Positions 1-28,173 of a stretch of DNA of 28,173 bases are shown here, piece by piece (position 1 is the first letter of the stretch; every line of letters starts with the position of its first letter). Origin of the DNA: a virus; the IMG/VR virus record IMGVR_UViG_3300014827_000017, positions 1-28,173 of that record; one strand, given 5' to 3'. A program made the translations under genes and the position numbers. The notes below the pieces were generated by a model. It was not told where the DNA came from and did no database searches. It saw nothing but the letters and a program-made list of their open reading frames with translations.

Positions 1-270
1 CCACATCTCATCCGCCAACCGACTCGATCCGTTGACCGCCTCCCCGATCTTCTCGGTGATCGCCTGAATCCCGATGGTCGCGATACCGAAGGCGGCGCCA
101 AACTCCAGGAGACTATGGCCAGTCTCGGTCAGCTTTGAGTCGAGTTTGGAAACCTCCTCGGTGGTGCCCTTGACTTCTTGTTTGGCCGTTACAAATCCTT
201 TGGCCATATCTGTCAATCCGGCGAGGTCCGCCTGAATTTTCAGCAGGATAGAGGTGGATGTATCGGGCAT
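1..270 (-). CDS. Tail tape measure protein, N-terminal part (runs off left edge)
   Basis: The minus strand is open from an ATG at 270 to the window edge, giving 90 residues that begin MPDTSTSILLKIQADLAGL. The pattern is an Ile/Leu-rich start, then a helical Lys/Glu/Thr-rich stretch with TAKQEVKGTTEEVSKLDSKL, then a hydrophobic glycine/alanine segment (LLEFGAAFGIATIGIQAI). This is typical of the N-terminus of tape measure proteins, which set tail length and help DNA enter the host. Its place, after the major tail protein and the tail-chaperone-like genes, agrees. The start is preceded by a TTTGAC box 29 nt upstream, as in two other genes here. An AGGAGG lies 40 nt before the ATG, too far to act as its ribosome binding site. 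Only the N-terminus is visible, so the call rests mainly on position and helical character. Confidence 0.72.
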   Translation of the reverse strand, partial: MPDTSTSILLKIQADLAGLTDMAKGFVTAKQEVKGTTEEVSKLDSKLTETGHSLLEFGAAFGIATIGIQAITEKIGEAVNGSSRLADEMW

Positions 271-297
271 AACGCACCGCACGGAATCCCAGCGAGC

Positions 298-313
298 CCG
301 TCAAATTTTACCT
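298..313 (-). promoter_or_regulatory. TTTGAC box upstream of the tape measure gene
   Basis: The minus strand reads AGGTAAAATTTGACGG. The same 16 bases occur at 2190-2205. The TTGAC ends exactly 29 nt before the ATG of the tape measure gene, the same spacing as at 8745-8758 and 19855-19868. Function unknown; it could be a promoter element or a translation-related leader motif. No -10-like hexamer follows at normal spacing. Confidence 0.45.
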
Positions 314-389
314 CCTAAAAATATACTTTCGAAAGCCGTCTGCGCGCTTTGCGACTTGTCCGCGTAGGTTTAACCGGCTACCAGCGGAA

Positions 390-866
390 ATGACTCGCCA
401 CATTTTCGTATCAGTTTTGGCACTCGCATCGCTGTTTTTGGCGGGCTGCAAGCAGAGCGACAAATTCAAGACCCATGCAGAGACATGGCTGATCCACTCC
501 GAAGGAGCACCCAACAGCCTGAATCTGCGGCTGCTGCAGGCAGCACAATTCATCAAGCCCGATGAACTGTTGAGCAAGGACGAGATCGCACGGATATGGG
601 CCGTGATCGATGAATCGACCGGAAACCAATGGCTGGCGACCTCAGCCACCCAGATCCGAGCTTCTTTCAATCAGATTGGTCAGCCGCCATCGGAGTTTCG
701 TGATACCTACGCTGACATGCAGCAGTTCACGCGGCTAATCGAAGAGGCCGTAGTTTACGAAATGAACCACAGGGACGATCCGCGGGAAGTCTATGCGACC
801 GTCAAGCCGATGACAGACCGAGCAGAACAGTTACTTGCCGTGATCCGTCTCCGGCTTGGGAAGTGA
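390..866 (+). CDS. Plus-strand lipoprotein, probable cargo (moron) gene
   Basis: This 158-residue protein starts with a lipoprotein signal peptide: MTRHIFVSVLALASLFLAGC, with lipobox LAGC and acceptor Cys20. The mature part is mostly helical and charged, with no domain I recognise. It is one of three plus-strand genes in a block otherwise read from the minus strand. It lies divergent to the tape measure gene (start 270) and overlaps the end of the minus-strand gene at 831-1127 by 36 bases, tail to tail. Isolated, oppositely oriented genes inside a structural operon are usually expressed from the prophage. Phage-encoded lipoproteins are known to exclude superinfecting phage (T5 Llp, Streptococcus TP-J34 Ltp), so superinfection exclusion is a reasonable inference, not shown by the sequence. 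No clear ribosome binding site or promoter was found upstream. Confidence 0.75.
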   Translation: MTRHIFVSVLALASLFLAGCKQSDKFKTHAETWLIHSEGAPNSLNLRLLQAAQFIKPDELLSKDEIARIWAVIDESTGNQWLATSATQIRASFNQIGQPPSEFRDTYADMQQFTRLIEEAVVYEMNHRDDPREVYATVKPMTDRAEQLLAVIRLRLGK

Positions 867-1127
867 CGGCGGCACCGCCGGGCGCGGGGTTTCCGCTACG
901 AGCGCGAGCAGCTTCGAGAACAGGCTGTTCTTTTTCTTCTCGGCCGGGGTCAGCGGACGAATGATCGCTTTCAGCGCGGAGGCGCAACGGTCAAACGCAC
1001 TTCCACCTTTCTCGCCGACAAGCAGCGGAGCAACCGCAGCGTGAACCGTGTCGAGATTCTGCAACGCGAGCGCAGCGTCCCGGCGATCACAGCCGGCCAA
1101 CGCCACGCGGATTTGGGGCACGGACAT
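831..1127 (-). CDS. Small phage protein between tail chaperone and tape measure
   Basis: This ORF of 98 residues starts MSVPQIRVALAGCDRRDAAL. I chose the ATG at 1127 because GAGG lies 8 nt upstream; a GTG at 1136 in the same frame is the alternative. It lies 35 nt after the end of the preceding gene (1163-1570) and before the tape measure gene. In long-tailed phages this slot usually holds the second, frameshifted tail assembly chaperone. I see no slippery sequence joining it to the preceding gene, so that role is only suggested by position. The middle is helical, with a KKK cluster, and the C-terminus is rich in proline. Its end overlaps the convergent lipoprotein gene by 36 bases. Confidence 0.55.
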   Translation of the reverse strand: MSVPQIRVALAGCDRRDAALALQNLDTVHAAVAPLLVGEKGGSAFDRCASALKAIIRPLTPAEKKKNSLFSKLLALVAETPRPAVPPSLPKPETDHGK

Positions 1128-1162
1128 TTCTCGCACCTCGAACCAAGTACCTACGCCCCTAG

Positions 1163-1570
1163 CTACGGCGTCGCCAAGGAATTCGTCAAGGCGGACACTT
1201 CTTGCGAGCTGATCGCCATCGGCTTCACGCCCTGTAGTGTCTTCTTTTGGCGGGCAAGAAGACGGGCAAAGCGAGGGTCATTTTGGGCTTTCCCCAATTC
1301 GTCGATCGCGTAGAGCGAATCGTCGTCGAGGGTTTCCGCCCAGCCCTTCGGCATGTCGGTCACGAATTCAACGAACGCGTGAATGTCGCCGATTGTGTCG
1401 AAATACTGCGCCACTTTCGTGAGTGGGACCAAACGCACGTTTACGACTTCCGTCGCTCCGTGCATGTAGGTGATCGGCTGGTCTTGCCCCCTGCCGTCGT
1501 GGTGCACAACCGTTGCCGGCTGTGCACCGTTGATGATTGTCTGTGCCGCTATCGGGTTCGGTTCGCTCAT
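1163..1570 (-). CDS. Probable tail assembly chaperone-like protein
   Basis: This 135-residue protein (start MSEPNPIAAQTIINGAQP) follows the major tail protein and precedes the tape measure region, the usual place of the tail assembly chaperone that binds the tape measure protein during tail growth. The sequence contains a region of short strands (TEVVNVRLVPLTKVAQYFDT) followed by helices. I recognise no diagnostic motif, and no frameshift site is evident near its end. The start at 1570 is supported by a GAAC-type leader that runs up to the ATG. Confidence 0.6.
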   Translation of the reverse strand: MSEPNPIAAQTIINGAQPATVVHHDGRGQDQPITYMHGATEVVNVRLVPLTKVAQYFDTIGDIHAFVEFVTDMPKGWAETLDDDSLYAIDELGKAQNDPRFARLLARQKKTLQGVKPMAISSQEVSALTNSLATP

Positions 1571-1600
1571 TTCAGTTCGGGATCAGTTCGTTTCAGGTTC
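1571..1600 (-). promoter_or_regulatory. GAAC-repeat leader of the tail chaperone-like gene
   Basis: The minus strand carries GAACCTGAAACGAACTG and then CCCGAACTGAA directly against the ATG at 1570. It is one of eleven such leaders. No Shine-Dalgarno sequence is present. Confidence 0.6.
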
Positions 1601-1614
1601 TAAAAAAATCAGGA

Positions 1615-2118
1615 TCAGGCGAGCAACGCGTTAGGCGTGAGCACGACCTTCTCCAGCGCGTCGATCTTGATCGTCGCCTTGGTGACCTCGCCGGCGGTCA
1701 GCTTGAAACCGCCGTCGAGCTGCCAGCTCGCTTTGAAAATGTTCGAGTGCAGGGCAATCGCGGTCACGGCATCATCGGGATCGACGATGAAGACTTCGGC
1801 GGTGCCGGTGGAGAAACCGCCTTCGATTCCAGTGGAACCAGCGAACGCGCCCGCGAGCGTCTTCACGTCTTCAACCTCGAACTTGAACCCCTGCGTACGT
1901 TTCTTCGGCACGGTGCGATCGGGGCGGAGGAAACCGTCAGCGTCCGGAACCTCGCGCTGCGTGGTCTCGATCGTTTGCTCGTAATCACAAAGCTTCCCAA
2001 TAATTGAAACCGGTGTTTGCGGAACGCCGGCTACCGACGGGGTAAGCGTGACGTACGTTTTACGAGGAATTATGGTCTTCGTCGGGTCGAAGGTAACGGT
2101 TGGGATCACGATAGGCAT
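1615..2118 (-). CDS. Major tail protein (putative)
   Basis: This 167-residue protein begins MPIVIPTVTFDPTKTIIPRK. It is rich in Thr, Val and Gly and predicted to be mainly beta, with phrases such as KFEVEDVKTLAGAFAGSTGIEGG and GEVTKATIKIDALEKVVLT near the end. This fits the beta-sandwich tube proteins of siphovirus tails, which polymerise around the tape measure protein. The gene order (neck genes, this gene, chaperone-like genes, tape measure) supports the call. It is separated from the upstream gene by 96 nt that hold a TTTGAC box and a GAAC-repeat leader, so it is likely translated independently, as expected for an abundant protein. Confidence 0.65.
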   Translation of the reverse strand: MPIVIPTVTFDPTKTIIPRKTYVTLTPSVAGVPQTPVSIIGKLCDYEQTIETTQREVPDADGFLRPDRTVPKKRTQGFKFEVEDVKTLAGAFAGSTGIEGGFSTGTAEVFIVDPDDAVTAIALHSNIFKASWQLDGGFKLTAGEVTKATIKIDALEKVVLTPNALLA

Positions 2119-2127
2119 GGTAGGAGT

Positions 2128-2156
2128 CGGTTCAGGTTCAATTCAGGTTCAGGTTC
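2128..2156 (-). promoter_or_regulatory. GAAC-repeat leader of the major tail protein gene
   Basis: The minus strand holds four GAACC units in two tandem pairs (GAACCTGAACCTGAATTGAA, then a further CCTGAACCG), followed by ACTCCTACC and the ATG. The ending CTACC-ATG is shared with the leaders at 17634 and 22548. Confidence 0.65.
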
Positions 2157-2189
2157 TTTGCTCCTCTGTCGTCGGAGTCCGCGCACCCT

Positions 2190-2205
2190 CCGTCAAATTT
2201 TACCT
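2190..2205 (-). repeat. Exact 16-bp copy of the TTTGAC box
   Basis: The minus strand reads AGGTAAAATTTGACGG, identical to 298-313. It lies about 10 nt after the stop codon of the upstream gene and 73 nt before the next ATG, further away than at the other sites because a GAAC leader lies between. Confidence 0.55.
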
Positions 2206-2214
2206 GTTTAATTC

Positions 2215-2565
2215 TCAGCGCATCGCCAACCGCCGCCGTCTCGCCCGATAATCAGCGGTCAGCTTGCGCTCGATCCCGCCCTTTGGAGGCGTCTTTTTTC
2301 GCTGGATACCCGCAAGGCAGGTGACGAGGCGATCGCTTACCGCATCGTAAACCACGGTCATCGCCTTTCCGTACATCCGCACCTTCCAGATCGTTCGCGC
2401 TTTTGATGTTCCTGCGCCGACGAACCGTACGCACTCGCGACCTTCGCGCACCGCGGTTAGAATCACATCGTAGCTTGAAGGGTAGAGCTTGAGCCCAAGG
2501 CGCTCGTTCGCGCGCCGGATGAAGTGCCTCTCCTGCGCAAGCTGCGTGACCGCGAGATCGTTCAT
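2215..2565 (-). CDS. Small basic protein of the neck/tail region, function unknown
   Basis: This 116-residue protein starts MNDLAVTQLAQERHFIRRANERLG. It is strongly basic at the C-terminus (DYRARRRRLAMR). Features include RHFIRRANERLG near the N-terminus, a central strand pair with WKVRMYGKAMTVVYD, and LVTCLAG. The overall pattern (His/Arg helix, then strands ending in a VTC/VTV-like strand) loosely recalls the DUF4258 and RelE-like fold, but I would not assign that. It is translationally coupled to the preceding 46-codon ORF through ATGA. Its place between the tail completion gene and the major tail gene could suit a small neck factor or an inserted accessory gene. Confidence 0.6.
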   Translation of the reverse strand: MNDLAVTQLAQERHFIRRANERLGLKLYPSSYDVILTAVREGRECVRFVGAGTSKARTIWKVRMYGKAMTVVYDAVSDRLVTCLAGIQRKKTPPKGGIERKLTADYRARRRRLAMR

Positions 2566-2702
2566 GGTGAGACCGCCCGATTACGACGCCGGCATTTCGG
2601 TAACACGTTTGAGGTCGGATCCGGCCGCGGAACACGCGGGTAACACGGACGCGCAAACTGGCGCGTCTGCACCGCAAGCCAGAGGATAACCGCCGCGGTC
2701 AT
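2562..2702 (-). CDS. 46-residue coupled small ORF
   Basis: An ATG at 2702 overlaps the stop of the upstream gene (2699) as ATGA. The ORF ends in a TGA that overlaps the ATG of the downstream gene (2565), again as ATGA. The product, MTAAVILWLAVQTRQFARPC followed by an Arg/Pro-rich tail, has a short hydrophobic start and a basic end. The perfect fit between two coupled neighbours is the main evidence. The alternative is a 133-nt untranslated spacer, and the amino-acid sequence itself is not convincing. Confidence 0.45.
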   Translation of the reverse strand: MTAAVILWLAVQTRQFARPCYPRVPRPDPTSNVLPKCRRRNRAVSP

Positions 2703-3244
2703 AGAGCATACATGTCCGCGGTGATCGGGGACAGCCGGCGGTTCGCGCGGCGTCCAGTCGGAACGACGAACGAGAGATCCAACTGCCAGAGAAACGACTG
2801 CTCGCTGATCTCCGACATGCGTCCGTCCCAAGTGAACGCCTCCGTGAGCAGCGCGACTGACGGCTCATTCTTACCGGCAACGACCGTCCCGTCGGCATTG
2901 TGCACCTTGAGGAGCAGTTCCGGCTTGAGATCCGACGGCGCCGTCTCGATCGCGTCCATCAAACTCTCGGCCCAATCGAGCAGACCTGGCTCAGCGCGCG
3001 GATCGAGCTTCACGAAGTCCTGCTTCTTCTTCGTGCGAAGGAACAGTGAGACCTTGCCAGTGGCTTTGCCGCCGACGCTCTCTGTCATCGTGAGGTCAAC
3101 CATCGTCACGAGCGGCAGATCCTTCTCACCGGTGATCGTAAACTCGTTGCCCTTTTTCACGGCAAGGCCAGCCAGCAGACCGTAAGTCTGCGAGTGAAAA
3201 ACGAGGCGCGTCCAGATTTCGCGAGCGATGGCGGAGTAGATCAT
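2699..3244 (-). CDS. Tail completion/terminator-like neck protein (putative)
   Basis: This 181-residue protein starts MIYSAIAREIWTRLVFHSQT. It shows an N-terminal helix and then alternating strands and helices with TGKVSLFLRTKKKQDFVKL and SFLWQLDLSFVVPTGRRANR. The order head-tail connector, gp10-like protein, small protein, this gene, major tail protein matches the slot of the tail terminator or completion protein. The assignment is by position and general fold pattern, not a diagnostic motif. Its ATG overlaps the stop of the upstream gene (3241) by 4 nt. Confidence 0.5.
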   Translation of the reverse strand: MIYSAIAREIWTRLVFHSQTYGLLAGLAVKKGNEFTITGEKDLPLVTMVDLTMTESVGGKATGKVSLFLRTKKKQDFVKLDPRAEPGLLDWAESLMDAIETAPSDLKPELLLKVHNADGTVVAGKNEPSVALLTEAFTWDGRMSEISEQSFLWQLDLSFVVPTGRRANRRLSPITADMYAL

Positions 3245-3501
3245 TTGAGAGTGATGTTTTTACTGTCTGACCAAAGCAGCTCCCAATGGTCGCCACAGTC
3301 GGCGACGTTGTGCTTTGTGCACTCGGTTTCGGTACGAACAAAAGCCAGCACGAATTCAGTGGGACGGATGCGGACACGAACACGCCCAACAGGCGTCGGA
3401 ACGATCGGCTTCACAGGATCGGCCTCGGGGCCGTACAGGATTTGCTCCGCGTCGATTTCGGTCCCGCAGACCGTGATGATTTTACTCATGGGGTAGCTCA
3501 T
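3241..3501 (-). CDS. Small neck-region protein, 86 residues
   Basis: The start at 3501 (MSYPMSKIITVCGTEIDAEQ) is chosen because the ATG overlaps the stop of the upstream gene (3498) as ATGA; the longer ORF upstream of it is a shadow of that gene. The protein has a conserved-looking strand pattern (PTPVGRVRVRIRPTEFVLAF) and two cysteines in TECTKHNVADCGDHWELLW. I do not recognise the family. The coupling on both sides shows that it belongs to the neck operon. Confidence 0.6.
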   Translation of the reverse strand: MSYPMSKIITVCGTEIDAEQILYGPEADPVKPIVPTPVGRVRVRIRPTEFVLAFVRTETECTKHNVADCGDHWELLWSDSKNITLK

Positions 3502-4025
3502 TTGATTACTTTCTGCAGGAAGGATTTCATTTCCGCTTGGAGTAGCGCACGCGCCTTGGGCCGCATGTTCTCGACGATTCGCATCGCCTTGATTCCGCGC
3601 ACGCGCTTCGCCAAAACGTAGTCGGTCCCGAACTTCATCCCGGGCGTCCAGCCGCCAACTGCTGCGGTCGAGGTGAGGGGAATAAATAGCAGCCGCGCAG
3701 TCTTCGGATAGATGTAGCCGCCATTGCTCGTCGGCGTGCCGGCGTTGCCGGTTCCCTTCTCCAGCCAAAGCATGATCTTGTTCGGGTTGGCCGGATTCCC
3801 GTCGGTCGAATTGAAGATCAGCCGCTCGCTATCGTTTGTCTTCAGGATCGTCCAATTCCGACGCGTGTTGCCGGTCCAGCCCTTCGGCGTGGCGGCGATC
3901 AAAGCCGTCCTCGTTCTCCACGCGGCGATCTCAACTGGCTTGTCAAACGACTTGTCGGTCAGCGCCAGCTTTATCCGAGCGATCATGCGATCACCGGCGT
4001 CGGTGTTGGCGGTCGCGCGAATCAT
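3498..4025 (-). CDS. HK97 gp10-like head-tail joining protein
   Basis: The 175-residue product begins MIRATANTDAGDRMIARIKL. It contains RTRTALIAATPKGWTGNTRRNW, the Tx-KGWTG-R pattern common in HK97 gp10/minor-tail-type proteins (usually a 'P-DTG-L' loop), followed by a beta segment with MLWLEKGTGN and a C-terminal helix ending LLQAEMKSFLQKVIK. Such proteins link the connector and the tail. ATGA overlaps join it to the connector gene upstream and the 86-residue gene downstream. The length is within the family range. Confidence 0.65.
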   Translation of the reverse strand: MIRATANTDAGDRMIARIKLALTDKSFDKPVEIAAWRTRTALIAATPKGWTGNTRRNWTILKTNDSERLIFNSTDGNPANPNKIMLWLEKGTGNAGTPTSNGGYIYPKTARLLFIPLTSTAAVGGWTPGMKFGTDYVLAKRVRGIKAMRIVENMRPKARALLQAEMKSFLQKVIK

Positions 4026-4663
4026 ACGAGCCCGATTCGGTAGCGATCCAAAATATCCGTGACCTCAGCGGGGATCTTGCGAAGCGTGACCGTTTGCCGG
4101 TCGCCATTCACGCCGACGTACTCGCGCGTCGAACGGCCTGAACTGACCGCGGCAAAGATCGTGCACGCGCGGGTGATGTTGGCTGGGATGCCTGTTGGCG
4201 GGACCGTCAACGGGTTCGTTGCATCGAGCGCATAGCCAAATTTACCCTGTAGCGTGATCTGCTTCAGCAGCGGAAACGTGCGACCTCCGTTGAGCACGTC
4301 CATTCGAAATGTGTCCGGGCGAAGCCAGCGACCGACGCGGACAATCTTAGCATCCTTCGAGAATGGCGCCGTCTCCAGTCGGTATTGATCGGCCGGCAAA
4401 ACCTCGCCGTCCACTTGGATCTCCGTGAGCTCGATGCACGGGAACGGCAGCCAAATCCTATTCAGAGCGATCCAGTATGACGGCACTACGAGCACCGAGG
4501 ATGAGTGGTCGTGGAACAGGAAGTCGCGATGACAGTAATCGTCGATCGCTCGCGACGCCGCGTTGATGCAGTCCGTGAACAGGTCTATTTCGGTATCGTC
4601 GGTGTTGCGCGTTTCAGCCTGAACGTTCGCGACGGTACAATACGGATAAAGGAGCGTGCTCAT
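4022..4663 (-). CDS. Head-tail connector protein (gp6-like)
   Basis: This 213-residue protein starts MSTLLYPYCTVANVQAETRN. The N-terminal helices with DLFTDCINAASRAIDDYCHR resemble the 'I..As..id..c.R.F' core of gp6/YqbG-type connector proteins, which form a ring under the portal. A beta-rich middle follows (LTEIQVDGEVLPADQYRLE). This is the usual pattern in the larger, Gram-negative members of the family. The ATG overlaps the stop of the upstream 79-residue gene by 4 nt. Confidence 0.7.
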   Translation of the reverse strand: MSTLLYPYCTVANVQAETRNTDDTEIDLFTDCINAASRAIDDYCHRDFLFHDHSSSVLVVPSYWIALNRIWLPFPCIELTEIQVDGEVLPADQYRLETAPFSKDAKIVRVGRWLRPDTFRMDVLNGGRTFPLLKQITLQGKFGYALDATNPLTVPPTGIPANITRACTIFAAVSSGRSTREYVGVNGDRQTVTLRKIPAEVTDILDRYRIGLV

Positions 4664-4899
4664 ATTGTGCAGAGCGTAACCATTTTCTTGTCACGCGGAG
4701 AGGGAGACTGACCGTGCCAGTAGCGGCGGTGACTCTGGAGTACCTTCGTCCGGCACTTCTCCACCTCGATCTGGTAGTCCCGCACAACCGCGGCGACTCC
4801 ATCGTGGGATGCGATCTTCAGCCGGCGGAGCAAGAGATCCTGCTCGGCGAGAGCGATCACCGATTCCCTGATCGTCTGAGCGAGTTTGTCGCGGTCCAT
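4660..4899 (-). CDS. Small helical protein upstream of the connector
   Basis: The 79-residue product (MDRDKLAQTIRESVIALAEQ...) is mostly helical and charged: an N-terminal helix with ALAEQDLLLRRLKIA, and a second with VVRDYQIEVEKCRTKVLQSHRRYW. It is the first gene after a terminator at 4941-4968 and is coupled by ATGA to the connector gene. Its function is unknown; small helical proteins at this position are sometimes head decoration or assembly factors. There is no GAAC leader before this start. Confidence 0.6.
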   Translation of the reverse strand: MDRDKLAQTIRESVIALAEQDLLLRRLKIASHDGVAAVVRDYQIEVEKCRTKVLQSHRRYWHGQSPSPRDKKMVTLCTI

Positions 4900-4940
4900 A
4901 AGCTGAGCGGTTTAGCCCGCAGCTGCCGCGGGCAGGTGAA

Positions 4941-4968
4941 AGAAAAAGAGCGGCGCAACGGCCGCTCT
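4941..4968 (-). terminator. Intrinsic terminator after the 65-residue head gene
   Basis: On the minus strand an 8-bp perfect stem (AGAGCGGC with GCCGCTCT, loop of 6) is followed by a U-rich run. It lies directly after the stop at 4972 and separates this gene from the connector operon. Confidence 0.75.
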
Positions 4969-4971
4969 CGT

Positions 4972-5169
4972 TTACTCAGCGGACGGCTTCGCTACTTGGC
5001 CGGTCTTTGCGGGAACAGGAACCTCGGGAACGAGCTTGAACTGTTCTGGCGCGTGCTTCTCAAGGCCAGCGGCCTGTTCGGCCGTGACTGTGATGATGCA
5101 GCCTTCGGTGACTAGACCGACGCCAGCAAGATTCTGTTTCACTTTACCAATGTATTTATAGCGCGGCAT
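4972..5169 (-). CDS. Small head-region protein, 65 residues
   Basis: The product (MPRYKYIGKVKQNLAGVGLV...) has a compact beta pattern followed by a helix and a strand with AAGLEKHAPEQFKLVPEV. This recalls the short 'y.y.G......g.lv..G..i.lt...A..l......f' proteins seen after capsid genes in many phages. Its function is not known; capsid or neck accessory is a guess from position. It stands alone between terminators and has its own GAAC-type leader, suggesting independent expression. Confidence 0.6.
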   Translation of the reverse strand: MPRYKYIGKVKQNLAGVGLVTEGCIITVTAEQAAGLEKHAPEQFKLVPEVPVPAKTGQVAKPSAE

Positions 5170-5173
5170 AAAA

Positions 5174-5200
5174 TTCGTTTCGGGTTCAATTCAGTTCGGG
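5174..5200 (-). promoter_or_regulatory. GAAC-repeat leader of the 65-residue head gene
   Basis: The minus strand carries CCCGAACTGAATTGAACCCG, then AAACGAA and four T bases before the ATG at 5169. One of eleven such leaders. Confidence 0.6.
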
Positions 5201-5344
5201 TACAAACACCGTGCGAAATCGAGTCGCGGCCATGCAAGCAATATCGCTGAAAATCAATCAGCAGCCGTTGTCCCTTCAACGCACAGCGCGAATCTCATCG
5301 GACTCGATACAGAACGGCGGCAGAAAAAAGAGCCCCGTTAAATC

Positions 5345-5382
5345 GAAAAGAAAAGGCCGGCTCCACCCGATGGAACCGGCCT
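5345..5382 (-). terminator. Second terminator downstream of the capsid gene
   Basis: On the minus strand AGGCCGGTTCCA pairs with TGGAGCCGGCCT (12 positions, one mismatch, short loop) and is followed by a U-rich stretch (TTTTCTTTT). Confidence 0.7.
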
Positions 5383-5466
5383 CCCGATTAACAAGAGCAA
5401 GGAACAAGCTCGCTCTACCCATCAGCATCAGCGGGCGCGGACGCGTATCCGTCAAACAATTCCGAA

Positions 5467-5499
5467 AATAAAAAGCCCGCCCCAGTTAAGGAGCGGGCT
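5467..5499 (-). terminator. First terminator downstream of the capsid gene
   Basis: On the minus strand AGCCCGCTCC pairs with GGGGCGGGCT (10 bp, one G-U) around a loop of 6, then a run of T (TTTTTATTTT). It lies 23 nt after the capsid stop codon. Confidence 0.85.
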
Positions 5500-5521
5500 T
5501 GAAGGTATCAGACAGGCTCGC

Positions 5522-7114
5522 TTAGGCCGTCCAATTGAAACCGATCGCAGCCGCTTTCGTGTTTGCGAGTGATTCCATCGGCGCGAAGGCGCGACGGAAC
5601 GAGGCAACCACGCAGTTGACCTGCTTCTGCACGTCACGGAACGTTTCGAGCATGAAGCCACGACGCACGCCAGCGATCCAGGCCGGCTTGTAAACGATCA
5701 GGATCGAACCCTTGGTCGTGGTGATGCCATCGTACACGCCGGTAGCGTTCAAGTCCTCGCGGACCGCAGCCGACGGAACGATGTCGATGCCGAAGACGCT
5801 CGGCGCCACACCGGTGAAGATGCGAGCGTTCTGAGTACCGCCGGCCTTTTCCGCCGTGAGGGTTTCAGGGAGCAGGATCAGATCGTTGTAGGCCAGAGGG
5901 CCGGCAATGATCAGGAGTTGCTTCGGGTCCATGCCCCACTTTCCAAGCAGCTTGCGGAGAGCACCGATGTTGGCCGCGGAGACGCCGCCCGTCGCGAGCG
6001 ACAACTGGAGCGAAGCCTGCGCGAGCGCGAGCTTGCGGATGCCGTTGAACGCGCGGGCAACATGCGTTGCACCGAGAGCGAGGATGTCGGAATCCTGAGC
6101 GCCGGTCGTGTCACCACTGACCATCGCGAACTCCAGCGCGGCAGCCGCGGCTTCACCGAGCTGCGACGTGATGAGCGGGAGAACCGCGATCAACGAGTCC
6201 TCATCGGCCTCGTAATCGTAGTTCGTCTGGCCCATGATCTTCGCAGCCGTCAGCGTCAGCTTGTCAGTGCCAGGGCTCGATTCCGTGGCCGCGGTCGAGG
6301 AGGTGCCCAATTGGAACACCGGTCGAGTCGTGGACAGCGGGAACGGGAACGGATTGGTCGGCATGTTGACCTCGGTGCCAGCCAGCGCGACCGCCAGCTT
6401 GCTTTCGAGGTACAAGCGTTGGAGCAGCGTGCTCGACAGCGTGACGTTCATCAATTCCAAGCCGCTGCCAGCGGCACCGGAGGTGATCGCTTTGGTTTGG
6501 ATGCTGGACATCAGGCGCTTTTCAGAGCGCACGCCGCGGTCGGTCGCGTCTTTCAACACGGACTCCGGAATGCCGTCGTTGATGACTTCGTCCGGGATCG
6601 CGCCTTGGCCGAGGAAGCGGCCACCCTTGGTCAGCACGTTGAGGAGCTGCTTCTGGGAGACCGACAAATTGCCGGCGCGGTGAGCGATGGGGAACTCGAT
6701 ACCGGATTCCTCCGGAAATTCCATTTTAGAAGGAGCGCGGACGCCCTTGACGGCTTGATCGACGATCGCCTTGACGGCTTCGGCTGTGAGACCGGCGGTG
6801 GCCGATTTCTTGACGGCCTCGGCGACGGCGCTCGCGAGAGCGACGGGATCGAGGTTTTCGATCTTGATCGCCTTAACGGCGGTCGAGACGATTTCCGTGA
6901 CCTTGGCTTCGGTGACGTTGCCAGCGGTCGCGTCCTTGACGGCTTTCGTCACGGTCGCAGTCAGGTCAGCCTCGGTCATCGAGCTTTCGTCGGTGGAAGC
7001 AGCGGCCTTCGCTTGAAGGTCGGCGAGTTCGATTTTTTCCTCTGCCGTATGACTGGCAGCGGATTTGGCAATCAGCTCTAGGAGCCGTTTGAGTTGTGCA
7101 GCGGTGAGTTTCAT
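5522..7114 (-). CDS. Major capsid protein, HK97 fold, with fused N-terminal scaffold-like region
   Basis: This 530-residue protein is longer than a mature HK97-type capsid subunit (about 280-400). Residues 1-130 are Ala/Glu/Lys-rich and helical (starts MKLTAAQLKRLLELIAKSAA; repeated TEADLTATVTKAVKDA-like helices), which fits a delta/scaffold domain. From about residue 131 (MEFPEESGIEFP) the sequence looks like an HK97-type capsid: a long helix region, an E-loop part around VFQLGTSSTAATESS, ITSQLGEAAAAALEFAMVSGD (spine helix), and PKQLLIIAGPLAYNDLILLP with a GIDIVPSAAV strand. It follows the protease gene, which would be expected to remove the N-terminal region; the junction near residue 130 is an inference. 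Two terminators follow the gene and a GAAC/GAAAC-rich leader precedes it. Confidence 0.88.
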   Translation of the reverse strand: MKLTAAQLKRLLELIAKSAASHTAEEKIELADLQAKAAASTDESSMTEADLTATVTKAVKDATAGNVTEAKVTEIVSTAVKAIKIENLDPVALASAVAEAVKKSATAGLTAEAVKAIVDQAVKGVRAPSKMEFPEESGIEFPIAHRAGNLSVSQKQLLNVLTKGGRFLGQGAIPDEVINDGIPESVLKDATDRGVRSEKRLMSSIQTKAITSGAAGSGLELMNVTLSSTLLQRLYLESKLAVALAGTEVNMPTNPFPFPLSTTRPVFQLGTSSTAATESSPGTDKLTLTAAKIMGQTNYDYEADEDSLIAVLPLITSQLGEAAAAALEFAMVSGDTTGAQDSDILALGATHVARAFNGIRKLALAQASLQLSLATGGVSAANIGALRKLLGKWGMDPKQLLIIAGPLAYNDLILLPETLTAEKAGGTQNARIFTGVAPSVFGIDIVPSAAVREDLNATGVYDGITTTKGSILIVYKPAWIAGVRRGFMLETFRDVQKQVNCVVASFRRAFAPMESLANTKAAAIGFNWTA

Positions 7115-7116
7115 TG

Positions 7117-7166
7117 TCGTTCTTTCGTTTCTGTCGTTTCGAGTCGTTTCGTTTCAGGTTCAGGTT
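7117..7166 (-). promoter_or_regulatory. GAAC/GAAAC-rich leader of the capsid gene
   Basis: The longest leader of the class: AACCTGAACCTGAAACG, then GAAACGA-type units repeated up to the ATG at 7114 (GAAACGACTC, GAAACGACAG, GAAACGAAAG, AACGAC). A long repeat tract before the most abundant structural gene fits a role in expression strength. Confidence 0.65.
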
Positions 7167-7228
7167 TTCCGAAGGCTACTCCCGCTGAGGGTTTGGCCGT
7201 GATCGCCTAAAAAATTTGGGGCGCGCTT

Positions 7229-8239
7229 TCATTCCGTGCGGAGGGATTTCTTGCTGCGCCAAAACTTGGAGAATGCTTTCTGGCAGTCGGCGGCGCCGAG
7301 GCTGCGTGTGCGCACGAGCGCGTCCGGGTTCATCGGGACCGCCACGAGGCTGATCTCGTACAAATCCGCCGTGTGGATACCGCGACCATCGTCCTCGTAG
7401 TACCAGATGCCGCCGATCGACACGCCTTTCAGGTGGCCTTCGACGAGCTTGTACCGGACATCGCACATCCCGGGCGCGTTGCTGATCCGTCCGCGAACCG
7501 CGAGACCTTGCGCGGTGACGCCAACTTTCTCCCAGCTTCCGGCGATGGCATCGACCTCGTTCTCGTGATCGGTCAGAATCACGGGGTTGGTCATGAACTC
7601 CGGGATCGTCGCATCGAATGCGCCCGGGAGAATATAGTCGCCACCGCGGTCCTTCGGCGTCGTTGAGACGAAGGTGGAGGCGAAGCCTTCGATCACCACG
7701 TCCTGATAATCACAGATCGGGCAGTCGGCATCGTCCGCAGCACCGGCGTCAACCATGCTGGTGCCGTCGGCTGCCGTCTTCGGCGCCATTGGGCGCGGCA
7801 TGCGAATCGGTTTAGCTTTGCAGTCAGCCGGGAGCGTGAGTGCCGCCGAGGCTTCAAAAATCTTGATTTGCTGGCCGGAGATCAGCGCCTTGCCGAGTTC
7901 GAGATCCGTCTGCTTAACCGCGGTCGTCGCTTCGGTCAGATAGAGCCGACCGTCGCGGCCCGGGATCGCCATCTGTGCGATGACGTTCGCGCCCTCGATG
8001 CGTAGTGCCTTGCCGGCTACGCGCGCACCCTCGTAGGCAAAGAACACCGGTTTGCCCAACAACTCTGCCATCGCCTTCTCGTGCGCGTTCGGCGCGAGCA
8101 GATTCCCTACGACGTGACGTCCGGTTTCGGACGCGAGCCACGCCTTCATCTCCGTTTGGTTGGAGTGATTACGCACGAGCAAAATCTTTTGCGCGGGCTT
8201 TTTGAGTTGGAGAATCTTGCTCACGTATTTGGGTTTCAC
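7229..8239 (-). CDS. Prohead protease, HK97 (S78) family, with N-terminal extension
   Basis: The C-terminal half carries the S78 prohead protease signature: DRGGDYILPGAF, then NPVILTDHENEVDAIAGSWE (candidate catalytic His), GLAVRGRIS, LKGVSIGG (nucleophile Ser), and LYEISLVAVPMNPDALV. It matures the capsid by cutting scaffold regions. About 180 residues precede this domain, with a basic start (KPKYVSKILQLKKPAQ) and a DADCPICDYQD segment; this extension is not part of the core family and its role is unknown. The start is uncertain. I chose GTG at 8239. The frame stays open to a TTG at 8260, but that TTG is part of a TTTGAC box also found before other genes. A GTG at 8224 is a further option. 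Confidence 0.85.
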   Translation of the reverse strand: MKPKYVSKILQLKKPAQKILLVRNHSNQTEMKAWLASETGRHVVGNLLAPNAHEKAMAELLGKPVFFAYEGARVAGKALRIEGANVIAQMAIPGRDGRLYLTEATTAVKQTDLELGKALISGQQIKIFEASAALTLPADCKAKPIRMPRPMAPKTAADGTSMVDAGAADDADCPICDYQDVVIEGFASTFVSTTPKDRGGDYILPGAFDATIPEFMTNPVILTDHENEVDAIAGSWEKVGVTAQGLAVRGRISNAPGMCDVRYKLVEGHLKGVSIGGIWYYEDDGRGIHTADLYEISLVAVPMNPDALVRTRSLGAADCQKAFSKFWRSKKSLRTE

Positions 8240-8254
8240 GACGCACCGCAGGTC

Positions 8255-8269
8255 GGTCAAATTTAACGT
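8255..8269 (-). promoter_or_regulatory. TTTGAC box upstream of the prohead protease
   Basis: The minus strand reads CGTTAAATTTGACCG, just after a terminator. TTTGACCGAC is shared with the box at 19855. The spacing to the start depends on the start chosen (16 nt to GTG 8239, 31 nt to GTG 8224). Confidence 0.45.
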
Positions 8270-8271
8270 GA

Positions 8272-8303
8272 ATAAAAAGAGCCGCCCATTTCGGAGCGGC
8301 TCT
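8272..8303 (-). terminator. Intrinsic terminator before the prohead protease gene
   Basis: On the minus strand AGAGCCGC pairs with GCGGCTCT (8 bp plus a further CC/GG pair with a bulge), followed by TTTTTATT. It separates the protease-capsid segment from the genes upstream. Confidence 0.8.
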
Positions 8304-8308
8304 GTAAT

Positions 8309-8339
8309 GCCTCACGCGGTGTTAGCTACCGGGTGAGGC
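8309..8339. other. Hairpin in the leader before the protease segment
   Basis: GCCTCAC at 8309-8315 pairs with GTGAGGC at 8333-8339, with an inner GGT/ACC pairing and loop GTTAGCT. There is no T run on either side. It lies about 10 nt from the terminator stem in a 130-nt gap. A structured leader or processing site is possible; it does not fold as a tRNA that I can recognise. Confidence 0.4.
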
Positions 8340-8390
8340 GAGTGGCCTAAGAGCCAAGTGGTCCAATAAAGCCGAGCCCTTCAAAAAAAC

Positions 8391-8717
8391 TTAGACGGAC
8401 CGCGATCCCAAGAAGCCTCGGACCGTGATGGTGCCGGACGCCCACGCAGAGATCGTCGCGCGAATCGCCTGCCCGAAAAGATTCGGCAGCTGGATCGCCG
8501 TCTGTGCACCGACGGTCGTGAATGCGGCCTGCGCCACACGGTGCCAGTTCGTGCCATCGGGGTTCAAAACCTCGATGGTCAGCGTCATTCCAGCGGTGGC
8601 GCCGGCCGTGACCGGGAGAATCACAATCGTATCCTGCCCCTTCTTGGTCTCGACCGCTTGTCCACTGCCGTTCGCGCCCTGCGCGTTGAGGAGAATAAAA
8701 TCAGATACAATTTGCAT
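8391..8717 (-). CDS. Small beta-rich phage structural protein (putative)
   Basis: The 108-residue product starts MQIVSDFILLNAQGANGSGQ and is almost entirely beta with many Thr/Ala/Gly (GMTLTIEVLNPDGTNW, GTITVRGFLGSRSV at the end). It looks like a small jelly-roll or Ig-like virion protein, perhaps a decoration or tail-associated protein, since it comes just before the protease-capsid genes. I do not recognise a family. The ATG at 8717 has a TTTGAC box ending 29 nt upstream. Confidence 0.6.
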   Translation of the reverse strand: MQIVSDFILLNAQGANGSGQAVETKKGQDTIVILPVTAGATAGMTLTIEVLNPDGTNWHRVAQAAFTTVGAQTAIQLPNLFGQAIRATISAWASGTITVRGFLGSRSV

Positions 8718-8744
8718 GGTGCCAACTTTCTTCCGCCGTGCTGG

Positions 8745-8758
8745 CGGTCAATTTATTG
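8745..8758 (-). promoter_or_regulatory. TTTGAC-type box, 29 nt before the ATG at 8717
   Basis: The minus strand reads CAATAAATTGACCG. The TTGAC ends exactly 29 nt before the start codon, and it lies about 12 nt after the stop of the upstream gene. Confidence 0.45.
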
Positions 8759-8767
8759 TGCAAAAAT

Positions 8768-9358
8768 TCAGAGCCACGATGGCCCCTTGACGCCCTTGGG
8801 AATGCGCAGAATCAGCCGGACAACGAATTTAAAAATGATGTACGCCTTGAGCTTCATGCTCTCCACAAACAGCCAGCGGCAGGCACCGTGGAGTCTCACA
8901 CTGAACGGCACGACCCAGCCAGTGACGACGTACACCGGGAGCGCGTCCGGGTGAATGAAATCCAGCGACACGCCAGAAGTCATCGCGTAGGTTTGATCCA
9001 TCCACTGGCCAACCTGGATGTGGGCACCTTGGCGCCCTGGATCGCTGAGAATCGTTCCGCCGAGATCAATCGCGTGCGAACCACCCTTGACGGTGATCAC
9101 TTGCCCACCAGCCGGCGCGACACCCAACGTCCCGAATTCACCGCGGAGCCTGATGTTCGTCGCGACATCAATATCCACCGCATTCTCGCGGAATTGTGGG
9201 AGCTTCACGCTCTCGCCGTGCACGTCGGAGACATGCGCGATCTTTAGCGGCGCGCTCATCGTCGTGTCTGGCGCGGTCGTGAGGTCGAGGCCGTCGAGGC
9301 ATTCGCCCGCGGTGGCAACCTTCGTATAGGTGTCAATCGTTTCGGAGGCTGTGTTCAT
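8768..9358 (-). CDS. Unknown phage protein with C-terminal membrane segment
   Basis: This 196-residue protein starts MNTASETIDTYTKVATAGEC. Residues about 30-150 look like short beta-helix rungs (NIRLRGEFGTLGVAP, QVITVKGGSHAIDLGGTIL, GAHIQVGQWMDQTY). The C-terminal 40 residues are different: hydrophobic and basic (LKAYIIFKFVVRLILRIP), resembling a membrane or amphipathic helix. The combination is unusual for a virion protein. Its position between the lysis-like genes and the protease gives no firm function. Gene boundaries are clear, with a TTTGAC-like box upstream. Confidence 0.6.
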   Translation of the reverse strand: MNTASETIDTYTKVATAGECLDGLDLTTAPDTTMSAPLKIAHVSDVHGESVKLPQFRENAVDIDVATNIRLRGEFGTLGVAPAGGQVITVKGGSHAIDLGGTILSDPGRQGAHIQVGQWMDQTYAMTSGVSLDFIHPDALPVYVVTGWVVPFSVRLHGACRWLFVESMKLKAYIIFKFVVRLILRIPKGVKGPSWL

Positions 9359-9392
9359 TCGAGTGTCGCGACTCTCCGAGTGCGAGGTTGTC

Positions 9393-9405
9393 AGTCAATT
9401 TATGG
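9393..9405 (-). promoter_or_regulatory. TTTGAC-type box before the gene starting at 9358
   Basis: The minus strand reads CCATAAATTGACT. The spacing to the ATG is 35 nt, longer than the 29 nt found at three other sites, so this is a weaker member. Confidence 0.3.
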
Positions 9406-9409
9406 CTGC

Positions 9410-9637
9410 TTAATTCGGCAGCGATTTTTCGGCATCGGCAATCGCGATGGCGGCGGGCGCAACCGACACGACATTTGTTGAGCACCCGCTGAGCAGAAAG
9501 CCGAGGATCGCCGCGACAACCAACAGACCAACGCGCACGCTGCTATATTCGAACAGCGCCAGCACGGCCCGCGCGAAATGTTTCCCCGCGCATCCTGCGT
9601 GGTAAGCGGCCTGCTGTGCTGGCGTAAGCGTGCTCAC
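9410..9637 (-). CDS. Small membrane lipoprotein-like protein of the lysis region
   Basis: I chose the GTG at 9637, one nt after the stop of the holin-like gene; the longer ORF upstream overlaps that gene. The 75-residue product (VSTLTPAQQAAYHAGCAGKH...) has a hydrophobic segment, VRVGLLVVAAILGFLLSGCS, that ends in a lipobox-like LSGC, followed by about 23 residues. It could be an outer-membrane spanin-like or other lysis accessory lipoprotein, but the hydrophobic segment starts near residue 36 rather than at the N-terminus, so processing by lipoprotein signal peptidase is uncertain. Its tandem position with a holin-like gene supports a lysis role. Confidence 0.5.
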   Translation of the reverse strand: MSTLTPAQQAAYHAGCAGKHFARAVLALFEYSSVRVGLLVVAAILGFLLSGCSTNVVSVAPAAIAIADAEKSLPN

Positions 9638-9638
9638 G

Positions 9639-9881
9639 TCATTCCGACCTTTTGTTAATCGCGAACAACACCACGACAGCAGCCGCCGATGCGCCTGCAA
9701 AGCCAGTTACAGAGCCCGGGATTTCAAGGAGCTTTGAAGCCAAGCCCGAAAGCCAGAACCACAGCAGACCCGGTAGAATAATCGTGACAAACACGACCGA
9801 TAAAAACGCGAGACGAGATGAGGAAACGTTGCCGGTTCCGTCGTCGATTGCTGAACGTAGCCAATCTGGGATGAGTTTCAT
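9639..9881 (-). CDS. Holin-like membrane protein
   Basis: This 80-residue protein starts MKLIPDWLRSAIDDGTGNVS, then has two membrane segments: AFLSVVFVTIILPGLLWFWL and a second around VTGFAGASAAAVVVLFAIN, ending with a short charged tail (NKRSE). The DDGTG-SSSRL motif before the first helix is frequent in small phage holin-type proteins. Holins form the membrane lesion that lets the endolysin reach peptidoglycan. No endolysin gene is visible nearby, so the call rests on size, topology and the adjacent lipoprotein gene. It is the first minus-strand gene after the plus-strand cargo island. Confidence 0.6.
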   Translation of the reverse strand: MKLIPDWLRSAIDDGTGNVSSSRLAFLSVVFVTIILPGLLWFWLSGLASKLLEIPGSVTGFAGASAAAVVVLFAINKRSE

Positions 9882-9945
9882 AAATTCTTTATTGGTTTGC
9901 GTAGTCTAGGGAGTTGGCACTACCTTGCCGCGTCTCTTCCCCCAC
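9882..9945. other. Divergent intergenic region between holin-like and cargo genes
   Basis: This gap of 64 nt separates two divergently transcribed units. It is AT-richer near the holin start. I see no pair of -35 and -10 boxes that I would call a promoter, though both directions should have one here. Confidence 0.4.
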
Positions 9946-10563
9946 ATGAAATCTCCCCTGTTTGCTTGCTTGTTCGCCGGGCTGTGCGCCTCGGCTTCGG
10001 CTTCCGGCTTCGACTGCTCGATACTCAGCCACATCACCTTCGATCAGCCGTGGCGCGACCTTGATAACTGGTACGCCTATATCGACACGGCGGGAGACGG
10101 CGCATACTCCGTGAGCACGTTCGACTCTCAGGGGTACAGCGGAACGCGGTGGGGGCAGCGAACGATACTGAGCGGGACGGCGGGCGATGGCGTGAACGCA
10201 GGAAGCGCCAGTGGCTCCGTAGAAATCTACACGATCTTCTGGTTTGATTTTGGCATCGAGGGAGGAGCCCTGAGCTTCACGCATCAACGGCTGGCTAACT
10301 ACGCCTATGCTTTGGGAAATGCAGACGGCATGGCGTTCGATTCGATTCTGTTCGATGGTGTCGAGACCAACCGAACGAGCTTCGACGGCCTGCAATTCTG
10401 GCATTCCGTGCAGCTCACGACGCGCGTTGAGGGGTGGGCGGTTGAGAATAACGAGGCCAGCCATGTGCCGGACGGCGGATCGACCGTTGGGCTGCTTTTG
10501 ATTGCGTTGTCTGGATTCGCGATTCATAGGGTTTTATGCCTAGTTCAGAATGTTCAGTTCTAA
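9946..10563 (+). CDS. Secreted protein with VPDSG-CTERM-like sorting signal (cargo gene 1)
   Basis: The ATG at 9946 begins a signal peptide (MKSPLFACLFAGLCASASAS). An in-frame TTG at 9925 is a poorer start. The mature part of about 155 residues is rich in Ser, Gly, Asp and aromatic residues, with no domain I recognise. The C-terminus has HVPDGGSTVGLLLIALSGF followed by AIHR, matching the VPDSG-CTERM plan: a Pro-Asp-containing motif, then a membrane helix. It differs at the end, with only one Arg and ten more residues (VLCLVQNVQF), so sorting could be impaired. Exosortase recognises such tails and links proteins to the cell surface. It is on the plus strand, opposite to its phage neighbours, and 11 nt upstream of a second such gene. 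Confidence 0.7.
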   Translation: MKSPLFACLFAGLCASASASGFDCSILSHITFDQPWRDLDNWYAYIDTAGDGAYSVSTFDSQGYSGTRWGQRTILSGTAGDGVNAGSASGSVEIYTIFWFDFGIEGGALSFTHQRLANYAYALGNADGMAFDSILFDGVETNRTSFDGLQFWHSVQLTTRVEGWAVENNEASHVPDGGSTVGLLLIALSGFAIHRVLCLVQNVQF

Positions 10564-10574
10564 CCCCTGTAAAA

Positions 10575-11120
10575 ATGAAAATCAGAAATATAGTCGCGGG
10601 CCTCGGCCTGCTCGCTTCGGTGTTCGCGTGTTCGACCGCTTCGGCCCTTACTATGTGGCAGTCGCAAACAAGCACGATTGACCAGACCGCGTATATAACG
10701 GCTGTTTATGGAGCATTTGCCACCGACGATCTGAACTCGAACGGGGTAATTACCGCCGATGAAATATCGCAGCACGCTGACGTTCCTTACGGGGCAACGT
10801 TTGCGGGCGTCCGGATTTCGGGCGTAGGCGGCGCACCCGTCGAACTCACATGGGGCAATTTTCAATTGGTTCATGCGGTTTACAATTGGCGTTATGCAGT
10901 CGGCGACTTCACCGGCATTTTTGCGGGAGGTAGCATTGAGTGGTCGGGGGATGCCAGCGGAGGGCTGCTAACCGTAACCGCTGGCGGAAACGACCCAGTA
11001 GCATACGCCACAACCGGCTTTCTGATGCAGCCCATGCCCGACGCCGGGCAAACGGCGGGACTTATCGCCTTCGCTCTTGTGGGGCTCGGCTTGATACGTC
11101 GAAGGCTTTCGACGGCGTAA
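10575..11120 (+). CDS. Secreted protein with EF-hand-like loop and PEP-CTERM-type tail (cargo gene 2)
   Basis: The ATG at 10575 starts a signal peptide (MKIRNIVAGLGLLASVFACS, then TASA). The 181-residue protein contains a calcium-binding-like loop at residues 52-63, DDLNSNGVITADE, with D, N, N, G, I and E in the EF-hand positions. The tail has MPDAGQTAGLIAFALVGLGL followed by IRRRLSTA: a PDxG motif, a membrane helix and an arginine cluster, the arrangement of exosortase (VPDSG/PEP-CTERM) substrates. It lies 11 nt after cargo gene 1, so they probably form one operon, and a plus-strand terminator follows. The mature region does not match a family I know. An in-frame ATG at 10536 overlaps the previous gene and would spoil the signal peptide. 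Confidence 0.75.
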   Translation: MKIRNIVAGLGLLASVFACSTASALTMWQSQTSTIDQTAYITAVYGAFATDDLNSNGVITADEISQHADVPYGATFAGVRISGVGGAPVELTWGNFQLVHAVYNWRYAVGDFTGIFAGGSIEWSGDASGGLLTVTAGGNDPVAYATTGFLMQPMPDAGQTAGLIAFALVGLGLIRRRLSTA

Positions 11121-11145
11121 CCTGAGAGGAAGAACTCTTGATTCC

Positions 11146-11180
11146 AAAACCGCCCTACTCGTAACCGAGTGGGGCTTTTC
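11146..11180 (+). terminator. Terminator of the plus-strand cargo operon
   Basis: CCCTACTCG pairs with CGAGTGGGG (9 bp with one G-U) around a short loop TAAC, followed by CTTTTCG. It lies about 30 nt after the stop of cargo gene 2. Confidence 0.8.
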
Positions 11181-11211
11181 GTTCTGCGCTTACTTTGTTG
11201 TGCGGCGTGCA

Positions 11212-13347
11212 TCAGTTGAAAAACAGAGCCCCGCGACGCAACCGTGCATGGACGGGTGTGCTTGGGGGCGCCTGAGTTGTCGCGCTGGCGTTTGCCGTGT
11301 AGCTGGAGTTTCCGAAGCTATTCACGGCGCGCACACGGTAATAGTACGTCGTCGAAGCCGACAGACTGGTGTCAGTGTAGGCCGTCGCGTTACTGGCTGT
11401 CGTGAAGATCAACGTCCAGCCCGTCGATCCGTCTAAGCTGCGCTCAATCTCGAACCCGGTTTCATCGGAGGACGTGTCAACCCACGTTAAATCAATAGAC
11501 GATGTGGTGAAAGACGGAGCCGCGAGCGTGTTCGGTGCGGTCGGGGCAGAGCCGGTGCCCGGTGAATAGGCATAGGCCCCAATGTCCCAGCTTGTGCGCG
11601 TTGCTCCAGTGATGTCGGTCGTGAAGTAAGCGGATAGGTCTTGCCCGGCACCAATAAGTGGTGATCCAGCGGTCGGTCGGGCATCCCACGTTGAGGGGTT
11701 CCCCGAGGTACTGACTAATGCTGGATCAGCCCACAGGCTATTCAGGTCCACGCCGCGTTTAGTTTGCCAAGCCGCGAGGGTATTATATGTGGTGTCGTAA
11801 ATTGCCCGAGCTGCATTACCTCCGTAGAACAAGTTATTGTCTGACGTGAAGTCGGTTATCTGATCGGCTTGAATAGTAACAACCACGTCAGCGAAGTTTC
11901 TAAAAAACGCATTGTTCCTAATATCAACCAATTGGTGCTGATTAACATTAGACTCTACCCCTAAACCACGGTTTGATCCTACGAAAGTATTATTCCATAT
12001 TCGGACAACAGAAGCCATCCCGGGCGAGGCAAAACCCACGTCAATATACTCCGAATTGTGGTCGTCCAGAAAAAGACAGTTGTATATGTCCACGCTTGGA
12101 CCTTGGCTGACATAAATTGATGCCGTTCCTCCATTGCTGGTCTGGTCGGAATAAAATTTCGAGTTACGAATGACGATATTATCCCACGTCGAGACGAGTC
12201 CCGTCGTCCTTAGAAAAATCCCGTCTTGGTGAGGCTTTTCCCCAAACCCCTGCCAATTAGGGCTATCAAACTCTTTGTAATCATGGAACGTGCAACCGTC
12301 AATTAATATGTTCCTAAACGTAGCTCCCGTAGTGTGGACCGCGATGTCGATTAACCAATGTACATAGTTGTGAAACGTGCATCCTAAAACCGATATGTCG
12401 GATATTGTTGCAGACGACTTAATTCCTACTGGATTAGCCATGCGTGTAAAATCACAGCCAGAAATGGTAATCCCAGTGTTGTTTTCCAGGGCAACCCCAC
12501 TACCTGTAACGCTATTCCCGCCATCCATAGGAATTATGGGCTGCCACTGCCCAATTTCAGAAAATGTACAGTTGCTAATCGTGACGTTTGACCCACCTGA
12601 CGCTAAATAGACTCCACCTCCACCCGGTGGAGTTATAACCGGTCTCCAGCCATAAACTGTACCTGTACCGGCAGCCGTAAGGTCGAACTGAGAGCCCCCG
12701 CTTAGGGTTGAAATAGTAAACTCTGTCGGAGAAATAACCGACTGGACATAGTACGGTTTTGCGCTTGTTCCAGAGCCGACTTCACGAGTCAAAGGGGTTG
12801 GAAAAGTCCCACCGCCGACGGTGAATTTCACGGTGTTTCCGACAGACAGCCCGTGCGCCGTTGCGGTCGCAAAGCTGTTGGCCGTTATGTCGATTGTGCA
12901 CGCTTGTCCCGATGCCCAAATTGGGTCTGTTTCGGCATACCCACCGATATTGTAGTATGCAAAACCAGTGATAACAACATTGCTCTTTGCCGCGCCTCCG
13001 TCGGTGAACGCATTTGCGACAACGTTGTTTGACGTTATTACTGCCCTTGTACCCGCCCCCCACGTACTTCCGTCATAGGTAATAGGACTTGCGGCGCTTC
13101 CGCTGGAAAGTGTGAGCCCGGCCGAACCTACAACATAAGAAACGTCGTTCTTAAATTGTACTGTATCACCAGCTAAAAATGTCGTAGATGAAGCGAGACC
13201 TGTGGCTAGCGGGTCGCCATGACAGTGTTTCCAGGGCGTGGAGGTCGTAGTTCCGTTTGCGGAATCAGAACCGGTCGCGTAATCGACGTAGTATGTAGAT
13301 GCCGAAACGGTCGCGAACGACAATAGGAATATAATTATGGCGCGCAT
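11212..13347 (-). CDS. Right-handed beta-helix tail appendage with signal peptide and fibronectin type III domain
   Basis: I chose the ATG at 13347, which leaves a 1-nt gap after the upstream stop and gives 711 residues. The start is a signal peptide (MRAIIIFLLSFATVSAS), followed by TYYVDYATGSDSANGTTTST, the 'YYV...GsDs.nGts..PW' start of many right-handed beta-helix, polysaccharide-lyase-like proteins. The next roughly 550 residues have repeated beta rungs (VTISNCTFSEIG, ITISGCDFTRM, ISVLGCTFHNY, ILIDGCTFHDY, IVIRNSKFY, VDIYNCLF, VRIWNNTFVG, VDIRNNAFF). A fibronectin type III domain follows (about residues 600-695). It probably binds or degrades host surface polysaccharide. The middle of the gene is clearly more AT-rich than its neighbours, which suggests recent transfer. 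A Sec signal on a tail protein is odd. Confidence 0.75.
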   Translation of the reverse strand: MRAIIIFLLSFATVSASTYYVDYATGSDSANGTTTSTPWKHCHGDPLATGLASSTTFLAGDTVQFKNDVSYVVGSAGLTLSSGSAASPITYDGSTWGAGTRAVITSNNVVANAFTDGGAAKSNVVITGFAYYNIGGYAETDPIWASGQACTIDITANSFATATAHGLSVGNTVKFTVGGGTFPTPLTREVGSGTSAKPYYVQSVISPTEFTISTLSGGSQFDLTAAGTGTVYGWRPVITPPGGGGVYLASGGSNVTISNCTFSEIGQWQPIIPMDGGNSVTGSGVALENNTGITISGCDFTRMANPVGIKSSATISDISVLGCTFHNYVHWLIDIAVHTTGATFRNILIDGCTFHDYKEFDSPNWQGFGEKPHQDGIFLRTTGLVSTWDNIVIRNSKFYSDQTSNGGTASIYVSQGPSVDIYNCLFLDDHNSEYIDVGFASPGMASVVRIWNNTFVGSNRGLGVESNVNQHQLVDIRNNAFFRNFADVVVTIQADQITDFTSDNNLFYGGNAARAIYDTTYNTLAAWQTKRGVDLNSLWADPALVSTSGNPSTWDARPTAGSPLIGAGQDLSAYFTTDITGATRTSWDIGAYAYSPGTGSAPTAPNTLAAPSFTTSSIDLTWVDTSSDETGFEIERSLDGSTGWTLIFTTASNATAYTDTSLSASTTYYYRVRAVNSFGNSSYTANASATTQAPPSTPVHARLRRGALFFN

Positions 13348-13348
13348 T

Positions 13349-15433
13349 TTAATAGAGCAGGTAGTACGCATTAACGTTATTCCGAAGCGTTGCTTCATCA
13401 GCGCCTAGGGTCGTAAGCGAAGCGTTGAACCAAATGTCCTCGCTTACGTCTGCCAGCGGACTAAGCGTCGCACTCCCCAATCGTAATTCTGACGGGGCGT
13501 TATCTCCCGCTGTTCCAACAGTGGGGCTACCTGCGTTCACCTGAAGACTGTCATTTATTCCGGTCTCAAAATATGCGGTAACAACATATTGCGATCCTAT
13601 GGAGTATGCCGTCGTGTTAGTGAGGTTTGCCCCAGACGAGATTAAGAAGGTGTTTCCAGTGTTTTGCTTGAGACCTGTCCGAATTGCACCACCTCCGCTC
13701 ACAATCGAATCCAATGCGGTCGTTGAGTTGTTGGTCACGACCGCAAAGACAGTAATAGGAAGCGTTGGAGAGAGGGCCGCTGTAACAATCGTATCGTCTG
13801 TTCCGTCCAAACTGACTTTCGCGTGACCGTGCGCGTCCACAATCACCGTGCCCGCTGAGACGATCTTAGGCTGTGCAGTTGTGGTTGCTTGCGTTTGGTT
13901 TCTTCCATTTGTGGTTTGATCATACCGCGTCACGACAAAGCCGTCCGTTCCAGCGCAGAAAGCAGCAAGTGCAGTCGTGTCTAAGTCTTCACCTGAAAAT
14001 CCGATGTCCTGTTCGGTGTTATCGCTCGCGCGCCGAACACGAATAGCTGAACCAGCATAGGCCGCGCGCAACTTGCGAAGACTATATGCCGCGTAAGCCG
14101 AGGTAGAGATTGCATCTAGCGCGTAAGTGGACGCGGATATTGTGTAAGCAGCCGATGCAACCGCGCTGTCTTCGTAATACGGCGGGCCATCAATATACCC
14201 CGTCGCCTGCACGGTCTGAGTCGTGCTGACGGTGATCGCTGAGGTGTAGTCAGACCCAGCCGAACGCGACGGAGTCGTCACACCATCGACCGAATATTTC
14301 TGTCCCGTCGCCGTGCCGTAGTCGATAGTCACAGTCTGCGCCGACGAGTAGGTGCCTGCGGGAGGGGAGAACGTGGGCGTCGGTACCGTGCCAGCTCCAA
14401 CAATCGTCGGGGTCACGCCGCCGCCGAGTCCAGTGACAGTCGGCGTCCCGTTCGTGCCATCCGCAGCTAACCAATTCGTCGGCAGATTGCCGAGGTCCGC
14501 CGTGACCCACCATCCGCCCGTTCCTACCGGGACTGATCCTGCGACTACGCCGGCAATCTGAGTGTCAACATAAGCGGTGCTCGCTTTGGTATCTAATGCC
14601 GACTGAGTTGCGGTCGAAACAGGAAGTGATCCAGCCGTGACCTTCTTCTTCGCATTCAATGCCGCCGCATCTTCGATCACCAGTAGATCGCTCGTCGTTG
14701 GTGTCGTCTTGCTGGCAATACCGCTGATTTCGCCAGAGGCGTTGACGTGTATCGCATTGGTGTCAGTGCCGCCACCGCCACCCGCGCCTAGCTGCTGTAA
14801 TGCCGCTTCGACGTTGTCGGTCGTGAAATAGCTGCCTGCATCGACGATGGGTAAGTCTGCTCCGGTTACAACCGTGTCGTCCAAGAACAGCGTTGAGCCG
14901 GCGTCTGGCGTCCAAACGCGAAACGTGTGATTCCCGACCGGGACGGCGATCGTCGTTGCGCCAAGGGCCGTCGTGCTGCCGTTGCGATAGACCGTGCCGC
15001 CTGCGGCAGAGATCGTGAGCGTGACCGGGACTGTTGCGCTAACCTGGACGACGCCGCCTCGGCCTGCGGTGTAGGCGCTATTCGCGATCGTCAGTGTCTT
15101 AGGGCTGCTGCTCCATGTCACAGGGTTGATCGGCCATGGAGCTGATCCAAGCGTGAGCGTGTCGCTGACAAGCAAGCTAACGGTGAGCGCGGGCGCCGCG
15201 CCGACGTCTGACAGCGTTACCGACACGTCTCCGCTGAGTGCGTGGCCGTTGACTGTGCGCGAGGTTGGCACACTGGCAGCCGCCGCCGCATTCGCCTTCG
15301 TGGTTGCGTCGGAAGCCGCGGTCGAGATCGCGTCGGCCTTCGCCGTGTCCACATAAGCAGTTGTCGCCGTTTTCTGAACCGTCTGACCAAAGAGCGGTAG
15401 CGCCAGCGTGAGAAAAACAAGGATACGTTTCAT
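13349..15433 (-). CDS. Tail fibre protein with signal peptide, chitobiase-type and arabinofuranosidase-like domains
   Basis: The ATG at 15433 gives MKRILVFLTLALPLFGQTVQ, a signal peptide-like start; an ATG at 15448 adds five residues. Next come an Ala-rich helical part, the tail-fibre phrase SRTVNGHALSGDVSVTLSDV (GAA follows), and a second TAYVDTQIAG repeat. A chitobiase C-terminal-type repeat follows (TFSPPAGTYSSAQTVTIDYG, PSRSAGSDYTSAITV), then a C-terminal region with AAYSLRKLRAAYAGSAIRVR, GFVVTRYDQTTNGRNQTQAT and KVSLDGTDD. I recognise this last part as the arabinofuranosidase B/concanavalin-like domain common in phage fibres and baseplates. It is followed 1 nt later by the beta-helix gene. 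Likely role: receptor or polysaccharide binding. Confidence 0.72.
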   Translation of the reverse strand: MKRILVFLTLALPLFGQTVQKTATTAYVDTAKADAISTAASDATTKANAAAAASVPTSRTVNGHALSGDVSVTLSDVGAAPALTVSLLVSDTLTLGSAPWPINPVTWSSSPKTLTIANSAYTAGRGGVVQVSATVPVTLTISAAGGTVYRNGSTTALGATTIAVPVGNHTFRVWTPDAGSTLFLDDTVVTGADLPIVDAGSYFTTDNVEAALQQLGAGGGGGTDTNAIHVNASGEISGIASKTTPTTSDLLVIEDAAALNAKKKVTAGSLPVSTATQSALDTKASTAYVDTQIAGVVAGSVPVGTGGWWVTADLGNLPTNWLAADGTNGTPTVTGLGGGVTPTIVGAGTVPTPTFSPPAGTYSSAQTVTIDYGTATGQKYSVDGVTTPSRSAGSDYTSAITVSTTQTVQATGYIDGPPYYEDSAVASAAYTISASTYALDAISTSAYAAYSLRKLRAAYAGSAIRVRRASDNTEQDIGFSGEDLDTTALAAFCAGTDGFVVTRYDQTTNGRNQTQATTTAQPKIVSAGTVIVDAHGHAKVSLDGTDDTIVTAALSPTLPITVFAVVTNNSTTALDSIVSGGGAIRTGLKQNTGNTFLISSGANLTNTTAYSIGSQYVVTAYFETGINDSLQVNAGSPTVGTAGDNAPSELRLGSATLSPLADVSEDIWFNASLTTLGADEATLRNNVNAYYLLY

Positions 15434-15437
15434 AGGG

Positions 15438-16295
15438 TTACATTCCAAAATTTACGGGGTAGGTTGAGCGGAGCGGATTCCACTTGGTCCCGTCGTGATA
15501 TAGCTCGAACAGCGCGTCATCGCCCGACGCGTCGGTTTCGATCGAGTAAAGCGTGTCGCCGGTCGTGTTCTTAATCGTGATGATTACTCCAGCCGTCGCA
15601 GGGAGGCGGAACATCAATTCGAGTTTGTTTGCCGCCGCGCGCGTCGCCGATGTTTCATCATCGACCGTCAACAGAGCAGCCCCAGCCGCGAGTGAGACGG
15701 TGACGATTTCAAGATGCCGGTGGGCATTCGCATCTGCGATTACGGTCGCGTCTCCAGCCGCCCACGTCTGCACGTGGAATCCGTCGGGAACACTTCCAGC
15801 TGTAACTACGCCGACCGGAGTGCCATCGCTCGCCATGTTCACTTCGCAGAGCAGCTTGAACGGCTGCTGCGCGAACGTGTAGCGGGTCACGACGCCGGTT
15901 CCATCGGACGATGAAATTTCGACCTCGAAAAAAACAGTGATGTAGCGGTCGGACGAAACAGGAATGGAGTCCACCAGCGCCAGTATTTCGGTTGTGTTCA
16001 GGTTCAGCCGCGTCGTCGCAACGTCGGCCACGAGCGTGTACGCACCGGATACCGCCAGCAGAGCGCCATCGCTGGTGTACCGTCGCAAACCAACCCGCAT
16101 CTCCGTTCCCGCCGGCAGAACGCTCCCCGTCACCTTTGTCGGGGTCGATCCCGTGGCCCCGGCGGTGAACACGATTTCGAGATCCATGATGTCCCCCGCA
16201 TACAACTGCGCCATGAGGTTTGCTGGCACGGCGCCGTCGCCGAACGAGCGCGTGAGCACAGCTGTTGGGATGTCGATGGTGAAACGTGGGAGCAT
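15438..16295 (-). CDS. Tail appendage/baseplate upper protein-like
   Basis: The 285-residue protein starts MLPRFTIDIPTAVLTRSFGD. It is beta-rich, with GTEMRVGLRRYTSDGALLAV and RYITVFFEVEISSSDG, and a C-terminal part with ANAHRHLEIVTVSLAAGAAL and LFELYHDGTKWNPLRSTYPV. The first half resembles the baseplate upper-protein or fibre-anchor type that precedes phage fibre genes; the last segment looks like a sheet used for docking or oligomerisation. Unlike the next two genes it has no signal peptide. Its stop is 4 nt before the fibre ATG, so all three appendage genes likely form an operon. Confidence 0.6.
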   Translation of the reverse strand: MLPRFTIDIPTAVLTRSFGDGAVPANLMAQLYAGDIMDLEIVFTAGATGSTPTKVTGSVLPAGTEMRVGLRRYTSDGALLAVSGAYTLVADVATTRLNLNTTEILALVDSIPVSSDRYITVFFEVEISSSDGTGVVTRYTFAQQPFKLLCEVNMASDGTPVGVVTAGSVPDGFHVQTWAAGDATVIADANAHRHLEIVTVSLAAGAALLTVDDETSATRAAANKLELMFRLPATAGVIITIKNTTGDTLYSIETDASGDDALFELYHDGTKWNPLRSTYPVNFGM

Positions 16296-16394
16296 AGCGC
16301 GTCGGGATCAGTCCCTACTGCGCAAGCCAATGAATCCACGAAGCCTGTCGAGAAATACGCTGTTTATTCTTCCGTGATACCTAACTGAGAGCGT

Positions 16395-16745
16395 TCATGT
16401 GCGTGCCTTTGCTTTCTCAATCTTGCGTCCAATGCGGCGCTTCCGTTGGGCTTCCTCACCATCGCAGCAACTCCCGCAGAAGTGATACGGCGCGTGGCCG
16501 AAGTCTAGACACTCGCCCGCGCTCCATTCGTTATACCAGTCACCGCAAACCTCACACCGCTCAACGTGGTCAGTGACTTGCCAGTCTTGATTGCCGAGAA
16601 ACCAGATCACCGTTGCGGCTTGCTCTGGCGTGAGCTTTGGCATGTGGGCTGGCACGATCACGTGCCCTTCCTGCACTTCACCCTGCAAGAAGCTAAACAG
16701 CTCCTCTGTGTTCTTTCTGTCGAGTTCGTTTTGGTCGGCTCTCAT
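16395..16745 (-). CDS. Small zinc-ribbon-like phage protein
   Basis: The ATG at 16745 (MRADQNELDRKNTEELFSFL) overlaps the upstream stop as ATGA, giving 116 residues. The central part holds CEVCGDWYNEWSAGECLDFG followed by HAPYHFCGSCC, two CxxC/CC pairs with His that could bind zinc. The C-terminus is basic (RKRRIGRKIEKAKART). A DNA- or protein-binding role is plausible; the family is unknown to me. A 99-nt gap follows before the tail appendage gene. Confidence 0.65.
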   Translation of the reverse strand: MRADQNELDRKNTEELFSFLQGEVQEGHVIVPAHMPKLTPEQAATVIWFLGNQDWQVTDHVERCEVCGDWYNEWSAGECLDFGHAPYHFCGSCCDGEEAQRKRRIGRKIEKAKART

Positions 16746-17083
16746 CGCCCCACCTCGTCGAGTAGTTGCGACGCTGCTGCCCGGCATCGGTCGAGCTCGC
16801 GCATGTGCACGAGCGTTGGCTTCGCGTCGTCCTCGACGATTCGAGCGGCAGCACTGGCGAGATTGCGCAGTGCCTCAGCCAGCTTAGACGCTAGTACACT
16901 GGCGGCATCATACGCGGCGGTCTGCTTCTGCCACTGATCTCTCCAGTACGCGACCGCTGGCACCGCGTCGTTTGCACTGCGCGCTTCGGTGATGATCGCT
17001 TCGAGTTCAGGCACCAACGCAATTGCCTCGGGCATGTTCACGTCGTCGGCGATCGCGCAGATATGCTCGGCGAGATTTTTCAT
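16742..17083 (-). CDS. Helical small phage protein
   Basis: The 113-residue product (MKNLAEHICAIADDVNMPEA...) is almost all helical, Ala/Glu/Arg-rich (YDAASVLASKLAEALRNLAS), and could form a coiled coil. Its function is unknown. It is coupled to the zinc-ribbon gene by ATGA and preceded by a clear GAAC/GAAAC leader. Confidence 0.6.
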   Translation of the reverse strand: MKNLAEHICAIADDVNMPEAIALVPELEAIITEARSANDAVPAVAYWRDQWQKQTAAYDAASVLASKLAEALRNLASAAARIVEDDAKPTLVHMRELDRCRAAASQLLDEVGR

Positions 17084-17084
17084 T

Positions 17085-17113
17085 TTCGTTTCGGGTTCGG
17101 GTTTCGTTTCGGG
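17085..17113 (-). promoter_or_regulatory. GAAC-repeat leader of the gene starting at 17083
   Basis: The minus strand carries CCCGAAACGAAACCCGAACC, then CGAAACGA up to the ATG. It begins within 6 nt of the previous stop codon, so it fills the whole gap. Confidence 0.65.
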
Positions 17114-17117
17114 AAAT

Positions 17118-17396
17118 TTAGCCGACGGGTAAAGACCGCGCCGGCGGTTGGACTGTGATGGGTTTTATCTCATCGGAAGTGACTTGGAAATAGAGCTGCC
17201 CGCGCTGGCTGATCATACCGATCCGCACGAGCGCACCCATCAGGTTCTCGAACTGCGGGAGCGTGCATCCTTGCGACAAGAGCGCCGCGTAGAGCACACC
17301 GGCCGGAGCGCCGAAGGGACCGGCGGCTTTCACGCCTTCGATCACGGCATCACAGACCGCCTTCAGAGCGGCGTTTTGTTGGGGAGTAGGGTTCAT
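17118..17396 (-). CDS. Small winged-helix-like phage protein
   Basis: The 92-residue product (MNPTPQQNAALKAVCDAVIE...) has a pattern of three helices (AAGPFGAPAGVLYAALLSQG, LPQFENLMGALVRIG) and then a short hairpin with ISQRGQLYFQV. This helix-helix-helix-hairpin order, with a 'GlI.r.g..y' end, is typical of winged helix domains, so DNA binding is plausible. That is a fold-level inference only. An independent GAAC leader precedes it. Confidence 0.6.
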   Translation of the reverse strand: MNPTPQQNAALKAVCDAVIEGVKAAGPFGAPAGVLYAALLSQGCTLPQFENLMGALVRIGMISQRGQLYFQVTSDEIKPITVQPPARSLPVG

Positions 17397-17400
17397 GTCT

Positions 17401-17420
17401 TTTCGGGTTCGGTTCGGGTT
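17401..17420 (-). promoter_or_regulatory. GAAC-repeat leader of the gene starting at 17396
   Basis: The minus strand reads AACCCGAACCGAACCCGAAA, then AGAC and the ATG. One of the clearest copies. Confidence 0.65.
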
Positions 17421-17433
17421 GCTGACGGAGAAT

Positions 17434-17634
17434 TTACCGCGGGCAGTAGCCGTGTTTTGACAGCGCCCGGCGCACTTCTTCGAGTGCGCCCATCATCTGA
17501 TACGCCTCTTCTTTGTCGCAGGCGTTGTCGGTGTGTCTGAGTACCGTGTCGTAACCTACGCGCTTCAGGAATTGGGCGAGCGCATGGCGTTCGTCTTCGG
17601 TAAGGTCCGCGGTAAGGATAAGTGGATTTTCCAT
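17434..17634 (-). CDS. Small phage protein, 66 residues
   Basis: The product (MENPLILTADLTEDERHALA...) has a helix (DERHALAQFLKRVGYDTV) and another (EEAYQMMGALEEVRRALSKH). I do not know the family. The start at 17634 is preceded by a short GAAC leader ending ACACTACC, the same end as before the portal gene. Confidence 0.6.
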   Translation of the reverse strand: MENPLILTADLTEDERHALAQFLKRVGYDTVLRHTDNACDKEEAYQMMGALEEVRRALSKHGYCPR

Positions 17635-17650
17635 GGTAGTGTTCGGTTGG
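17635..17650 (-). promoter_or_regulatory. Short GAAC leader of the gene starting at 17634
   Basis: The minus strand reads CCAACCGAACACTACC directly before the ATG. The last ten bases match the leader of the portal gene. Confidence 0.55.
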
Positions 17651-18184
17651 TCAGCTCTGCTTCTCTAACTTGAAATATCCACTCGGCGCCGCCTGAACCG
17701 CCAGCGAGGTGAAGAGCTCCAGCCCTTTCTTGCGTGAGTCACCGTGCAGACACCAATCGCGGATCTCCGGCATGATCTTCGGAACCGCGTACTGCAGCAG
17801 GTTGTTCTCTGCGATGATTTGAAGATGCTCGGCCATCAGCGCCGGACAGGCACCATCCGGACCGGTGAACCCATGCGCACGGTGTTCCTTGTCGCACTCA
17901 GCGAACCACGGCGTCGTTTGCGAATCCGGCGCGAGCCAGATGTATTTCATGTCGGTGATGACCTCGCCCAGCTTCTCGCCACGGGCGACGTTCTTCGGAT
18001 CGACCGTGAACGTGTAGAGCTCGAACAGCGGTTGAATGTAGGCGTCAACGCGCTCGCGTTCGAGTTGGGCGAAGGCTTTGGCCATCGCGTACGCCTTCAC
18101 GCAGGCCCAGAACGTCGGGTCTTTGGCGAAGGCTTTGAGCTTCGGGATAGTGAGCGGAGAGGACTTCGTTTCGGTGGTTGTCAT
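17651..18184 (-). CDS. Phage accessory protein of unknown function, 177 residues
   Basis: The protein starts MTTTETKSSPLTIPKLKAFA. It has helices (WACVKAYAMAKAFAQLERER) and a region with CDKEHRAHGFTGPDGACPAL that contains two Cys and two His, spaced as if for metal or DNA contact. I do not recognise a family. It has its own upstream regulatory region: a TTTACA element and a clean GAACCC leader. Confidence 0.6.
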   Translation of the reverse strand: MTTTETKSSPLTIPKLKAFAKDPTFWACVKAYAMAKAFAQLERERVDAYIQPLFELYTFTVDPKNVARGEKLGEVITDMKYIWLAPDSQTTPWFAECDKEHRAHGFTGPDGACPALMAEHLQIIAENNLLQYAVPKIMPEIRDWCLHGDSRKKGLELFTSLAVQAAPSGYFKLEKQS

Positions 18185-18199
18185 TTCGGGTTCGGGTTC
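18185..18199 (-). promoter_or_regulatory. GAACCC leader of the gene starting at 18184
   Basis: The minus strand reads GAACCCGAACCCGAA directly against the ATG: two perfect hexamer units and a half. Confidence 0.7.
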
Positions 18200-18216
18200 T
18201 AACTGGAACGATCTAA

Positions 18217-18246
18217 GAAGATCATAAAGGCCGGTTAGTGTAAAGA
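18217..18246 (-). promoter_or_regulatory. Putative promoter: TTTACA with TCTTCT 17 nt downstream
   Basis: The minus strand carries TATCTTTACACTAACC, and TCTTCT begins 17 nt after TTTACA. The same pair with the same spacing occurs at 19351-19380. TTTACA resembles a -35 box; TCTTCT is not a standard -10, so the polymerase or regulator involved is unknown. Confidence 0.4.
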
Positions 18247-18312
18247 TAAAAAAGAACTAAGTTTCGTCGTCCGCCACGCACTCGTCGTTAATTCGGGTTT
18301 AGGTTAAAACGC

Positions 18313-18774
18313 TCAGTAGCCTGCACGACGCAGTAGCGCCCATGCCGACTCGTCACCTGCTCCCCACGCTTTCTCTGCACTCCAGCCGTACTTCTGTCCA
18401 GTCGCCTGAACATGTGGCGACTCACGCAGCCGCTTTTCATCGGCCTCCTGCCTAGCGTCGTCGGCTTCGCGCTGCTTTGCTCGTTCGATCTGTCCAGCGA
18501 TATCTTCGGGCATTTCTCGGAGGCCCACCAACCACGCATTTTTTTCAACGAAGCAGTTGCCGGGAAGGCGTTCGCGAAGTTCCGAGATCAAATCGCGCAG
18601 TCGCGCCCATGCATCCGGCCTCGTCTTCCAGTATTCAGTAAACCTCGCATGAAAGCGGGCGGGCGCATCATGCGCTTCGGAAGCCGGGAGCACAATGCTT
18701 TGGGACGGCATTGCGTTGTTTATTTCGCCGAGCGGCGAGTATTGATAGGTCAGAGACGGCGTGAAAATTTCCAT
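18313..18774 (-). CDS. Phage accessory protein, helical C-terminus
   Basis: I chose the ATG at 18774 (MEIFTPSLTYQYSPLGEINN), since the longer frame overlaps the upstream gene; this gives 153 residues. A helix with ARLRDLISELRERLPGN is followed by a long charged coiled-coil-like helix (IERAKQREADDARQEADEKR) and a C-terminal part with AWGAGDESAWALLRRAGY. Function unknown. The 40-nt gap upstream is A/C-rich (CAACCTCAACC units), a weaker version of the GAAC leaders. Confidence 0.6.
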   Translation of the reverse strand: MEIFTPSLTYQYSPLGEINNAMPSQSIVLPASEAHDAPARFHARFTEYWKTRPDAWARLRDLISELRERLPGNCFVEKNAWLVGLREMPEDIAGQIERAKQREADDARQEADEKRLRESPHVQATGQKYGWSAEKAWGAGDESAWALLRRAGY

Positions 18775-18814
18775 GTTGGGTGGGCGGTTGAGGTTGAGAC
18801 CTGCGAGGACGTGG

Positions 18815-19312
18815 TTAAACCCGCGCCATCTGGAGCGCAAGAGCTTCGACGGCCCAGGTCTCGCGCTTCGCTTCGTACGCGCGGATGTAGCAGCCACGGT
18901 CAGCGAGGTCGTTGGCCGTAACCCACATTTCGCCTCTCTCGTGCTGGAGGTACTTGCCATTGCTCAGGATCAGCGCGTTTCCCTCGGCTACGATCGTGAC
19001 CGCGTTGCGGATCTCTTCGAAGTGCGGAGCGGCGTGGACCTCATCGACCTCGCGCGTGGTCTCCACACGGACGCTCTGACCCCAGTGGTAGTCGGTCTCG
19101 TCCGATTGCGCAGTGTGGAACGGCTTCGCGAACGCCTTCACCTTGGCCAAGTCAACCGAGGCATCGCGGACGGTGATCCGGAGCCCGGGATAGCCATCGG
19201 ACGAGACTGTGACCTGCCGGGCATTGTAGCCGAGATTGGCTTTGATCAGCTGGCGGAGAGCTTCTGGCGTTACGCGTTCGCTGCTGGAGCGGGTAAGTGT
19301 TTCGGTTGTCAT
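18815..19312 (-). CDS. Phage accessory protein, LPD29-like N-terminal half (tentative)
   Basis: The 165-residue product starts MTTETLTRSSSERVTPEALR. The first half has the order helix, strand (YNARQVTVSSDGYPGLRITV), then helix (LAKVKAFAKPFHTAQSDETD). This recalls the small LPD29-type domains found in phage and polyvalent proteins, but I am not certain. The second half reads IRNAVTIVAEGNALILSNGK, then helices. It has its own TTTACA element and GAACCC leader. Confidence 0.6.
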   Translation of the reverse strand: MTTETLTRSSSERVTPEALRQLIKANLGYNARQVTVSSDGYPGLRITVRDASVDLAKVKAFAKPFHTAQSDETDYHWGQSVRVETTREVDEVHAAPHFEEIRNAVTIVAEGNALILSNGKYLQHERGEMWVTANDLADRGCYIRAYEAKRETWAVEALALQMARV

Positions 19313-19332
19313 GTTCTATTCGGGTTCGGGTT
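19313..19332 (-). promoter_or_regulatory. GAACCC leader of the gene starting at 19312
   Basis: The minus strand reads AACCCGAACCCGAATAGAAC directly against the ATG. Confidence 0.65.
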
Positions 19333-19350
19333 AATCTGACTACCCAAATA

Positions 19351-19380
19351 GAAGAACAGAAATCCGTGTTAATGTAAAGA
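19351..19380 (-). promoter_or_regulatory. Putative promoter: TTTACA with TCTTCT 17 nt downstream
   Basis: The minus strand carries CTCTTTACATTAACA, then TCTTCT 17 nt after TTTACA, as at 18217-18246. A T-rich stretch (TTTGTTTTTC) lies just upstream, as at the other copy. Confidence 0.4.
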
Positions 19381-19419
19381 GGAAAAACAAATAAATCGAA
19401 AGTATTTTCGCCGGTCTTT

Positions 19420-19827
19420 TCAGCGACCAAGCTCCGGGTTCAGCTCGCACAGCCGTTCATACGCGCCTTTGTCCGCCGGGCACTCGACGTAATCGACGCT
19501 CCAGCTAAATCCGTTGTGAAACGTCTGCACTTTCTCATCGGTGAAGCAGCCGCGCTCCTCGCTCCATTTCGATTCCGAGCAGAGCACCGACGGCGTGACG
19601 TTGATCCTGCCAACGCATCCGAACATCACCGGCCGCGCCACGACGTAGCACCATGCCGCGCCGTTGTGCGTATCCGGCTTAGGATGGCCCTGGCTATACG
19701 CTGGCAGCCGCAGGTTCATCAGATGGCCTGCGCGTGGCCCGGCGGTGGGTAGGGCAGCGACGTGCAGCCATTCCTTGCCGTCGGGATCTCGCTTCAAAAC
19801 AGCAGTGCCTTTGATCTCGTCGCTCAT
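19420..19827 (-). CDS. Unknown phage protein, 135 residues
   Basis: The product starts MSDEIKGTAVLKRDPDGKEW. It has strands with WLHVAALPTAGPRAGHLMNL, a Cys-containing middle (WCYVVARPVMFGCVGRINV), and a Trp/Asp end (WSVDYVECPADKGAYERLCE). No family recognised. The ATG at 19827 has a TTTGAC box ending exactly 29 nt upstream. Confidence 0.55.
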   Translation of the reverse strand: MSDEIKGTAVLKRDPDGKEWLHVAALPTAGPRAGHLMNLRLPAYSQGHPKPDTHNGAAWCYVVARPVMFGCVGRINVTPSVLCSESKWSEERGCFTDEKVQTFHNGFSWSVDYVECPADKGAYERLCELNPELGR

Positions 19828-19854
19828 GTCCGCAGCACAGAGCCGTGGCCGAGT

Positions 19855-19868
19855 CGGTCAAACTTCTG
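19855..19868 (-). promoter_or_regulatory. TTTGAC box, 29 nt before the ATG at 19827
   Basis: The minus strand reads CAGAAGTTTGACCG. TTTGACCGAC is shared with the box before the protease gene, and the 29-nt spacing with those at 298 and 8745. Confidence 0.45.
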
Positions 19869-19878
19869 ACCAAACAAA

Positions 19879-20223
19879 TCACTGCCGAGGCATCACGTCG
19901 AGGTACGGGCCTCCGGAGCCAGCGCCCGTCAGGTGGATCGAGTACGCGACGCGACCGTGCGGCTTCTGCGTCGGCCATCCGTCATGATAGTATTTATCGT
20001 CAACCTCACGATCGACGCACACGAAGCAGCCGCCCACCGCGTCCCGCATCGCCCGGACCAACGTCAGGGCATCGACCGCGAGCTCGGTCCACGGGATCGC
20101 TACGAGATCCATGTCTCGCGTGTTCGTGCCGTGCGTCGCCAGCGCGTAACCGTGGGCGCGTGCGACCTCTGAGAGCTGAGGGTAGAGCACCACATACGCC
20201 GCCGTTATCGACGCGGGTTTCAC
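19879..20223 (-). CDS. Phage protein with HGxxxRDxDLVAxPW motif
   Basis: The 114-residue product starts MKPASITAAYVVLYPQLSEV. It has ALATHGTNTRDMDLVAIPWT, a motif I know from a family of small phage proteins ('HGS..rDlDliavPW'), whose D-x-D recalls nucleotidyltransferase folds; activity is not established. It lacks the classical GS pair of that fold (T-N in place of S-x), so catalysis is doubtful. It is coupled by ATGA to the MuF-like gene upstream and ends the portal-MuF group. Confidence 0.65.
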   Translation of the reverse strand: MKPASITAAYVVLYPQLSEVARAHGYALATHGTNTRDMDLVAIPWTELAVDALTLVRAMRDAVGGCFVCVDREVDDKYYHDGWPTQKPHGRVAYSIHLTGAGSGGPYLDVMPRQ

Positions 20224-21125
20224 TCGTAGAACGATTCAGGAACGATCACCCCGCCGTGGTTGGGGTGAAATTCCAGCTCATCGACGCGCTGCGCATCTAC
20301 CCCTGTTATGTTGCACGTGGGCCTCCCGTCGAACGTCGGAATACCTGGCTCTACCGCTTGGCAACCCACCACGCACACCGTCTTCACGACAGCCGACTCT
20401 TTGATTGCCTGCATGGTCCCCTGATCGACCGCCCGGCCGATCTCCGTTCGGGCGATCGTCGGAATGCGTGCACTTGCGATCTCCGGAATGGACGATCGAA
20501 CTGCGTCCACCGTTTCACGGATCGTCAGGCCGTCGGCCATCGACTGCTGAATCACCCGGTTGAGGTTGGCCTTCGTGGTGTCGTTGATCCGCGTGACCTG
20601 CTGCGCAAGCGTGATCGACCGGCGGAGGATGATCGAACTAGCATCGTGCACCGCTTCCTCGCCGAGAAAAGTAACCGTTCGATCGTACGCCTTGGCTGCC
20701 ACGCTCTGCACCGCCGGCTGGTAGTCCATCACGAGCTCGATGTCCGCATCAGCTCCGAGAACTTCCTCGATCGCTTGCCGCCAGAGTGCTTCGTGAGCGC
20801 CAAGGTGGATGTCGAGCTCTGCTGTCTTGGTCATCGGTACGTCAGCCGAGGCGTAGTGCGCCCGCTGTTCGAACCATGTGCATACCGCCTCGATCTTCTG
20901 CGTGAAAAAGTTATGCAAGATCCGCGAAAGGTTACGCTGACCGGCGATCATCAATTGCCGGCGGCTTCGGATCATGTCGCTGCGGATACGCGCGCGCTGA
21001 GCGTGCACCGCTTTCGCGCCGGCGTGGAGTGGAACTGACGACGTACGAAAGCACTTGAGCTGACGCGCGGCGTTCATTGGCCGGCGGCACGCGCAGGGCT
21101 CCGGAAGATTAAGCAACAACGGCAT
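20220..21125 (-). CDS. MuF-like minor head protein
   Basis: I chose the ATG at 21125 (MPLLLNLPEPCACRRPMNAA), which overlaps the portal gene end by 17 nt; this gives 301 residues, normal for the family. The N-terminus is basic. The C-terminal domain has RTEIGRAVDQGTMQAIKESA, and ends with CQAVEPGIPTFDGRPTCNIT and DELEFHPNHGGVIVPESF, matching the Mu gpF/SPP1 gp7 plan (RTE helix, 'HpnC/HG' end). Such proteins sit in the capsid beside the portal. Its position directly after the portal gene supports the call. The usual 'HPNCRC' end is 'HPNHGG' here. Confidence 0.75.
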   Translation of the reverse strand: MPLLLNLPEPCACRRPMNAARQLKCFRTSSVPLHAGAKAVHAQRARIRSDMIRSRRQLMIAGQRNLSRILHNFFTQKIEAVCTWFEQRAHYASADVPMTKTAELDIHLGAHEALWRQAIEEVLGADADIELVMDYQPAVQSVAAKAYDRTVTFLGEEAVHDASSIILRRSITLAQQVTRINDTTKANLNRVIQQSMADGLTIRETVDAVRSSIPEIASARIPTIARTEIGRAVDQGTMQAIKESAVVKTVCVVGCQAVEPGIPTFDGRPTCNITGVDAQRVDELEFHPNHGGVIVPESFYE

Positions 21126-22548
21126 TGTCTTTGCCGGGCTTCGGCTTGCCGGCCGCAGGGCCGTTCGGATTATTCTGATCTTGCGGCGGGGCTCCCCCCG
21201 GGGGATTCGCGCTCGCATTAGAGCCCGCCCGTGCATCGTCCGGAGCGATGCCCGCGACCTCGATCGGCACGTGGATGTTCGAGATGAAATACTGATCCAT
21301 GTATGGATCATTGATCGTCGGAAGGCCGCAGAACTTGCGTAGCTCATTCGGCGAACAGCCACCGCGGTCGAACAGCGGGCCATGATCCTTCATTACCTGC
21401 TCAACGTCGATCAGGCCGGAGAGCGAGAAGTCGAGCTTCAGGTCGGGACCGAACGATGGGATCAGCCCGTGCGGCGAGTTTATCGCATCGGTAAAAAGAT
21501 TGAGGAGCGGCAGGCAGGTGTATTTTCGGAACTGGATGTCCTCGACGCGGGCCGTGGCGTAGTTGCTTGAGCCAAATCCAGCGACGGACAGCGGTACACC
21601 GTGGTTCAGGAAAATCTGCTCAACATTCACCTTCGCCTTTTCCATCTCCTGCATCTGCTGCGCGGTAATGCCCATCTGGAGTAGCGACCATTTGCCGTTC
21701 ATCCAGGCGACTTTGCCGGAATTTTTAACGCCGGCATATTTATCGTTGAACGCCGCCTGCTGTTTTTCCCAGTCGGACTGCACGCCCTTAAACTCTTCTC
21801 GCACGAGAACAGCCGACGGCATGGCGCCGTTCTGCATGAACCGTTCGTTGTAGAGAGCGCGGTTGATGAAATCGTCGAAGACCGACTCGGCTTGTTCGAT
21901 CTCACCCAAGCCCCAAATCTGACTACCTGCATTCGGGCGCTTGAAATGGATAATCTCGTCCGGCGTAAACTCCACCTCACCGCCGCTCACCCGGTAGCAG
22001 TATTTTGCCACGCGCATTGTCCTGTCGGGAATGATACGGATTAGGTGCGGGTAGAGGGCGAAGATGTTCTTCGGCTGTCCGTAGCCGTTCATCTCATCCT
22101 TAAACCAGAAGCAGTTGCCCGTGGATTTCATGTGCGCGACCCACAGATACAGCAGCTCGGAAATTGTGTCGTACGGGTTCGGGTTCTTCAGCAACCGCGC
22201 CAGTTCTGGATCCACCTTTACCTTTGCGCCGCGCTTTCTTTTGTCCGGGTCGCTTGAGACGAAACTCATGTCGGTCGAGAGCACGACGTTCGCCACGAGG
22301 TCGATCGCGCGAGCGGAGGCCCAGACCTGTTTCGTGCTGGCCTTGATGTAGGACGAAAAGCCGGCGAACTTATTCGTCGCGACGCCAGGGCCTAGCGACA
22401 TGATGCCGCCGAACGATCCGTCACCTTCGTTATCATCGACTCCGAGTAGCATTTTCTGATCGTTAGATCGGAAAGCTCCAACCAAAGATTGGCGGTCAGC
22501 AATGAGCGCAGCCGCCTTGGCGGTCGGTGATCCAAAGAATCGCGGCAT
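21109..22548 (-). CDS. Portal protein, HK97 type
   Basis: The ATG at 22548 (MPRFFGSPTAKAAALIADRQ) gives 479 residues; a further ATG at 22590 would add 14. Typical phage portal features are the core LYLWVAHMKSTGNCFWFKD, PHLIRIIPDR, the FTPDEIIHFKRPNAGSQIWG segment ('iiHfr.....g..Glsp'), ERFMQNGAMPSAVLV, and a helical region with YATARVEDIQFRKYTCLPLL. The C-terminus is Pro/Asn/Gly-rich and disordered. The portal is the 12-fold ring at the packaging vertex that binds the terminase. The leader is a GAAC repeat ending ACACTACC. A terminator lies about 100 nt upstream. Confidence 0.9.
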   Translation of the reverse strand: MPRFFGSPTAKAAALIADRQSLVGAFRSNDQKMLLGVDDNEGDGSFGGIMSLGPGVATNKFAGFSSYIKASTKQVWASARAIDLVANVVLSTDMSFVSSDPDKRKRGAKVKVDPELARLLKNPNPYDTISELLYLWVAHMKSTGNCFWFKDEMNGYGQPKNIFALYPHLIRIIPDRTMRVAKYCYRVSGGEVEFTPDEIIHFKRPNAGSQIWGLGEIEQAESVFDDFINRALYNERFMQNGAMPSAVLVREEFKGVQSDWEKQQAAFNDKYAGVKNSGKVAWMNGKWSLLQMGITAQQMQEMEKAKVNVEQIFLNHGVPLSVAGFGSSNYATARVEDIQFRKYTCLPLLNLFTDAINSPHGLIPSFGPDLKLDFSLSGLIDVEQVMKDHGPLFDRGGCSPNELRKFCGLPTINDPYMDQYFISNIHVPIEVAGIAPDDARAGSNASANPPGGAPPQDQNNPNGPAAGKPKPGKDNAVVA

Positions 22549-22575
22549 GGTAGTGTTCAGTTCAGTTCGGTTCAG
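22549..22575 (-). promoter_or_regulatory. GAAC-repeat leader of the portal gene
   Basis: The minus strand reads CTGAACCGAACTGAACTGAA, then CACTACC and the ATG. Four GAAC units. Confidence 0.7.
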
Positions 22576-22646
22576 CTCTGGCGTTCGCACGCTTAGAGAA
22601 ACACCTCTGGCCGTCTAGCAATTCCCTTAACTTTCGCGCATGGGCA

Positions 22647-22678
22647 CAAAAAAGCCGGCCCACCTCGGCGGACCGGCT
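22647..22678 (-). terminator. Terminator of the six-gene accessory operon
   Basis: On the minus strand AGCCGGTCC pairs with GGGCCGGCT (9 bp with one G-U), followed by six T. It lies between the 86-residue gene and the portal gene. Confidence 0.85.
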
Positions 22679-22695
22679 CGAAACTATCTCAACGA

Positions 22696-22956
22696 TCAAC
22701 CTCGTTCGACACCGCGCGGCCCCGGGATCTTGCCGAGCAATCGGTGATAGTCCGTGACCTCGTTCTGGATCGCCTCGAACACCTTTGCCGAATCGTCGGG
22801 AGAGAGATTGGCTGTCTCCATGATTCGAAAGAAGCACGCGGCGTATCCAGCCATGAACATACGTTCACTCTCTTGTTTCTGAGTCTGGCTGATCGGGTGC
22901 ATGTGCGGCTCCCAGACAGAGGCGCACAAAGATTTGAAAGCGTTTTGTGCGTTCAT
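22696..22956 (-). CDS. Small helical phage protein, 86 residues
   Basis: The ATG at 22956 (MNAQNAFKSLCASVWEPHMH) overlaps the upstream stop as ATGA; the longer frame is a shadow. The sequence has QKQESERMFMAGYAACFFRI and a C-terminal helix DDSAKVFEAIQNEVTDYHRL. It resembles small phage proteins of the 'y.aGf.a.f......' type, with no known function. It is the last gene of the operon before a terminator. Confidence 0.65.
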   Translation of the reverse strand: MNAQNAFKSLCASVWEPHMHPISQTQKQESERMFMAGYAACFFRIMETANLSPDDSAKVFEAIQNEVTDYHRLLGKIPGPRGVERG

Positions 22957-23318
22957 GGTGAGAGTTTGGTGAGTAGAGCCGCGTTCGCCTGCGCGTCGTG
23001 CAGCTCGCGCTCGGTGCGTGCGTGGAAGTAGCGGATGACCGCGTTTCGGTGATTCCAGAAAACACCCTCCAGCCGATCCAGCGACCCGCACGGACAGTCA
23101 AACACGTGTGACACGCCGTTGAAGTCGCCGACGCTGATCGAGCTGCTCGCGTTGTCCGGGATGTAGAGATCCGGCTTCGCCTTGCGATTCGCTTCGAGCG
23201 CTGCGAGCTCACCGTCATCCATGTTCTCGCCGGTCGCGACGTAGTGCTTGCGGCCACACTGGCACGTCGCGGTCGGTGATCCTCCCCAGCTAAGCATTGC
23301 TTCGAATTCTTTTGTCAT
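22953..23318 (-). CDS. Small zinc-binding-like phage protein
   Basis: The 121-residue product starts MTKEFEAMLSWGGSPTATCQ. It has CQCGRKHYVAT and FDCPCGSLDRLEGVFWNHRN: two C-x-C-G knuckles about 55 residues apart that probably bind one zinc ion. A C-terminal helix (RTERELHDAQANAALLTKL) follows. It is coupled to its neighbours (3-nt gap upstream, ATGA downstream). The family is unknown to me. Confidence 0.65.
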   Translation of the reverse strand: MTKEFEAMLSWGGSPTATCQCGRKHYVATGENMDDGELAALEANRKAKPDLYIPDNASSSISVGDFNGVSHVFDCPCGSLDRLEGVFWNHRNAVIRYFHARTERELHDAQANAALLTKLSP

Positions 23319-23321
23319 AGG

Positions 23322-23678
23322 TCAGAGGGTTTCAGGTTGAACGCGATCAGGAATGGCCGGCAGTGGCATCCACGCTTCAGGCGGACTCACGCGCTGCTCA
23401 CGCGTTCCCCGGGCACCGGTCGTTCGCCAATACGGCGCCGGCCTATTGGCATACTTGTCGTCATCCCATTCCGCGAGCTCGTGGTAGCCTTTGAATGGTG
23501 TTCGGACGAGCACGAGGATTCGTGTTCCATCCCTCGGCGCAGAGTCCATCGGTTGCCAAGGCGGAGGCAACGCGCAGGGCTTTTTCGCGAACAGAAAAGC
23601 GAACTCCGGCCGCGTGAAATGCTCGATGATCTTGGCCGCGACTAGACCGTGAGGATCTTTGGGGTCGAAGTGACTCAC
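23322..23678 (-). CDS. DUF551-like phage protein
   Basis: The GTG at 23678 overlaps the upstream stop as GTGA and gives 118 residues (VSHFDPKDPHGLVAAKIIEH). The core is WQPMDSAPRDGTRILVLVRT, then ELAEWDDDKY, and near the C-terminus PPEAWMPLPAIPD. This 'W..M.sAP.DGt.iLv....W' and 'P.aWMpLP..P' pattern is the DUF551-type domain often found in phage accessory regions, of unknown function. An upstream ATG would add 12 residues but would overlap the preceding gene further. Confidence 0.7.
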   Translation of the reverse strand: MSHFDPKDPHGLVAAKIIEHFTRPEFAFLFAKKPCALPPPWQPMDSAPRDGTRILVLVRTPFKGYHELAEWDDDKYANRPAPYWRTTGARGTREQRVSPPEAWMPLPAIPDRVQPETL

Positions 23679-24073
23679 GTTGGCACCTCCAATCCGCCGG
23701 TCGCATGACACCAAACCCGGCTGTGCGCCATCAGCGCCTCGTCGTTCTTCTTAATCTGCTGCCACAGCCCCTCCGCCCCGGCCCTATGGACGCTGCGCAG
23801 GATCTCATTGTGCCGGGCGCGTATGATGTTGTCGCTCGCGCGTAGCGCCGTCTCCAACGCCTCGATTCGGGCATGCAGCGTCGCCAGTTCGGCGACGTCC
23901 GCCGTTCGCTCTTTGTCTTTGGCGATGATCACGCGGGCGGACATTGCCAAGCCGTGCGTGGCCTCGATCAACTCGCGTTCGATCTTCTCGGCGAAGTCGA
24001 GGCATTCATGCGCCCAAAGGGCAACGAGTGGGACGCGCGCCCGCAGCCCGTCTGTTCGTGGTGTGCCGCTCAT
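23675..24073 (-). CDS. Coiled-coil phage accessory protein
   Basis: The ATG at 24073 (MSGTPRTDGLRARVPLVALW) overlaps the upstream stop as ATGA and gives 132 residues. The 'TPRTD' start followed by helices (CLDFAEKIERELIEATHGLA) is common in phage accessory proteins of unknown function. A long helix AELATLHARIEALETALRAS suggests a coiled coil. Confidence 0.65.
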   Translation of the reverse strand: MSGTPRTDGLRARVPLVALWAHECLDFAEKIERELIEATHGLAMSARVIIAKDKERTADVAELATLHARIEALETALRASDNIIRARHNEILRSVHRAGAEGLWQQIKKNDEALMAHSRVWCHATGGLEVPT

Positions 24074-24405
24074 GGCGTGGCCTTTCGCGCGGCGGAGATC
24101 GTCAAGCGAGCCACCTCGGTCGCGAGTTTGTCGGCACTGTGACACGCAACCTTGTACTGGCCCGCCCAACTTTCCGCGGCTTCGGTTGCCCGATCCGCCC
24201 GTGCTTTCTCTTCGGCGTATGCGTCGAGGCGTTGGGATGACCGCTCACCGATTTCCCTGATGAAGTCTTCGGTCGAGTAGTCGCCTTCCAGCACGCTATG
24301 GCGCTGTGCGAGATGGTAGAGACTGCTCAGCCGGCCATACGCCTCGGCCAGAGCGCCTCCGTTCCAGGCTCGTTTGTACGCCTCGACGAATTGGACCGCG
24401 CTCAT
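24070..24405 (-). CDS. Helical phage accessory protein, 111 residues
   Basis: The ATG at 24405 (MSAVQFVEAYKRAWNGGALA) overlaps the upstream stop as ATGA. The middle has YSTEDFIREIGERSSQRLDA, and the C-terminal helix is Ala/Arg/Glu-rich (EEKARADRATEAAESWAGQY). It may form a coiled coil. No function can be given. Confidence 0.65.
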   Translation of the reverse strand: MSAVQFVEAYKRAWNGGALAEAYGRLSSLYHLAQRHSVLEGDYSTEDFIREIGERSSQRLDAYAEEKARADRATEAAESWAGQYKVACHSADKLATEVARLTISAARKATP

Positions 24406-25652
24406 GCGGTGTCCTTTTCGCTTCTCGTACGTAATGGGTTGTACTCCACGAAGCCGAGCAACGCATCGCCGGAAAAGGTATCCACGATCGACGCGGCGAC
24501 CTTCCGTCCGGTCAGAGCCTCGCAAATTCCGTTGATCAGACCGATCGGGCGAAGGGAGAAACCTACACCGGCGTCATCCACATAGCGAACCTGAATGGTC
24601 GGATGATTCGCCAGTACTTCGTTACAAGAAACACCCTTGTTCAGCAGCTCCATCACCGCCCGCGAATCGGCTTTGCACGCCTCGTTGAGTACACGAAGGA
24701 ACGAGTCAAACGTATCGGCAGCGGGTCGATTCCGTTCGATTTTCGCCGCGTCTTCTAGGTAGCGAATGCGACCGCGTTGGCGCTCGATCTTTGCCCGCAG
24801 TTCGTCGTTCACCTTCCGTTCGGTCTGCAACTTCACGTCGTAGATGGTGGACTCAGTAATGGCCAACGCCTGACGGTTGTTGGCAGCCTCGACCTGCATG
24901 GCGATGTGCTCTTCGAGTGAGCAGAGGTCACGGCGCCAGTCCTTCTCATCGTGCACGTAGCGGAATCGCTCACACAGCCGGGCGTGGAATGACTTGAACA
25001 TGCCCAAAATAGCTTGGGCGTCGTTCTCTCGCTCGGCGGAACGTTGCATCATTGCGGCCACGTCCGCGAGTGGGAATGGCTCATATCCCTCCTTACATGA
25101 AGCGATCATCGGGCTCGTGATTCCGCACTTCTTATCCGCCAGCGGCGCGCCCGGTCCGGGCGCCACGACGTTGCAGCCGGTCAACTCCTTCAGCGCCGTC
25201 GCCCATTGGGCATGTTTTTGCGTCCCTCGGAAGTGCGCATGGTTGTCGCCGTAGGCTCGGCAGAGCGCGAATCCCATCTCCCATGCGAGGCGCAGGAGAT
25301 CCTCGTTAACGATACGCGCGGGCACCACGTCCGCAACCGCAGGTTCGCCGGCGGGACAAACGCGAAGCATATCCGCATGCGTCCGCAGCCGCCGCGGGCA
25401 GCCGTAGAGCACGAGCGCTCGGATCGCCAGCGCCGCACACTTGCGCAGCTCGTGGAGCGCCCTGTCGCCGGAGTGATACACATACGCGCCACGCGCGATC
25501 ATCACCTGATCTTCGAGCGTCAGGATTTGGCCCTGCACTCCGTTGTCTTTGGCATCGGCGCGGCTCGTTCCGGCCATGCGGTTCTGGTGGGCGAGCTCTT
25601 CGTTCAGAGCTTCGATGACGCTGGGCGTCAGTTGTACGTTCACAGTGTCCAT
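24402..25652 (-). CDS. Large accessory protein with coiled coil, first gene of operon
   Basis: This 416-residue protein starts MDTVNVQLTPSVIEALNEEL. Residues about 40-100 are helical with ARGAYVYHSGDRALHELRKC (a small conserved-looking phage segment). The centre (LADVAAMMQRSAERENDAQA) and the region around KLQTERKVNDELRAKIERQR are helical and coiled-coil-like. The C-terminal third has IQVRYVDDAGVGFSLRPIGL and TGRKVAASIVDTFSGDALLG. I do not recognise a family for the whole. It opens a six-gene operon whose members are joined by ATGA/GTGA overlaps or a 3-nt gap. It has a TTTACA element and a GAAC leader upstream. Confidence 0.65.
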   Translation of the reverse strand: MDTVNVQLTPSVIEALNEELAHQNRMAGTSRADAKDNGVQGQILTLEDQVMIARGAYVYHSGDRALHELRKCAALAIRALVLYGCPRRLRTHADMLRVCPAGEPAVADVVPARIVNEDLLRLAWEMGFALCRAYGDNHAHFRGTQKHAQWATALKELTGCNVVAPGPGAPLADKKCGITSPMIASCKEGYEPFPLADVAAMMQRSAERENDAQAILGMFKSFHARLCERFRYVHDEKDWRRDLCSLEEHIAMQVEAANNRQALAITESTIYDVKLQTERKVNDELRAKIERQRGRIRYLEDAAKIERNRPAADTFDSFLRVLNEACKADSRAVMELLNKGVSCNEVLANHPTIQVRYVDDAGVGFSLRPIGLINGICEALTGRKVAASIVDTFSGDALLGFVEYNPLRTRSEKDTA

Positions 25653-25656
25653 AATC

Positions 25657-25680
25657 AGTTCGGGTTCAATTCGGGTTAAC
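25657..25680 (-). promoter_or_regulatory. GAAC leader of the accessory operon
   Basis: The minus strand reads AACCCGAATTGAACCCGAAC, then TGATT and the ATG at 25652. The pattern GAATTGAACC is also found before the genes at 2118 and 5169. Confidence 0.65.
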
Positions 25681-25704
25681 CAACACCAACAGGAAACCGA
25701 ACGA

Positions 25705-25733
25705 GATCAGAGGACGCGCTAAATGTAAAGATA
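25705..25733 (-). promoter_or_regulatory. Putative promoter-like TTTACA element before the accessory operon
   Basis: The minus strand reads ATCTTTACATTTAGC in a region of about 180 nt between the large terminase stop and the operon. It resembles the two TTTACA elements at 18217 and 19351, but the downstream box is weaker (TCTCGT at 17 nt). Confidence 0.3.
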
Positions 25734-25836
25734 GAATGCGAGCACGAACAAATATCGTGTATGTAATTCCGTGCGGTGGCGCCCTGCCATTTTTCTCCTA
25801 TGAAGCCGCAAAACGCATGATTTCATAACTAACGAA
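25734..25836 (-). other. Gap after the large terminase gene
   Basis: This part of the 184-nt gap (25653-25836) is AT-richer than its surroundings and includes a short AGGAGA near 25797 with no start codon at a useful distance. I see no terminator hairpin. Confidence 0.4.
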
Positions 25837-27891
25837 TCACGCCATGAGCAGCACGTCATCATTCGACGCCATTTCCCACAACACCGTCACCGCGTCCACT
25901 TGGTCATCGTGCGTGCAGTTCGGGAACTGGCGGAGTTCGTCGAGGAAATCCTGATTCCACAGCCCCTCGACGATAAACAAATTGTCGGCCGCGATCGTCG
26001 CCAGCCACGGCAGAGCACGCGTCTGCTTGTCCGCCGCCGGACGGTAGTCCTGCACGATCGCACGGCCAACCAGCGTTTCACGCAACTCCTGCGCTGCCAC
26101 TTCCCAGCCTCTCACCGCCTCGATGCCAACACGTCCAACATTGTCCACGTTCACCGCGTAGTTCGTAATGGTCTTCTTTTGGTCGGGCCACGCGCGTTTG
26201 TCCCGGTCGATGTGAACGATGTAGAGCTGCCTGAGCTCGACTTCTTCGCCGTTGTCCAGCTTGCGTTTCACCGTCCGAACACCGCCGTACACACCCACCG
26301 AGTAATCGGCCGCGGTCTTGATACTGATCGCCAAATCCCATCCGCGCATCAGCTCCATGTCCGCCGGCACTTCGCTGCGCTTGATCTTCCGGACCCTGTT
26401 CACGTCGCACAAATTGCCGTCCGGTGGGTTCGGCCGCTGCTGGTACTGCGCATTCCACTCGAATGGTCCAACGATCAGCCGGCGTGCCTGTAGCTTGCCA
26501 ACCGTCCAACGCTCCGGCCACAACGCCTCACCGGCCTTGCGGTGCATCGGGTCGGTCTCCGGGTTCTCGCAGATTGCCTCCATGTTCACGAGCTCGAACA
26601 CCTCTTCAGGGAAACCCGCATCCTCCAGCTCCTTCACGCGCTTCGGATCTTTCAGCCGGCCGATCAAATCGTCTTCGTGCCAACGCGTCTGGATCACGAT
26701 CACCACGCCGTCAGGGCTCAGACGGTTGACCACCGTGCCAGTGAACCAATTCCACACCTCGTCGCGCCGCGCCTGACTGTTCGCCTCTGCGCGATTCTTG
26801 ATCGGGTCGTCGATTATGAAGCAATTATGAGTGAGGATTCCATTAGCGAAGAAGTTCTCAGTTCCTTCAACCTGAAGATTGAACACATCGGTGTCGCGGT
26901 ATATTCGCTCAACCATGGCCACAGAATCACTGACCGTTTGGATTTCTGAGCAGCATGGAATTGCGTGTGACATTTCAGACAGAGCGTCACGAGGTTCGTT
27001 GGTCTGTGATCCGTCGGATCTAGATTGTTCGAGCAGTAGAATTCCATTAGCCCTCGCTTCAGATGCTTGTGCATCTCGTGCGGTTTTCTTGTCATCGGTT
27101 TTCGGCATCGCGAGCACGAGACGATCACCGGGGGCAAGTTCCATCGCCCGCGTGTATTCTTTTCCCGTGAAGAAAGGATGCTCTCCCGTAGCCTCAACCA
27201 CTCGTCCAGAGGCAGTGCTAATTCTATAGATGGTCGCAGCTCGTCGAAAAGCAGTTGCTCTAACACGCCTCCAACACAGTCCTTCGGGTTCATGACTATA
27301 TGATAACACATAAACGTCGCGTTGCGATATGTTTATATCCGAAATTGGGATGTTACCCTCGCTCGTTGTAATGAGCGTATCTGGTGTTAAACAATCTGCG
27401 CCTCTTCCGACACCGCCACCGCCGACGCCGGTCGCGAAGTACGCGCCGCCGTGAACCGTGCGCCAGAGCTTCGTCGTGTCGTGCGTTACGTCGATGACCT
27501 GCTCAGGAAAGAATCGCCGGCACCGTGCGCTGTTGAGCACGGCCTTGGTCTGGATCGAAAACTCTTCCGAGAGCTCAGCCGTGTAGCCGGCCTGGATGAT
27601 TTCAAGCGCCATCTTCCGCGCGGCGGATTTGATATGTGCCCACGCAGGGAACATGACCGAAGTCGTGCGCGACTTGCCGTGACGCGGAGGAAACGAAATC
27701 GCCAGCCGCTTGATCTTTCCCGTGTAGCAGTCTTCCAGCTTCCGGCTCAGCAGCTCGTGACACGCGCCCGCGCGATACTTCGGATCGACCAATTCGGAGA
27801 ATGCCGCCAGCGAATTGAGCGCCCCGTCCTTTAGCAGAAACTCCTGCTCACGCTGGAGCGTCTGCGGGTCGGTTGCGCTGGATACGCTCAT
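25837..27891 (-). CDS. terL: Terminase large subunit, interrupted by an intein
   Basis: The 684-residue frame is an ATPase-nuclease terminase once the intein (residues 167-356) is removed, leaving 494 residues. The ATPase part has the Walker A-like FPPRHGKS at 67-74. The Walker B CFIIDDP at 357-363 starts exactly after the intein. The coupling motif is VIQTRWHEDDL at 399-409. The RNase H-like nuclease part has RGWDLAIS (D519), VGIEAVRGW (E591) and CTHDDQVDA near 659-667, the usual acidic residues. It drives ATP-dependent DNA packaging at the portal and cuts concatemers. The ATG at 27891 lies inside the end of the small terminase gene (44-nt overlap). Activity needs protein splicing, because the intein splits the Walker B region. 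Confidence 0.92.
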   Translation of the reverse strand: MSVSSATDPQTLQREQEFLLKDGALNSLAAFSELVDPKYRAGACHELLSRKLEDCYTGKIKRLAISFPPRHGKSRTTSVMFPAWAHIKSAARKMALEIIQAGYTAELSEEFSIQTKAVLNSARCRRFFPEQVIDVTHDTTKLWRTVHGGAYFATGVGGGGVGRGADCLTPDTLITTSEGNIPISDINISQRDVYVLSYSHEPEGLCWRRVRATAFRRAATIYRISTASGRVVEATGEHPFFTGKEYTRAMELAPGDRLVLAMPKTDDKKTARDAQASEARANGILLLEQSRSDGSQTNEPRDALSEMSHAIPCCSEIQTVSDSVAMVERIYRDTDVFNLQVEGTENFFANGILTHNCFIIDDPIKNRAEANSQARRDEVWNWFTGTVVNRLSPDGVVIVIQTRWHEDDLIGRLKDPKRVKELEDAGFPEEVFELVNMEAICENPETDPMHRKAGEALWPERWTVGKLQARRLIVGPFEWNAQYQQRPNPPDGNLCDVNRVRKIKRSEVPADMELMRGWDLAISIKTAADYSVGVYGGVRTVKRKLDNGEEVELRQLYIVHIDRDKRAWPDQKKTITNYAVNVDNVGRVGIEAVRGWEVAAQELRETLVGRAIVQDYRPAADKQTRALPWLATIAADNLFIVEGLWNQDFLDELRQFPNCTHDDQVDAVTVLWEMASNDDVLLMA
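26814..27311 (-). CDS. HNH-endonuclease-like ORF, +1 frame, nested in the intein
   Basis: In the +1 frame relative to the terminase, a 165-codon ORF (ATG at 27311) contains CSRC (Cys66, Cys69), EFYCSNNLDP, then TDHRPTNLVTLCLKCHTQFH. DH..x..NL..LC..CH is the HNH pattern (D101-H102, N106, H115), and the CxxC pairs (66/69 and 111/114) could bind zinc. The core (27116-26955) lies exactly between the two halves of the intein's Hint domain, where homing endonucleases normally sit, but out of frame. The ORF ends just past the splice junction. The DH-to-N loop is short, and NNL stands where HHL is common, so the catalytic His may be altered. It could be an overprinted gene or the remnant of two compensating frameshifts. 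No ribosome binding site is seen at 27311, so expression is unproven. Confidence 0.45.
   Translation of the reverse strand: MCYHIVMNPKDCVGGVLEQLLFDELRPSIELALPLDEWLRLRESILSSREKNTRGRWNLPPVIVSCSRCRKPMTRKPHEMHKHLKRGLMEFYCSNNLDPTDHRPTNLVTLCLKCHTQFHAAQKSKRSVILWPWLSEYTATPMCSIFRLKELRTSSLMESSLIIAS
26824..27393 (-). mobile_element. Intein in the large terminase, inserted at the Walker B motif
   Basis: In the terminase frame, 190 residues between GVGRGAD and CFIIDDP look like an intein. They start with Cys (CLTPDTLITTSEG, block A), contain VVEATGEHPFFTG (block B, TxxH), PGDRLVLA (end of the N-part), and VFNLQVEGTENFFANGILTH then Asn (block F/G). They are followed by Cys as the +1 residue. First Cys, TxxH, His-Asn end and Cys+1 are all present, so splicing should work. 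The His usual in block F (as in 'THNFF') is Glu here. No LAGLIDADG or HNH is in frame; the linker of about 65 residues between the halves is low-complexity-like, while the +1 frame of the same DNA encodes an HNH pattern. Confidence 0.88.
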
Positions 27892-28173
27892 AGTGTCGTT
27901 TCAAAAGATCGTCCTTCTCTATGTCGGTCATCCCGGTCGTATCCGTGGTCTCGGTCTGGATCGGCGCACCGTTCGGGCCGGAGTGCTCCGCCTTCACGAA
28001 GTTGCGCTGCCCCCACTTGTCCGGGTTCTTCCGCTCAAGGCGCCACGCCGCGGCCTGCCAGCTTTTGACGCTGGCTTTCTTGATCGTCACCACGTCGGAC
28101 AGGTCCGCTTGTTCGCCGGCCTGGACCAGGTCGAGGACTCCCAGAGCGCATACGAGCGAGGCCCTGCCGCTAG
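27848..28173 (-). CDS. Small terminase subunit-like protein, N-terminus beyond the right edge
   Basis: The minus strand is open from the window edge to a stop at 27848. The visible 107 residues include ALGVLDLVQAGEQADLSDVV, KASVKSWQAAAWRLERKNPD and KWGQRN. The phrase WxxAAWRLERxxPxKWG is characteristic of small terminase and similar DNA-packaging proteins, which recognise the packaging site. The start is not in the window; a GTG at 28093 opens the frame but lies inside conserved-looking sequence, so it is probably not the real start. The gene overlaps the large terminase start by 44 nt, a normal arrangement. Confidence 0.75.
   Translation of the reverse strand, partial: SGRASLVCALGVLDLVQAGEQADLSDVVTIKKASVKSWQAAAWRLERKNPDKWGQRNFVKAEHSGPNGAPIQTETTDTTGMTDIEKDDLLKRHYERIQRNRPADAPA

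Follow-up and report, generated by a model that had tools for sequence, protein, structure and literature searches.

Why would a phage place genes for secreted, apparently surface-sorted proteins in the middle of its structural genes? The question is raised by a stretch of viral DNA of 28,173 nucleotides (the window), where the minus strand carries almost every gene, whereas ORF1 (9946-10563; 205 aa) and ORF2 (10575-11120; 181 aa), separated by a gap of 11 nt, are encoded on the plus strand. On one side they adjoin a small two-helix, holin-like gene (9639-9881, minus strand; 80 aa), for which profile searches including Pfam and PHROG gave no family match. On the other side lies a tail-fibre-type gene (11212-13398, minus strand) in which profile searches recognize a beta-helix and fibronectin-III (fn3) domains. 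A sequence-only reading of this DNA had located the two genes between these neighbours, which the confirmed positions bear out, and had interpreted them as a lysogenic-conversion unit of exosortase-sorted surface proteins. Tails that are processed by exosortases anchor proteins to the cell surface or matrix, mostly in Verrucomicrobiota, Planctomycetota and related groups. Among them, VPDSG-CTERM proteins are chromosomally encoded in Verrucomicrobiota and paired with a dedicated exosortase.

The genomic origin of the two genes has to be settled before their role is considered. The window is contained, with 99.99% identity over almost its full length, in a viral contig of 84,461 bp (G001). The ends of this 84.4-kb contig overlap by 98 bp, the junction is crossed unbroken by a second contig with a different sample number, and a response-regulator gene (receiver and LuxR-type HTH; end of L013 to start of L009) is intact across the circle junction. 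Encoded on the contig are an integrase of the tyrosine type (PHROG integrase, E 2e-19) and also a terminase, a portal, a head protease and tail genes. Since the contig is circular and has an integrase gene, ORF1 and ORF2 are phage genes, and the unit lies, judging from the assembled sequence, in the interior of a complete and probably temperate phage genome. A host flank, a prophage edge or a misassembly, the last two of which the sequence-only reading had named as possible sources of the genes, is rejected as far as the assembly allows, given the containment in G001, the end overlap and the junction-crossing contig.

The same phage DNA holds several other features. A lone plus-strand gene beside the tape-measure gene (390-866) encodes, according to its sequence, a putative lipoprotein of 158 aa with the lipobox LAGC; profile searches gave no family match for it, and it is a possible second accessory envelope gene. 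The gene for the large terminase subunit (25837-27891, minus strand) is split by an intein (PF14890), which is overlapped in another frame by a 165-aa ORF (26814-27311, minus strand) that looks HNH-like by eye (CxxC, NLxxLCxxCH) and has no Pfam match. A stretch of a tail-region protein (13349-15448, minus strand) matches the catalytic domain of alpha-L-arabinofuranosidase B (PF09206, E 1e-9), and one phage genome has two distinct genes for the beta clamp of DNA polymerase III (L012:11011-12522 and L012:17354-18457; minus strand).

ORF1 carries the clearest sorting signal. It begins with an apparent signal peptide, read by eye (MKSPLFACLFAGLCASASAS; 9946-10005, plus strand), and its C-terminus (VPDGGSTVGLLLIALSGFAIHR) comprises a VPDGG tail (VPDGGSTVGLLLIALSGFAI; 10465-10524, plus strand) that exceeds both curated VPDSG-CTERM cut-offs. 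The tail scores 26.7-29.5 bits, with 26.7 bits for TIGR03778 (NCBIfam; cut-off 22 bits) and 28.5 bits for PF18205 (Pfam; cut-off 25 bits). The profile search that had been suggested as a check thus did return a sorting signal, for ORF1. As in VPDSG-CTERM proteins in general, a signal-peptide-like start is followed by a variable middle and a C-terminal PDxG motif with a hydrophobic helix. The basic cluster that should close the tail is weak, however, consisting of HR followed by the hydrophobic VLCLVQNVQF, and the profile alignment stops at position 20 of its 24; processing could therefore be poor.

A related viral contig of 12.8 kb (G002) contains a homologue of ORF1 with 70% identity, the same neighbours on either side (the holin-like gene being 100% identical) and the same sorting tag, which is likewise over the cut-offs (24.2 bits for TIGR03778 and 26.5 bits for PF18205). 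The two sequences differ at 45, 47 and 103 first, second and third codon positions, respectively, and the dN/dS ratio is ~0.11, an approximate value as dS is near saturation. From this sequence comparison, ORF1 is a real gene under purifying selection. An antisense ORF (9889-10527) was rejected as the true gene, its dN/dS being ~1.05 compared to ~0.11 for ORF1. Conservation is strongest at the start, where the signal peptide is identical and 57 of 60 nt in its coding region are the same, versus ~39 per 60 nt in the body of the gene; the last residues are wholly different between the two phages.

ORF2 shows the same layout. Its N-terminus resembles a signal peptide (MKIRNIVAGLGLLASVFACSTASA; 10575-10646, plus strand; read by eye, with a helix at residues 3-33 in a low-confidence model), so that signal-peptide-like N-termini are clear by eye in both proteins, as had been claimed. 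Its C-terminus (MPDAGQTAGLIAFALVGLGLIRRRLSTA) contains a sorting-signal-like tail of the form MPDAG-helix-RRR (11037-11105, plus strand). Motif, helix and RRR are all present, but the scores of 14.2 bits for TIGR03778 (<22) and 18.5 bits for PF18205 (<25) remain under the cut-offs. The claim of PDxG sorting tails in both proteins holds above the curated thresholds for ORF1 and in layout only for ORF2. With an E-value of 5e-4, the ORF2 tail is nonetheless the sole match at E ≤ 1, besides ORF1, in a six-frame search of the 84-kb genome, and its C-terminal helix (residues 157-180) belongs to the segments that the model predicts with the greatest confidence. An EF-hand-like loop had also been noticed. 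This loop is indeed there (DLNSNGVITADE; 10728-10763, plus strand; read from the sequence), although only as the 12-residue pattern, as Pfam gave no EF-hand profile match at E ≤ 0.1; it is resembled in one of 21 PEP-CTERM proteins from viral contigs that are described below. No relative of ORF2 was found; its frame is the best-scoring of six and free of stops (~0.001 by chance). As ORF2 is missing from G002, it constitutes a variable part of the unit, and what speaks for it as a gene is the stop-free frame with its coding score, the signal-peptide-like start and the tail.

These observations bear on two other explanations. One is that both are passenger genes, acquired from the host and drifting without a role. 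It would fit a relative that lacks ORF2 and the complete divergence of the ORF1 end residues; for ORF1, though not for ORF2, it conflicts with the low dN/dS and with the conserved leader and signal peptide, and we regard it as distinctly unlikely. The other is that the proteins are membrane-anchored in the envelope with a PDxG motif that no exosortase processes. The sub-threshold score of ORF2 and the weak basic cluster of ORF1 would be expected then, but the two tails independently resemble one model and the ORF1 homologue passes as well (24.2 bits), which makes this account very unlikely.

VPDSG-CTERM matches over the cut-off were absent from 14 control genomes and from 40 related records, of which 39 are related through the portal and one through the holin, and no PEP-CTERM (TIGR02595) match was found in the window, in G001 or in G002. 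Homology searches yielded no homologues of ORF1 or ORF2 in isolate phages, no PHROG match and no match in PDB sequence searches, and for ORF1 none in plasmids or GTDB genomes, where the GTDB scan, consisting of two short patterns, is a weak negative. The predicted structures of the two ORFs are of low confidence (pLDDT 37 and 45) and allowed no fold assignment. A tblastn search of phages with the tail only gave nothing, and the same query was blank on plasmids too, which marks it as insensitive; a strict VPDSG DNA pattern likewise had no match in viral contigs, and would also miss both known positives.

Downstream of the two genes, a hairpin search and folding identify a rho-independent terminator (11152-11175, plus strand; stem of 10 bp, loop of 4 nt, followed by TTTT; fold z -2.9), in agreement with the sequence-only reading. 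Upstream, the candidate leader or promoter region that separates ORF1 from the divergently oriented 80-aa gene (9882-9945, plus strand) shares 58 of 64 nt with G002. It includes a sigma-54-like element, TGGCAC-N4-TTGC, at 9915-9928 (one pattern match versus 0.09 expected), which is conserved but has a spacing one base shorter than usual and is for that reason not claimed as a promoter. A sequence scan revealed no sigma-70 promoter at ORF1. With its own terminator, the unit is oriented independently of the flanking operons.

This arrangement is informative for two further alternatives, which assign the proteins to the lytic cycle or to the virion. As lytic-cycle envelope proteins, they would aid lysis or virion release, and the C-terminal helix would be a plain membrane anchor. 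Their position next to the small two-helix holin-like gene, fully conserved in G002, suits such a function, yet they lie on the strand opposite to that gene and the late genes and are followed by a terminator of their own, and the tail is matched by a curated sorting model that finds nothing over its cut-off in control genomes. We give this explanation a small chance of being right. As virion components (e.g., receptor-binding accessories), with signal sequences that merely arose by chance, they would be appropriately placed beside the tail fibre gene. Against this, a signal peptide and C-terminal helix would remove the proteins from the cytoplasm, where virions are assembled, the strand is the wrong one and no PHROG match exists; this role is highly improbable.

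Temperate-phage morons offer a parallel. Known examples of morons and lysogenic conversion include Lom and Bor of phage lambda and serotype-converting glycosyltransferases. Like such genes, ORF1 and ORF2 are isolated on the opposite strand among structural genes, have a terminator and likely affect the host envelope. Unlike known morons, their surface delivery would depend on a sorting tag for a host exosortase. They also differ from described VPDSG-CTERM proteins in being phage-encoded, with one tail (ORF2) under the cut-off and the other (ORF1) weak at its basic end.

Relatives of the phage provide additional context. A 95-kb relative (G004; integrase 65% and portal 62% identical) has only five of 114 genes on the minor strand: the integrase, a LamG/PEP-CTERM protein and a UmuD/SRAP/UmuC group. 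The exosortase-type protein combines a LamG-type lectin domain with a PEP-CTERM tail over the cut-off, and G004 is the only one of 18 records searched with a PEP-CTERM match. Its gene (L064:19196-19912, plus strand) is located directly upstream of UmuD, SRAP and UmuC (L065:47-2370, plus strand) and is possibly SOS-linked. In a 90-kb relative (G005; portal 44% identical), the sole minor-strand gene (L067:17711-18337, minus strand) encodes a fucosyltransferase-like glycosyltransferase of family 11 (GT11). In a provirus-like record (G043; integrase 50% identical), neither a VPDSG nor a PEP-CTERM match occurs. Eight phage records were searched for an exosortase gene and none contains one, so a host enzyme would be needed. 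A host search with the portal protein returned only distant matches, in one Ignavibacteria MAG and one Clostridia MAG.

Taken together, we consider it fairly probable that ORF1 and ORF2 are an accessory (moron) unit of a temperate phage of ~84 kb that uses the host exosortase to alter the surface of the infected cell. The signal peptides would direct both proteins across the inner membrane and the C-terminal helix would retain them there, after which the host exosortase would cut them at the PDxG motif. The infected cell would then display the cut proteins on its outer surface or hold them in its extracellular matrix. Most likely, surface properties of the lysogen would change, be it adhesion, the matrix or the masking of phage receptors; blocking of other phages, which the sequence-only reading had put forward, is one option. 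From this layout we infer that a host exosortase processes the proteins, that the prophage expresses them and that they affect the surface. The lysogenic-conversion interpretation gains from the temperate type of the phage (circular, with an integrase), from the lone minor-strand unit with its terminator, from an ORF1 tail over the threshold and from the few minor-strand genes of G004 and G005, which include surface-type ones. It loses from ORF2, under the cut-off and absent in a related phage, from the weak basic cluster of ORF1 and from the negative sigma-70 scan at ORF1.

Is such cargo confined to this phage? A strict DNA form of VPEP[ST]TxALL was used to survey viral contigs and occurred in 33 stretches. 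Filtering by tail length (short) and by a signal-peptide-like beginning left 21 proteins (~16 distinct ones without near-identical copies), nearly all of which match PEP-CTERM models, as expected given their selection. In the three contexts that were checked, genes for phage replication, an anti-repressor, DNA ejection or the tail are nearby. The survey is lower-grade evidence, as some records may still contain host DNA. Five of the viral contigs (L089:5273-5614, L090, L104, L105 and L117) encode an Asp-rich PEP-CTERM protein of 114-117 aa; four copies are identical (one being truncated where its stretch ends) and one is 91% identical, and in the four contigs with context a glycosyltransferase-like gene is close by. 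Another PEP-CTERM protein (L097:516-1319, plus strand) is found on a 245-kb viral contig, possibly a very large phage.

The window unit shares its tripartite layout with the PEP-CTERM/exosortase system, true members of which are encoded by G004 and other viral contigs, but the window itself lacks a PEP-CTERM match and the phages tested lack an exosortase. We tentatively suggest, with more doubt than conviction, that temperate phages of several unrelated lineages generally rely on the exosortase pathway of the host for surface display of phage-coded proteins. It is equally tentative that this route, e.g., by masking receptors or changing matrix or attachment, is an undescribed mode of surface conversion. 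In the open-licence full text searched, no report of phage cargo delivered via a host exosortase tag was found and the term VPDSG-CTERM was absent; the consulted papers mentioning both PEP-CTERM and phage contained no description of phage-encoded PEP-CTERM proteins. The earlier statement that no phage cargo of this type is described is in line with this literature, with the qualification that other uncultivated viral contigs do carry PEP-CTERM proteins. PMC12642866 cites work in which floc formation needs PEP-CTERM proteins together with exopolysaccharide, which makes a matrix role plausible.

Exosortase systems sort many surface proteins of environmental bacteria, few of which have a known function. 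If phages carry such proteins as cargo, the sorting tag would make it easy to search collections of viral sequences for more of it, and lysogeny can rewrite cell surfaces in bacterial groups for which there is almost no phage biology.

Follow-up and report, generated by a model that had tools for sequence, protein, structure and literature searches.

The closest precedent for the arrangement reported here appears to be the methylase insertion of ShiLan (Arsenault et al., 2025; PMC11855218), where the insertion has no stops in the host frame and likewise encodes, in a different frame, a zinc-finger-flanked HNH nuclease. Its authors reported no intein splicing domain and proposed that the insertion stays in the methylase; homing was inferred, as it is here, and the translation of the nuclease is likewise unexplained. 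While the ShiLan nuclease was described as lying in the 'third frame' (PMC11855218), the nucleases of the terminase inteins described below are always in the +1 frame. In phage Bipolar, a methylase match has its HNH in the +2 frame, as judged by coordinates. A ShiLan-like HNH was also seen in a metagenomic virus (L155, 4001-4609), where it lies in a DNA methylase insertion without an intein, again in the +2 frame.

The canonical LAGLIDADG inteins, including the TerL inteins of mycobacteriophages (Kelley et al., 2016; PMC5050341), share with the present ones the type of site in the terminase ATPase domain, the blocks A, B, F and G, and a nuclease located between blocks B and F. However, they have an in-frame nuclease of the LAGLIDADG type (the motifs are present in the two TerL inteins assayed for cleavage), whereas here the nuclease is of the HNH or of another type and in an overlapping frame. 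An HNH nuclease associated with an intein is attributed to Dalgaard et al. (1997), as cited in PMC5050341. The closest sequence families of the nested nuclease are free-standing phage HNH homing endonucleases (phrog_1271, phrog_119 and phrog_144). In the HNH inteins just mentioned, the nuclease is reportedly in frame with the intein; HNH and intein are thus shared with the terminase inteins, but the frame differs. An out-of-frame endonuclease in a splicing intein was not found in the open-access literature, where the nearest accounts are the ShiLan paper and the genome note of phage Applejack. The arrangement therefore appears to be undescribed for inteins; the earlier note on this DNA likewise knew of no described case.

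The window, i.e. the whole stretch of 28,173 nucleotides analysed (IMG/VR virus record IMGVR_UViG_3300014827_000017), very probably holds, on the basis of sequence comparison, a decayed terminase intein of a class that is widespread in phages, in which the mobility nuclease is overprinted as a separate gene in the +1 frame. The large terminase gene (25837-27891, minus strand) encodes a precursor of 684 residues with terminase and intein domains. Profile matches of the terminase were to phrog_38 (E 5e-86) and Terminase_6C, and its P-loop, RHGKS, lies at 27684-27670 (minus strand). The N-extein (27891-27394) and the C-extein (26823-25837, starting with CFIIDDP; both on the minus strand) enclose an intein of 190 residues in the terminase frame (26824-27393, minus strand; residues 167-356 of the precursor), which runs from Cys1 to Asn190 and is followed by Cys+1.

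The intein was recognized in this frame by the profiles Pfam Intein_splicing (E 2.2e-16), TIGR01445 (intein_Nterm) and TIGR01443 (intein_Cterm). All the residues of a class 1 intein were found, namely Cys1, the T-x-x-H of block B (VEATGEH), the penultimate His, the terminal Asn and Cys+1, so that blocks A, B, F and G are each present with the required nucleophile, TxxH, His-Asn and +1 residue. Block B (GRVVEATGEHPFF) is located at 27169-27207, and blocks F and G (RDTDVFNLQVEGTENFFANGILTHN, read as VFNLQVEGTENFFANGILTHN) at 26824-26898, all on the minus strand. In the AlphaFold2 model, the splicing domain has a Hint fold with pLDDT mostly 89-98 per 10-residue block, while most of residues 104-143, which lie under the HNH frame, are below 50; Foldseek matched the model to the Ssp DnaB mini-intein with E 6.8e-09, in keeping with the Hint fold. 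In addition, the intein-less terminase of L004 (52% identical) provides the empty site, with the insert absent between AD and the IDDP motif, and comparison with it shows a precise insertion. These data confirm that the terminase frame contains a complete class-1-type intein, as had been read earlier from blocks A, B and F/G. From its sequence, the intein should be splicing-competent.

The overlapping ORF in the +1 frame (26814-27311, minus strand) counts 165 residues from the ATG at 27311, with a second ATG at 27293, and is an internally deleted remnant of an HNH gene. In order, it encodes a first zinc knuckle, CSRC (27105-27116; this CxxC is invariant in the relatives), its partner YCS at 27038, and NLDPTDHRPTNLVTLCLKCH (26967-27026), which is the C-terminal half of the HNH motif still left. 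The sequence WPWLSEY (26901-26921), like the preceding elements on the minus strand, is conserved after the HNH in the close relatives L067, L014, L084 and L024. The HNH sequence that the earlier note had placed in the +1 frame of the intein linker was recovered by several PHROG HNH families, weakly (best E 3.7e-05), and Pfam HNH on this frame alone remained below cut-off (E 0.022), because part of the domain is deleted. When aligned to L039, L067, L097 and others, the protein reaches YCSN and picks up again at NLDPT (junction at 27026-27038, minus strand), with about 144 codons absent compared with L039.

This deletion took away the catalytic His-His together with the middle zinc knuckles. 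The 'DH' noted earlier is not the catalytic pair but aligns to the 'NN' of the HHxDxxxxNN of the relatives. An active nuclease in the window is not supported, since the copy is without the catalytic His-His and most of the zinc knuckles of an HNH homing endonuclease. Since the deletion of about 144 codons is in phase, the intein frame survives; splicing is therefore predicted to work, and cutting is not. The window copy is thus predicted to be a decayed remnant, with a dead nuclease and a functional intein. By analogy, it resembles the usual late stage of the homing cycle, here in an overlapping gene. The GCCCCCG run at 27135-27129, once suspected as the site of an old indel or of slippage, reads as LAPGD or LPPV depending on the frame, and relatives have both; a slip-site role was therefore rejected, and neither event needs to be invoked there.

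Relatives were sought in viral and genome contigs by scanning for DNA encoding HNC-x-IIDDP, the sequence with which a Cys+1 intein ends at this position of the terminase. The scan returned 79 viral and 9 genome loci, among which one genome locus (L096) is a chance match to the pattern and several contigs end within the intein. The genome contigs with matches are labelled Anaerolineaceae, Actinobacteria OV450, Methanosaeta and Fictibacillus, i.e. bacteria and an archaeon. Where Cys1 could be located, full-length inteins at the site comprise about 316-390 residues in the terminase frame, and in nearly all of them the +1 frame contains the NL..LC..CH motif, 51-68 codons upstream of the intein end. 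No in-frame HNH was present among the 88 site-pattern loci; in the homologous terminase inteins compared, the HNH is always out of frame, in +1. The stops or random sequence looked for in the +1 frame of the relatives were absent, so that the overprinting reading stands.

With the isolated Gordonia phage Clown (gene 5) and Synechococcus phage S-EIV1 (terminase) added, both of which are annotated as terminase only in their records, the +1 nuclease was found in 68 loci, two of which are the window's own sequence. These form 51 clusters at 90% identity, window included. Besides the window, 66 loci in 50 clusters below 90% identity have the same +1 frame, nearly always with zinc knuckles and an HNH. 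Shorter inteins (137-145 residues) at the same site have lost the +1 HNH; in the 141-residue mini-intein of L085, the +1 frame retains only the two ends of the nuclease around a gap, and this copy would represent an end-point of the deletion series.

A second search, with the nuclease alignment as query and no site pattern, gave best matches that were nearly all nested in +1 in terminase inteins, and weaker ones that were mostly free-standing; most of L146-L181 are such free-standing nuclease loci. It also revealed +1-nested HNH sequences in inteins of a different terminase-like ATPase family (L145, 776-1045; L157, 4001-4261), whose C-exteins differ (HNCDILIRDEA and HNCDESAKI). A terminase-like protein at L055 has an insert that ends in HNC-IIDDP and looks like an intein with an in-frame LAGLIDADG-type nuclease, which would make it a useful positive control. 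As regards the ShiLan element, the terminase family shares the out-of-frame HNH in a stop-free insertion, but its authors found no support for an intein in the ShiLan insertion, whereas here an intein splicing domain is present, and the bona fide intein occurs in very diverse phages.

The intact +1 HNH proteins are roughly 230-380 residues long, with a variable N-terminus and several CxxC...CxxC knuckles followed by the HNH. Residues H229, H230, N238, N242, C247 and H251 are invariant in all 13 aligned nucleases, and the CxxC ligands are kept too; the catalytic His, the Asn, the His and the zinc ligands of an HNH beta-beta-alpha-metal nuclease are thus all in place. Pfam HNH or HNH_3 was above cut-off in five of the six nucleases tested, the sixth belonging to the unrelated L019 class (see below), and the closest PHROG family is phrog_1271 (E 1.6e-28). 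The nuclease model matched solved HNH structures weakly (Foldseek E 0.016), and therefore the identification as HNH rests on sequence profiles. Alignment scores of nucleases and exteins are weakly correlated (0.29).

Selection on the two frames was studied by synonymous shuffling in the 51 non-redundant loci (window included; 13,359 overlapping codons). When the synonymous codons of the nuclease were shuffled, 516.9 stops were expected in the host (terminase) frame and none was observed; when those of the terminase were shuffled, 236.8 were expected in the nuclease frame and again none was observed, although this second result partly follows from the choice of open ORFs. The third frame conforms to expectation, with 747 stops against 685/660 expected. 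In contrast with the nested nucleases, 28 free-standing HNH relatives, which are ordinary genes, showed no avoidance of stops in the terminase-equivalent frame (548 observed, 570.7 expected).

Substitutions at terminase codon positions 1/2/3 numbered 1720/1077/971 in the nuclease core (16 pairs), as opposed to 1035/789/2208 in the C-extein (14 of the 16 pairs), with a chi-square of 688 for the contrast. Changes in the overlap concentrate at nuclease codon position 3, those in the C-extein at terminase position 3; the L023-L042 pair is 81% identical in the nuclease frame and 54% in the terminase frame. The pattern in the overlap therefore indicates that the nuclease frame is constrained, whereas the main demand on the terminase frame is that it stay open. 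Taken at family level, these data are strong evidence that both frames are maintained by selection.

In the intact members, translation of the terminase frame would give the precursor, from which the intein would be removed by its Hint domain; in this frame, the stretch over the nuclease would be a low-constraint, stop-free filler loop. The same DNA in the +1 frame would give the zinc-knuckle and HNH protein, a putative homing endonuclease expected to cut intein-less terminase genes. Its translation most likely begins at an ATG inside the N-terminal part of the intein. In many members the first ATG comes soon after the last +1-frame stop, and in some immediately after it. Shine-Dalgarno-like matches of at least 5 nt precede the start in 9 of 49 cases, compared with 58 of 1529 control ATGs (p 1.4e-4). 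In about 60% of the members, window included, no Shine-Dalgarno motif of at least 4 nt precedes the presumed start; initiation may therefore be different there, or the wrong start may have been assigned.

Programmed +1 frameshifting from the N-terminal part of the intein, by which the N-terminal splicing half would be fused to the nuclease, would fit the single fixed frame of the nuclease and the lack of a recognizable ribosome-binding site at every locus. It is nevertheless unlikely, because a +1 stop lies one codon before the ATG in several relatives (L014, L021, L022, L027, L061, L067, L069 and L100) and Shine-Dalgarno-like motifs are enriched before the start; moreover, the ATG and the sequence downstream are conserved in the group L012, L017, L023, L027, L041, L075 and L088. 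Between the internal start and the frameshifting that the earlier note had left as alternatives, internal ATG initiation is thus favoured, and we regard it as likely from the pre-ATG stops and the motif enrichment.

As for the window copy itself, two other IMG/VR records (L002 and L003) are 100% identical to it over 22840-28110. Three records identical at the locus cannot owe the arrangement to a sequencing or indel error of a single assembly, and sequencing error as its cause is ruled out. The last 63 bases of the window (28111-28173) are unmatched in L002 and L003, which continue differently, and are possibly a recombinant or misassembled contig end.

The truncated +1 protein might still be expressed with another role, e.g. 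DNA binding via the remaining zinc knuckle. The frame is still open for 165 codons, and identically so in three records; but 1.95 stops would be expected in it against none present (p about 0.07), and with openness so near to chance nothing shows continued maintenance. In addition, the catalytic core and most knuckles are deleted, and the HNH piece of the window, used as a query against viral contigs, returned only the two identical records and no diverged close relative of the truncated form. Such a use of the protein is therefore quite improbable.

Compensating indels are scarcely credible. Under this reading, a first indel, in this phage alone, would have displaced an in-frame HNH and a second one put the frame right again, with a dead remnant as the result. 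The window copy is indeed a dead remnant, and two flanking indels would look so in a single genome; but another 50 non-redundant clusters, in which the nuclease is nearly always intact, show the same +1 relation, and in-frame HNH sequences are missing from the 88 site-pattern loci. Of the two readings originally offered, the separate overprinted gene is the one that is right for the family.

Two further genes of the window (9925-10563 and 10536-11120, plus strand), running opposite to most of its long phage ORFs, each encode a protein that carries a VPDSG-CTERM sorting signal (TIGR03778; above cut-off in one, with E 4.6e-06, and below it in the other, with E 0.04). Such signals are typically found in Verrucomicrobia, and may thus give a hint of the host of the phage.

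The frame of the overprinted nuclease was always +1 in the terminase inteins found. In this relation, a stop arises in the terminase frame only where a nuclease codon ending in T precedes AA, AG or GA, and a change from T to C at the third position is always synonymous, so that it removes such stops. In the opposite relation, a stop is unavoidable wherever Met precedes I, M, T, N or K, and at least one such pair is present in 44 of the 51 nucleases. The frame is probably fixed because only a host frame at -1 allows synonymous T-to-C changes to clear every host stop.

In L019, L060 and L066, and also in L047, the intein at this terminase site has a nuclease of a different class, likewise nested in +1. 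It is of the phrog_3377/374 type (phrog_3377, E 4.7e-53), with a YGGRGIKVCERW...NCRW core. The occurrence of an unrelated nuclease in L019, L060 and L066, at the same site and in the same frame, suggests a second independent origin, by which the arrangement would have arisen more than once, and it fits the account based on stop removal. With somewhat less assurance than for an internal start, we consider it probable that dual-coding inteins are a general class, with a complete homing endonuclease in the +1 frame of the intein loop translated from an internal start, more than one origin, and a frame fixed by synonymous stop removal.

Inteins without a recognizable in-frame endonuclease are readily mistaken for mini-inteins, or their linker is taken to be of an unknown kind. 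In many such terminase inteins, an intact nuclease lies in the other frame and escapes annotation, as in Clown gene 5 and S-EIV1. Because the nuclease is decoupled from the splicing domain, each of the two can decay separately. The 51 non-redundant pairs in one frame relation represent a large natural set of selected overlapping genes. The terminase inteins also supply a splicing counterpart of the ShiLan element, whose toleration by the host gene had been unexplained, and translation of the nested frame becomes directly testable in an isolated phage.
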